Source: a virus. Taken from it: a DNA stretch of 36,724 nt. Shown here piece by piece: positions 1 through 36,724 of this stretch. How positions within the stretch are numbered: position 1 is the stretch's first letter; each line of letters begins with the position of its first letter. Below the pieces are notes generated by a model that worked only from the letters and a program-made list of their open reading frames with translations, was not told the DNA's origin and made no database searches. The stretch covers positions 1 through 36,724 of IMG/VR virus record IMGVR_UViG_3300042475_003970; one strand, given 5' to 3'. Position numbers and translations under genes: made by a program.

Positions 1-2857
1 GCGGAGTGGGCAGCGAATCGTTTTCAGACGCTCTAGGAATAACCTGAGTACCTGAGTCGAAAAAGGCATTGTTTAGAGTTATGGTTGTGGCTGGGACAAC
101 GGAAAAATCTCTAATGATATTCAATCTTAATTCACCGACTCCAAGCGTAGTAAAATCAACAAGCAATCCCTCGTAAAAAAGTTGAATGTTTGACTCTACG
201 ATTTTAACATTGTACTCGCGGGTATCGAGTAGGGGAGCTGGGAGAGTTCCAGTTGTGGACATCTTCACTCGTTCTCCATCCGAAAGGTACTGGATATTAC
301 TTACAGACACTTGGTTGTCGTAAGAAACTGCTTGAGCTGTTTCTTCAATTGCGTAGTACGACTGACCCGTTCCAAATGAAGTAATAGTTATCTTTCCAGT
401 GGCACCGCCAGCATTTGCATGGGCTTGGGTGTCGTAAACTTGAGCCGTATCATTAGTTAATTTCCTCAACCAGAATTCAGTTTCGGTATCGATCGGTGGA
501 GATGTGATTGGCAGCAAGTAATCGGTTCCAAAATAAAAGCCAGTTCCAGTAGGTGTTGCGGAAAAATCTCCAGCCCAATCATTCGTGAATGAAACTCCAA
601 ATGTCCTAGAAATAACCACGAACAATGACCCCGAACCAAGTGACGTAATATTCACTGGGCTAAAATCAGCGTTCACAACAGTGAAGCCATTGGCCGACAA
701 TGGGGCTTCTGCTCGGTAAGTAGTGCCTTGAACTAATGGCGCTGGAAGAGTTCCAGTACTCGTGAACTGAACAAATGCACCAGTGGAGGGAATTATATTC
801 ACAGTCGCAGGTGATGCGTATCCAGTTCCTTCAGCAACCACAGATATCGACACTACTACTCCGTTTTGAACCACAGCAGTTGCCGATGCTCCCGTACCAC
901 CACCACCAGAGATAGACACCGCTGGTGGATATAGGTAGTTAGATCCACCGTCAAGAATCGTGTAGCTCGTTATGAACGATGTGGTCAATGTGCAGGATGC
1001 GGTAGCACCAGCTCCGCCGCCACCAGAAATAGTCACCCTAGGGGGGAATTGATAGTCTTGACCCGGGTCATCGATGACCACGTTTGTCACTACCTTTGAA
1101 GTTGCATTTATCAGCACTCGTGCGGTAAGTCCAGTTCCAACAGGATTGAGAACAAGGGAATCAACGGCACCAGCAACTATTACAGCGGTAGCGTCTGCGC
1201 CATATCCACCGCCTCCACCTGTAATAACTACGTTGGGGGGAAATGTGTACCCACTGCCACCCGATACTTTTGTAAAAGATGTGATTTTACCTCCAGCAAC
1301 ATTGGCAGTGAATACTGCTCCAGCTCCAGCTCCACCAACTAATTGTACGGAGGGGGTGGATACGTATCCAGTTCCGCCAGTGCTATCAAATGCAATGCTG
1401 GGAGCAGTTTCATAACTAGAACCCTGTGCAGTGACGATTATGTTCGTGATCGGGCCAACTCGATTGGCTCTAACAGAAGCCCCAGAACCAGTAGCTGGTA
1501 TCAATCCAACGTCTGTAGCCAGCACATTGCTTGTGGTTCCAATGGCGACCGTTGCGGGAATCAATTTCGCCAAAGAGTTCTGACCAGATCCAGAAGTTAT
1601 CAAAACAATCGGATTGATTCCTGTCTCTGCATCCGAATTCGATACGTGAAGGGTAACCGTGTAGTCATCAATCTTGTAAATGTAGTAATTTTGAGACGTT
1701 ACGAGGGGTTGGGGAAGATTTCCGCCATTGGAAGTTGCTTGAACTATATCTCCCGTGGAGTAGTAATGCGGTACAGAAAAGGTTAGCTTTGTTATGGGTG
1801 CAATCGGCTTTCTGAAGAAAATAGAAAACCCACCTGTATAGCCCGTCAAATAAACTGGACGGGTTTTAGTTTGTGCATCCGAGAGACTTGCAAATATTTG
1901 AAAATTTGTAGCATCGATAGCGTTCACGTAGTACGTGACTCCCTGTACCAAGGGGCTTGGTAGAACTGCTCCTTCAAAAGTTACAGGATTCCCCATGCTA
2001 ACCGAAATTGTTGGCGCTGCATTTAGCTCAACAGTAGTCACTAATTTTGCAGTCCTTTGATCAGTCAGTCTCAAGGTTCCTGCATTTGTAATATTTGACA
2101 AAGCAATTGGATACGTTCCACTCTTTGCGTAGAGAGGATCATTGTAGAGCTGAATGGTTGTAGGATTGACTACCCCCACAAAGTATTGATTGGAATCAGT
2201 AAGTCCAGTTGGAGTGGTTCCAGTAATGGTGGAGAGAATTGCTCCTTGTCCAGAGTTAAGTTCATGGGGAGTAGTTGAAACAAATTTTGTGATCGGAGTG
2301 ACGGCTACTTCACGGGTAACGATAGTATCGTCATCAGGTCTAATTGTTCCGCGAGCAAAATCACTCATGCTATGGATGGGTATGATCAACCCATCGACTC
2401 CAGTTCCATCAGGAGTTTGACCTCGCAGATCGCGATTCCATTGATTGGTTCCAACAAGTCTAAGAGTTGCTCCAACGTCTGCTTCGCTCTCGGCAACTGC
2501 AATGACCTGAGCTGGCTGGCGAATGTCCATCTGAGTAGCGACGAATCCTCGGTCGTCCCAAGCCCAATTCACTGACTCGAATCTACCGCCCTGATTGACG
2601 TGGTACTGGAAAAGTTTCCCTCGGAAATACAAAGGGGATCCATCGACATTGACTGCCAAGGGAACTTCAATGTCCTTGGGGAGCGTGACCGTAAACCCGT
2701 CCCAACCAGTGCAAACGTCAACCTCACGGGTAGTGTGGAACCAATGTCCACTCTCCATGAGAGCCTGCACGGCCTGAGTGAGCTTTCGGAATACCCTGCT
2801 TTCGTCGGTTGTTCCTAAAATCTCAGCCGCCTCGCTAAAGATTTCTGAGACGAACAT
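1..2857 (-). CDS. Large phage structural (tail/appendage-like) protein, C-terminus cut by window edge
   Basis: The minus-strand frame from the ATG at 2857 stays open to the window edge, giving at least 952 residues without a stop; the true C-terminus is outside. The N-terminal 150 residues look like an adaptor-type head or tail domain (EILGTTDESRVFRKL near residue 12, then a beta-rich segment with TVTLPKDIEVPL). The middle carries imperfect repeats of about 35-40 residues with a core like GxGYxxPPxVxIxGGGGxGAxA, at least four of them between about 820 and 1440. Such Gly-rich repeats are common in phage structural proteins. No enzymatic motif was seen. It is the last gene of the visible late cluster, after two small virion-type genes, which fits a tail or appendage role. 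The exact role (adaptor, tubular protein or spike) cannot be decided. There is no Shine-Dalgarno; the leader is A/T-rich. Confidence 0.8.
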   Translation of the reverse strand, partial: MFVSEIFSEAAEILGTTDESRVFRKLTQAVQALMESGHWFHTTREVDVCTGWDGFTVTLPKDIEVPLAVNVDGSPLYFRGKLFQYHVNQGGRFESVNWAWDDRGFVATQMDIRQPAQVIAVAESEADVGATLRLVGTNQWNRDLRGQTPDGTGVDGLIIPIHSMSDFARGTIRPDDDTIVTREVAVTPITKFVSTTPHELNSGQGAILSTITGTTPTGLTDSNQYFVGVVNPTTIQLYNDPLYAKSGTYPIALSNITNAGTLRLTDQRTAKLVTTVELNAAPTISVSMGNPVTFEGAVLPSPLVQGVTYYVNAIDATNFQIFASLSDAQTKTRPVYLTGYTGGFSIFFRKPIAPITKLTFSVPHYYSTGDIVQATSNGGNLPQPLVTSQNYYIYKIDDYTVTLHVSNSDAETGINPIVLITSGSGQNSLAKLIPATVAIGTTSNVLATDVGLIPATGSGASVRANRVGPITNIIVTAQGSSYETAPSIAFDSTGGTGYVSTPSVQLVGGAGAGAVFTANVAGGKITSFTKVSGGSGYTFPPNVVITGGGGGYGADATAVIVAGAVDSLVLNPVGTGLTARVLINATSKVVTNVVIDDPGQDYQFPPRVTISGGGGAGATASCTLTTSFITSYTILDGGSNYLYPPAVSISGGGGTGASATAVVQNGVVVSISVVAEGTGYASPATVNIIPSTGAFVQFTSTGTLPAPLVQGTTYRAEAPLSANGFTVVNADFSPVNITSLGSGSLFVVISRTFGVSFTNDWAGDFSATPTGTGFYFGTDYLLPITSPPIDTETEFWLRKLTNDTAQVYDTQAHANAGGATGKITITSFGTGQSYYAIEETAQAVSYDNQVSVSNIQYLSDGERVKMSTTGTLPAPLLDTREYNVKIVESNIQLFYEGLLVDFTTLGVGELRLNIIRDFSVVPATTITLNNAFFDSGTQVIPRASENDSLPTP

Positions 2858-2869
2858 AATTTTTAAATT

Positions 2870-3199
2870 TTACTGGCCGCGATTGTTGAGCTCTTGAGCA
2901 AACATAGCTAGATCCTGTTCGTCAGCAGAAGCCATCTCAGCAGGAATCTCTTCAGGAAGCATTCCCTCTTGGACTGGAGCTTCAGCTAGGGCAGCTTCAG
3001 AATCAACTTGGCTACCCGCCTGTTCCAAGGCAGTTGCAAGTTGCATGACGATGTCTCGGATGGAATCGAAGGCGTCCTTCGGCATCTGCATCATAACGGA
3101 TCCACCGCCCATGGGAGTGGGGATACCCTCTGGCATGCCAGCGGGAGTAGGAGAGGGGGTAGGAGCCTCTGTAGGAGGCATGGAGGGATCTGAGGGCAT
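2870..3199 (-). CDS. Small Pro/Met-rich acidic protein of unknown function
   Basis: A 109-residue ORF in the structural cluster, starting 4 bases downstream of its neighbour's stop. The N-terminal 30 residues are Pro-rich (PPTEAPTPSPTP), followed by a helical Met-containing segment (SVMMQMPKDAFDSIRDIV, residues about 34-51) and an acidic C-terminus. It has no Cys, signal peptide or membrane segment. Location between the tail-fibre-like gene and the large left-edge structural gene suggests a small virion or assembly protein, but no family was recognised. The overlapping plus-strand ORF is a shadow. Confidence 0.65.
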   Translation of the reverse strand: MPSDPSMPPTEAPTPSPTPAGMPEGIPTPMGGGSVMMQMPKDAFDSIRDIVMQLATALEQAGSQVDSEAALAEAPVQEGMLPEEIPAEMASADEQDLAMFAQELNNRGQ

Positions 3200-3203
3200 G
3201 GTA

Positions 3204-3614
3204 TTAATCTTCGGTTGAGGTTTCTTCTGACGCTTCTTCTAAGCCCTTCTCGATGGCGTCCTCATCGTCGGGTTCAATTTCCTTGGTCTCGTAAGTAGCG
3301 GAGTCCTCTGAGGGCTTAATTCCATGGATCTCAAGTTCGATGCAGTAGTTGGTAAGTGTCTTTCCAGACCGCTCTACTTTTTCGGTGCGCTCCATCACTT
3401 TCTTGTAATGGATGACTGCAGTTCCCTCCTTGGGGAGTTCTTTGAGACCCTCTGGAGCGTGGGAGAAGTACAGGCAAGGATAGTGGAGATTTTGCTCGGC
3501 CATCTCGGTCTCTTCTGCCTTCTCAGCAGATTCAATCAAGGGGTGATCAACAATCTTCTCACTCAGGTCATAGAAACCTTCGGGAAGAGTTACGGGTGCG
3601 GATGCGTATGACAT
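3204..3614 (-). CDS. Conserved-looking phage protein, possible small virion protein
   Basis: A 136-residue protein. The centre (residues about 43-100) has the look of a compact beta-rich domain: PCLYFSHAPEGLKELPKEG, then a segment ending HYKKVMERTEKVERSGKTL and CIELEIHGI. The C-terminal 30 residues are strongly acidic (EPDDEDAIEKGLEEASEE), typical of small phage structural or assembly factors. It lies between the fibre-like gene and the Pro-rich small gene with gaps of 12 and 4 bases, so it is almost certainly co-transcribed with them. Function unknown. The leader is A/T-only with no Shine-Dalgarno. Confidence 0.7.
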   Translation of the reverse strand: MSYASAPVTLPEGFYDLSEKIVDHPLIESAEKAEETEMAEQNLHYPCLYFSHAPEGLKELPKEGTAVIHYKKVMERTEKVERSGKTLTNYCIELEIHGIKPSEDSATYETKEIEPDDEDAIEKGLEEASEETSTED

Positions 3615-3626
3615 AGTATTTATATA

Positions 3627-5009
3627 TTAACGGGCTCTGCGGGCTCGGATTGTTCCTCTTCCTGTAATTGAGCTCAATCCTCCATTAGCAAACCCAATCA
3701 AATAAACAATTGTGCTTGTTGATAGTGATAGACGAACTTCCGGTGAGGCAAAAATTTGAGTTTGAGCCGCCGCATTTCCAGCATGAACAACAAATTGAGA
3801 ATAGGTGTCTAGTGCTCCAAGGGTTGCGGATGTCGTGGTAATGCCACCCTGCAATGTAAAGGTAGTACTGTTCGTTGTCGTGTAGGTAAGGTTTACATTG
3901 CTTGAAACATCCCAGTCACCAGCGGATAGTGTGATTGAAGTGATGTTTGTCACAACATTCTGGGTCATAGAAGTTCCAGCTGTATTTTGACTGAAAACGT
4001 ATTCCCCAACATATCCTGTAGCTGCGGAGTCGTTGCTGGCAGTTCCGATATGGTCAATAGACCATTGTGGAGACCCAGCATTTTGGGTGAGAATTCTGCC
4101 AGTGGCTCCAGCAGCAAGGAACGCAGTAGTTCCAGAAGCAGATTGGTACGGGATGGATCCAGTAGCACCTGCGGCAATGTTGGTTGCAGTTCCGACCACA
4201 ATAGAGGAAGGAGTAGTCCATTGTGGCGCAGTGGCACCACTATTTACGGTTAGAATTTGACTAGAGCTTCCAATTGGGAGAGTTGTGGAGTTGCTAGCAG
4301 AAGACTGATAGGGAAGGGATCCAGTAGCGCCACCAAAGAGATTGGTAGCCAACACTGCTTGAGTTGCAGTTGTAGCGTTTCCAGAAACTGACCCCGTAAG
4401 GTTTCCAGTGACGTTTCCAGTGACGTTCCCAGTGACGTTTCCAATAATCGTTCCCGTAACATCTCCAATGAGATCAGCGGAAATAGTTCCTGCAGCAAAA
4501 TCTCCAGAGCCATCACGAAGAACAATTGTTGATGGAGTTGAAAGATTGGTAGCCGTCGTGCGATTGTTCGGAACAGTCCCCGTGAGTTGAGTGGCTGCAA
4601 GAGTAACTGATCCTCCGAAAGCTCCAGCACCAATATCAGAGGCGAGGATTCCAGTAGGAGTAGTGAGGATCGGAGAGATCAGCGTTTTGTTGGTGAGGGT
4701 CTGAACTCCAGTGAGAGTGACCGTAGCTGGGAACACCGCGTTAAACGCACGAAGCATGTAGCAGAGGAATCCTTCACCCTCTTCGCGGGGTAGCCAAGAA
4801 ATCTCACCGGGAGAAGTGACTGGATCGCAAGGGATATTCCAAACGACTCGGCCATCGACAATTGACTTTGTGAAAACCCCGTACAAAGCGGTAATCAGGT
4901 TGTCCATCATCGATGGAACAGACTCGTGCGAAATATTGGGGTAGGGGATGTCTTGTCGGCACACCTGCCCGTACACATTGCCGTTGGTAGAATTACAATC
5001 GCAGCTCAT
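3627..5009 (-). CDS. Tail-fibre-like structural protein with low-complexity repeats
   Basis: A 460-residue protein rich in Thr, Ser, Gly, Ala and Asn. The N-terminal 90 residues contain several Cys (MSCDCNS, VCRQD) and may attach to the virion. From about residue 100 it has TLTNKTLISPIL, a motif seen in many phage tail fibres, then a GNVTGNVTGN repeat run (about residues 190-210) and repeats of the form GATGSxPYQSxxxxT. The C-terminal 130 residues are beta-rich and lack repeats, as expected for a receptor-binding or trimerising head. It is followed by two small structural genes and the large edge protein. Function as a host-contacting fibre is inferred from composition and repeats, not from a precise family match. 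Confidence 0.8.
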   Translation of the reverse strand: MSCDCNSTNGNVYGQVCRQDIPYPNISHESVPSMMDNLITALYGVFTKSIVDGRVVWNIPCDPVTSPGEISWLPREEGEGFLCYMLRAFNAVFPATVTLTGVQTLTNKTLISPILTTPTGILASDIGAGAFGGSVTLAATQLTGTVPNNRTTATNLSTPSTIVLRDGSGDFAAGTISADLIGDVTGTIIGNVTGNVTGNVTGNLTGSVSGNATTATQAVLATNLFGGATGSLPYQSSASNSTTLPIGSSSQILTVNSGATAPQWTTPSSIVVGTATNIAAGATGSIPYQSASGTTAFLAAGATGRILTQNAGSPQWSIDHIGTASNDSAATGYVGEYVFSQNTAGTSMTQNVVTNITSITLSAGDWDVSSNVNLTYTTTNSTTFTLQGGITTTSATLGALDTYSQFVVHAGNAAAQTQIFASPEVRLSLSTSTIVYLIGFANGGLSSITGRGTIRARRAR

Positions 5010-5056
5010 GGGTTGAAAAATAAGGTTAGTAAGACGAAGTGTAAAGATGAAAAATG

Positions 5057-5338
5057 CTAATCGACTAGATTTTCTAGGATCTTGTTCACGGCCTCGTCTA
5101 TCAGGTCTCCGCAGTCGTGGACGGCGCTTTCCTCAAGATCTGGGCACCTTGCGTGGATTATTTCGTGTGCGGCACAATTTAACAGACTTCCTTTGGCTTT
5201 CCTGCGGAGGATGATCCTCCTCTCGTCGTAGATGCAGACTGCGTCGTCTGGCTTGCCGTCCGTTTTGCCGGGGTTCCCAAACTCTATCGTCCACTTTTTG
5301 CCCGAGATTTGGATGGACACTTTTTTGGTTTTTTGCAT
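5057..5338 (-). CDS. Small HExxH metallopeptidase-like protein
   Basis: A 93-residue protein. It contains AAHEIIHARCPDLEESAV at about residues 56-73: H58, E59 and H62 form a zinc-binding HExxH motif, and the acidic residues E69/E70 could supply a third ligand. A beta-strand region (DERRIILRRKAKGS) precedes it, as in minimal SprT-, ImmA- or Wss-like zinc peptidases. There is no signal peptide. Its start lies 55 bases inside the endonuclease VII gene in another frame, an unusually long overlap, so the two are probably translationally coupled. Substrate unknown: it might process a phage or host protein. The motif could also be structural, since the protein is very small. Confidence 0.6.
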   Translation of the reverse strand: MQKTKKVSIQISGKKWTIEFGNPGKTDGKPDDAVCIYDERRIILRRKAKGSLLNCAAHEIIHARCPDLEESAVHDCGDLIDEAVNKILENLVD

Positions 5339-5859
5339 GGCCGTTTTCTGTGTTTGGTCAAATATTTTTTAGCTGTAGCGAGTAAGATAATGTCATCTTT
5401 AAAGAGTCCAAGACCTAAATTGCACTTGCTGCACAAGAGACCACGAATCATCCCGCTCTTGTGGCAGTGATCGACGGCTAAATTTTTGCCAGAAGCGCAT
5501 GGTTTACAGCAAATTGCACATCCGTTCTTCTGTTTTTTAAGTTTTTTATCGTACTCTGTAGTAGATATCCCGAAACCCTTCATAAGCCTGTAATTTCGAT
5601 ACTTCTCGGCGTTTGCTCTCCTCCAAGCCTGAGTCTGAGCGGTATATTTTTTGGGATCTTGTCTTCGCAAACGATTCGTAGCGTTACGCCTAGCTTTCAA
5701 TAGCCTTACAAACGACTCGGGAGAATACCACTTCTCGACTATCTTCTTGGAGCCGTCTTTATATTTTCGGGGGGTGTAGCCACCAAAAATAAATCCATCT
5801 CCCCGTACGTCTCCAATCTTGAACTCCCTAGTTGTCTTGGTGGTCTTCTTGGTAGCCAT
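5284..5859 (-). CDS. Recombination endonuclease VII-like HNH nuclease with N-terminal GD module
   Basis: A 191-residue protein. The C-terminal half has the endonuclease VII signature: CAIC (C114, C117), VDHCH (D130, H131, H133), RGLLCSKCN (C143, C146, N147), then GLGLFKDD. The four Cys bind zinc and the DHxH/N residues form the HNH-like active site. The T4 family resolves branched DNA; stand-alone phage versions often act as mobile or packaging-related nucleases. The N-terminal 55 residues (KIGDVRGDGFIFGGY ... EKWYSPESF) match in pattern the short proteins at 23963-24376 and 27283-27528, suggesting a shared DNA-binding module. The C-terminal tail is very basic. It overlaps both neighbours out of frame, by 32 and 55 bases, suggesting that it was inserted. 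Confidence 0.85.
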   Translation of the reverse strand: MATKKTTKTTREFKIGDVRGDGFIFGGYTPRKYKDGSKKIVEKWYSPESFVRLLKARRNATNRLRRQDPKKYTAQTQAWRRANAEKYRNYRLMKGFGISTTEYDKKLKKQKNGCAICCKPCASGKNLAVDHCHKSGMIRGLLCSKCNLGLGLFKDDIILLATAKKYLTKHRKRPCKKPKKCPSKSRAKSGR

Positions 5860-6067
5860 CTTTTACTTCATCTAGGTTTTCGCACGCCCATTTTTCGATG
5901 TGACCTTTCAGGGCAAATTGATTTCCATGCAGCACTTCAGCTCGGAGTGTCTCCCCGTCCTCGACCCAATTCACAAACACACAGACATTTGCTGAGTCTA
6001 AAAATTCTGTAATGAAAGTAATCGCCTTGTTGATCACTTCTACTTTTTTAGTAAAGTTATTTGACAT
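5828..6067 (-). CDS. Small protein of unknown function
   Basis: A 79-residue ORF following the endolysin gene by 12 bases. An N-terminal helix (KKVEVINKAITFITEFL) is followed by a beta-rich segment (NVCVFVNWVEDGETLRAEVLHG) and an acidic end. No known motif was recognised. Its last 32 bases overlap the start of the endonuclease VII gene in a different frame, so expression of the two is likely coupled. The leader is A/T-rich without Shine-Dalgarno. Confidence 0.6.
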   Translation of the reverse strand: MSNNFTKKVEVINKAITFITEFLDSANVCVFVNWVEDGETLRAEVLHGNQFALKGHIEKWACENLDEVKDGYQEDHQDN

Positions 6068-6079
6068 GGTAATTTGATT

Positions 6080-6691
6080 TTAAGCGCACGAAGCGACGAG
6101 ATCAGCTTCTGCGTCCCGCCTGCGTAGCAATCCTTCCATATTCTTGCCTTTCCAGATCCTTTTCATAAGTCGGATTTCTTTGGCAATTGCGTTGTAGTTT
6201 TTCGTTGGAACGAGTTCTCGAATAGCTCTCATTTCTGATCTTGAGTTTCCAGAAAGACTTCCTCCTCGGTTAAATACTAGCGATACGAGTGCTCCGTAGG
6301 CTGAGTCACAAAGTCGATCCGCCTGCGGAAACGTCCTGTCAGTCAGGGCAGCAAATTTCTGCCACGTAGTAGTCATGAATATCTTCTGCGCCTCTTCCCA
6401 CGACATTTCTATTCCTGCTTTGCGTAGGACTTTGGTGTATTCCTTTCCAGCAACTCCCATTTTCCCACTAGCATCTTCAACGAGTTTCCTCTGTTGGAAT
6501 TGAAGGAACGAAAACAAGTTCGCTAGTTCTTTGGGGGTGTAGTAAGCGCAGTCAACTCCGATTCCAATAGTTGGGCCAGAGGCTCCACCCGGCCACGTGA
6601 AACGCTTCAAGAACTTGTTGTAGTATTGCTCCCCGCCCCCGACTTCGTACTCAAATATCAGGTCTATAGTCCGCTTAGATGGAGGTTTCAT
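6080..6691 (-). CDS. Endolysin, muramidase-like (pesticin/T4-lysozyme type)
   Basis: A 203-residue protein expected to cleave peptidoglycan during lysis. The N-terminus has YEVGGGEQYY (E16 is the likely catalytic acid), then TWPGGASGPTIGIGVDC (T41, D47), the pattern of the lysozyme superfamily represented by the pesticin C-terminal domain. The helical remainder contains LVSLVFNRGGSL, the second substrate-groove segment of that fold. No signal peptide is seen, so release depends on a holin; the three upstream genes encode holin- and spanin-like membrane proteins. The ATG at 6691 was chosen over an upstream in-frame start because GGAG lies about 7 bases ahead of it, the only clear Shine-Dalgarno-like site noticed in this lysis block. 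It overlaps the upstream holin-like gene by 17 bases. Confidence 0.85.
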   Translation of the reverse strand: MKPPSKRTIDLIFEYEVGGGEQYYNKFLKRFTWPGGASGPTIGIGVDCAYYTPKELANLFSFLQFQQRKLVEDASGKMGVAGKEYTKVLRKAGIEMSWEEAQKIFMTTTWQKFAALTDRTFPQADRLCDSAYGALVSLVFNRGGSLSGNSRSEMRAIRELVPTKNYNAIAKEIRLMKRIWKGKNMEGLLRRRDAEADLVASCA

Positions 6692-6998
6692 AGTCGTTCT
6701 CCTTGGCGTTGTGAGTAATCTTTTCTGAAATGTCTTGCTTGACTCTAGCAACACTAGAAACCACTTCCTGAACTTGGCTAGTTCCCATCTTCCAATCGTA
6801 AACCATACGACCAGTCACAAGAAAAATTACAATGGCACCCGTAACATAAAGGGTGTTCGTGGTAATGGTGACAAACCCTGCTAGCGCTATTTCAGGAAGC
6901 GTGTATAGATGTTCTACCGCCCACCTCCAAGATGCTTGAATCAAAGCAATCCCAATCAACGAGACAACCAGCCTTTGTGATACAAGTTTGGGAATCAT
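6675..6998 (-). CDS. Holin-like membrane protein
   Basis: A 107-residue protein with two hydrophobic helices, at about residues 9-30 (LVVSLIGIALIQASW) and 38-65 (LAGFVTITTNTLY ... IVIFLVTG), followed by a charged C-terminal tail of about 40 residues. This is the layout of class II-type holins. It sits directly upstream of the endolysin gene and downstream of the spanin, with which it shares an ATGA overlap. The ATG at 6998 was preferred over an in-frame TTG at 7013 because of that overlap. A second hydrophobic two-helix protein at 7360-7539 is the other holin candidate; the two may act as holin and pinholin or antiholin. Confidence 0.65.
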   Translation of the reverse strand: MIPKLVSQRLVVSLIGIALIQASWRWAVEHLYTLPEIALAGFVTITTNTLYVTGAIVIFLVTGRMVYDWKMGTSQVQEVVSSVARVKQDISEKITHNAKENDYETSI

Positions 6999-7363
6999 GG
7001 ACGAAACTTCCAAGCAGTTTTAATCCCCACATAAACCACTACACACAAAATGCCAGAAATTGTAATAATTCGCCAAGTCCACAACTCTTTAAGTGCCTTG
7101 ATTTGTTTTGCGTGCCAGTATGAAGCATCGTTTTGAGCCTTGGCCAGATCCCTTGCTTGCTGGTCAACTTGAGCTTCGTAGGTATCGACTGCGGTGATTA
7201 GCTCTTTAATCGCCGCATTTCCTGCGGTGTTTGTAACGTGCGGCTTGAGCCGTTCAATACCAGACTTAACCGCAACAACGGAAGGAGGAGTGTACTTTAC
7301 AGGCTCCTCTGATGCACATCCAATAAGAAGTGCTGACGCACAAACAATAAGGATTTTGTTCAT
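6995..7363 (-). CDS. Predicted unimolecular spanin (lipoprotein with C-terminal TM)
   Basis: A 122-residue protein with a lipoprotein signal (MNKILIVCASALLIGCAS; lipobox L13-I-G-C16), a helical, charged central region (about residues 35-95) and a single C-terminal transmembrane segment (about residues 97-117, IITISGILCVVVYVG). Lipid anchoring to the outer membrane at one end and an inner-membrane helix at the other is the defining architecture of u-spanins, such as phage T1 gp11, which fuse the two membranes at the end of lysis. It lies between two holin-like genes, next to the endolysin. The start at the ATG in 7361-7363 gives the signal peptide; the longer in-frame extension would hide it. 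ATGA overlaps join it to both neighbours. Confidence 0.75.
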   Translation of the reverse strand: MNKILIVCASALLIGCASEEPVKYTPPSVVAVKSGIERLKPHVTNTAGNAAIKELITAVDTYEAQVDQQARDLAKAQNDASYWHAKQIKALKELWTWRIITISGILCVVVYVGIKTAWKFRP

Positions 7364-7539
7364 TTGATTAGCTTCTTGATTCCTGCAACAATTGCTAGGC
7401 AACCAGCCAGCAAGGAAACAAGCAGGGTGGTGTTTTGCAACCACACATGGGTTGAGTCGAAGAAAGATACCACAAGCGAAACAAGCGAGACGATTGCGCT
7501 AGTCGGCCCTACGTCTGAAGTTGTTCCGCCGTTGCTCAT
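7360..7539 (-). CDS. Short two-helix membrane protein, holin candidate
   Basis: A 59-residue ORF with TAATG coupling to the upstream gene and ATGA coupling to the spanin gene. Residues 14-27 (AIVSLVSLVVSFFD) and 37-54 (TTLLVSLLAGCLAIVAG) are hydrophobic, and the C-terminus is basic (IKKLIK). Size and topology fit a small holin or antiholin. No enzymatic motif. Together with the 6675-6998 protein it gives two holin-like genes in a four-gene lysis cassette. Confidence 0.6.
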   Translation of the reverse strand: MSNGGTTSDVGPTSAIVSLVSLVVSFFDSTHVWLQNTTLLVSLLAGCLAIVAGIKKLIK

Positions 7540-7844
7540 TATTTCTTAGGCTGGAATAGAGCCTCAATTGACTTGACAGGATCTTTGCCAAGGATCTCGT
7601 TCACGCGAGCGTCTACGTCTTTATCCGTAAACTGACCAGCCTTGTCGTAATCATCGCCACTCCAGAGAGTGATGTTGCGGTTAACTCCCTTGATGATTGC
7701 GGAAGCAAACTTGCGGCTATTGTCATAGGAAACGATCAAGTCGATTTCGTTGAGAACAACAGGAGCAAACTCCTTAGTAGTTCCATCCGATTTCTTGATG
7801 GAAGGGACGTTGATCGTGATGGGGGATTTGAGTTTAATGGACAT
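7539..7844 (-). CDS. Protein of unknown function between fibre-like and lysis genes
   Basis: A 101-residue soluble protein. The N-terminal half is beta-rich (KLKSPITINVPSI, VVLNEIDLIVSYD) and the middle has NITLWSGDDYDKAG followed by a helical end. No Cys, no membrane segment and no recognised family. It lies between the repeat protein at 7856-8764 and the lysis cassette, with a TAATG junction to the holin-like gene. A small virion or assembly protein is plausible but unproven. Confidence 0.6.
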   Translation of the reverse strand: MSIKLKSPITINVPSIKKSDGTTKEFAPVVLNEIDLIVSYDNSRKFASAIIKGVNRNITLWSGDDYDKAGQFTDKDVDARVNEILGKDPVKSIEALFQPKK

Positions 7845-7855
7845 AGGTGTTGGGG

Positions 7856-8764
7856 TTAGAGATTAATGAACCAAGGAAGGTCTAGCAGTCTGGCAATAGT
7901 GTTGTCTGAGCCGCCACCACTTCCCCCGCTGACGACAACACCTCCATTAAAAGATACATCATACCCCCCAATAATTTGCGTAGCGGCGGCAGTTAAATCA
8001 AACGTGGCCTCTCCTCCGACTGATCCTCCGCTTTGGGCAAAGCTAGTATCGTTAAATGTGGCATCTCCTGAGACTGAGCCTCCGTTGTAGCTAGAGTCGT
8101 TAAACGTGGCACCATTGACAGACGCACCAATGGCGTTATAGCTAACATCGTTAAATGTGGCGGTTCCAACGACTACCGAATTGTTGTAGCTAATGTCGTT
8201 AAAAGTCACAGGGAGTCCAGTCGGCATTCCGTTGAAGTAGCCTATAATGCCCCCATTGTAGCTATAGTCGTTAAACGTGGCCTCTCCTCCGACTTCGCCA
8301 AAGATGTCGTGGTAGCTAGAGTCGTTAAATGTGGCATCTCCTGTGACTTCCCCATTATTGTAGCTAGTGCCATTAACCGTGGCGTTGCCTTCTACTTCTG
8401 CGCCGCTGTAGTTTATGCTAGTATCGTTAAACGTGGCGTTGCCTGTTACTGTGCCGAAGTTGTAGCTAGAGCCGTTAAATGTGGCATCTCCCGTGACTGT
8501 GCCAGAGTTTTGGCTATCTTGAAAAGTTGCGTTACCAATTGCTCCCGTAAAACTTAACAGCCCTCCGTAGCTAAGAGTATAGGCATAGATGTGATTAAGG
8601 GTGACTGGCGTTGTTGGGCCGCTAGTCATATAGCCATAGAGATACACAGTATCCCCAGTAGTAGGGAGGGCTAACGCAGGGTCAGTAAATATGTCATCAT
8701 TCCACCAGTTGCCTAGTGTGTCCCATGCCGTATCTACTGCGGCGTTGTAGTAAAGATTAGCCAT
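7856..8764 (-). CDS. Repeat protein with about 11 ATFNDxSYN units, predicted surface or fibre protein
   Basis: A 302-residue protein. The N-terminal 75 residues contain a W-rich start (AWDTLGNWWNDD) and LPTTGDTVYLYGY, an arrangement seen at the start of beta-helical surface proteins. Residues about 76-290 consist of about 11 degenerate repeats of 16-18 residues with the core ATFNDxSYNxGxVxG, predicting a regular parallel beta-solenoid. The C-terminus is Gly/Ser-rich and ends LLDLPWFINL. The repeats are also recognisable at DNA level, so copy number may vary by recombination. It follows the capsid gene by one small gene. It may be a virion decoration or adhesin, or alternatively a self-contained host-binding protein. 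No enzyme motif. Confidence 0.75.
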   Translation of the reverse strand: MANLYYNAAVDTAWDTLGNWWNDDIFTDPALALPTTGDTVYLYGYMTSGPTTPVTLNHIYAYTLSYGGLLSFTGAIGNATFQDSQNSGTVTGDATFNGSSYNFGTVTGNATFNDTSINYSGAEVEGNATVNGTSYNNGEVTGDATFNDSSYHDIFGEVGGEATFNDYSYNGGIIGYFNGMPTGLPVTFNDISYNNSVVVGTATFNDVSYNAIGASVNGATFNDSSYNGGSVSGDATFNDTSFAQSGGSVGGEATFDLTAAATQIIGGYDVSFNGGVVVSGGSGGGSDNTIARLLDLPWFINL

Positions 8765-8777
8765 TCGCTAAAGCAGA

Positions 8778-9038
8778 TTAGGACTCGTAAACACGAGTCA
8801 ACGCACCATTGGCATCATAAGTCAATGTGACCTCGTAAACAATTGTTCCATCCTGCTTGAACGTGATGAAGGTTGGCTTGGTTGGGAATGAGGCGTTCTG
8901 ATAGAGCATCACCACATCGTTGTATGGTGGGATGTTGAACCCAACTAAGCTAGTCGTGCTAGAAGTTACTGAGTTCAGGCTTTCAAGAACAAGACGCCTA
9001 AATCTAGCGTCATCGAGGATTGAGGGAATGTTGGACAT
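8778..9038 (-). CDS. Small protein downstream of the major capsid gene
   Basis: An 86-residue protein with a helical N-terminus (ILDDARFRRLVLESLNSV) followed by beta-strands (TFITFKQDGTIVYEVTLTYDANG). No known motif. It is the first gene after the capsid gene and its hairpin. Position suggests a head-completion or decoration role, but sequence alone does not establish this. Confidence 0.6.
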   Translation of the reverse strand: MSNIPSILDDARFRRLVLESLNSVTSSTTSLVGFNIPPYNDVVMLYQNASFPTKPTFITFKQDGTIVYEVTLTYDANGALTRVYES

Positions 9039-9065
9039 GGTAATATTGATATAGGCTAACTAGAT

Positions 9066-9093
9066 GGGAGTCTAGGATATTTCCTAAACTCCC
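9066..9093 (-). terminator. Hairpin after the capsid gene (terminator or RNA-stability element)
   Basis: An inverted repeat follows the capsid stop codon by about 20 bases: GGGAGT and TAGGA arms pair with TCCTA and ACTCCC around a 4-base loop. In minus-strand RNA the single mismatch becomes a G-U pair, giving a 12-bp stem; in plus-strand RNA it would be A-C. This supports minus-strand function. A long U-run is missing, so it may be a weak terminator or an mRNA 3' stabiliser for the abundant capsid transcript. Confidence 0.5.
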
Positions 9094-9112
9094 ACCCGTG
9101 TTAAACTACCTC

Positions 9113-10321
9113 TTAGAGACCAGTCGTGGAGGTCGAGCAAGGCAGAGCCTGACCATCAAACGGGCAGCGCTTGAACAGGATCGCGCACACGTTCTGTGGG
9201 CGGATCGGCTGGATCGCACGCTGGATTTGATAGATATGCTGACCGAAGTCACCATACAGGTTGCAATCGTTGTCGCGGAAGTACGTCCACTCGAGCTCGC
9301 CCATGCTAAGCTGGGGAGCGAAGCGGAAGGTGCCCTCACCCACGTACTGCTCGGGAACGAGACGCTTGAAGCTCTCACCTGCGATGACGAATCCGACCTC
9401 GTAAGGAGCGTTCACCCAAGATGGGTTACGGCGCTGTCCGAAACCATTGGTGACGGCCTGAGCGATGATAGGATTGACGAGGACGAGGTTGCCGTCTTCA
9501 CCGAGACCCGTGCTGCGCAAGGGCTGCTGATCGATGCCGAAGGCGAACCCACGATAGCCCATGAACTGGTAACCAGAGATGGACTCCTCACCGAGCTTGA
9601 ACGAACCAGCGGTGAGATAGAGGAGATCCTCTTTCACGTCGGCGTCGTTGCGGATGTTCTCGATGGCGTCTGCACCAAGAAGAACTTGGAAGAACTCCCC
9701 GTCCTTCGATGCGAAGGGCTCGGCAAGCATCTCCTCGCGGAGGAAGCTACCGATCTTGTAGAGGGTCTTGAAGTTCAGCGGGCTGTCAACGACGTTGGTC
9801 GAGAACTGGGTGTTGATCTGCTGCATGTCACCAGTCAAGTTTGAGTTAAAGGTGTTAACGCTGGAGCAGGTGTACTTGATGCCAGACTGGATCAGGAACT
9901 GATAGCGGATATCAGCGTTGATGAGCTGGAGGATCGTCTTCTCAAGCGAGACCTGAGCCTGAAGGTAGGAACCCTTGAAGGCGGTACGGGCTTGCTTGAC
10001 GCAGACGCGTGGGCCAGCACCACGAAGAGTGGCGAGCTGGAACTGATACTCGGTCGAACCTACGCGGTCGGGAGTCGCGCCGATACCACAGAGGTTGATG
10101 TCTGCGGTGAAGGTCGGGGACGCCAGCGAAGAAGCGGGAACGGCCATTTCCTCAACAACGGAACGCACAACGTCGGAGACGTTGGGGAGAGTTCCACCAT
10201 CGATGGAGTTGATGTAGGGGCTCTTGCGGGCAAGAACCTTTGCGATTTGACCAATGATACGATTCGTGTCCTTGGACGCGAAGTTCTGGACTGTTGCCAG
10301 ATCGATGCAATTAGATGCCAT
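9113..10321 (-). CDS. Major capsid protein
   Basis: A 402-residue protein in the position of the major capsid gene of podovirus-like phages. No catalytic motif. It has features common in capsid subunits: a helical N-terminus (VQNFASKDTNRIIGQIAKVL), a long helix near residues 110-150 (SYLQAQVSLEKTILQLIN), and a beta-rich body. Cys residues are frequent near the N-terminus, in the middle and at the C-terminus (LFKRCPFDG, ALPCS). The frame extends upstream to 10435, but the extra 38 residues are basic and unlike the rest, and the ATG at 10321 follows a purine-rich A-tract like other starts here, so 10321 was preferred. Usually the scaffold gene is adjacent; here a 3.5-kb glycosyltransferase cassette separates them. 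Capsid identity rests on position, length and composition. Confidence 0.75.
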   Translation of the reverse strand: MASNCIDLATVQNFASKDTNRIIGQIAKVLARKSPYINSIDGGTLPNVSDVVRSVVEEMAVPASSLASPTFTADINLCGIGATPDRVGSTEYQFQLATLRGAGPRVCVKQARTAFKGSYLQAQVSLEKTILQLINADIRYQFLIQSGIKYTCSSVNTFNSNLTGDMQQINTQFSTNVVDSPLNFKTLYKIGSFLREEMLAEPFASKDGEFFQVLLGADAIENIRNDADVKEDLLYLTAGSFKLGEESISGYQFMGYRGFAFGIDQQPLRSTGLGEDGNLVLVNPIIAQAVTNGFGQRRNPSWVNAPYEVGFVIAGESFKRLVPEQYVGEGTFRFAPQLSMGELEWTYFRDNDCNLYGDFGQHIYQIQRAIQPIRPQNVCAILFKRCPFDGQALPCSTSTTGL

Positions 10322-10366
10322 GGGATTTTGTTTTTTGTTTTCCCTGTAGCCACCTCGTCCAATTTT

Positions 10367-10507
10367 GGAAGTGACAACCACAGAGTTGTACGGAAGGCGC
10401 GTGCGCTTTCGATACGAAGTTTGGTTTTGTGTCACTTCCCGGCACGCTGGAAGTTTTTGTTTGCGGCCTGATTAGTAGATTTTTTTGACCCCTACCGAGT
10501 CACTTCC
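10367..10507. promoter_or_regulatory. Three GGAAGTGAC boxes in the leader region of the capsid gene
   Basis: The 233 bases between the methyltransferase stop and the capsid ATG contain the 9-mer GGAAGTGAC three times: on the plus strand at 10367-10375 and on the minus strand at 10431-10439 and 10499-10507. The first two form an inverted repeat about 55 bases apart; the last two are direct repeats 68 bases apart. No standard sigma-70 or Bacteroidota -7 box (TAnnTTTG) was recognised. The boxes may be operator or phage-promoter elements for strong capsid expression, or RNA stems. Otherwise this intergenic stretch holds no convincing gene. Confidence 0.4.
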
Positions 10508-10554
10508 ATACGGAGGAAGCACGCCGAGTTAAGTTGTTTTTACTAGCGTGCGTA

Positions 10555-11142
10555 TTACAACGCAAGATCTTTTTTCAAAATAAATTCAATGAACGCTTCG
10601 ACGGCGTTTTCCCGATCGAACGTCTGGTCAACGGACGTGCCCAGCTTGTAGTTGTAGTTGGTATCCACAAGTCGGCAAATCTCCACTTTGTGCTCACTAA
10701 AATTGTCCTTCAACCAATCGGGGAATAGAACGTGGTTCGGCGCTGGGGATCCTTTCTGCCACATCGAGAAGGTGCTCTTGTGGTCGGGATTGTAGCGCGA
10801 GGGCCAGACCATGCCCTCGTACAGCTCCCAAGAGGGGATTGTGACGACGGCGTAGCCACCCGGCTTCAGGATACTCATCCACGATTTCAACGCCAGCACG
10901 GGATCGTGCATGTGCTCCAAGCATTGTGACGCGTGGACGTAGTCGAAAGAATTAGCGGGGAAGTAATCGTGAATCCTATTGGCGTCTCCATCCTCGACAT
11001 CGAAACCAATTACGCCATCCACGGCGATCAGGTCATCCCCCGCGCCAATGTCGATCCCCCTACCAGTAAATACTTTTTCCCAGAAAGGCTTTTCTTCTCC
11101 CGATAGTCTGCGGGTCATTGCTTTTGAGGATTCTTGGCACAT
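10555..11142 (-). CDS. Class I SAM-dependent methyltransferase
   Basis: A 195-residue protein with the Methyltransf_11-type Rossmann core: motif I GIDIGAGDD (residues 29-37), an acidic strand end GFDVEDG (46-52), a FDYVHASQCLEHMHDP loop (66-81) and LKPGGY (92-97). Proteins of this type often methylate sugars or small molecules during glycan synthesis. It is last in a leftward cassette with four glycosyltransferase-like genes, so O-methylation of a phage-encoded or host glycan is the likeliest role. A protein or nucleic-acid target cannot be excluded. Start ATG at 11142 with an A/C-rich leader and 4-base spacing to the upstream gene. Confidence 0.85.
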   Translation of the reverse strand: MCQESSKAMTRRLSGEEKPFWEKVFTGRGIDIGAGDDLIAVDGVIGFDVEDGDANRIHDYFPANSFDYVHASQCLEHMHDPVLALKSWMSILKPGGYAVVTIPSWELYEGMVWPSRYNPDHKSTFSMWQKGSPAPNHVLFPDWLKDNFSEHKVEICRLVDTNYNYKLGTSVDQTFDRENAVEAFIEFILKKDLAL

Positions 11143-11146
11143 AGTT

Positions 11147-11731
11147 TTAGGATTTGTTGTTGATGAGGTCTTGGTACTTGTCTCGGTGAAAGATTACGGC
11201 GTCTTTTCTAATCATGCCGCTCTCTTGTGGAAACCTATGGGGAGCAGCGTTTCCACTGCTATCATATTTGCCGTAGCTATGCTGAATCAGGGGAGATTTA
11301 TGAATTAGATTGAAAGCGTTACGCAGCATCCACATGTCCCAACCTTGTCCCCTCAAATCTCCATCAATATCCTTCGGGATTATTTCAAAAGTTCTTGGGC
11401 CATATACTCCTATCCCTCCGACAATATCGAAAGGGGGATTTCTATCTGAAGATAGCATGAATTGCTTACAACATACTGCGTACTCAGCTTCAATGCGGTC
11501 GAGCCATCCAGCACAAAGGGGTGTGGAGTCTGGTTCTAGCCAGAAAAATGCCTCTCCCTTCATAATTTGACCCGCCTGATAAAACGCGTAGTTGTTCCTA
11601 GCTGGGTACTCCTCGGTCTCGTCAATTGCTGGGATCACAAGTACTTCAGTCCCATCTAGCCGCTTGATGTGGTTGACAAGGTTGTCAACTTCCTTGTGTT
11701 GCCTCTCGGCTGCGACGATTACCGCTTTCAT
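11147..11731 (-). CDS. Glycosyltransferase-like protein (GT-A type)
   Basis: A 194-residue protein. It starts with MKAVIVAAERQ, a beta-strand typical of GT-A folds, and contains FFWLEPDSTPLCAGWLDRIE (around residues 62-81). The acidic EPDS occupies the place of the DxD metal- and nucleotide-sugar-binding motif, and the GW is typical of family 2-like enzymes. Later it has GGIGVYGPR and GWDMWMLRNA. It is short for a complete GT but includes the donor-binding half. It overlaps the upstream GT9-like gene by 4 bases (ATGA). Donor and acceptor are unknown. Confidence 0.7.
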   Translation of the reverse strand: MKAVIVAAERQHKEVDNLVNHIKRLDGTEVLVIPAIDETEEYPARNNYAFYQAGQIMKGEAFFWLEPDSTPLCAGWLDRIEAEYAVCCKQFMLSSDRNPPFDIVGGIGVYGPRTFEIIPKDIDGDLRGQGWDMWMLRNAFNLIHKSPLIQHSYGKYDSSGNAAPHRFPQESGMIRKDAVIFHRDKYQDLINNKS

Positions 11732-12465
11732 TTTGGTAAAGATTCAAAGTCCACGTTTCCATCGAAGCAATAAACAGCTCCAGAATAGCGTATGATGCTG
11801 TTGGGAGCTGTTTCGTAGACCTCTTGTAGCAAAGGAACGCGCAATCCTGCTGCGATCCAGTAGGCGCTAGACTGATTCCCGACATACAACTTGCTCGCGG
11901 CGATTGCTTGGGCAACTTCTAGGCAGTCTTTGGTCAAGTGACGGGTGATTTTGCCGAAAGATTGGACAAAATCGTCGTACTCTTCGTCTGTTCCGACAAA
12001 TACCGCCTCATTTCCGTATCGCTCCACGACTTTCTTCCATGGGAATTTATCGTTCCTGTACCTGTGAGAGCGATTCATCACTACTTTTCCGCGTAAATCT
12101 TCGTTGGGCTCTACTTTTAACCATGGCTCAGTAATTTCCATGTGCCCATTTTTCCTGTCCACCAAGTTCAGGTATCTCGCCTGAGAATCCATCAAAGAGA
12201 TGTGATCCTCGTAGCACTCCCTCCAGTTGGTCGTGTCGTAATCAATACTCGATTTGCAGACGTTCAGATCAGATGGTATCCCTTGGCTATCTAGCAGCGG
12301 TTTCAAGGAGTCGTACTTGTACCCAGTCATTGGCACTCCCCACGACGCGTCAGTAACTAAAAGCCTAGTCGCTCCTAGTTTTCTGTAGATAGGTATGAAT
12401 GCAATGATGTCACCAATATGACCTTGGTGCAGCACTATTACCTGTCTGGAGAAGGGGGATTCCAT
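11728..12465 (-). CDS. Glycosyltransferase family 9-like (heptosyltransferase-type) protein
   Basis: A 245-residue protein resembling the heptosyltransferase and ADP-heptose LPS transferase group. It has an N-terminal loop HQGHIGDIIAFIP (residues about 13-25), which matches the GxGD acceptor-side loop of GT9, and a C-terminal donor-binding half with EAVFVGTDEEYDDF and the signature KLYVGNQSSAYWIAAGLRVP. It is shorter than bacterial GT9 enzymes (about 320-350 residues). It may add a sugar to an LPS-like acceptor or to a phage protein. It is coupled to the next GT gene by ATGA. Confidence 0.75.
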   Translation of the reverse strand: MESPFSRQVIVLHQGHIGDIIAFIPIYRKLGATRLLVTDASWGVPMTGYKYDSLKPLLDSQGIPSDLNVCKSSIDYDTTNWRECYEDHISLMDSQARYLNLVDRKNGHMEITEPWLKVEPNEDLRGKVVMNRSHRYRNDKFPWKKVVERYGNEAVFVGTDEEYDDFVQSFGKITRHLTKDCLEVAQAIAASKLYVGNQSSAYWIAAGLRVPLLQEVYETAPNSIIRYSGAVYCFDGNVDFESLPK

Positions 12466-12480
12466 TTGTTCTACGTGGAA

Positions 12481-13044
12481 CTAGTTAGAAATTTTCTGAA
12501 CCATTTGTTGAGATCGAGTTAGCTCTCCATCTCGCTCAGGGTGAAACAAATTATCGAATGTTGGAAAAAACACTTTGCAATCAACGATCTCCGATTCGGG
12601 GATGGGAGCCCCATTGCTAAGAATTTCTTTCGCAATGAAGCTCCCAATCACCTCCTCGGCCTTCTCCTGTGTCGCATAAAAAATATGCGAACGCTTCCCC
12701 GCCACCATGTGCAATGGATGCACAGACTCGATCTCCGTTGCCAGAGAAGGAGTAAATCCTAAATTCAAAACGTCGTAGTCACTCATCCAGCCGCCTCCTG
12801 CAGCTTGCAGGGCGCACCACCTAGAAAACCTAGCCATGGCGGATGGAGCTATTCCTTCGTACTTTAAAAATCTACCCATCAAAGACCTGAATAGCGGACT
12901 GACTGCGGCGTGCGTCTTGTTCAGCATGTTGCATTCCCATCCATTACTCTCCCAAGATCCTTTCCAGAGATTGGAGCAGGCGAACTCTTCCTCCTGACGT
13001 ATGGAAGGAATCGACTCGTAGTAAGCGTAGATCTTCTTTTTCAT
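12481..13044 (-). CDS. Glycosyltransferase, sugar-binding DxD (Gly_transf_sug-like)
   Basis: A 187-residue protein. Residues about 73-92 read FSRWCALQAAGGGWMSDYDV: an R..W/L..GG motif followed by D89-Y-D91, the DxD motif of GT32-like capsular and mannosyl transferases. The start was set at the ATG at 13044 (MKKKIYAYYES, a typical first beta-strand); the frame runs further upstream but there overlaps the preceding gene. The stop of that preceding gene is one base away. Donor and acceptor are unknown. Confidence 0.75.
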   Translation of the reverse strand: MKKKIYAYYESIPSIRQEEEFACSNLWKGSWESNGWECNMLNKTHAAVSPLFRSLMGRFLKYEGIAPSAMARFSRWCALQAAGGGWMSDYDVLNLGFTPSLATEIESVHPLHMVAGKRSHIFYATQEKAEEVIGSFIAKEILSNGAPIPESEIVDCKVFFPTFDNLFHPERDGELTRSQQMVQKISN

Positions 13045-13045
13045 C

Positions 13046-14056
13046 TTAATACGTCTTGTACCCCAAGTGTGATACTGGGAGACCCAAGTCCAAGTGGGGT
13101 TGATGTCCCGCTTGCTTCGCACGTTTGCAGAACGAAACGTCCTCGCCGTGTGCGCTATCAAACGGACGAAAGTAATCGTAGTCGTAGTCTGGAACTTCGA
13201 TCTTCAGCTCGTCGCCGAACTTTTCACGAATGTCTTCAAATACCTTTCGGTGGACTAGCATGCAGCCTGTAGCTACCCAATCCACCTCAACTACAGCGTC
13301 TTCGTACGCACGTGCGCGAGGGACAAGTGACTGATCGCTAGCCATAAGTGCTCCCCCTTCCTGCCTTCCGAAGTACGAAGCTCCCACTAGGGTTTTACCA
13401 GCACCCATTAGCCTGTGAAGAACGTGACGTTTTAAGGGCAGTTCAGGAACATTTCTGAGATTCTGAACCCAGTACTTTGACCATTCGGGTCTTCCGATAC
13501 ATGGAATGATGTCGTCGTCGATCATCAACATCCACTTGGCGTCAGTTTCCAGAAACTTGTGAGCCAGTCGATTGCGTGCGTGTTCGATCTTGCTATCGCC
13601 GATCGCCATATCAAAACGAATTTTGTCACGGCCAAAATCCAGCGCCATTGCGATGAGAGAAAAACAGGTAACTGGATTGGTTGTCTTGTAGCATGGGAAA
13701 CCCACAAAAATATCCCTGCCTTCAAACTCGCAGCGGTACGAGGGCAGTCCCTCCTTGGAGCGCGTCTCGATGATAGGATTCTTAGCCTTCTTGGTGGGTT
13801 TCTTCTTCTCCACCACAACAACCTCTGGTTCAGGTGCCTTCTCAACAATCGGTTCGATCGAATCAAACTCGAAGTCGTCTTCTTCGACTTCAATTGGCGT
13901 TTCCTCTTCAACGTCTTCAGGAGCCTCGGCCTTCGGGGAGAGTTTAAGCCTCTGAGCTGACAGAGGTTGATCTACGATCGTTCCGCCCATGGGGTTGAAC
14001 GACTCCAGTGCCCTAGCAGTTACGTTTACTAGGGGAGTGATGATGGGATCAGGCAT
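13046..14056 (-). CDS. GT-A glycosyltransferase with acidic N-terminal extension
   Basis: A 336-residue protein. Residues 1-100 form a disordered extension, acidic from about 43 to 78 and then Lys-rich (VEKKKPTKKAKNP). Residues about 110-335 form a GT-A domain: IFVGFPCYKTTNP, then MLMIDDDIIP with D180-D182 as metal- and donor-binding residues, ATGCMLVHRKVFEDI, and GEDVSFCKRAKQAGH followed by HLGY, the usual family 2-like catalytic region. The long extension is odd for a GT and may tether the enzyme to a phage particle or partner protein. It is first in the glycan cassette, 6 bases after the scaffold-like gene. Confidence 0.8.
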   Translation of the reverse strand: MPDPIITPLVNVTARALESFNPMGGTIVDQPLSAQRLKLSPKAEAPEDVEEETPIEVEEDDFEFDSIEPIVEKAPEPEVVVVEKKKPTKKAKNPIIETRSKEGLPSYRCEFEGRDIFVGFPCYKTTNPVTCFSLIAMALDFGRDKIRFDMAIGDSKIEHARNRLAHKFLETDAKWMLMIDDDIIPCIGRPEWSKYWVQNLRNVPELPLKRHVLHRLMGAGKTLVGASYFGRQEGGALMASDQSLVPRARAYEDAVVEVDWVATGCMLVHRKVFEDIREKFGDELKIEVPDYDYDYFRPFDSAHGEDVSFCKRAKQAGHQPHLDLGLPVSHLGYKTY

Positions 14057-14061
14057 ATACT

Positions 14062-15339
14062 TTAGAAGCCACTAGCCTCATCGAGGCCAAGATCAATTGC
14101 GTCGGACGCATTCATTTTGATGCGGTCTTGGACGTTTGTACTTGTTTTGGCATTTGCTGGAGTAGGATTAGCCTTGGGCATCCTTCCCGCGTTTTTCAGC
14201 GCGGTAAGCTCCTTTGTCATCGCTTCAAGTTTGGCCTGCATCGCCTGCTTGGTCTCCTGCTCGTAGCGAAGTTGTCCAACAACGACATGGAACCCAGAGG
14301 CAGCAGCGGCGACATCGGCGCGTTCCTGCGGGGTCTTGGGCCATAGAGCGGCTTCAAACTTGTTCGAGAGATCTTGAACCTTTGCGTTGTGATTCTCGAT
14401 CTCGGCCTGAACCTCGGGAGGATCGTTCGGATTGATCTCCTTGTAACGAGCCCATGGAATCTCCTTGGTGATCTCGTCGGTGTGGCTGTAGATCTCTTCG
14501 TTCTGCTTCTTGAAGTTCTCAACAAGCTCGGTCTGTCTGGACTGAAGGAACTCGTCGCGCTTCTCGGCGGTATCTCCGATCTCCTTGGTGCGTCCCTCCT
14601 TGAGGTCGATGACGTTGAAGAGATCCTTCTTCAGGCGCTCCGCGTCGATCATGGGCAGCTTGTCGATGGCTTGGCTCTTCCACCACTCCTGACTGATCTT
14701 GTCGGGGCCACCAGCGGACTCGATGGAGTTGATGACGTCTTCGCTTGCGCCATTCTTCTTTAGGATGTTGTAGATGTTTTCCTTCGCGGTAGCGATGGGC
14801 ACGTCGTACTTGCTCTTGAACTCGGGATCGTTCTCGGTATCGAAGATAGCGCGGAACTTCTTGAGCTCGTCGTAGTCGGGAGGCGTCTGGCTTGGGCGCT
14901 GCTCAAGCTCTTGAACTTTTTGACGCAGATATTCGGCCTCCGCCGCCTGCTTCTTGTAGTTCGTCGCGGTCTCCTGCAGCTTCTTCCAGTTGTTTTGGTT
15001 GGCCTCGGAAAGATTACGGGGCTGCGGGATTGAAGAGATCTCAGGGTCAATGTCTACTTCGGGAGCAGCGATCGGCTCTGGAGCTGCTTCAGGAACGACT
15101 TCCTCAACGGGAACTGGAGCAACCTCTTCCAAGGCAAGATCTTCCTCAACACTTTCAGGAATTTCAGGAATTTCAGGAGAAGTCTCGTTACTAATTCCCT
15201 CCGCGCTATCGAGCAGAGAGTCTAGGAGATCGGATGTTGACTCCTCGATGGGATCAGCATCGAGTGATGGTGCTCCAAGCATGCCGTTAATGGCGTTGGA
15301 TTCTGGTACTACGTTGTCGTTTTCTGTATCGTTTGACAT
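14062..15339 (-). CDS. Scaffold-like capsid assembly protein
   Basis: A 425-residue acidic protein. Residues 1-110 are Glu/Pro/Ser-rich and disordered; residues about 115-165 form a coiled coil (SEANQNNWKKLQETATNYKK onward to LEQRP); the rest is helical and charged, with a Lys-rich C-terminal segment ending DLGLDEASGF. This composition and place between portal and capsid genes are typical of phage scaffolding proteins. No protease motif was seen. The glycosyltransferase cassette separates it from the capsid gene. Identification is by position and composition. Confidence 0.7.
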   Translation of the reverse strand: MSNDTENDNVVPESNAINGMLGAPSLDADPIEESTSDLLDSLLDSAEGISNETSPEIPEIPESVEEDLALEEVAPVPVEEVVPEAAPEPIAAPEVDIDPEISSIPQPRNLSEANQNNWKKLQETATNYKKQAAEAEYLRQKVQELEQRPSQTPPDYDELKKFRAIFDTENDPEFKSKYDVPIATAKENIYNILKKNGASEDVINSIESAGGPDKISQEWWKSQAIDKLPMIDAERLKKDLFNVIDLKEGRTKEIGDTAEKRDEFLQSRQTELVENFKKQNEEIYSHTDEITKEIPWARYKEINPNDPPEVQAEIENHNAKVQDLSNKFEAALWPKTPQERADVAAAASGFHVVVGQLRYEQETKQAMQAKLEAMTKELTALKNAGRMPKANPTPANAKTSTNVQDRIKMNASDAIDLGLDEASGF

Positions 15340-15342
15340 AAA

Positions 15343-15588
15343 TTACATGGATACGAACGAGCTGGTTGCAGCGTCGTCCTGTTTGCTTGTGGGTACAGAC
15401 ATCTCTTCGATGCGCTGAATGGCTAGGAGGAACCCTTCTTTGTAGGCTCCACGAAGGGCAATGCCCTCTACCTTGGAATCAATCTCAACGGAAAAAGCGG
15501 GTACAATTTCCTTCAAGTGATGAATCAGATTGGCCCTAGAGTGACCAAGATATTCTTTAAGATTAACCGCGTCTGTTTGTGTCCACAT
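15343..15588 (-). CDS. Small protein between portal and scaffold genes
   Basis: An 81-residue soluble, mostly helical protein (NLKEYLGHSRANLIHHLKEI; YKEGFLLAIQRIEEM). No motif recognised. Its 3-base spacing to both neighbours shows it belongs to the head operon. A role in head assembly is only suggested by location. Confidence 0.65.
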   Translation of the reverse strand: MWTQTDAVNLKEYLGHSRANLIHHLKEIVPAFSVEIDSKVEGIALRGAYKEGFLLAIQRIEEMSVPTSKQDDAATSSFVSM

Positions 15589-15591
15589 AAA

Positions 15592-15825
15592 TTATTTTTT
15601 ACCGAGCTCACTCTTGCGAAGTTCCATCTCAACTTGTTCGTCGGCGCTCAGGGGCTTGCTAGCATCGCGTCCAAAAAAGTTTGGAGTTTCGGATGCTTTT
15701 GCTTCGGGAGTAGAAGCTGGTTTTGCCAACATCTCACCACCAACTCCATACCCAACTTTTTGAGCTGGAAGTTGATTTTGAAACTTTCTGTAATTTTCTG
15801 TTGCTGTTGGATTTGCGCCGCCCAT
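15592..15825 (-). CDS. Small protein downstream of portal gene
   Basis: A 77-residue protein, low in hydrophobics, with a Gly/Ala-rich centre (KVGYGVGGEMLAKPAS) and a charged C-terminus (EQVEMELRKSELGKK). It looks largely disordered. The leader and 20-base spacing after the portal gene fit a real gene in the head operon. No family recognised. Confidence 0.6.
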   Translation of the reverse strand: MGGANPTATENYRKFQNQLPAQKVGYGVGGEMLAKPASTPEAKASETPNFFGRDASKPLSADEQVEMELRKSELGKK

Positions 15826-15845
15826 GGTCGTAGTTTGGTTAGTTG

Positions 15846-18230
15846 TTATGCCGCAGTTGGTGGCTTTGGAGGTGTCGCTATGCTTTCAACGATTCCAGCC
15901 TGAGATGCTTCTGTTCCAATTTCAAGGGGAGCTGGCCCACGCGAGCGACCCATAGCGGGCATCGCAGCGGCTGGCCCCACGTCCGTAGGGACGTTCTTGA
16001 TAGCGCCTGCGCTGAGATGATTGACAGCAGCGTTGAGCGCCTTCTTGAATGGCCCAGTAATCTGACCATGCACGCCCTTGGCGTCGGCCTGCTTGATGTG
16101 GTTCGCGTAGTGCTGAACAGCGGCCTGCAGCGGCCCCATGATCTCAGGTGAAAGTGATCCAGCGGGAGCCTGCTCAATGAGCGGCATGAGTCTCTGCGTC
16201 ATTGTCTCAAGATGCACGATGTCATTGTCACGAGGAGACACTCCAATGTCCTGACCAGACATGATGGACTGAAGCTCGATTACCTGCTGGCGAGTTGCCT
16301 CGATGCCGACCGCTTCGACGTGATCCTTCGGAAGCACAAGCGCATTCGCCTTTGCAGCTCCAACCTTGGAAGCGAGGTCGAGTTTCATGAGCTCGTCCTG
16401 ATTGATGTTCTGGTTTCCGATGTAGCGCTGAACCACCAAGTCGATCATCTGATTGATCTGAAGTGTGTCGTCAACAAGCAGCTCGGACGCTGAACTATAA
16501 GCCATAAGCAGGATGTCGGATGGGGGGAGATTCCTATCCATCATCGCCAAGCAACACGCTACGGCGTCTTCATCCAGATGCTGATCGATCTCAAAAGGAA
16601 CTAGGAATCTCGGCATCTCAATTTCTGAGCGCTTGAAGGCGTCTACAATCTCTTTGCGAGCCCAGATTGCCGAAGGGTCTACCATACGCACCTGCTGCAG
16701 CATTCCATAGAGATCTGCAGCGGCCTTTACGTGTTCAGGGTGGCAGATTCCACGCTGCATGCGCTCGATGCCCTTGGAGTACTGGCGAGACCAGCGCATG
16801 AGAATTCCCTGACGAAGTTGGTTCTCGATGGCGGCGACTCGGTTGACCTCGGACGCGGTTTTTCTTCCACCTCCAGACTCGGTAGCCGCTCCGGGGAGGA
16901 ACGTCCCAACTTGAATCTCAGCCAGTCCGCTGACAAACTGGTCAAGCCTCAAGAAGTCATCCACATCGGCAGGAATCTGCTGCGGGATAACTTCATATCC
17001 ATCGGAAACATACGCAACAGGATGTGCTACAGAAAGTGGCGCGGTATCGGGACGTGCATTCGGCCCCTTTTTCAGGAGAAGAAGACCCTTGAGATAGACG
17101 TTATCGATGACAAGGTTACGCGCCTTCTCAATCGCCACGTGCGTGTTGTAAAGATCGCGTCCAGCTCCTCGGCTAGACATGAGGTTTCCACTTCCAATCT
17201 CAACGGAGAAGAGTGCCAAGCACTCGGACATGCTGTTGTAGCGATCGACCTGCGTACAGATTTCCTCTCCGCTCTTGTCGTCAAACAAGTATCTGGAGAT
17301 TTTGCCGTGAGGCTCCTTGACGAAGATCTCGCCTAGTTCAACATACTTCGCGTCGTTCTCGTAAGCCGCGCCGTAAGATCCTTCGCGGATCCAATCTTCG
17401 TATCGACGAGCGTCGTCGTTTGAGTCCAAAGTTCGTCCAGCAGGAATCGCATTGTTGATAGACGTGACGAGGTTGTTGATATGCCATCCCGCCAGCGCGG
17501 ATATTTCAGGCTTCTCAAGCACTGGAAGCAGTTCGGAGATTTGATAGCGACGTTTACGAGCCCAAATAGGTGTTGCATCAGTTACTTGTGGTGTTTCGAT
17601 CGAGAAAAACGTGTAGTCCTGTCTTAGGAATTCAGGTTTCCAATCGCGCAAGTCATCCCATACCCAACCGCAAAATCCAAAGCAAGTGTTTTCGTGTGTC
17701 GTCTGAGCGAGTATATCGTCGTGTCCCTTCCATGCGCGGATCGTCTTTGTGATCTCTTCGCGGAAAACCTTTGTCTTGTTTTCAGAGTCAACCGATTCAA
17801 GCGGGTACTTGCTGTAGGTGAGCGTCGGAGCCGTCTCGATGACCTCTCGGAAAGGGGGCTGGATCCTACTGACCATGGTGGACAAGAACCCAGTAGGACG
17901 ATTGCTCCTCCAGCTCTGGCCCATGCTCTCCAACTTCTTGTTCTGGTAGGGTGGCTCGAGGTTCAGCTTCTTTTGGATTAGCTGGTTCTTGCGGTTGCGC
18001 TCAAGATTCTGCTGCTTCAACCTGCGGTAAGCGCTGTGCGCCTGACGTGAATCCCTAAAGGTACGACGTACTTGTAGCGTCTCGGGGTTGACCGTATCGG
18101 ACGTGCTGTTGTCAGCATTTACCACATCCAAACCAAGTATTCTGGGCTTCGACTGGTCGTCGATACGCGCCGACTTGTTTGCAAATACGTCGGTAATGCG
18201 CGGAGGAAGTGGTTTGATGTCAGATGCCAT
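15846..18230 (-). CDS. Portal (head-tail connector) protein
   Basis: A 794-residue protein that should form the dodecameric DNA entry channel at one capsid vertex. It has the layout of podovirus-type portals: a basic N-terminus (SAYRRLKQQNLERNRKNQLI, about residues 67-86), a central mixed domain, and GGGRKTASEVNRVAA (454-467), matching the T(A/G)xEV motif found before the stem helices of T7-like connectors. A helical C-terminus follows, ending in a Pro/Ala-rich tail. It is longer than T7 gp8 (about 540 residues). The terminase genes lie upstream on the transcript and scaffold and capsid genes downstream, the standard order. Confidence 0.8.
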   Translation of the reverse strand: MASDIKPLPPRITDVFANKSARIDDQSKPRILGLDVVNADNSTSDTVNPETLQVRRTFRDSRQAHSAYRRLKQQNLERNRKNQLIQKKLNLEPPYQNKKLESMGQSWRSNRPTGFLSTMVSRIQPPFREVIETAPTLTYSKYPLESVDSENKTKVFREEITKTIRAWKGHDDILAQTTHENTCFGFCGWVWDDLRDWKPEFLRQDYTFFSIETPQVTDATPIWARKRRYQISELLPVLEKPEISALAGWHINNLVTSINNAIPAGRTLDSNDDARRYEDWIREGSYGAAYENDAKYVELGEIFVKEPHGKISRYLFDDKSGEEICTQVDRYNSMSECLALFSVEIGSGNLMSSRGAGRDLYNTHVAIEKARNLVIDNVYLKGLLLLKKGPNARPDTAPLSVAHPVAYVSDGYEVIPQQIPADVDDFLRLDQFVSGLAEIQVGTFLPGAATESGGGRKTASEVNRVAAIENQLRQGILMRWSRQYSKGIERMQRGICHPEHVKAAADLYGMLQQVRMVDPSAIWARKEIVDAFKRSEIEMPRFLVPFEIDQHLDEDAVACCLAMMDRNLPPSDILLMAYSSASELLVDDTLQINQMIDLVVQRYIGNQNINQDELMKLDLASKVGAAKANALVLPKDHVEAVGIEATRQQVIELQSIMSGQDIGVSPRDNDIVHLETMTQRLMPLIEQAPAGSLSPEIMGPLQAAVQHYANHIKQADAKGVHGQITGPFKKALNAAVNHLSAGAIKNVPTDVGPAAAMPAMGRSRGPAPLEIGTEASQAGIVESIATPPKPPTAA

Positions 18231-18234
18231 AGTC

Positions 18235-18816
18235 TTACGTTAGCCAGCAATTAGTAGGCAAATCGCCAGTCGTTGCAAGATTTTCTTTCTCAAAGAATAC
18301 AGCTGACCTGTTGTCGTGCCTGAGCAAGTGGCACCCGCCCAGCTTCTTGGAGGTATCCGTATCACGCGCCTGACGCACTGAAGCACTGATGCGGTCAGCA
18401 CTGACGATGCATGAAATGCATCCCGATCGCCAGCTAGCGTTGTGCGGGCACGCTTTGCAGATCTTGGCACGGCGCTCCGCTTCGTCGTCCTGAACAAGTT
18501 TGATGGGCTCCTTGGATCGGAGCATGTTGTTGGCCCACGTCGAAACGTCCTGCAGCAATTCTCCCGAGCGTGTCGCTGCTTGTCTGCTTACAAGGTTGAT
18601 CGTGACGTCGTCCACGCCATGGCAGAACGATGGATAGTTTCCGCAGATGTATCCATCCACGTCCCCCTTCACGTCTCCAGCTGGATACGAGTTGTTGGCA
18701 CGAAAATTCTCGACGACTTTATACAAATCATCGAGCGAATCTCCAACCAGCTTGACATCACTTTGAAAGTAATGCCACCCGTTGGGCGGGATCATTCCGT
18801 TAATGGGTTTTGCCAT
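18235..18816 (-). CDS. Cys-rich protein upstream of portal, possible zinc protein
   Basis: A 193-residue protein. The N-terminus GMIPPNGWHYFQ and a following helical region are reminiscent of a conserved phage gene found near portal genes. The second half has Cys pairs: AKICKACPHN (about residues 117-126), SGCISC (131-136), a later GGCH and a final NCW, enough to bind one or two zinc ions. No nuclease or peptidase motif. It is the first gene of the portal operon, after the terminator at 18864-18913, with 4-base spacing to the portal start. Function unknown. Confidence 0.7.
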   Translation of the reverse strand: MAKPINGMIPPNGWHYFQSDVKLVGDSLDDLYKVVENFRANNSYPAGDVKGDVDGYICGNYPSFCHGVDDVTINLVSRQAATRSGELLQDVSTWANNMLRSKEPIKLVQDDEAERRAKICKACPHNASWRSGCISCIVSADRISASVRQARDTDTSKKLGGCHLLRHDNRSAVFFEKENLATTGDLPTNCWLT

Positions 18817-18863
18817 CTGCGCGAAAATTACTCAACATTGTACTACGACGCAAGCATTTATCT

Positions 18864-18913
18864 TTTAAAAAAAGAAACTCCCCTGCCTCATAGGAAGCAG
18901 GAGAGCGTTTTTT
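18864..18913. terminator. Bidirectional hairpin terminator
   Basis: The stem has CTC and CCTGC arms pairing with GCAGG and GAG around a 10-base loop (18878-18905). On the minus strand it is followed by TTTCTTTTTTT (complement of 18865-18876), on the plus strand by T6 (18908-18913). It lies between the stop of the DUF6321-like gene and the start of the Cys-rich gene, so it should end or attenuate transcription before the portal operon. Confidence 0.65.
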
Positions 18914-18916
18914 CCC

Positions 18917-18953
18917 CTAAACCCCTGTACGGCTTTCGCGGTACTGGGTTTAG
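18917..18953. other. Strong palindromic hairpin in intergenic region
   Basis: The arms CTAAACCC and GGGTTTAG (8 bp) enclose GTAC/GTAC (4 bp) around a 10-base loop. It stands 4 bases from the T-run of the adjacent terminator, but itself lacks a T-run. It may be a second part of a tandem terminator, an RNase processing site, or a protein-binding palindrome. The remainder of the gap 18817-19002 holds nothing else recognised. Confidence 0.5.
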
Positions 18954-19002
18954 ACGACTAAAATAATCAAGGGATGCATGGGGTGTCAAACAACAATCAA
19001 AA

Positions 19003-19248
19003 CTATCCGCGCTTGCTTCTTCCGCCGATGCACTTCCACTTGCGGCGACTCAGGTTGTTGGGAGAGTTTGGATCGTCTCGCCAGTCTCCCTTGATCTTGT
19101 TGGAGCGAGCGCAGTACGCGTCTGCACGTTTTGATCCCGGATCAACATTCGCTCCTTTTTGTCCGTAAGAAACCTTGTTGGTTCTTCCAGTCTCTGGATT
19201 TTTTACTATTTTAACTGACGCTTTGCCTGTTGTGGGTTTTGATTTCAT
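19003..19248 (-). CDS. DUF6321-like phage protein
   Basis: An 81-residue basic protein. The order KNPETGRTNKVSYGQKGA, DPGSKRADAYCARSNKIKGD and PNSPNNLSRRKWKC matches a conserved phage family (DUF6321-like) common in T7-like phages of aquatic bacteria. The function is unknown; the Lys/Arg-rich sequence with two Cys suggests nucleic-acid or virion contact. Its first 38 bases overlap the end of the homing endonuclease gene in another frame, consistent with insertion of the endonuclease immediately upstream. Confidence 0.75.
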   Translation of the reverse strand: MKSKPTTGKASVKIVKNPETGRTNKVSYGQKGANVDPGSKRADAYCARSNKIKGDWRDDPNSPNNLSRRKWKCIGGRSKRG

Positions 19249-19876
19249 TTCTTTTTTCTTTGTAGTAATTATTTTTGCTTGTTGCTCCAGCTACTATCCA
19301 CGGCTCTTGTTTGTATTGCCAAGGTAGAAGGATAATATTTTCATCTCCAATTTTTTCAGCTTTTATAATCCTACTGGATCGTAGTATGCCGTGTTTTCTT
19401 CCAAGGTCTTTTCTCTTAAACCATTTTGAAACAATCGCCCTTTTTACATTGAATCTATTCCCAGCTAATTTCAAGCTATCAAACGATTCGACTTTGCCGC
19501 AGTCATAATAAAAAATGTATTTATTTCTGACCTGCGAGTCTGACATTTTCTTTTTATGGTTATCTGAAAATTTAATTCCAGCCATTGGAGCAGATGCGCT
19601 TTTGCAAAAGTTTAAACAATTATCTTTACCGATATTCTTGTCCAAGTATTTTTGCTCTTCATCGAGAACAGATTCTTTATCGCAAAGGACAAGTGTCTTG
19701 AATGCTATTGCATCTTCTCCATATTTATCAAAACATCTTTGCAGTCGTTGATTGCGATGTTTTCCAGATCGTAGTTTTGCTATATGGTTTCGTTTGCGAG
19801 CGTAGATATTGATGCTACTGCCATAGTATTTATAGCCAGCAATTTCAATCTCATATACACCCGCTTGTTTTTCCAT
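19211..19876 (-). CDS. GIY-YIG homing endonuclease with NUMOD3-like region
   Basis: A 221-residue protein. The N-terminal catalytic domain has GVY at residues 6-8, YYG at 17-19, R27 or R29 in YARKRNH, and E73 or E74 in LDEEQKYLD, the key residues of GIY-YIG nucleases. A SDNHKKKMSDSQ segment (about residue 103) matches the NUMOD3 DNA-binding motif of homing endonucleases, and helix-turn-helix-like sequence follows. Base composition is visibly more A/T-rich than in neighbouring phage genes. The start overlaps the stop of the upstream small gene by one base (TAATG). It likely cleaves an endonuclease-free copy of this locus in related phages and spreads by recombination. Confidence 0.85.
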   Translation of the reverse strand: MEKQAGVYEIEIAGYKYYGSSINIYARKRNHIAKLRSGKHRNQRLQRCFDKYGEDAIAFKTLVLCDKESVLDEEQKYLDKNIGKDNCLNFCKSASAPMAGIKFSDNHKKKMSDSQVRNKYIFYYDCGKVESFDSLKLAGNRFNVKRAIVSKWFKRKDLGRKHGILRSSRIIKAEKIGDENIILLPWQYKQEPWIVAGATSKNNYYKEKRNEIKTHNRQSVS

Positions 19877-20016
19877 TATCGCTTCTTTGCGGTCTTGGCG
19901 GACTGCTTGAATGCTTTTGCCGTAGGGGCTCCTGCAGATCCCGCCTTCCTCATGCGTTCTCCGCTGCCAGCCTTGATGCGCTTCTTCTTTGCGTGGATGT
20001 TAGAATATAGTCCCAT
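19876..20016 (-). CDS. 46-residue basic MGLY protein
   Basis: A short ORF starting at the ATG at 20014-20016 and ending in TAA at 19876-19878. The product begins MGLYSNIHAKKKRIKAGS and is very rich in Lys, Arg, Ala and Ser. A similar tiny MGLYxNIxxK gene is frequent near the terminase and DUF6321-like genes of T7-like phages, which supports reality despite the small size. Likely a nucleic-acid-binding or virion protein; function unknown. It is coupled to the homing endonuclease by TAATG. Confidence 0.65.
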   Translation of the reverse strand: MGLYSNIHAKKKRIKAGSGERMRKAGSAGAPTAKAFKQSAKTAKKR

Positions 20017-20064
20017 AAGACGCTTTTGTAATGCAACGCGTGTTGCGTGGCAAGTGGAAATTTT

Positions 20065-20138
20065 TGGCTACCCCTCATGGATTTGAACCATGACTAGATC
20101 GGTCAAAGCGATCTGTGCTACCGTTACACCAAAGGGTA
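20065..20138 (-). tRNA. tRNA-Gln (anticodon UUG)
   Basis: A full cloverleaf can be folded on the minus strand from 20138 to 20065. The acceptor TACCCTT pairs with AGGGGTA (one G-U pair); the D-arm is GTGT/GCAC with an AACGGTA loop; the anticodon stem is GATCG/CGATC with loop CTTTGAC giving anticodon TTG; the T-arm is CATGG/CCATG with loop TTCAAAT. The U1-A72 first pair is typical of glutamine tRNAs. The discriminator is G and CCA is encoded (20065-20067). It decodes CAA codons. Confidence 0.92.
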
Positions 20139-20153
20139 AAATTGAATTTTATT

Positions 20154-20227
20154 TGGTGGCGCGGTCTGGAATTGCACCAGAGTTTTTGCCGTATGAAAGC
20201 AACGTGAGGCTTCTTCACTACCGCGCG
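20154..20227 (-). tRNA. tRNA-Met-like (anticodon CAU) with atypical D and T loops
   Basis: The minus strand from 20227 to 20154 folds into a 74-nt cloverleaf. The acceptor CGCGCGG pairs with CCGCGCC apart from a C1-C72 mismatch; the D-stem is GTGA/TCAC; the anticodon stem is TTGCT/GGCAA with loop TTCATAC and anticodon CAT; a 4-nt variable loop follows; the T-stem is TCTGG/CCAGA. The discriminator is A and CCA is encoded. A mispaired position 1-72 is the hallmark of initiator tRNA, although the usual pair there is C-A. The D-loop lacks the GG pair and the T-loop is TGCAATT instead of TTCRANY. It could be an initiator-type tRNA, a lysidine-type tRNA-Ile2, or a decaying gene. Confidence 0.75.
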
Positions 20228-20272
20228 ATAAATTTACCGACTTCCACTCGTCAGTGGATTGTGGCTTGTCGG
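20228..20272 (-). terminator. Possible hairpin between large terminase gene and tRNAs
   Basis: CCGAC (20237-20241) pairs with GTCGG (20268-20272) and encloses the CCACT/AGTGG stem (20244-20257). On the minus strand the structure ends directly before an A/T-only stretch that leads into the tRNA-Met gene. It could terminate the terminase transcript or act as a tRNA-precursor processing element. The remaining bases up to 20411 contain no recognised gene. Confidence 0.35.
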
Positions 20273-20411
20273 GAAGCCGCGCCTTGGCCTTCACACAACT
20301 TTTAAATCATGGAGAGGGAATGGGGCGAATATGTGATAAAAGAAGACCGACTGAGAGATAGCGTGCATGTGCAGAGGCCCAATCGGTTTACTACGTTGAA
20401 AAGTATTGTTG

Positions 20412-22298
20412 TTATTCCGACATGTCAACATAAGACATGGCATCTACCAAACTTTCGAGTCGTCGCTCCCTAATTCTTTTTTCCTTGGGTTTGTCGGTTA
20501 CCATCTCGGCTGCGACGCCCGAGCGCTGACGCATGAGGTACACGAGTAGTGAGAGGGAGTCGAGCGCGTCTGGTGACTTGCTGCGCGTGCGCTTGACGTA
20601 CTCCGCCTTGGCCTCCACGCGCACGAGTCCCTTGCCCTTCTGCTTGTACCTCCTCCCCGTGGCCTGACGAATGAGATCCTCGGTTCGGAACCCGGGCGAA
20701 ATCTTCAGATACCCGAACTCGATGTACTTCGCGAGTCCGAAGAGCAGCTCGGTGACGACTCCGCTATACAGCTCGTTCGCTAGCTGCGAGTCATCTCCAA
20801 GGATGCGCGAGTCAGTAGCCGCCCACGAGTAGTTCACGCCCATCACCTCCTCCCCGAAGAGCGTGCAGAGCCCGTCGTGAATTCCCGACCCATTGCCAGT
20901 TCTATCGACGCACAGCCAGTTGGGACTGATCTTCATCTGCTGGCAGAACTTGATGATCGCGGTCGTCTGTTCGAGCGTGGCGCGTTTGGGGAAGGTGATT
21001 TGAGAATCGAGCTGCAGGACGGTTCTAGGACTCTCGTAGGGGACAAACTTCCCAGACTGCGGCGTATAGCCATCGGATAGCCCGAAGCGTCCGTAGCTGC
21101 AGACGACGCTATCGTTGCCCTCAAGCGCTAGATCGAACGCTGCGAGGGGAACTACTGGGCCGATGAATCGGACGGTTCCTAGGGCATTGTCGAGCATCGA
21201 TGGGGTCATGACGGCCATGGCTATGCCCTCCTCGGGGAACCAGCCACGTGCCATCGTGAAGTATTCCGCCGTGTGACCACGATTCGCGTAGTTCATGTAG
21301 CCGTCGTACGTCTGCAATCCCGCGTAGACGATCTTCTTCTCGATGACGTTCTCGCACTTTGATGCATCGACGCGAAGTACCCTGAAGCCGTCGCGACTTG
21401 TCCACTCGAAGTCGTCCTCGCAGTCAACGCTAGCCCACCCGTTCTTGGGCTCGCAGCGTGCGCCGAAGTCGCTGGTGCGATCCTTGGGGTTTGACGCACC
21501 GAGAATTTTGATATGCCCAGCGAAGTGCTCGTCGTCCATGGAGGAGGCGATGTTGTTTACGCCTTCCCAGACGCCGCCCGGGATCTCCTCCGCCTCATCC
21601 AAGACAACCCTGATCCGAGACAGCCGCCCGTACTTTGGGTGCGCCTTTCCGAATCGCGGTGCTGGGTGGAACCCGCGCAGCGTTCCCGCTCCGCTGTCTC
21701 CGCGAGGAATTGCGACTAGGTGAATGCCCTGCTTGGAATCCTCGTTGGCCTGAATCGATGTGACCAGCGCCTCGCCCTTCGGGAACTCGGGCTTGACTAG
21801 CGCCGACCTGTGAAAATTTTTGATGTGCGCGTAGATGTTTCGCTCCGCGTGCTCGCGGGTAAGACTGATGACCTTGATACAGGTATAAAAGGGATCCCTC
21901 AGCCAATCGAGGTAGAACCACGCGGCTCCGTTGAACGACTTGCCCATGGCTCCCGCACCCTGAATGAGTAGCTTGTCGTACTTGAACAGGCAGCGCCATG
22001 TGTCTCGTGCCGACTCTGGTCTCCAGTCGTACACCTCAGACCCCCATAGGATCGTAGCCGCAGCCTCGAACTGATTCTTATCGAGCAGGTGTTGTACAAA
22101 TTGCAGTACAATCGCCTTGGCCTTGGGGACGTCGAGAACGACGTTGTTGGCGTTGGCCGTAGCGTGTCGCAGGATGTGGCTAGCGCCGTAAAGAATGCCC
22201 CTCTCCTCGTCCCTATCGACCTGCTTGCGGATCTCCTCAGCGAGCTTCAGGGCGTGGCTTACGTTACGCGCTGGTGTCTGGGGAGGTTTGGTCGTCAT
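20412..22298 (-). CDS. Terminase large subunit
   Basis: A 628-residue packaging motor. The N-terminal ATPase has Walker A GAGAMGKS (residues 114-121) and Walker B RIRVVLDEAEE with D234-E235, followed by coupling motif GASN (about 277-280). The C-terminal RNase H-like nuclease has its acidic residues in AAFDLALEG (D389), WLCVDRTGNG (D465) and SKSPDALDSL (D577/D580). It cuts concatemeric DNA and pumps it into the prohead through the portal. It follows the small subunit with a 35-base overlap, the usual coupled arrangement. Length matches typical phage large terminases with an N-terminal extension of about 90 residues. Confidence 0.93.
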   Translation of the reverse strand: MTTKPPQTPARNVSHALKLAEEIRKQVDRDEERGILYGASHILRHATANANNVVLDVPKAKAIVLQFVQHLLDKNQFEAAATILWGSEVYDWRPESARDTWRCLFKYDKLLIQGAGAMGKSFNGAAWFYLDWLRDPFYTCIKVISLTREHAERNIYAHIKNFHRSALVKPEFPKGEALVTSIQANEDSKQGIHLVAIPRGDSGAGTLRGFHPAPRFGKAHPKYGRLSRIRVVLDEAEEIPGGVWEGVNNIASSMDDEHFAGHIKILGASNPKDRTSDFGARCEPKNGWASVDCEDDFEWTSRDGFRVLRVDASKCENVIEKKIVYAGLQTYDGYMNYANRGHTAEYFTMARGWFPEEGIAMAVMTPSMLDNALGTVRFIGPVVPLAAFDLALEGNDSVVCSYGRFGLSDGYTPQSGKFVPYESPRTVLQLDSQITFPKRATLEQTTAIIKFCQQMKISPNWLCVDRTGNGSGIHDGLCTLFGEEVMGVNYSWAATDSRILGDDSQLANELYSGVVTELLFGLAKYIEFGYLKISPGFRTEDLIRQATGRRYKQKGKGLVRVEAKAEYVKRTRSKSPDALDSLSLLVYLMRQRSGVAAEMVTDKPKEKRIRERRLESLVDAMSYVDMSE

Positions 22299-22824
22299 CT
22301 ACGAGGTGGGCAAATTCGACGTCGGGCTCTGGCTCGGGAAGCGCTAGCGGTTCGTCGTTTGCGTCGGGAATGAGTACGGCGTCCATGACGCCTGATCCAT
22401 CTAGGGTTTTGCTATCGCGGTCGCGAACCGTGAAGTTTAGTTTCAGGTCGCTGCTCGCCGTGAGGTTAATGTTGTCCGAGAGTTCCCCGGCGAGTTTTGC
22501 GTCCAGCGCTATGGCCGCTAGCTTGTCGTAGGTCTCCTCCACGCCGTTGGCTCGGTTGACAACCTTGGTGGGCACCGCACCCTCGATCATGAGACGTAGG
22601 ATCTCACGCTTTCGTCCAATGACGGCGACGCTACGGGTGGCGACCTCCGTACGGATCTCGGCGATGCGCGAAATGATATCTGTCCGCTTCATCAGGCTGC
22701 TCGCGTAGACCTTGGGAGCCTTGGCGGTAGGATTCACCTTTCCGTATGCAACCGCCGCCGTATCGCCCGTCTCGGCGATGAGGGAACAGAATCGTTCGTG
22801 TGTGAGGTTTTCTAAGACTGGCAT
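22264..22824 (-). CDS. Terminase small subunit
   Basis: A 186-residue protein. The N-terminal half is helical with the Terminase_2-like pattern: ENLTHERFCSLIAETGDTAAVAYGKV (cited only as a helical run, residues about 4-30), YASSLMKRTDIISRIAEI, and a coiled or oligomerising helix. The C-terminal 45 residues are acidic and Pro-rich (PEPEPDVEF, DDDQTSPD). It binds the packaging site and forms a ring that recruits the large subunit. The ATG at 22824 was preferred; an in-frame TTG at 22866 would add 14 residues. The gene lies directly downstream of the non-coding block, a natural place for a pac or cos site. Confidence 0.8.
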   Translation of the reverse strand: MPVLENLTHERFCSLIAETGDTAAVAYGKVNPTAKAPKVYASSLMKRTDIISRIAEIRTEVATRSVAVIGRKREILRLMIEGAVPTKVVNRANGVEETYDKLAAIALDAKLAGELSDNINLTASSDLKLNFTVRDRDSKTLDGSGVMDAVLIPDANDEPLALPEPEPDVEFAHLVDDDQTSPDTSA

Positions 22825-22871
22825 GGGTGTAGCAGTTGGAGACCCTATGTCGAATAGGTAGGACAAGGCAA

Positions 22872-22920
22872 TCTAAAAAAATTATTTCTAAAAATTTCGC
22901 CACCCCCCTATTTGAGGGGG
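22872..22920 (-). terminator. Hairpin terminator ahead of the terminase genes
   Basis: Plus-strand CCCCCT (22904-22909) pairs with AGGGGG (22915-22920) around 5 bases. On the minus strand the stem is followed by two A/T-rich T-runs (complement of 22872-22896). The stem resembles the one at 36396-36413 in sequence. It should stop early or non-coding-region transcripts just before the late terminase operon. Confidence 0.65.
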
Positions 22921-22941
22921 CCGCGCCGCTGGCGGGACGCG

Positions 22942-22991
22942 TCCCTCCTCCCCCTACCCCTACCCCCCCTCCTCCTCCTCCCCCCACCCCC
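22942..22991. repeat. 50-nt polypyrimidine tract beside a 12-bp palindrome
   Basis: Only three of 50 bases on the plus strand are purines (A at 22956, 22962, 22986), with several C4-C8 runs. The minus strand is therefore G-rich, with multiple runs of three or more G that could form a quadruplex; the duplex could form triplex DNA. The palindrome GGGACGCGTCCC at 22934-22945 overlaps its left end. Confidence 0.6.
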
Positions 22992-23566
22992 AGCCCGATC
23001 GATCGCCCAGCCCGCCCGCCGAGCCGTCGATGGCATGGTTGAGTAACATAGGTAACCCTGTGTGTATGATGCACTTAGGTAGTAAGTAGTGAGATAGTGA
23101 TACGAATACGCGAGAAGTATCCATGACAAAGGTTATCTGATGTTATGGACGATTATCAGGTTCGGACAGAGTAATCGAAGCGCTTGGATCACTACCCATA
23201 ATATCGTTAAAACATTAACATGGTGTTAGGAGCCGAAACAATGCGTCACCGATTCACTGCAGCAATGCAGCATATAACTAATTTAATATTGAGCCGCCGA
23301 TTACCGAAAGCGTTTAAAGCCCCGCTATCGAGTTTTCCAAGTTGGTTCGCGACAATGCAGCAGGGCGACACTGAAAACGAGCGCAGGGTGCCTTAGCGAC
23401 GCGGCAAAGGGCCGCATAAGAGAGCGACGCGATCAGAGAAAGCACCCAGCGCATGATCGAGACGCCTGAACAGAGACGAGCCATGAGGTTTACTCTGTAA
23501 CCCTGAAGCAATGAAACCCGATACACTGGTACAAAGGAGACCGCTGCAGAAGTTACGAGAACCCGA

Positions 23567-23872
23567 AGTGGGGTTGTACAGAGACAAGTGGGGTAAAGTG
23601 GACTTGATTTTTTCATCTCCACTCCGCCGCGCAGCCGCATAGACACAGGGCCAAAGGCCAGTGGAAGTGGAGAAGTGGAGTAATAATATAAATTATTGTA
23701 GGGAAAATATATAGATATAGGCCCCGCCGCCGCCGCCGCCGCCGCCGCCGCCGAGGTTTTTTTTTTACGCACTTCTACACTTCTCCACTTTTTTGTTTGT
23801 AATTTCCTGTCTATTAGTCACTTAGCTGTAGTGGACTTCATTTCCCCCGTATTTTTCTTCCCCACTCCCACT
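23567..23872. repeat. Cluster of 11 AGTGG/CCACT pentamers, iteron-like
   Basis: AGTGG occurs on the plus strand at 23567, 23587, 23597, 23660, 23666, 23674 and 23830, and CCACT at 23619, 23785, 23862 and 23868. Two copies extend to AGTGGACTT followed by ATTT. By base-count chance about one copy would be expected in 306 bases. Alternation of AT-rich stretches with clustered short repeats resembles replication-origin architecture. Confidence 0.45.
23724..23766. repeat. (CCG)10 trinucleotide repeat followed by T10
   Basis: Ten perfect CCG units (23724-23753), then AGG and ten T (23757-23766). The tract is flanked on the left by an A/T-only region and on both sides by AGTGG-type repeats. Such a pure microsatellite is rare in phage DNA and likely varies in length. 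On the minus strand it reads A10 then (CGG)10, capable of unusual structures. Confidence 0.85.
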
Positions 23873-23962
23873 TAACAAAGCGAGCTAATTGATGTTACTT
23901 TGAAGCACTGAAGCCCTGACGCGTTGAATCAATGTAACATGTATTTATTTACACGTTTAGCT

Positions 23963-24376
23963 TTACAGATTCCATTCTGGTGCCAAATTACTCGTCGCTT
24001 TCGATAGATTTTGTTTGGCTGCTTCTTCACATTGTTGTCGATAAGCCTGAAGCTCGGCCTTCTTTTGACTACGTTTAATTCCCAACTTACTTGTGTCTTC
24101 TGGACGTAATCTTTCGGCTGGTATCTCTAGTTTGATTCTCCCTTTCTTCAACCTAGAATTTGTTTCTTTCCGAATTTCTCCGTATCTCAGGATGAGTCCT
24201 TTGTTTTGTTTTCTCCATTTTTCGCCGTACTTTTTGTATTCTTCAAAGTACTTTGTCGTTACCCAATGCTCGGTAAGAGCGCCGTCCATACGCGCACTAT
24301 ATTTGAAAAATATTTTGCCGTCTTCCCGAATGTCACCCTGCTTGTGTAGCCTTTTTGATTTGTCAGTAGTTGTCAT
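23963..24376 (-). CDS. Basic protein with GD module, possibly DNA-binding
   Basis: A 137-residue protein. Residues about 8-55 read HKQGDIREDGKIFFKYS, then EHWVTTKYFEEYKKYGEKW, which matches in pattern the N-terminus of the endonuclease VII protein at 5284-5859 and the protein at 27283-27528. The rest is Lys/Arg-rich and helical without the HNH residues. It may be a DNA-binding relic or stand-alone module of mobile endonucleases. The ATG at 24376 was preferred because the GD-module homologues start shortly before this motif; the frame extends to 24412. It is the last gene before the non-coding block. Confidence 0.65.
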   Translation of the reverse strand: MTTTDKSKRLHKQGDIREDGKIFFKYSARMDGALTEHWVTTKYFEEYKKYGEKWRKQNKGLILRYGEIRKETNSRLKKGRIKLEIPAERLRPEDTSKLGIKRSQKKAELQAYRQQCEEAAKQNLSKATSNLAPEWNL

Positions 24377-24419
24377 GCAACTACAATAAGTCAACTTTTC
24401 GCAACATTGCAACCGCTAT

Positions 24420-24623
24420 TTAGATGCCGCATAGCCAGTTGTCGTACCAGCACTTCAGCCGCCTGAACCACGTGGGTCGCTTGAAGGTCGAGCCTCCCAT
24501 GAAGAGCAATTTCCTCGTGGGACAAATGTCGCCGCGCTTCAGGATCCTGCAGTGACGCACGACGCGGCCCGGGCTCGAGCACACGGGACAATCGCTCCAA
24601 TCCTGCGGACAATCGCTTCTCAT
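24420..24623 (-). CDS. Small Cys/Trp-rich protein
   Basis: A 67-residue ORF joined to the upstream gene by ATGA, which favours it over competing frames. Cys residues lie in SDCPQDWSDCPVC, RHCRI, DICP and LKCWYDNWLCG, so a zinc-binding fold is likely. The segment LKRGDICPTRKLLFMG resembles the start of the shared GD module. Function unknown. Confidence 0.5.
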   Translation of the reverse strand: MRSDCPQDWSDCPVCSSPGRVVRHCRILKRGDICPTRKLLFMGGSTFKRPTWFRRLKCWYDNWLCGI

Positions 24624-24823
24624 TCCTCGAGCGACAAGCCCAGCATCTCGATCTGCTCGTGCAGGTGCTCCTCAATCTGCTGCACTGACGCATTGATATC
24701 GTCTTTCCTGCAGCGCCTGAGGAACTCGTTCATGCGCCAAGCTACGAGTTTCCAGTCCATGCCATGGACAGCTGCGAGGTGTTGTGGCTGCTCTTCTGGC
24801 AGGTCGAAGGTGAGTGTTGCTTT
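24620..24823 (-). CDS. Small helical protein of unknown function
   Basis: A 67-residue protein beginning MKATLTFDLPEEQPQHLAAV; its helical segments (WKLVAWRMNEFLRRCR, SVQQIEEHLHEQIEML) predict a compact helical domain. Start at 24823 forms an ATGA overlap with the upstream gene; the longer in-frame ORF overlapping that gene was rejected. A similar MKATLTFDLPEE start is common among small phage early proteins. Role unknown. Confidence 0.6.
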   Translation of the reverse strand, partial: KATLTFDLPEEQPQHLAAVHGMDWKLVAWRMNEFLRRCRKDDINASVQQIEEHLHEQIEMLGLSLEE

Positions 24824-25113
24824 CATTTTAGTGTCTTTCCCGTGTAGTAGTGAAACACGATTCGCAGCGCCTCTTGAAGTTCTTGGATGTCGCCCTTGTT
24901 GATCCCGCTGTCCATTCCATAGTTTAGGTCGTACGCCTGTTGCAGGCTCTTTGCGACGATCTTTGATTCCTGATTCGAAGATAGTTTTATCTTTATTTTC
25001 ATGGGGTTCTTGGTTGTTTTTCTTTTGTTGTGGGTCATCAATTTTGCGGATATGCATCCAAGGATTGCGGATACAGGGAATAATAATATGAAAGCAACCC
25101 ATTCATAGTTCAT
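24823..25113 (-). CDS. Small protein with N-terminal membrane segment
   Basis: A 96-residue protein. Residues 4-25 are hydrophobic (WVAFILLFPVSAILGCISA), followed by a basic stretch and a soluble helical domain from about residue 38 (MKIKIKLSSNQESKIVAKSL onward, ending FHYYTGKTLK). The internal ATG at 25002 has an A-rich leader of the kind seen at other genes here, so two products, anchored and soluble, are possible. The soluble half resembles small phage early proteins of unknown role. Confidence 0.55.
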   Translation of the reverse strand: MNYEWVAFILLFPVSAILGCISAKLMTHNKRKTTKNPMKIKIKLSSNQESKIVAKSLQQAYDLNYGMDSGINKGDIQELQEALRIVFHYYTGKTLK

Positions 25114-25118
25114 GTGGT

Positions 25119-25367
25119 TTATTTAATTTCCGCTTTGAGCGATGCCAACTTCTTGCACATGTCGCAGCTGCACTGGTAATGGAGTGCCTTGAACGCTCGA
25201 AATTCCTGCGCGATCTCGAAGGCGCTTGCGAGTTGTTCCCGAAGCCTTGCGGCCTCCGCATTTGATGCGGAGAGTTCTCTTTCTAGTTTTTTCATCTCGA
25301 ATGTAATGTGATATGGCCAATTTGATGAAGCCATGACCGCATCAGTTCGTGGTGTGTCAGTTGTCAT
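25119..25367 (-). CDS. Short TDTPRTDA coiled-coil protein
   Basis: An 82-residue protein starting MTTDTPRTDAV, followed by a coiled coil (EMKKLERELSASNAEAARLR) and CSCDMCKKL near the C-terminus. It is the shortest of the paralogues in this block. The TDTPRTDA start is widespread in phage early genes. Overlaps its upstream paralogue by 4 bases. Likely a helical oligomer; function unknown. Confidence 0.65.
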   Translation of the reverse strand: MTTDTPRTDAVMASSNWPYHITFEMKKLERELSASNAEAARLREQLASAFEIAQEFRAFKALHYQCSCDMCKKLASLKAEIK

Positions 25368-26071
25368 TTGATTTCAGATTTGAGTGCGGCGAGGGTGGCA
25401 CACACCTCATCTATCTCCGTCTCCGTTACCCATCCATCTTTTCCAGAATACATCTCGTCCTCATTCCAGCCGCCAGTATCTAGGTACTTACACGCTGTTT
25501 CAGCAATCTCGATGGATCTTGCGAGCTGCGATCGAAGCCTCTCGACCTCGGCCTCGGCTTTCTTATGGCCTTCCAATAGTAGAGGAACGCCATGTTGGAT
25601 TATGCACTCACCTAGCCGAAGACCCAGCTTGTCAGCCATTCCTCGAATTGGTTCGCAGACATGGACATAGGCTTTGACGCTCTTTTTGTAGAAATCGACC
25701 TCGGCCTCGGCTCTCTTCCTCGTCTCGCGTTCCTGCCGCAGTTCTTCAGCATTGCAAGTTGCGTCTAGCTCCTTCTGGAGTAGGGCGACCTCGGCTTTAG
25801 ATGCCTTTAGCTCACGCTCTAGCTCCTGCCCAAGCTTCAATGGGATGCAGTCCTGTCGAAACGCCGATGATCGCAAAGCTTCAAATCTTGCGGCATCCGT
25901 GCGTGGTGTGTCGGTGGTGGTGGTCATTTTTGGTTTTTCTTGAGTTTCAGCCCCGCAAAATTTGCAGTTAACCTCATTAAAAAATCGGGCAACCTCGTTT
26001 TTCGGGTCGTCAATTAGGGTTGCGTTCACTCCGTCTTTGAAAGCGTGGGATACGTCGGTTTCGTGGTTCAT
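25364..26071 (-). CDS. TDTPRTDA coiled-coil paralogue with N-terminal extension
   Basis: A 235-residue ORF from the ATG at 26071, which overlaps the upstream stop as ATGA. The first 48 residues form a small module with CKFCGAE; then MTTTTDTPRTDAA begins at 25927 where the paralogues start, so 25927 may be an alternative start. A long coiled coil (ERELKASKAEVALLQKEL; KKAEAEVERLRSQL) and a C-terminal domain ending ATLAALKSEIK follow. The KAEAEVERLR segment is nearly identical at DNA level to that of the neighbouring genes. Confidence 0.6.
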   Translation of the reverse strand: MNHETDVSHAFKDGVNATLIDDPKNEVARFFNEVNCKFCGAETQEKPKMTTTTDTPRTDAARFEALRSSAFRQDCIPLKLGQELERELKASKAEVALLQKELDATCNAEELRQERETRKRAEAEVDFYKKSVKAYVHVCEPIRGMADKLGLRLGECIIQHGVPLLLEGHKKAEAEVERLRSQLARSIEIAETACKYLDTGGWNEDEMYSGKDGWVTETEIDEVCATLAALKSEIK

Positions 26072-26403
26072 TGGTCGCAAGGATTGATTCCGCATTTCTT
26101 TGCGAGGGCTACAAATCCGTCTGACCACGAACCTCCCATCAGGTCGCGTGATTCTCGGTAGAATCCGTTTTTAATAAGAAACTCGGCGTGGGCATTGAGG
26201 AGTCCCCGAAGCCTCTCGACCTCGGCCTCGGCTTTCTCGGCTCGTTCTGTCTGTTCGGTCAAAGCAAACGCCGTTTCGCAATACTCATCTTTTGTTGCAG
26301 ACAGTTCGCGCTCAGCTATTTCGGCTTTCGCTTTCCATATTTCTTCGGGCCAAGGCGCGTCTAGCGCGGCTCTTAATTTTGCCAATTCTTTTGCTAGGCT
26401 CAT
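26068..26403 (-). CDS. Coiled-coil protein
   Basis: A 111-residue protein, MSLAKELAKLRAALD followed by heptad-rich sequence (RAEKAEAEVERLRGLL) and a C-terminal domain with SWSDGFVALAKKCG. The start at 26403 is set by ATGA overlap with the upstream gene; a longer in-frame ORF extends into that gene and was not used. It belongs to the same family as its two neighbours, sharing the AEAEVERLR core. Function unknown. Confidence 0.65.
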   Translation of the reverse strand: MSLAKELAKLRAALDAPWPEEIWKAKAEIAERELSATKDEYCETAFALTEQTERAEKAEAEVERLRGLLNAHAEFLIKNGFYRESRDLMGGSWSDGFVALAKKCGINPCDQ

Positions 26404-26996
26404 TTGGTGTTGTTTAGCTCGTCGCGGAGTTGAAGCATGAAGACGGTTGAGGAAACGGCAGGGATTGCCTTGTCGAGCAAGACCCTGAGCCTCTCGACCT
26501 CGGCCTTTGCTTCTTTCAACTCTTTCTGCAATTTGTCTGCGTGTTCCCAGATGGTTCCAGCGGGGTCTTGCCCCTCTGCTATGTGAGCGTTTCGCAGGTC
26601 GATAAATCTCTGCTTCCATTCACGCCACCCTGAAGCCTTGGTTGCTAATTCAATTAACTCCTTGTGAGTTCTCCTGCCGTCATCACCTAGTGCGGCTCGG
26701 ATCTCTTTGACCTCGGCCTGTGCTTTCTCGCCTCGCTCAAGCAAATCTAAAAACGCTTTATGGCGAGACTCTGGAAGCGTTTGCAGCCTCTCGACCTCGG
26801 CACTAAGAGTGCAATTTGATATTTTCCACTCCAGCAGGTCGTCACCTAATGCGGCTCGGATCTCTTTAACCTCGGCTTTGGATGCGGCGAGTTCTTGCTC
26901 AATCATTCGGCAGATTGTGTAATGCACCCAGTCTGAGGTTTTACCGTCATAGTAGCGCTCACGAGCGGCATCGGTTCGTGGTGTGTCGGTTGTCAT
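26400..26996 (-). CDS. TDTPRTDA coiled-coil protein with internal duplication
   Basis: A 198-residue protein starting MTTDTPRTDAARERYY. An AEVKEIRAALGDD segment occurs twice (about residues 40-53 and 92-105), showing internal duplication. Coiled-coil heptads run through most of it, and AKAEVERLRVLL sits near the C-terminus as in neighbours. Coupled by ATGA to genes on both sides. Probably an elongated oligomer; no catalytic motif. Confidence 0.65.
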   Translation of the reverse strand: MTTDTPRTDAARERYYDGKTSDWVHYTICRMIEQELAASKAEVKEIRAALGDDLLEWKISNCTLSAEVERLQTLPESRHKAFLDLLERGEKAQAEVKEIRAALGDDGRRTHKELIELATKASGWREWKQRFIDLRNAHIAEGQDPAGTIWEHADKLQKELKEAKAEVERLRVLLDKAIPAVSSTVFMLQLRDELNNTK

Positions 26997-27109
26997 TTTC
27001 TGTTCTTAAAGAATTCCTCGATCTCTGGTATGAAGCATATCACCAAAAACATGATGAAAGCGCCCGCTGCCCCCACGCCGAAGCATTGTAGTGCAAGTAT
27101 TGAGCTCAT
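26993..27109 (-). CDS. 38-residue membrane peptide
   Basis: Product: a single hydrophobic helix (ILALQCFGVGAAGAFIMFLV, residues 4-23) then CFIPEIEEFFKNRK. Both ends overlap neighbours as ATGA, strong support for a translated gene of this size. Likely an inner-membrane peptide with a cytoplasmic charged tail; it could target a host membrane function. Confidence 0.5.
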   Translation of the reverse strand: MSSILALQCFGVGAAGAFIMFLVICFIPEIEEFFKNRK

Positions 27110-27213
27110 TTTGCCTTGTCGCACCTGATGCACTTGTTGGTTTTAACGCTTACGGGGGCCAATCGACCGCATTCGGCGCACGTGGGGAGTGAGGCTTTGA
27201 TCTTGGGTTTCAT
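27106..27213 (-). CDS. 35-residue zinc-ribbon protein
   Basis: Product begins MKPKIKASLPTCAECGRL and ends KCIRCDKAK. Two CxxC pairs (C12/C15 and C28/C31) with 12 residues between are typical of a minimal zinc ribbon. The leader is A-rich and the stop overlaps the next start as ATGA. Probably binds nucleic acid or a protein. Confidence 0.55.
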   Translation of the reverse strand: MKPKIKASLPTCAECGRLAPVSVKTNKCIRCDKAK

Positions 27214-27292
27214 AGTTCTGCTTTGAGGTTGTTGATGCTTTGCGAATCCTCTTTGCATCCTGAACGTCTGCGGCTGCTCGAGTCAATTGCAT
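27143..27292 (-). CDS. Doubtful 49-residue basic ORF filling a gap
   Basis: The ATG at 27292 overlaps the stop of the upstream gene, and the product (MQLTRAAADVQDAKRIRKAS at the start, SIGPRKR at the end) is basic. It fills 27214-27282, which otherwise holds no gene. However, it overlaps the zinc-ribbon gene by 71 bases in another frame, and only one of the two is likely to be fully real. Confidence 0.3.
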   Translation of the reverse strand: MQLTRAAADVQDAKRIRKASTTSKQNYETQDQSLTPHVRRMRSIGPRKR

Positions 27293-27528
27293 TCTGATTT
27301 TGCCTTGGCCCTTGCTCTCGCTTGTTGAGTCTTGATGTACTCGGATCGAGCGCAGCACAGCTCGTTGTTAAAACACGCCTGCTTTCGGTACCGATCGTAG
27401 TTTTCTACTGGGATCCATCGCTCGCAGCGCTGCCCAGTCTTTTTGGACACGTGCTTCTGGTACTGCCAGAATTGCTTGGTGCCGCATGGGCTCAGGTCTC
27501 CGCGTTTGTGTAGTGGTGGCTTGTTCAT
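27283..27528 (-). CDS. Small basic protein with GD module
   Basis: An 81-residue protein. HKRGDLSPCGTKQFWQYQ followed by CERWIPVENYDRYRKQ matches the module in the endonuclease VII protein (5284-5859) and in the protein at 23963-24376: a KxGD turn, an aromatic strand, then W..xE..x.Y/F. A basic helix follows. Four Cys could bind zinc. Coupled to the upstream gene by TAATG. Likely nucleic-acid-binding; function unproven. Confidence 0.6.
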   Translation of the reverse strand: MNKPPLHKRGDLSPCGTKQFWQYQKHVSKKTGQRCERWIPVENYDRYRKQACFNNELCCARSEYIKTQQARARAKAKSECN

Positions 27529-27989
27529 TATTGGAGGTGTGTGGTGTTGTTGGTGCCGTGATGCCCGCCTGCATTGGCGTCGTAGAACGCGATTGCGCTG
27601 GCCCAGTCGCTGCGATCGCCGTCGCTGGTGAACGTAAATGCCCCGGGCAGGTGGCGCTTCAGGCTAATCAACGCGCAGCACACGAGGACGTCGTAAGGCT
27701 TGCGTGCAGTCTTGCAGAAGTTACGGTTGCGTTCTGGGTACAATGGATCCGCGTCGCGCTCTACGCTGAAGGTCTCGTGGTCGAGGCCGTGCTTGGCGTC
27801 GCCATTGAACCAGATCTCTTCTTCGTTGATTGCTGCAGCGCCTGTTCCTAGCCCGCCCTTGATCTTGATATCCTTTGGCAGGTACTGCTTCAGGCGCTTG
27901 ATCTCTTTAGCAGCGCTCGCGAAGCCCGTGGCGATTTCCGCTGGCGTCAGCGCGGCCCTGTTAAACGTGTAGTAGTGTGTGTATCCCAT
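27528..27989 (-). CDS. Conserved phage protein of the MGYTHY family, unknown function
   Basis: A 153-residue protein starting MGYTHYYTF. The pattern IWFNGDAKHGLDHETF, then FCKTARKPYDVLVCCALISL and SDGDRSDWASAIAFY, is a widespread conserved phage protein of unknown function; the clustered polar residues around HETF and CKTARKPYD look like an active or binding site. The leader is a (GT)7 plus TTGG-type repeat on the plus strand, so CA-rich in the mRNA, with no Shine-Dalgarno. Confidence 0.75.
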   Translation of the reverse strand: MGYTHYYTFNRAALTPAEIATGFASAAKEIKRLKQYLPKDIKIKGGLGTGAAAINEEEIWFNGDAKHGLDHETFSVERDADPLYPERNRNFCKTARKPYDVLVCCALISLKRHLPGAFTFTSDGDRSDWASAIAFYDANAGGHHGTNNTTHLQ

Positions 27990-28021
27990 GGTCGTGTGTG
28001 TGTGTGTTGGTTGGTTGGTGA

Positions 28022-28336
28022 TTATGCTGCGATGGCTGGAACGATTAGGAAGGTGTACAGAGCTTCGAGTTCGGCCTTATGGGCGTCGGCGAGAGCGTTC
28101 TGCTCGGCTTGCGCCTTGCGGTCTCGACTCCATCCCTTCCAGTACCCAAGTGAGAATCCGCAGGAAGAAGCGGAAGCGGAAGCGAGTGGGTTGTCGTTAG
28201 TCGTCCAGCGAGCCACTCTGATTTCGCCTGTCTCCTTGTTGATGGCGATGTGGCAATTCTTGACAGCGCGGGTGCTGGTGACGGTCGTGGTGTTTCCGTT
28301 GGGGGCGGTGGCGATGTATTTGATCTTGTTGCTCAT
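28022..28336 (-). CDS. Small phage protein of unknown function
   Basis: A 104-residue protein with a beta-rich start (KIKYIATAPNGNTTTVTSTRAV) quoted only in part here as KIKYIATAPNG, then a GYWKGWSRDRKAQAEQNA helix-rich half. The KYxATAPxG start resembles a common small phage early protein. No catalytic or membrane motif. Follows the terminator region after the primase-helicase gene, with an A/C-rich leader. Confidence 0.6.
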   Translation of the reverse strand: MSNKIKYIATAPNGNTTTVTSTRAVKNCHIAINKETGEIRVARWTTNDNPLASASASSCGFSLGYWKGWSRDRKAQAEQNALADAHKAELEALYTFLIVPAIAA

Positions 28337-28437
28337 TGTAGTGGTTTTTTTGGTTTGGGTTGTTGTTACTGACTGGAGTGATCATTGTCCAATTCCGCTT
28401 CGGTATCAAGAAAAAGTTTTAATAATTTTGACCCCCT

Positions 28438-28510
28438 AACCCGAAGGGTTTCAATGGCTCCTAGACCCGCATAAACAAAGGAGCTCCAGCCATCCGAAGA
28501 CGACTGGAGC
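28438..28510 (-). terminator. Tandem hairpins after the primase-helicase gene
   Basis: Two inverted repeats lie in the 205-base gap 28337-28541. GCTCCAG/CTGGAGC (28483-28489 and 28504-28510) has a 14-base loop and, on the minus strand, is followed by a T-rich stretch. AACCC/GGGTT (28438-28450) forms a tight 3-base-loop hairpin. They probably end the replication transcript. Nothing else recognisable is in the gap. Confidence 0.5.
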
Positions 28511-28541
28511 CCTTTTACACACTACTACCGACCCCAAATTT

Positions 28542-30722
28542 TTAGAACGGCTGCTCGACTGGCGCGTCCGTAAATACGAACTGGTACTTGACCTTTCCAT
28601 CGAGCATGCGCTTGCCCTTGAGCTCTCGCACCATGTCTTGCTGCATCAGCTTGGAAAGTTGCTTGCCGATGCTCACCGTCTTGAAGTTGGACAGATCCGC
28701 GCCCTGACCCAGCACCGCTGCTAGCTGCGTCCTGAGCTCGGTAGCAGTTACCTCGACGGCCTTGACCTTCTCCTCGCGCTTCGCGTTGAGCCACGCGTCA
28801 AGGATCTCCGAGAACACGTACTCGCTCTGCGTTGTCTGCGCCGAAGTCACGAGCTCCGCGTGGTGAAACGATTTCACACCGAAGCGCTTGTACACTGGAT
28901 CAATGATGCCCTCTGGCATCTCACGATCGAGCAGCCAGCGGAGGAAGAATGGAAGCTCCTTGCACACGCGCTGCTCGTTGTCGTAGTTGGTGCCGTGGAA
29001 GTGGGGGCGGTATCCCTCCTTGAGCTTGAAGAGCATGATCTTGTCTCGGATCGTGCCGTCGAGAGTTGGGAGGATTCGCAGCGACTCGGGGTCAGTATTG
29101 CAGGTGACGACAACGCGCCCTAGGAATGGGAGCTCGACGCTGTCCCTGAACTTGGGCTGGTAGAGCTGCGATGGGTTCGCGGCCATCTGCTTCAGGCTCT
29201 TGGTGAACATCTCGCGGGTCTTCCAGTTGCCGTCTGTAGCGGCGTCGTCGCAGCGCCATAGAGCGCACTCAGCGCCCTGCTTGTTGAAGCTGGTCTCCTT
29301 CATGAGTAGGGGCTCCGCGTCAACGGATCCGCCCAGCGCCTCGCCGATGACCCACTTGTTGATGAACGACTTCCCAGTGTGAGCGTCGCCAGCGACGATG
29401 ATGACTTGACCCGGGAGCGGCCTGCAGTTCAGCGCTGACTCGTAGAAGCGCCTGAACCACCCGAGGAAGTACTCGTACGCTGGGATGCCGTCCAGCTCGC
29501 CGTCAAACGCGTTGGTGATGAAGTCGTGCAGCCATGGGAACTGATCCACTGACGCGCTGCTAGCGGGCTGCGTGACGCGCTTGTTGCTGATGTTGAGGTA
29601 GCGCTCGCCGCCGAAGTCCACGGTCTCCTCTGGTGAGAACAGGATGGGAACCGCTGCGGTGACTCGGCGCTGAGTCTGCACGTGAATGAGCACGCGCTCC
29701 ACGTCGCTGACCTGCTGCCCGCGCTGGGGACGATCGTTGACTCCCGCGCCCCGCAGGTGGAGCTTGGCGTCCTCCTTGGCTAGGTACACGAAGTTGTCCG
29801 CGTGGTGCTTCGTCCAGTACGTCTTGCCATCGAACCAGAACATCTGAGCCGCCTTGCCAGTCTGCTCCTGCTCGAAACGCTCGACGAACTTTCCGCCTAG
29901 GATCTGACGCCACGTCTTGAAGTTGGTGCCCTCGCGGTCTGAGAAGATCACCATGCCGTTCTCCGAGATGACAGACGCGAGGCGATCGATGCCGTCGTTT
30001 ATCCAGAACAGGGGCTGCTTCTTGCCGATCTCAAAGGCTCCCTGAATGCGGTTTGGGAACTGCTGCTCGACCTCAGCTGCGACGATCTCGATGGGGATGA
30101 GTGGTGCGTCGGTGGGCTGGATCTTGGCCTTTTCAGCGCCCTGCAGCAGGCAGGTCTCGAGTAGCGTGGAGGGAAGAACTGGAGCCGCGCCGTCAATCGT
30201 GACCGCGTTCCACTGCGTGCCCATCTCAAAGTACTGGTTGAGCTCGAAGGACTTTTTGTCGAAGCCCGGGAGCGCCGACGAGATCCGAACCGCCTTGTTG
30301 AGCTCCTGCAGGAACTTCTCGGTAATGGCCTCGTTGAGCACGTTGACTGGAGCCTCGAAGGCCCAGATGAGGCGAACCTTGCCCGGCGTAAAGGTGCTGA
30401 TGATGTACGCGGGCATGTACGCGGTGCTCTTCGAGAGCTTGTCGATGTTGTCCATGGCGGTCTCCGCGTCGTAATCGCCGATGATGCCGTGCAACCTTTT
30501 AGCGGGGTTGCCATCCTTCACTCTATCGTGAGGATTGACGCCCTCAGCAGCTGATAGGAAGACGCCGCTGGTCGTTGCGTCGGCGCACCAGTTCGAGTAC
30601 TCCTCTTTGGTCTTGAGGGGCGTGTCGAGCAGGTTGCGCGGGTTCTCGGTTCCAGCTAGGTACAGGTCGTCGGTTTCGAGGATCTCGTGTGTGACGAGGT
30701 TCTTCAGTGAGAATAACTTCAT
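28542..30722 (-). CDS. Primase-helicase (AEP-like primase plus SF3-type helicase)
   Basis: A 726-residue replication protein. The N-terminal region carries GIIGDYDAE (D83 and D85), resembling the catalytic acidic pair of archaeo-eukaryotic primases, with FTPGKVRLIWAF (111-122) as a core strand. The C-terminal half is a superfamily 3 / virulence-E-like ATPase: Walker A GDAHTGKS (445-452), Walker B LWRCDDAA (D492, D493), and motif C VVVTCNTDPES (N542). It should prime and unwind DNA for the family A polymerase encoded upstream. The start follows a (CA)14 mRNA leader without Shine-Dalgarno. Primase activity is inferred from the N-terminus; helicase assignment is firm. Confidence 0.85.
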   Translation of the reverse strand: MKLFSLKNLVTHEILETDDLYLAGTENPRNLLDTPLKTKEEYSNWCADATTSGVFLSAAEGVNPHDRVKDGNPAKRLHGIIGDYDAETAMDNIDKLSKSTAYMPAYIISTFTPGKVRLIWAFEAPVNVLNEAITEKFLQELNKAVRISSALPGFDKKSFELNQYFEMGTQWNAVTIDGAAPVLPSTLLETCLLQGAEKAKIQPTDAPLIPIEIVAAEVEQQFPNRIQGAFEIGKKQPLFWINDGIDRLASVISENGMVIFSDREGTNFKTWRQILGGKFVERFEQEQTGKAAQMFWFDGKTYWTKHHADNFVYLAKEDAKLHLRGAGVNDRPQRGQQVSDVERVLIHVQTQRRVTAAVPILFSPEETVDFGGERYLNISNKRVTQPASSASVDQFPWLHDFITNAFDGELDGIPAYEYFLGWFRRFYESALNCRPLPGQVIIVAGDAHTGKSFINKWVIGEALGGSVDAEPLLMKETSFNKQGAECALWRCDDAATDGNWKTREMFTKSLKQMAANPSQLYQPKFRDSVELPFLGRVVVTCNTDPESLRILPTLDGTIRDKIMLFKLKEGYRPHFHGTNYDNEQRVCKELPFFLRWLLDREMPEGIIDPVYKRFGVKSFHHAELVTSAQTTQSEYVFSEILDAWLNAKREEKVKAVEVTATELRTQLAAVLGQGADLSNFKTVSIGKQLSKLMQQDMVRELKGKRMLDGKVKYQFVFTDAPVEQPF

Positions 30723-30730
30723 ATGGTTCG

Positions 30731-30758
30731 GTGTGTGTGTGTGTGTGTGTGTGTGTGT
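30731..30758. repeat. (GT)14 dinucleotide repeat, CA-rich mRNA leader
   Basis: Fourteen perfect GT units fill nearly the whole gap between the deaminase stop and the primase-helicase start. In the mRNA this is a (CA)14 leader immediately upstream of the start codon, unstructured and lacking Shine-Dalgarno. Its length is probably variable between related phages. Confidence 0.8.
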
Positions 30759-31052
30759 TTAAACTAGCGTTACTGACTTTACTCCAGCGCTATCGAGCGC
30801 CTTCTGACAATCGCAGCACACGCGCTTGTGAAGCACGAGTGCCTTGGCTCCCCGTGCCTTTGCTCCAGCCTTCGCGATTGCGTTGACCTCGGCGTGTGCG
30901 GTTTGTTGGCAGATTGTTTTGCATTTTTCGTATCCCTCGCCCTGCTCTCGGGGGCAAGCTGGTTGGGGATTCAAGCAGTTGTTTTCTCCGATGAAAACCT
31001 CTAAATCCTCGGAGATGAGAAAACAGAGAACTTTTTTCTTAGCGCAGCTCAT
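30759..31052 (-). CDS. dCMP/cytidine deaminase-like protein
   Basis: A 97-residue protein with the zinc deaminase signature: HAEVNAI (H53, E55) and RVCCDCQKAL with C79-x2-C82, where the usual P before the first Cys is V. Extra Cys residues between 26 and 48 (NNCLNPQPACP, EKCKTIC) resemble the structural zinc region of dCMP deaminases. It is short for that family (T4 about 190 residues), lacking some C-terminal helices. Likely converts dCMP to dUMP to feed dTMP synthesis; other cytosine substrates are possible. Coupled by ATGA to the upstream gene. Confidence 0.75.
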   Translation of the reverse strand: MSCAKKKVLCFLISEDLEVFIGENNCLNPQPACPREQGEGYEKCKTICQQTAHAEVNAIAKAGAKARGAKALVLHKRVCCDCQKALDSAGVKSVTLV

Positions 31053-31318
31053 TGCAATTTATGGCTGTAGTAATAAGTGCAGTCGTTGCAGCTGCACCAC
31101 TGATTTCTTTCGTGAATGGGTTTAAAATGAGTGTTTTCTACTTTTACTACAGACGAGTAGGCGGACACAGCTTCCAGCACGTAGAACGTGTTGCTGGGGT
31201 GTTTGTGGCACAGCCTGACAGCCTCCTCGTTAGCCTTCTCACGCGTTGCGTGCATTTGTGATGGAGATCCTCCGCCAACGCGGAAGACCATGTATACGGG
31301 TTTGTGTTCTGGTTTCAT
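31049..31318 (-). CDS. Small conserved-type phage protein, zinc-binding candidate
   Basis: An 89-residue protein beginning MKPEHKPVYMVFRVGGGSPS, followed by QMHATREKANEEAVRLCHKH (a helix) and CSCNDCTYYYSH near the C-terminus, where Cys and His may bind zinc. Its start lies 2 bases downstream of the polymerase stop; a longer ORF overlapping the polymerase gene was rejected. Function unknown. Confidence 0.65.
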   Translation of the reverse strand: MKPEHKPVYMVFRVGGGSPSQMHATREKANEEAVRLCHKHPSNTFYVLEAVSAYSSVVKVENTHFKPIHERNQWCSCNDCTYYYSHKLQ

Positions 31319-31320
31319 AA

Positions 31321-33075
31321 TTATTTCTTGTAGACGTCTGAGAGTGAGCCCTCGGCGGAAAGGGGAAGTCCCTCGGCCCATTCTGGGGCGGTTGACATGA
31401 TCTTGACGATGGTGTCCAAGCAGCGCTTGCCCTCGTCGCCAGCTGGCACCTGACACACGACCTCGTCATGGATCCGCATGATTACTGGGAATCCCTGCGC
31501 CTCGATGCGTAGGCAGCAATCCATGAACACGTCACGGGCCGTCGCCTGCACGAGATTTTCCGTAACGACTCCGCCCCAAAATCCTAAGCGCATGAACTTG
31601 CCTTGGCGCGGTATCTGCGCGGTGAGTCCGCCGTGATCCACTGACACGTTTCGATATGTCATCTTGCGACCCGAAGGCATCTCGATCTCCGCGTTCTTGT
31701 CGTCCTTACTAGTCGCGGTGCTACGTAGCACCTCCTCCAAGTCTTTCCAGAGCTTAGTTACGAGGGGGTTCTTGACGCGGTACAGACGCGTTAGGCGCTC
31801 CGCCTCATCGGTGGGGATGTTCGCGACCGACGCAAATTTCTTCGCGCCCATGCCGTATCCCAAGCCGAGGTTCAATCCCTTGATCAGGTGGCGCTTCTTG
31901 GGGTCAGTCCGCAGGGGCTCGTCTCCGCTCCAGAGCCCCATGGCACGCGCCTGAGCCTCGTAGAAGTCGGGGCACTGGCGGATGTGCTCAAGCATCTTGG
32001 TATCGCCAGCGAGCCAGTGAAGCACGCGTGGCTCGATCTGGCTGAGGTCAACGATCGCGAAGGTGTAGCCTTCGGGAGCCTTGATCATGCTGCGGACATC
32101 GACGTCGAAGACCTCGCCCTTGGGAAGGTTCTGCGCGTTCCAAGAGCCGTCGCCGCTGTCCCTTCCCGTGTGAGCTCCGAAGAATTTCAAGCCGTAGGGC
32201 ATAGTCCCATCTTCCCTGCAGCGGCTTCTCATGGTCTCAAGTGTGCTCAAATGCTTGTTGCCGCGCCTGAAGTTACGTACAGCCTTGATCCATGGGTGCA
32301 GGTGGGAGAACTCGTCCTCCCAGCGCTCCGCCTCGTCGTCGCCCTTGGCGAATGACGCTGGTGCCCAGATGCCTACCTTCTCGCACTCAGCACGCACGGC
32401 CAGCGGCGATAGTATCGACTCACGATCGGCCCATGGGATGTCGAGCTTGGCCTGCCAGATAGCCGTCTGCAGCTTGGTGATCGCCTTGTCGAGAGCGGGC
32501 ACGTCGAGGGGAACTCCGCGTGAGCACATGGTGCGCGTCATGGCGCTTATCTCGCGCTCGTGCTCCACGAACTTGTCTCCGTGCTGCAGGTAGAGGTTGA
32601 GGCAATGAACCGCGTCGTCGAGAGCGTACTTGACCACGTCGTCACGAAAGAACACGTCCATGTCCTCCCAGCGCTGGCCCTTCATGTTGTCGCGGATGGT
32701 CTTCGTCATCTCGACTCCAAGCAGGCTGTTGGCGCTTTCCTTCAGGCTTCGATTGTGTCCTAGGTACGCGGCCATGTCGGCTGTGCATACCCACTCCGCG
32801 ATCTCGATGCTCTCTGGAGCGTGTCCCAGCTCCTGCAGCCGCTCGATGACCATGGAGTCGAACGAGACGTTGTGAGAGAGCCAAGTGACGTCGGGGCCAA
32901 CGATCTGCGACCAGTCAAAATCCTTGGGGTGACCCGCCCATCTGAGCCCGTTGTCAGCAGCTACCGAGAGCAGGTACAGATCGGCCTTTGGGTGACGAAG
33001 GTAGTGCCAAGTCCCGAGCGTCTTGATGGAGACCTCGTCGTCGTAATAAGTTTCAGTGTCGAGTGCAACGATCAT
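31321..33075 (-). CDS. Family A DNA polymerase with 3'-5' exonuclease
   Basis: A 584-residue replicative polymerase. Exonuclease motifs: DTE (residues 6-8), HNVSFD (N69, D73) and YALDD (Y150, D153/D154). Polymerase motifs: A VDLSQIEPR (D343, E348), B RHLIKGLNLGLGYG (R395, K399, Y407), C HDE (536-538). It lacks an N-terminal 5' nuclease, as usual for phage PolA. The residue equivalent to E. coli F762 is L403. It is ATGA-coupled to the glycosyltransferase gene upstream and followed closely by a small gene and the deaminase. Confidence 0.93.
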   Translation of the reverse strand: MIVALDTETYYDDEVSIKTLGTWHYLRHPKADLYLLSVAADNGLRWAGHPKDFDWSQIVGPDVTWLSHNVSFDSMVIERLQELGHAPESIEIAEWVCTADMAAYLGHNRSLKESANSLLGVEMTKTIRDNMKGQRWEDMDVFFRDDVVKYALDDAVHCLNLYLQHGDKFVEHEREISAMTRTMCSRGVPLDVPALDKAITKLQTAIWQAKLDIPWADRESILSPLAVRAECEKVGIWAPASFAKGDDEAERWEDEFSHLHPWIKAVRNFRRGNKHLSTLETMRSRCREDGTMPYGLKFFGAHTGRDSGDGSWNAQNLPKGEVFDVDVRSMIKAPEGYTFAIVDLSQIEPRVLHWLAGDTKMLEHIRQCPDFYEAQARAMGLWSGDEPLRTDPKKRHLIKGLNLGLGYGMGAKKFASVANIPTDEAERLTRLYRVKNPLVTKLWKDLEEVLRSTATSKDDKNAEIEMPSGRKMTYRNVSVDHGGLTAQIPRQGKFMRLGFWGGVVTENLVQATARDVFMDCCLRIEAQGFPVIMRIHDEVVCQVPAGDEGKRCLDTIVKIMSTAPEWAEGLPLSAEGSLSDVYKK

Positions 33076-33941
33076 GATAGTGTGTCGATAAGTTTCATCC
33101 CGTAGTTGTTGATGCCCTCTGGGATTACGAGGTTTGGTTTCCGAATGAGCTTGTTGTTTTTGAAAGGCTTGTAGTCTACCTGATGATGCCAGCGGTTAAA
33201 CTTCCAAACGACTTTGGCTACGTCAGGATGAAGGTCTGCTAGCATCTGGGACTTAGCCATGGTGCCCTCGTGCTTGTAGAACTCCTCGGTGTTGCCTCCG
33301 CCCATGGTCTGGGTCGTAGCCTTCTCCTGAGTGAACGCGTTGAACTCTATGGTGCAGAGCCCGTCCTTCAAAGCGCGTAGGCATAGGTCGGTGTCCTCGT
33401 TGTAGCGTCCGCGCCAGCGGTAGGGGATATCGTTCTTGATGAGCAGGCACGAGTAGATGCGCGTGTTCATGATGATGGGTGGCACGATGGTCTTGGCCTT
33501 GATAAAGAAGTCGTACTGAAAGCCAGCTATGGCGACGTTCTCGTAGCGTTCGACGAAGTCCTCGGCGCATTTAAAGATTGTGCCGCTTGTGACCTTGCAT
33601 TGCAGGTTTCGATTCAGGCGGTTGAAGGCTGCGATGTTGTCGTCCATTACCCAGTGACGTGTAGCGCCACGCGTTATGGAGTGATCCCAGCAGAAGTTGC
33701 GTGCAGCGCCCGGGCCCACGCTCTTCGTCAACCCAAGATCGTCGCACGTATCATAATCTTTAAGATAACTCTGCGGAAGCATGAGGAGCTTCGACTCGTC
33801 CATGGTAGACGCGTACAGCAAGAACTCCTGCGGCTCCACTACAACGAAGTGCGGAACCTTTAGGCGATCAAGCGCCCTGCTTGTAAGCCCCTTGTCCCAG
33901 CGTCCCTTGGATATGATGTAGACGGGATGACTAGGGTTCAT
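33072..33941 (-). CDS. TAGT-like (TET/JBP-associated) glycosyltransferase
   Basis: A 289-residue protein of the phage family whose members start YIxSKGRW: here PVYIISKGRWDKGLTSRALD (residues 6-25), VVVEPQEF (33-40), GPGAARNFCWDHS (76-88) and HWVMDDNI with D100-D101 as donor- and metal-binding residues, then YRWRGRYNEDTDLCLRAL. TAGT enzymes are predicted or shown to add sugars to modified bases in phage DNA. It sits between DNA polymerase and a small partner gene, both overlapping, in a replication operon with a deaminase. No TET/JBP, base hydroxylase or pyrimidine hydroxymethylase is visible in the window, so a protein acceptor remains possible. Confidence 0.8.
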   Translation of the reverse strand: MNPSHPVYIISKGRWDKGLTSRALDRLKVPHFVVVEPQEFLLYASTMDESKLLMLPQSYLKDYDTCDDLGLTKSVGPGAARNFCWDHSITRGATRHWVMDDNIAAFNRLNRNLQCKVTSGTIFKCAEDFVERYENVAIAGFQYDFFIKAKTIVPPIIMNTRIYSCLLIKNDIPYRWRGRYNEDTDLCLRALKDGLCTIEFNAFTQEKATTQTMGGGNTEEFYKHEGTMAKSQMLADLHPDVAKVVWKFNRWHHQVDYKPFKNNKLIRKPNLVIPEGINNYGMKLIDTLS

Positions 33942-34149
33942 CCACGTAGAATTTTCCGCGCACGCGCATGATGGGTAGGTGAGGATACCAGCAGCTGGGT
34001 TGCTTCGGCGTTAGCTTCTGGCCGATCAACTCGGCAAACAGATCGACGTCCTCCTGATTCCTGAAGTGCACGACCACCTTGCGAAACGAGGATAGATCCT
34101 CTTGCACAAACTCTGGCATGCCCTTCCATTCTTCTTTCCAATCAGTCAT
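33931..34149 (-). CDS. Small conserved phage protein paired with TAGT gene
   Basis: A 72-residue protein: EEWKGMPEFVQEDLSSFRKV, then HFRNQEDVDLFAELIGQKLT and a W-Y-P ending. The pattern GMPEFVQEDL ... HFxxxEDVxxFAxLIGQ occurs widely in phages as a stand-alone unit or domain of unknown function. The overlap with the TAGT-like gene (11 bases) suggests a joint role. It is the first gene after the terminator at 34161-34202. Confidence 0.7.
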   Translation of the reverse strand: MTDWKEEWKGMPEFVQEDLSSFRKVVVHFRNQEDVDLFAELIGQKLTPKQPSCWYPHLPIMRVRGKFYVDEP

Positions 34150-34160
34150 AAAGTAATTCT

Positions 34161-34202
34161 TAAAAAGTAGGGCGACCCGCCGCCGAGAAGACGACGGGCC
34201 GC
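34161..34202 (-). terminator. Rho-independent terminator after ssDNA-binding-like gene
   Basis: A 13-bp stem including three G-U pairs (34172-34184 with 34190-34202) around a 5-base loop, followed on the minus strand by CTACTTTTTAAG. The G-U pairs exist only in minus-strand RNA, confirming orientation. It separates the nuclease/SSB genes from the glycosyltransferase/polymerase genes. Confidence 0.75.
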
Positions 34203-34209
34203 GATTAAC

Positions 34210-34944
34210 TTAGAGACCCGCGATGTTCTTGAAGAACTCGGGATCCTGATGCTTGCCAATGAACTTGGCGACTGGCACGTACCAACTGTTGACTGCGTTC
34301 TTGCGGAGCTCGCTGTGAATCTCGTAGCAGCCCGTGTAAAGGCCGCTGCGGAGGAGACCAACCGAGTCGGTGATCAGGCGCTTTGCGAGCGACGTGTACG
34401 AGCTGCTGCCCACGGTGTAGAGGGCGAGCGCGTAGTTGTTCGTCCCGTCGCTGTACGGGAAGAGCTGATCGTCGGCACCTTCAGGAGCCTCGACGGCCAT
34501 GAGGATGTCCGCCATCTCGACGCAGTACTTCTCGTCGCCGTATTGCAACGACCCGCCGAAGTCGATGACTTCCTGCATGGTGTTGAACTTGGGAGGCATG
34601 TCCTGAGACGTACCGAACTCAACCTTGAGCTGGTAGTACTTCTTCAGGCGAAGCGGAGTGAACTTGAACGACTCGTTCGGCTTGGCGAGAACGACCTCCT
34701 TGACGAGGAGGAAGGTGCCCGGGCTGAAGTTATCGACCAGCTGACCAGACTTCTGGACGAGGTTGATGCGTGGAGTGTTGACGTCCGCCGTGGTGATCTC
34801 TCCCTCGATTCCCGAGGCCGAGACCTTGACTGGAGCCACGAGAGCGGACTGCGCGGTTACGAGCTCGCTGGATTCCTCGACGATCTCGACGGGGGCGGTG
34901 GCGGGCTTGGTGGTGCCTTTCGGCGTTAGTGTTAGTGTAGCCAT
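34210..34944 (-). CDS. Putative ssDNA-binding / replication accessory protein
   Basis: A 244-residue protein. A low-complexity N-terminus (about 45 residues) is followed by TPRINLVQKSGQLVDNFSPG (56-75), a beta-rich region (TFLLVKEVVLA, FKFTPLRLKKYYQLKVEFG) and a conserved-looking C-terminus with WYVPVAKFIG. This TPRxxLVQ ... GTFLL pattern is known from unnamed phage replication-module proteins. Location between a RecB-like nuclease and a polymerase suggests ssDNA binding or recombination support. No catalytic motif; assignment is by context. Confidence 0.5.
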   Translation of the reverse strand: MATLTLTPKGTTKPATAPVEIVEESSELVTAQSALVAPVKVSASGIEGEITTADVNTPRINLVQKSGQLVDNFSPGTFLLVKEVVLAKPNESFKFTPLRLKKYYQLKVEFGTSQDMPPKFNTMQEVIDFGGSLQYGDEKYCVEMADILMAVEAPEGADDQLFPYSDGTNNYALALYTVGSSSYTSLAKRLITDSVGLLRSGLYTGCYEIHSELRKNAVNSWYVPVAKFIGKHQDPEFFKNIAGL

Positions 34945-34972
34945 GGTATGGTTGTTATTTTGGGTTTGTTGT

Positions 34973-36115
34973 TTAGTTTCGGATCGCCTTCAGGACGTGG
35001 ATAATTCCTTCATCCTTCAGCGCTCCCTTGTCACGTAGTCGGCACTCCAAGGTCTGACGGGCATTGCCCTTCTGACCTCGGTCTGCTTTGTCCGCGACTA
35101 TCTTCTCAAGCTCGACCACGCTTACGCGGGTGCAAGCTCCAAGAAATTCGTCGAAAGTCATCATGTCACTTACTGCTGCGAAGCCGAGTAGGGGAGAGTC
35201 CACGATGCGCGGGGTCTTGCGGTGATCGAGGCGGTAGCCCGGTATCTCCACTCCCTCCTCCAGCGCCTGACGCAGCATCTCCTTCTTCGTCGCGTCGCAC
35301 CAGTCGGCTAGGATGTTGGCTAGCTTCAAGAGCTGTGCCTTCTCCTCTGGAGACCCAGTGCCGCTGATGTTGGATGGAACATCGAAGCCAGCCTTCTGAG
35401 CGACTACGAGCGCACGGCCCGCGAGCGCTTTGCAGGAGCCTTGGAACGAGCAGTAGTTGCAGACGCCTTCCGTTGGATTAAACTCTTTTCCAGCGAGCTC
35501 TTTTGCTCGAGCAATGATTGTTGAGATTCTAAGACTGAGCGCAGGAATGTCATCTCGCGTGAATTCAGCCATGGAAACCTCATGTCGCCTAGGGAGGACG
35601 AAATAGAGCTGAATTCTTTTGATGTCTGTAAAAGCGGCAAAAGCTCCCAGACAATAGGCGATACCTTGGCTGTTAGTCTCAGCATCGTCCACAGATCCGT
35701 AGCCCGTCTTCCAGTCGAAAAGCGTAGCATCACCGTCATCGTAAATATCCAAGAGGTCACACGTCCCGTAAGTTGAGTGCTCGCCAAGATCAATTTCAAA
35801 AAATACTTCCTGATGGCTAGCGATAAGATTTGCAGAGACTGCACGAGCTCGTCGGACGTCATCAAGAAAGTCCAAGCATGTTTCGGCGAGAGACTGCTCC
35901 TCCCCGTCGATGAGGAGGCTGGGGTTTCCTTTTTCGATCGCGTTGTGGATCCTTGTGCCAGCTTCGGCGATGGGGTTTGATCCTCCTTTGCTTTTGTAGC
36001 TGGGACATGCCTCGTAGTTCTTGAGCGAACTTGGGCCGTAGGGATGATGAGGGCGCGTTTCGGAGTCGGCATGGGTAACGATCGGTTTGGGTTGATGTGT
36101 GGGTTTTGTTGGCAT
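34973..36115 (-). CDS. Cas4/RecB-like PD-(D/E)XK exonuclease with iron-sulfur cluster
   Basis: A 380-residue protein. SSLKNYEACPSYKSK (C37), GTRIHNAI (H57), GTCDLLDIY (D120), LFDWKTGYG (D134, K136) and SQGIAYCLGAFA (Q150, Y154) form the PD-(D/E)XK active site in the order used by RecB/Cas4 nucleases. CNYCSFQGSC supplies C219, C222 and C228, which with C37 form the 4Fe-4S cluster of Cas4/AddB enzymes. A C-terminal 120-residue helical extension is present. It likely resects DNA ends for recombination or degrades host DNA. No cas1 or CRISPR array is in the window. Confidence 0.85.
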   Translation of the reverse strand: MPTKPTHQPKPIVTHADSETRPHHPYGPSSLKNYEACPSYKSKGGSNPIAEAGTRIHNAIEKGNPSLLIDGEEQSLAETCLDFLDDVRRARAVSANLIASHQEVFFEIDLGEHSTYGTCDLLDIYDDGDATLFDWKTGYGSVDDAETNSQGIAYCLGAFAAFTDIKRIQLYFVLPRRHEVSMAEFTRDDIPALSLRISTIIARAKELAGKEFNPTEGVCNYCSFQGSCKALAGRALVVAQKAGFDVPSNISGTGSPEEKAQLLKLANILADWCDATKKEMLRQALEEGVEIPGYRLDHRKTPRIVDSPLLGFAAVSDMMTFDEFLGACTRVSVVELEKIVADKADRGQKGNARQTLECRLRDKGALKDEGIIHVLKAIRN

Positions 36116-36155
36116 AAGTCAGGAGATTACTAAGCGAACCAGATTGGGTCAATGC

Positions 36156-36344
36156 TTATTCTTCCAACTTTTCTTTTTTCTTTCTGCGTGCCTCGACGCC
36201 CTTGAGACCATTGATAATGCAGGACTGGCGCTTCGCTTCGCTGCTAACGCTTCCGCCCTTCTTACCAAGCGCACTCAGGTACTCGCGCACACATTCGGGG
36301 ATTTCTTTTTTGTTTTTCATTTTTGGGAAATTGAGATTGTCCAT
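36156..36344 (-). CDS. Small basic protein with LGKKGGS motif
   Basis: A 62-residue Lys-rich protein. YLSALGKKGGSVSSEAKRQS (residues about 22-41) matches a short DNA-binding-like motif (LGKKGGxxxSEAKRxAxxxNGxxGG) common in plasmid and phage mini-proteins, here followed by NGLKGVEARRKKKEK. Probably a nucleic-acid-binding accessory protein; function unknown. Confidence 0.6.
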   Translation of the reverse strand: MDNLNFPKMKNKKEIPECVREYLSALGKKGGSVSSEAKRQSCIINGLKGVEARRKKKEKLEE

Positions 36345-36380
36345 AAGTTACGAGAATGAACCGAAAAGGATTGGGGTGTC

Positions 36381-36414
36381 AAAAATAAAAAAATACCCCC
36401 CTTGATGAGGGGGC
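36381..36414 (-). terminator. Rho-independent terminator
   Basis: C5-6/G5 stem (36396-36401 and 36409-36413) with 7-base loop, followed on the minus strand by GTATTTTTTTATTTTTG (complement of 36380-36396). It follows the stop of the proline-rich repeat gene by 11 bases and should end that transcript. Confidence 0.75.
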
Positions 36415-36424
36415 AAATTAATTT

Positions 36425-36724
36425 TTACCGCACACCGCCCGGTTTGACCGTTTGCACAGGCTTCACTGGGGCTCTTTGAGTAACGCTCGGGGTGGGAACT
36501 CTAGGAGTTGTTGGAGTAGGAACTCTCGGCCCCGTATTTGAAACTCTAGGAGTTGTTGGAGTAGGAACTCTCGGCCCCGTATTTGAAACTCTAGGAGTTG
36601 TTGGAGTAGGAACTCTCGGCCCCGTATTTGAAACTCTAGGAGATGTCGGAGTAGGAACTCTTGGGCCTGTATTTGAAACCCTAGGAGATGTCGGAGTAGG
36701 AACTCTCGGCCCCGTATTTGAAAC
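36425..36724 (-). CDS. Proline-rich repeat protein, N-terminus outside window
   Basis: The frame is open to the right edge; 99 residues and the stop are visible. Five tandem units of VSNTGPRVPTPTxPR are followed by VPTPSVTQRAPVKPVQTVKPGGVR. The sequence is basic, Pro/Thr-rich and without acidic residues, so an extended stalk or a nucleic-acid or polyanion-binding tail is possible. The function depends on the unseen N-terminus. Confidence 0.7.
   Translation of the reverse strand, partial: VSNTGPRVPTPTSPRVSNTGPRVPTPTSPRVSNTGPRVPTPTTPRVSNTGPRVPTPTTPRVSNTGPRVPTPTTPRVPTPSVTQRAPVKPVQTVKPGGVR
36499..36723. repeat. Five tandem 45-bp repeats within a coding region
   Basis: Units start at 36499, 36544, 36589, 36634 and 36679. 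The three left units are nearly identical; the two right ones share GATGTC instead of GTTGTT, a sign of stepwise duplication. The period of 45 keeps the reading frame (15 residues). The array may continue outside the window. Confidence 0.95.

Follow-up and report, generated by a model that had tools for sequence, protein, structure and literature searches.

Why should a phage keep a set of sugar-modifying enzymes between its scaffold and capsid genes? The window analysed here is a stretch of 36,724 nt (IMG/VR record IMGVR_UViG_3300042475_003970), and at positions 10555–14056 it holds a cassette of three or four glycosyltransferase-like genes and one SAM methyltransferase, tightly packed between a scaffold-like and a capsid-like gene. 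A sequence-only reading had described this as a five-gene block of sugar and methyl enzymes; all five open reading frames were found where it had placed them, on the minus strand, and the position proved common to all 74 loci compared. Taken with the evidence below, the locus hints at phage heads that carry a sugar coat of the phage's own making, and one that can change. Its features, from scaffold to capsid, are the following:

14062–15339, minus strand: scaffold-like gene (425 aa) bordering the cassette on the left; its protein matches no known family, and its place between portal and GTa is kept in all complete loci.
13046–14056, minus strand: GTa (336 aa), core gene with a phrog_1574 match and a GT-A model; 74/74 loci.
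12481–13044, minus strand: GTb (187 aa), core gene, DxD glycosyltransferase-like by motif conservation only; 74/74 loci.
11728–12465, minus strand: GTc (245 aa), accessory gene, weakly GT9-like; 49/74 loci.
11147–11731, minus strand: GTd (194 aa), accessory gene, glycosyltransferase-like by eye; 14/74 loci.
10555–11142, minus strand: MT (195 aa), accessory gene, SAM-dependent methyltransferase; in this slot in 26/74 loci.
10363–10532, minus strand: capsid-gene leader, a structured RNA defined by a covariance model with covarying pairs.
9113–10321, minus strand: capsid-like gene (402 aa with corrected start), from alignment of relatives and a weak fold match to phage capsids.

The cassette extends the scaffold operon—a 5 bp gap follows the scaffold gene, and at the remaining junctions the genes are spaced or overlap by only a few bases (15 at most). 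The link to the capsid gene is of another kind. Coupling of the cassette to capsid expression had been proposed, and this part did not stand: 233 bp separate the cassette end from the capsid start in the window (215–260 bp across the lineage), and this intergenic region holds a structured, strongly covarying RNA of 170 nt. Its covariance model matches 79 of 84 sources, with changes on both sides in 26/26 modelled pairs; an alternative long-range helix, H5, is paired in 72.7% and has weaker support than H4. The leader has no Rfam match above the gathering score, only chance-level ones, and an Rfam scan of the window returned two tRNAs only. Sigma-70-like promoters were rarer than in shuffled sequence, and terminator-like sites numbered 13 against 7.5 by chance, none of them convincing at the cassette ends. 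The arrangement makes the timing of capsid expression with respect to glycosylation a testable question.

How constant is the slot? The lineage is one of uncultured freshwater phages, represented by 74 distinct relatives in which both flanks are present; for 60 of these, similarity of the capsid was the sole criterion of collection. GTa–GTb lies directly after the scaffold gene in 74/74 loci, including 60/60 of the capsid-collected ones, and purifying selection on the cassette genes is strong (dN/dS 0.02–0.15 against three close relatives); shared position and purifying selection together are more than chance. Cultured phages searched with capsid, TerL and GTb gave no match, and GTDB genomes searched with capsid and GTa yielded neither host nor prophage.

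After the constant pair, most loci carry a variable set of further glycosyltransferases and methyltransferases—GTc, GTd and MT in the window, and GT34-like, FkbM-type and other enzymes elsewhere in the lineage. Near-identical phages exchange this set whole, between GTb and the capsid leader RNA. In one pair (L011/L012) DNA identity is 97% on either side of about 2 kb with no match; the capsids are 100% and the GTa proteins 99% identical, and the accessory set is replaced. Two further pairs (L008/L010 and L022/L026) show block swaps with constant flanks.

GTa consists of a conserved N-terminal helix (residues 8–18), a variable linker (about 25–95) and a GT-A core with DDD at 180–182; D182 and D306 are present in 72/72 members and D180 in 71/72. 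Profile search matches residues 251–334 to phrog_1574 at 3.1e-10, and its AlphaFold (AF2) model adopts a GT-A fold. The best solved-structure matches of this model in Foldseek are the protein glycosyltransferases LH3, COLGALT1 and ppGalNAc-T2, a likeness at the level of fold (TM about 0.4, 12–13% identity) that does not fix the acceptor. An acidic and lysine-rich tether had been suggested for the first glycosyltransferase; the linker is indeed long but its sequence is variable, and what is conserved is the short helical motif at the N-terminus. GTb is best read from ATG 13044 (187 aa) rather than TTG 13161, the shorter reading being the conserved one. Its motifs, R..R and GGGWMSDYD, with D89 and D91 in 70/71 members, mark it as a putative glycosyltransferase by motif only; it has no Pfam or PDB match. 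Profiles of GTa, GTb, GTc, capsid and portal run against PDB sequences gave nothing meaningful.

Two other phage groups, with capsids that fail to align with the window capsid, also have relatives of GTa beside the capsid gene. In the cultured Microcystis phage Mel-JY34 the relative (XAI96494.1; hhalign 97.7% with GTa) directly follows the capsid gene, and in the Manatee Spring group the order scaffold–MCP–small–GT–tail tubular A recurs in more than 30 loci. Homologues from Mel-JY34 (at 5e-15), HTVC027P and a Rhodobacteraceae phage match phrog_1574 as GTa does. That family is of unknown function; the window differs in pairing GTa with GTb, and its GTa has both the N-terminal motif and the long linker, neither of which is present in the short proteins of Mel-JY34 and Manatee Spring. 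The sequence-only reading had named a cassette at unrelated sites, unlinked to the capsid, as evidence against it. Within the lineage GTa–GTb was never found outside its slot across the 74 loci, and MT, which in some relatives lies upstream of portal, is still within the head region. Beyond the lineage the picture is divided: the two groups above keep the capsid-side position, but homologues lie away from the capsid gene in HTVC027P (tail region), a Rhodobacteraceae phage and S-SSM7, which we count against the explanation that follows.

We consider it probable, though well short of certain, that this locus serves virion glycosylation in two layers, one conserved and initiating, the other decorating and exchangeable, with the capsid as probable acceptor. 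The reasons are the slot fixed in 74/74 loci, the resemblance of GTa to protein glycosyltransferases, the capsid-side relatives elsewhere, the block swaps, the lack of strongly hydrophobic segments in the window's cassette proteins and the Che8 precedent described below. GTa and GTb, always present, would initiate a glycan, lengthen it or do both, with a virion protein as acceptor; the likeliest is the capsid or some other protein of the head, and the reaction would take place in the cytoplasm while heads assemble. The GTa helix on its flexible linker may dock the enzyme to scaffold, capsid or procapsid. Extending and capping the glycan would fall to the accessory enzymes, which would draw on host nucleotide sugars and S-adenosylmethionine; MT would methylate a sugar, and block exchange would leave close relatives with different glycan types. 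A glycan directed to the virion and possibly methylated, as proposed earlier, is retained as the best reading.

By the same mechanism the acceptor could instead be a fibre, a tail protein or the repeat protein encoded at 7856–8764, the head position then reflecting only late expression with the scaffold. The Manatee Spring enzyme between capsid and tail genes and the HTVC027P enzyme in the tail region fit such an acceptor; we nevertheless regard it as improbable, given that GTa–GTb comes right after the scaffold gene in all loci and that the accessory block borders directly on the capsid leader.

The accessory enzymes bring in a different target, the host surface. MT is the sole clear Pfam match among the five cassette genes (Methyltransf_23, 1.2e-10). 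GTc weakly matches Glyco_transf_9 (GT9) in 10/29 members, 1.3e-3 at best, and GTd, with no family match, looks glycosyltransferase-like only by eye; the enzyme classes assigned earlier thus hold for MT by Pfam and for GTa by profile and fold, with weaker evidence for GTb, GTc and GTd. Surface-polysaccharide clusters are well known to include GT9, FkbM and GT34-like enzymes, GT9 being a heptosyltransferase family, and exchangeable accessory sets resemble serotype loci; accessory exchange by itself would fit a host-surface target too, a further point against the virion locus. The cassette might then modify LPS or another host surface polysaccharide precursor late in infection, blocking superinfection or freeing progeny from receptor-bearing debris. 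We think this unlikely: Pfam and hydrophobicity searches found no membrane-type Gtr protein, flippase or polymerase in the cassette (the rest of the genome being only partly annotated), the capsid-side position is fixed in the lineage and recurs for GTa relatives in two other groups, and the GTa core resembles protein glycosyltransferases. The window's cassette proteins have no strongly hydrophobic segments, as fits soluble cytoplasmic enzymes.

Sugars could also be destined for modified phage bases, with the cassette acting together with a TAGT enzyme encoded beside the DNA polymerase. The window does contain a TAGT-family gene (33072–33941), and a deoxynucleotide monophosphate kinase is encoded in the fuller genome, as is a dCMP-deaminase-like protein. 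Such a role is highly improbable, since TAGT was found in only 2/8 related records (three of those without it are about 63–66 kb) and GTa–GTb in all loci, GTa has no detectable kinship to TAGT (hhalign probability 1.2%), and the cassette lies in the head region and not among replication genes.

Returning to the virion locus, we tentatively take the exchange a step further, as a serious possibility: an initiating pair would mark a head protein, and the decorating cassette would recombine between the GTb 3' end and the leader RNA, so that phages with the same capsid would wear different sugar coats, in the manner of bacterial serotype loci. With relatives of the initiating enzyme beside the capsid gene in other phage groups, capsid-linked glycosylation may be widespread and overlooked. 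Serotype-type surface polysaccharide loci and Gtr phages likewise carry an exchangeable sugar-enzyme block between constant flanks; the cassette differs in that its flanks are phage head genes and that it encodes neither a membrane Gtr protein nor a flippase or polymerase. The literature searched contained no description of a swappable accessory set next to a capsid gene.

Experimentally documented phage virion glycosylation is confined, in the literature searched, to a few mycobacteriophages. In Che8/Corndog (gp110, gp38) the capsid and tail tube are reported to be glycosylated (PMC11256854, PMC12363180, PMC12619734), and the Che8 capsid is a precedent for phage virion glycosylation (PMC11256854, PMC12363180). 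Our scan of Che8 found gp108 to be a glycosyltransferase–methyltransferase fusion and gp109 and gp110 to be glycosyltransferases. Small phage glycosyltransferases and a methyltransferase domain are thus encoded together, as in the window cassette (GTb and GTd by motif only); in Che8 these genes lie near the genome end, in the window between scaffold and capsid. GTa has no significant similarity to gp110 (hhalign probability 19%), and probabilities are 0.1% for GTa against gp109 and 0.2% for GTd against gp110. Chlorovirus PBCV-1 (A064R, A111/114R) offers a second comparison, with virus glycosyltransferases and an O-methyltransferase making a capsid glycan whose core is conserved across chlorovirus glycans (PMC7826918). 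The likeness, compared by description, is that glycosyltransferases and methyltransferase are virus-encoded; PBCV-1 differs as an algal virus with N-linked glycans and multidomain enzymes.

If the virion reading is true, sugar-coated phage heads would be common and diversifying under selection, because the locus is kept lineage-wide and related enzymes adjoin unrelated capsids. This raises the question of what selects for phage surface glycans without antibodies—grazers, particle adsorption or recognition by defences. Mel-JY34, being cultured, makes a direct test possible.

The favoured acceptor is the product of gene 9113–10321, assigned as a capsid, a candidate HK97-fold protein, with moderate confidence from its structural model. 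The protein has no sequence-family match, and the model is poor (pLDDT 48) with uniformly weak Foldseek matches (E 0.015 to 0.86); the first 12 matches of this low-confidence model are 11 phage capsids and one phage-satellite capsid. Its start is most likely ATG 10321 (402 aa) rather than GTG 10435, because the alignment of relatives begins there and most of them show an in-frame stop a short way upstream. The C-terminus is rich in S/T and conserved. We considered whether capsid extensions track the cassette and rejected this; most such loci carry an F6 glycosyltransferase, but independent events are too few. The capsid carries an N-terminal extension of 40–57 aa, rich in S/T/G/N, at seven loci (L013, L016, L018, L023, L046, L058 and L092), and is longer or has an inserted stretch at L119, L120, L125 and L126.

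The best explanation for the cassette is that it glycosylates a head protein: as a putative pathway, the conserved pair GTa and GTb would start a glycan on that protein, the exchangeable accessory set would decorate it, and one accessory member would add a methyl group. On the minus strand, the head region runs TerS, TerL, portal-like, scaffold-like, GTa, GTb, GTc, GTd, MT, capsid-like. The scaffold gene lies 5 bases from the cassette, within which genes overlap or are separated by at most about 15 bases; the start of GTb is ATG 13044, which replaces TTG 13161.

The placement proposed from sequence alone is borne out by synteny—GTa and GTb come after the scaffold in 74/74 distinct loci holding both scaffold and capsid. 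Relatives were collected from IMG/VR with the capsid (best 80 of 164 kept) and with GTa (56 relatives); 60 of the 74 loci came via the capsid alone, and as that sample comprises capsids at least ~74% identical to the query, the finding of a fixed position applies within this lineage. The genes following GTb vary: GTc (49/74), MT (26/74), GTd (14/74), a protein with an FGE-sulfatase domain (11/74) and, more rarely, other glycosyltransferases or methyltransferases (GT34-like, FkbM, Methyltransf_24, Methyltransf_23). Accessory genes are absent in thirteen loci, and several relatives have MT upstream of the portal. The FGE-sulfatase-domain protein, with a signal-like N-terminus, sits between leader RNA and capsid, mostly replacing the accessory enzymes, in these loci:
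L019, L025, L027, L029, L031, L035, L037, L043, L047, L050, L057

Relatives L011 and L012 are 97.2% identical in DNA over a stretch that starts upstream of the scaffold and ends inside GTb, and 97.6% identical over a second one that begins just past the cassette and runs to the end of the capsid gene; the accessory genes in between give no DNA match (GTc-GTd-MT in one, another glycosyltransferase and a diverged GTc in the other). L008 and L010 likewise have constant flanks with every accessory gene different; in L022 and L026, flanks that are nearly identical enclose differences in GTc/GTd. The accessory part therefore behaves as an exchangeable module, one that can change while the capsid stays 100% identical; on its right side, the exchanged block ends where the capsid leader starts.

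The enzyme classes named by the sequence-only reading stood to differing degrees. MT is a SAM methyltransferase (Methyltransf_23, 1.2e-10), GTa is glycosyltransferase-like by fold, GTc weakly resembles GT9, and a family search with GTd gave no match. Because profile searches with GTb found no family match, it is graded a putative glycosyltransferase by motif only (R72, R75, GG and DxD kept in 70-71 of 71 sequences). Every cassette gene in the window is under purifying selection (dN/dS 0.02-0.15 against three close relatives).

GTa matches phrog_1574, a family without assigned function. Its AlphaFold2 model, for which 39 relatives were used, is confident in the core (about residue 110 onwards) and shows an N-terminal helix (8-18), the two being joined by a low-confidence linker. 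The structure-based search suggested earlier was run on this model, and protein-modifying enzymes lead the solved matches—LH3 (lysyl hydroxylase, 3e-8), COLGALT1 (collagen galactosyltransferase, 8e-7) and polypeptide GalNAc-transferases (2e-6), then Mnn9 (3e-6)—with likeness at the fold level (TM about 0.4, identity 12-13%). Top matches among viral models are phage proteins labelled glycosyltransferase or uncharacterised. Residues at catalytic-type positions hardly vary (D182 and D306 in 72/72, D180 in 71/72). At the N-terminus, a short conserved motif (T..AL.S.xPF, around residues 8-25) precedes a linker that varies in both length and sequence and then a conserved segment entering the core; we infer that the motif is a docking element.

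Outside the lineage, Microcystis phage Mel-JY34 has a GTa homologue directly 3' of its major capsid gene (hhalign 97.7%, E 2e-12), and Manatee Spring phages have one (95.2%, 3e-8) in the order scaffold, MCP, small protein, GT, tail tubular protein A. More than 30 IMG/VR relatives of the latter retain the slot after the capsid gene. The capsids of both groups gave no alignment to the window capsid.
L150-L152, L154-L190: second group, GTa-family enzyme in a fixed capsid-side slot

The supposed link to the capsid thus recurs in two other groups and fails in HTVC027P (tail region), a Rhodobacteraceae phage (near replication genes) and S-SSM7 (near baseplate genes); by gene position, the association of the family with capsids is strong, though not universal. 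Remodelling of the host surface by the cassette enzymes is a possible alternative.

Among documented cases of head-protein glycosylation, mycobacteriophage Che8 comes closest: glycosylation of its capsid has been reported (PMC11256854, PMC12363180). A domain scan of the Che8 cluster identified gp108 as a GT-methyltransferase fusion and gp109 and gp110 as GTs, so that, as in the window, GTs and a methyltransferase are encoded together; however, neither gp109 nor gp110 is significantly similar to GTa, and the cluster is distant from the head genes of Che8. A comparable logic is seen in chlorovirus PBCV-1, where the core of the capsid glycan is conserved and the terminal sugar is O-methylated (PMC7826918). 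Glycans are also reported at mycobacteriophage capsid C-termini (PMC12619734), and the C-terminus here is a possible glycan site:
9116-9157 (-), S/T-rich capsid C-terminus, conserved (CST..TGL in most)

An S/T/G/N-rich extension of 40-57 aa at the capsid N-terminus, or an insert inside the capsid, occurs mostly in loci with the F6 glycosyltransferase:
L013, L016, L018, L023, L046, L058, L092; L119, L120, L125, L126

Modification of phage DNA by the cassette is unlikely, because GTa is not detectably related to the TAGT enzyme, which is missing from most records bearing the cassette. The TAGT gene itself, seen in only 2/8 related records, suggests that part of the lineage may hypermodify its DNA:
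33072-33941 (-), TAGT-family DNA-glycosyltransferase-like gene adjoining DNA polymerase

Between the end of the cassette and the capsid lie 215-260 bp of sequence, conserved in 44 loci. The most likely capsid start is ATG 10321 rather than GTG 10435: alignments of relatives begin there, and in most of them an in-frame stop sits shortly upstream. The intervening sequence holds one element:
10363-10532 (-), structured RNA of ~170 nt, capsid leader, covariance model

The model (15 sequences, four hairpins) gives 79 hits among 84 sources, one apiece, and each of three 63-66 kb genomes carries a single copy; where the FGE-sulfatase-domain gene is present, the match lies upstream of both that gene and the capsid. 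Both-side changes occur at 26/26 modelled pairs, and standard pairs reach 95.2%, compared with 63.8% after shuffling and about 35-44% after sliding, figures that lean towards the model to which the alignment was fitted. At least one pseudoknot is supported: H3, kept out of the model, has both-side changes at 5/5 pairs and is 79% paired. Helices 79-84/94-99 and 94-103/157-166 (RNA numbering) possibly compete. The leader found no match in Rfam, and a search of 24 loci from other phages with its model gave none either. It is likely a control element, standing between the cassette and the capsid; the cassette therefore belongs with the scaffold operon, and the co-expression with the capsid first proposed is not upheld.

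Two further ORFs were noted by eye:
19211-19876 (-), GIY-YIG-like, between TerL and portal
5284-5859 (-), HNH-like, near the lysis region

The window is an IMG/VR virus record of 36,724 bases. A 65,289-base contig (G001, also L007) contains a stretch matching it, the compared proteins being 100% identical. The peptide ending the contig's last ORF (L138 end) also lies within its first (L135 start), which suggests a terminally redundant, complete genome.

Follow-up and report, generated by a model that had tools for sequence, protein, structure and literature searches.

In phage P4, the alpha protein has iterons at ori and at a second cluster, crr. Contiguous short units are also found in MetJ operators, which are built of 8-bp met boxes, and in omega operators, which are built of 7-bp heptads. 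In the PICI origin, which lies immediately 3' of the initiator gene, two iteron sets always flank an AT-rich region (PMC6092414). The AAA+ helicase domain DUF5906 occurs in NrS-1 polymerase and in poxvirus D5 (PMC9611036), and PICMI satellites have a primase with this domain (PMC10803314). Facing repeats around an AT-rich stretch have apparently been described so far for phage satellites; here we report this layout in a phage that appears to be virulent, a lifestyle suggested by the lack of an integrase among the gene families listed for it (25 per library).

The window (the whole stretch of 36,724 nucleotides that was analysed) is part of the genome of an uncultured tailed phage, and the complete circular genome of the same phage is G001 (~65.1 kb, with a ~193-b terminal repeat). 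It contains a non-coding block (Table 1) that is likely to be the iteron replication origin of the phage's PolA/DUF5906 replicon. An origin was among the functions suggested in the initial annotation, and this reading is well supported by the anatomy of the block and by its co-distribution with the replication module. Like the pri-rep-ori of PICI/SaPI elements, the block has two iteron sets around an AT-rich region, with a word that differs between elements (PMC6092414), and in several relatives it lies 3' of the primase-helicase gene. In contrast to those elements, the window phage has its own structural genes, a PolA, octad arrays and extra iteron groups, and several genes separate its primase gene from the block. 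Since G001 has terL, portal, capsid and baseplate genes and no listed integrase, the block would work like a PICI origin without belonging to a PICI. Phage P4 shares with this locus a primase-helicase with short iterons in both orientations; no crr-like second iteron cluster was found in the complete genomes tested, which have one dominant word cluster per genome. Iteron plasmid origins of the RepA/RepE type also have iterons adjoining an AT-rich unwinding element (PMC4980987), whereas in the block inward-facing sets flank the AT core on both sides, and no RepA-like protein was seen.

The initial annotation had described a one-kilobase non-coding interval, and the block proved to be slightly longer, at 1,138 b, since it is delimited by the conserved terS start ATG at 22,824 and by the next ORF, which ends at 23,963. 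Almost all genes lie on one strand. The block is the largest gap seen, as had been claimed, but the accompanying statement that no other gap exceeds about 240 b did not hold, as the gap at 19,877-20,411 (~535 b) contains two tRNAs. When all ORFs of at least 60 aa were mapped in G001, no second gap of such size was seen apart from the stretch at the contig ends, which is coding but interrupted by the cut. Two ORFs lie within the block (22908-23129 and 23314-23772). Compared with L004, substitutions in ORF 23314-23772 are distributed over the codon positions as 30/40/30, and those in terS as 8/4/37, so that terS has the usual third-position excess, unlike the flat pattern in the two block ORFs. 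Relatives also carry 1-2 nt indels and in-frame stops in these ORFs. The codon-position and indel pattern ruled out a protein gene inside the block, and the possibility that homologues have a translated gene here was not borne out.

Table 1. Features of the non-coding block and of associated genes in the window.
Feature	Position	Strand	Details
terS	22264..22824	-	Weak PHROG match to terminase small subunit
Whole non-coding block	22825..23962	.	Non-coding test, conservation, co-distribution with replication genes
AT-rich stretch and GC hairpin	22873..22925	-	Adjoins terS; terminator-like, not called by scan
C-rich tract	22943..22996	.	Minus strand G-rich; kept in L004-L006
Octad array 1	23056..23079	+	CCCTGTGT GTATGATG CACTTAGG; degenerate
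Conserved motif	23131..23146	+	GGTTATCTGATGTTAT; recognisable in L007, L008 and L012
Octad array 2	23239..23278	+	Five 8-bp units
Octad array 3	23493..23532	+	
Candidate iteron group A	23566..23601	+	Direct AAGTGG at 23566, 23586 and 23596
Inverted copy of group A	23617		CTCCAC
Candidate iteron group B	23660..23680	+	AGTGGAAGTGGAGAAGTGGAG; word pair at 23665 and 23673
Candidate iteron word pair	23665-23680	plus-strand reading	AAGTGGAGAAGTGGAG
AT-rich core	23681..23724	.	77% A+T, between facing iteron sets; candidate melting site
GCC repeat run, then T10	23725..23766	.	Within spacer; in window phage and close relatives
Candidate iteron group C	23770..23790	-	Inverted words ACTTCTACACTTCTCCACTT, complementary to group B
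Anchor and word	23819..23835	+	CACTTAGCT, then AGTGGA at 23830
Further inverted word	23868..23873	-	CCACTT
Octad array 4	23906..23934	+	CACTG AAG CCCTG ACG CGTTG AAT CAATG
DUF5906 primase-helicase	28542..30722	-	Candidate initiator
PolA	31321..33075	-	Family A DNA polymerase; same replication module

Judged by its sequence, the block is a structured DNA site. The sharp change in composition reported for it is real, and its plus strand is purine-rich. A strong minus-strand terminator had been placed at its left side; a CCCCC/GGGGG hairpin (~22,902-22,921) and a T-rich minus strand are indeed present there, but "strong" overstates the case, as the minus-strand T run begins several bases beyond the stem and the hairpin was not among the calls of the terminator scan. 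C-rich DNA lies at the same place in L008 as the C-rich tract does in the window. Copies of a short word, AAGTGG-AG, face inward from both flanks of the AT-rich core, and four arrays of 8-bp units (octads), each with five conserved bases (about CMNTG) and three more, surround this iteron core. Both words and octads exceed simulation: AAGTGG/CCACTT occurs 7 times in the block (simulated mean 0.47, maximum 4 in 1000), and there are 5 octad pairs at lag 8 (simulated mean 0.25, maximum 3).

Substitutions in the octads are concentrated on positions 3, 7 and 8. In four relatives, positions 1, 2, 4, 5 and 6 varied in 6/55 cases and positions 7 and 8 in 15/22 (p = 1e-6). The 8-bp period of this constraint is not codon-like; it suggests that a protein contacts the octads as it polymerises on the DNA, and the arrays probably serve as a further set of sites at which protein binds cooperatively. 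The units resemble MetJ and omega operators in being contiguous, short, direct or inverted, and fixed in phase, and one guess at the binder is a ribbon-helix-helix protein of the MetJ/omega kind; a search of these phages with RHH_1 gave no match over the cut-off. Sub-threshold matches to ribbon-helix-helix families, which we treat only as a lead, were obtained for two small ORFs close to such blocks. One is a 58-aa ORF beside the block of L212 (L212:11602-11778), a candidate octad binder with sub-threshold matches to TacA1, ParD_like and HicB. Tandem arrays of the CANTGNNN octamer, mostly of near-identical units, also occur in 51 IMG/VR stretches (L131-L181), of which L155, L159 and L165 look nearest to the degenerate arrays of the window. 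Such arrays would fit octads that have no part in the origin and are either functionless microsatellites or a partition-like site. We consider this unlikely, as the units in the window are degenerate and constrained in a phase-specific manner, and 67/68 more distant terL loci are devoid of octads upstream of terS beyond single short runs.

Alignment with related phages had been proposed as a check on the block, and the block is indeed conserved in three of them (DNA identity ~87% in L004, ~85% in L006 and 76% in L005). In L006 it is retained although the adjacent gene has been swapped. Four further members of the clade, L007, L008, L012 and L013 (terL 82-84% identity), carry a block in the corresponding position; blastn scarcely aligns these blocks with that of the window, yet their elements come in the same order. 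The sets compared contain few sequences, and these are redundant in part, with L004-L006 close to one another, L008-L011 of one type, and L012 and L203/L204 of one type. Searches of phage collections with the block DNA, terL, portal and primase gave no match. Among pattern scans, GTTGTACAGAGRSAAGTGGGGT recovered known relatives only, unlike GACGCGATCAGAGAAAGC, which had other matches too, and matches to the TCAGATAACCTTYGTCAT motif were mostly coincidences in coding DNA (DEGYL codons), L093 and L030/L031 aside.

The genes beside the block vary. ORF 23963-24412 resembles the N-terminal part of an HNH-type protein encoded at 5284-5859, lacks the HNH region, and has no Pfam or PHROG match; its counterpart in L006 is replaced. 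A gene is inserted just upstream of the terS start in L005, and at about the same place L012 and L013 have a different insertion, an HNH endonuclease-like gene between the block and terS.

In the phages compared, relatives retain the layout of the block while swapping its repeat word wholesale. All 13 phage loci have a forward word (W), an AT-rich stretch and an inverted word (W') 97-152 bp further on, measured from start to start. The 6-mer words, picked from an enriched-word list and by eye, are AAGTGG in the window's group, L007 and L008, GCATGG in L012, GCAGGG in L013, TGAGGG in L210, GGGTGG in L212, and GGTGGA in L211, L213 and L215. In L212 and L215, ACTTAGCT is again followed by the local word. 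In each complete genome tested, the dominant word cluster is at the block (7-11 copies per 350 b, compared with 3 elsewhere), with the exception of G019, which has 5 copies elsewhere.

When the proteins of G001 were compared with ten genomes, the block tracked the replication module (PolA and DUF5906 primase-helicase) rather than packaging genes. The genes for terL and other virion proteins (portal, capsid) occur in block-bearing and block-less genomes alike. PolA, the DUF5906 primase-helicase, an SSB-like protein and an SF2 helicase are found in block-bearing genomes, the L012 contig covering only PolA and primase of these replication genes. The five block-less relatives G008, G009, G010, G012 and G013, which share terL, portal and capsid with G001, have none of these four proteins and no octads. 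A scan with PolA recovered six more loci, L210-L215, in which PolA is 56-59% and the primase 44-47% identical and the terminase is ~25% identical, on the opposite strand, or not found. Five of the six carry octads and the same layout; L214 ends within the primase gene. The first words lie 3' of the primase gene, at 0.4 kb in L210, 0.6 kb in L212, 1.6 kb in L215 and about 2.6-2.7 kb in L211 and L213; the block of the window is also 3' of this gene but ~4.6 kb off, with several genes between. The presence of the same PolA/primase module beside unrelated virion genes in L210-L215 amounts to a clean replication-module swap between phage groups.

These comparisons bear on other functions that the block might have. 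Transcription control at the early/late boundary, in which the repeats would be operators and the terS-side hairpin a terminator overcome by an antiterminator so that late genes come on, fits the position of the block just upstream of terS and the conservation of the terminator-like hairpin in L004-L006. We nonetheless regard it as a quite improbable account of the block, because relatives with the same late genes lack it, the block of L210-L215 accompanies unrelated late genes, and a control site of this kind would not be expected to have inward iteron sets about an AT core. The two groups also differ in how the block is oriented relative to the primase operon, which speaks against a co-transcribed leader as well. 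A late-gene control function could exist alongside an origin.

A long non-coding RNA had also been suggested. Transcribed from the plus strand over ~23,040-23,800, with pairs of words and inverted words as its stems, it would be in keeping with the purine-rich plus strand, a fold z-score of -2.8 (-1.8 on the other strand), a long inverted repeat with a T run after it, and stems that are replaced in concert between phages. However, the additional direct copies of the word change in step although they have no pairing partner, which RNA pairing does not require, and the octads are degenerate, with constraint on an 8-bp phase. There was no match to Rfam or to covariance models of large phage ncRNAs (GOLLD, ROOL), and the covariance folding that had been proposed gave an RNAalifold covariation term of about zero (-0.12). 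Such an RNA is thus very unlikely. The least likely reading is the proposed packaging site, a pac or cos sequence that TerS would recognise to start packaging. In its favour, the block adjoins terS, and the clade's near-complete contigs are circular permutations of one another. The block does not travel with the terminase genes, however: it is missing from relatives that share terL/terS but carry other replication genes (G008, G010 and G013 have terS homologues at 40-45%), and phages with an unrelated terminase have it, away from that terminase.

For the origin reading, we propose a mechanism whose steps of protein binding, melting and initiation, and whose pairing of proteins with repeats, are predicted from the layout. 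The words, spaced 8-10 bp apart, would be iterons to which the phage initiator binds, and the DUF5906 primase-helicase is the most likely candidate for this role. Through the inward-facing sets, initiator would come to sit at either side of the AT-rich core, the core would melt, and the primase-helicase and PolA would then begin copying, while the octads would bind a second protein. A structural model of the window primase is weak (mean pLDDT 59.6); its best PDB matches were NrS-1 helicase first and then PriRep1 with dsDNA, the latter a staphylococcal satellite protein. The window protein shares the DUF5906 domain with NrS-1/D5-type primase-helicases and matches NrS-1 best, but at 10-12% identity and from a low-confidence model. 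GC skew, used as an origin test, was uninformative, with no consistent shift at the block.

Genomes labelled Verrucomicrobia, among them Pontiella and Pontiellaceae, encode more remote relatives of the primase (32-34% identity), which gives a hint, though no proof, of the host group. The arrangement recurs in several of these, with the words TGACGC, GTGACA or GGACAC, and in L232, L296, L299, L301 and L302 the words start 26-340 b after the primase match. At least 5 copies of a 7-mer, in both orientations, were present in 10/52 stretches downstream of primase and in 4/283 controls (p = 2e-6, or 1e-5 with one near-duplicate dropped). This 5-copy cut-off was set post hoc, and a rank test of these data returned p = 0.09. 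Clusters occur in a minority only, as most remote PolA/primase relatives have no detectable cluster, and in 68 terL-related loci that lack this replication module, a separate blind scan detected no cluster.

We tentatively raise the possibility, which we would not favour at present, of a replicon family that spans virulent phages and Verrucomicrobia-type elements and has a satellite-type origin layout in which the initiator changes in step with the word, so that each phage has an origin code of its own. If so, this code might shut out competitors or satellites that parasitise phage replication. A satellite-type layout in apparently virulent DUF5906 phages would link phage and satellite replicons, and the code of initiator-iteron recognition could be worked out from such a natural series of origins, in which the geometry is constant and the words are many. 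The layout would also serve as a sequence signature for locating origins in uncultured phages.

Two further features were observed in these genomes. The PolA gene of G003 (L108:4215-5175) has an in-frame insert of ~0.9 kb that is intein-like (it starts CLSGNTEVLT and ends IIAHN before C), with an HNH-like ORF inside in another frame. The end of the window (~36,400-36,724; G001 25734-26444) holds a tandem-repeat ORF of PRVPTPTxPRVSNTG units, and as the window and G001 differ by ~90 b near it, the repeat copy number probably varies.
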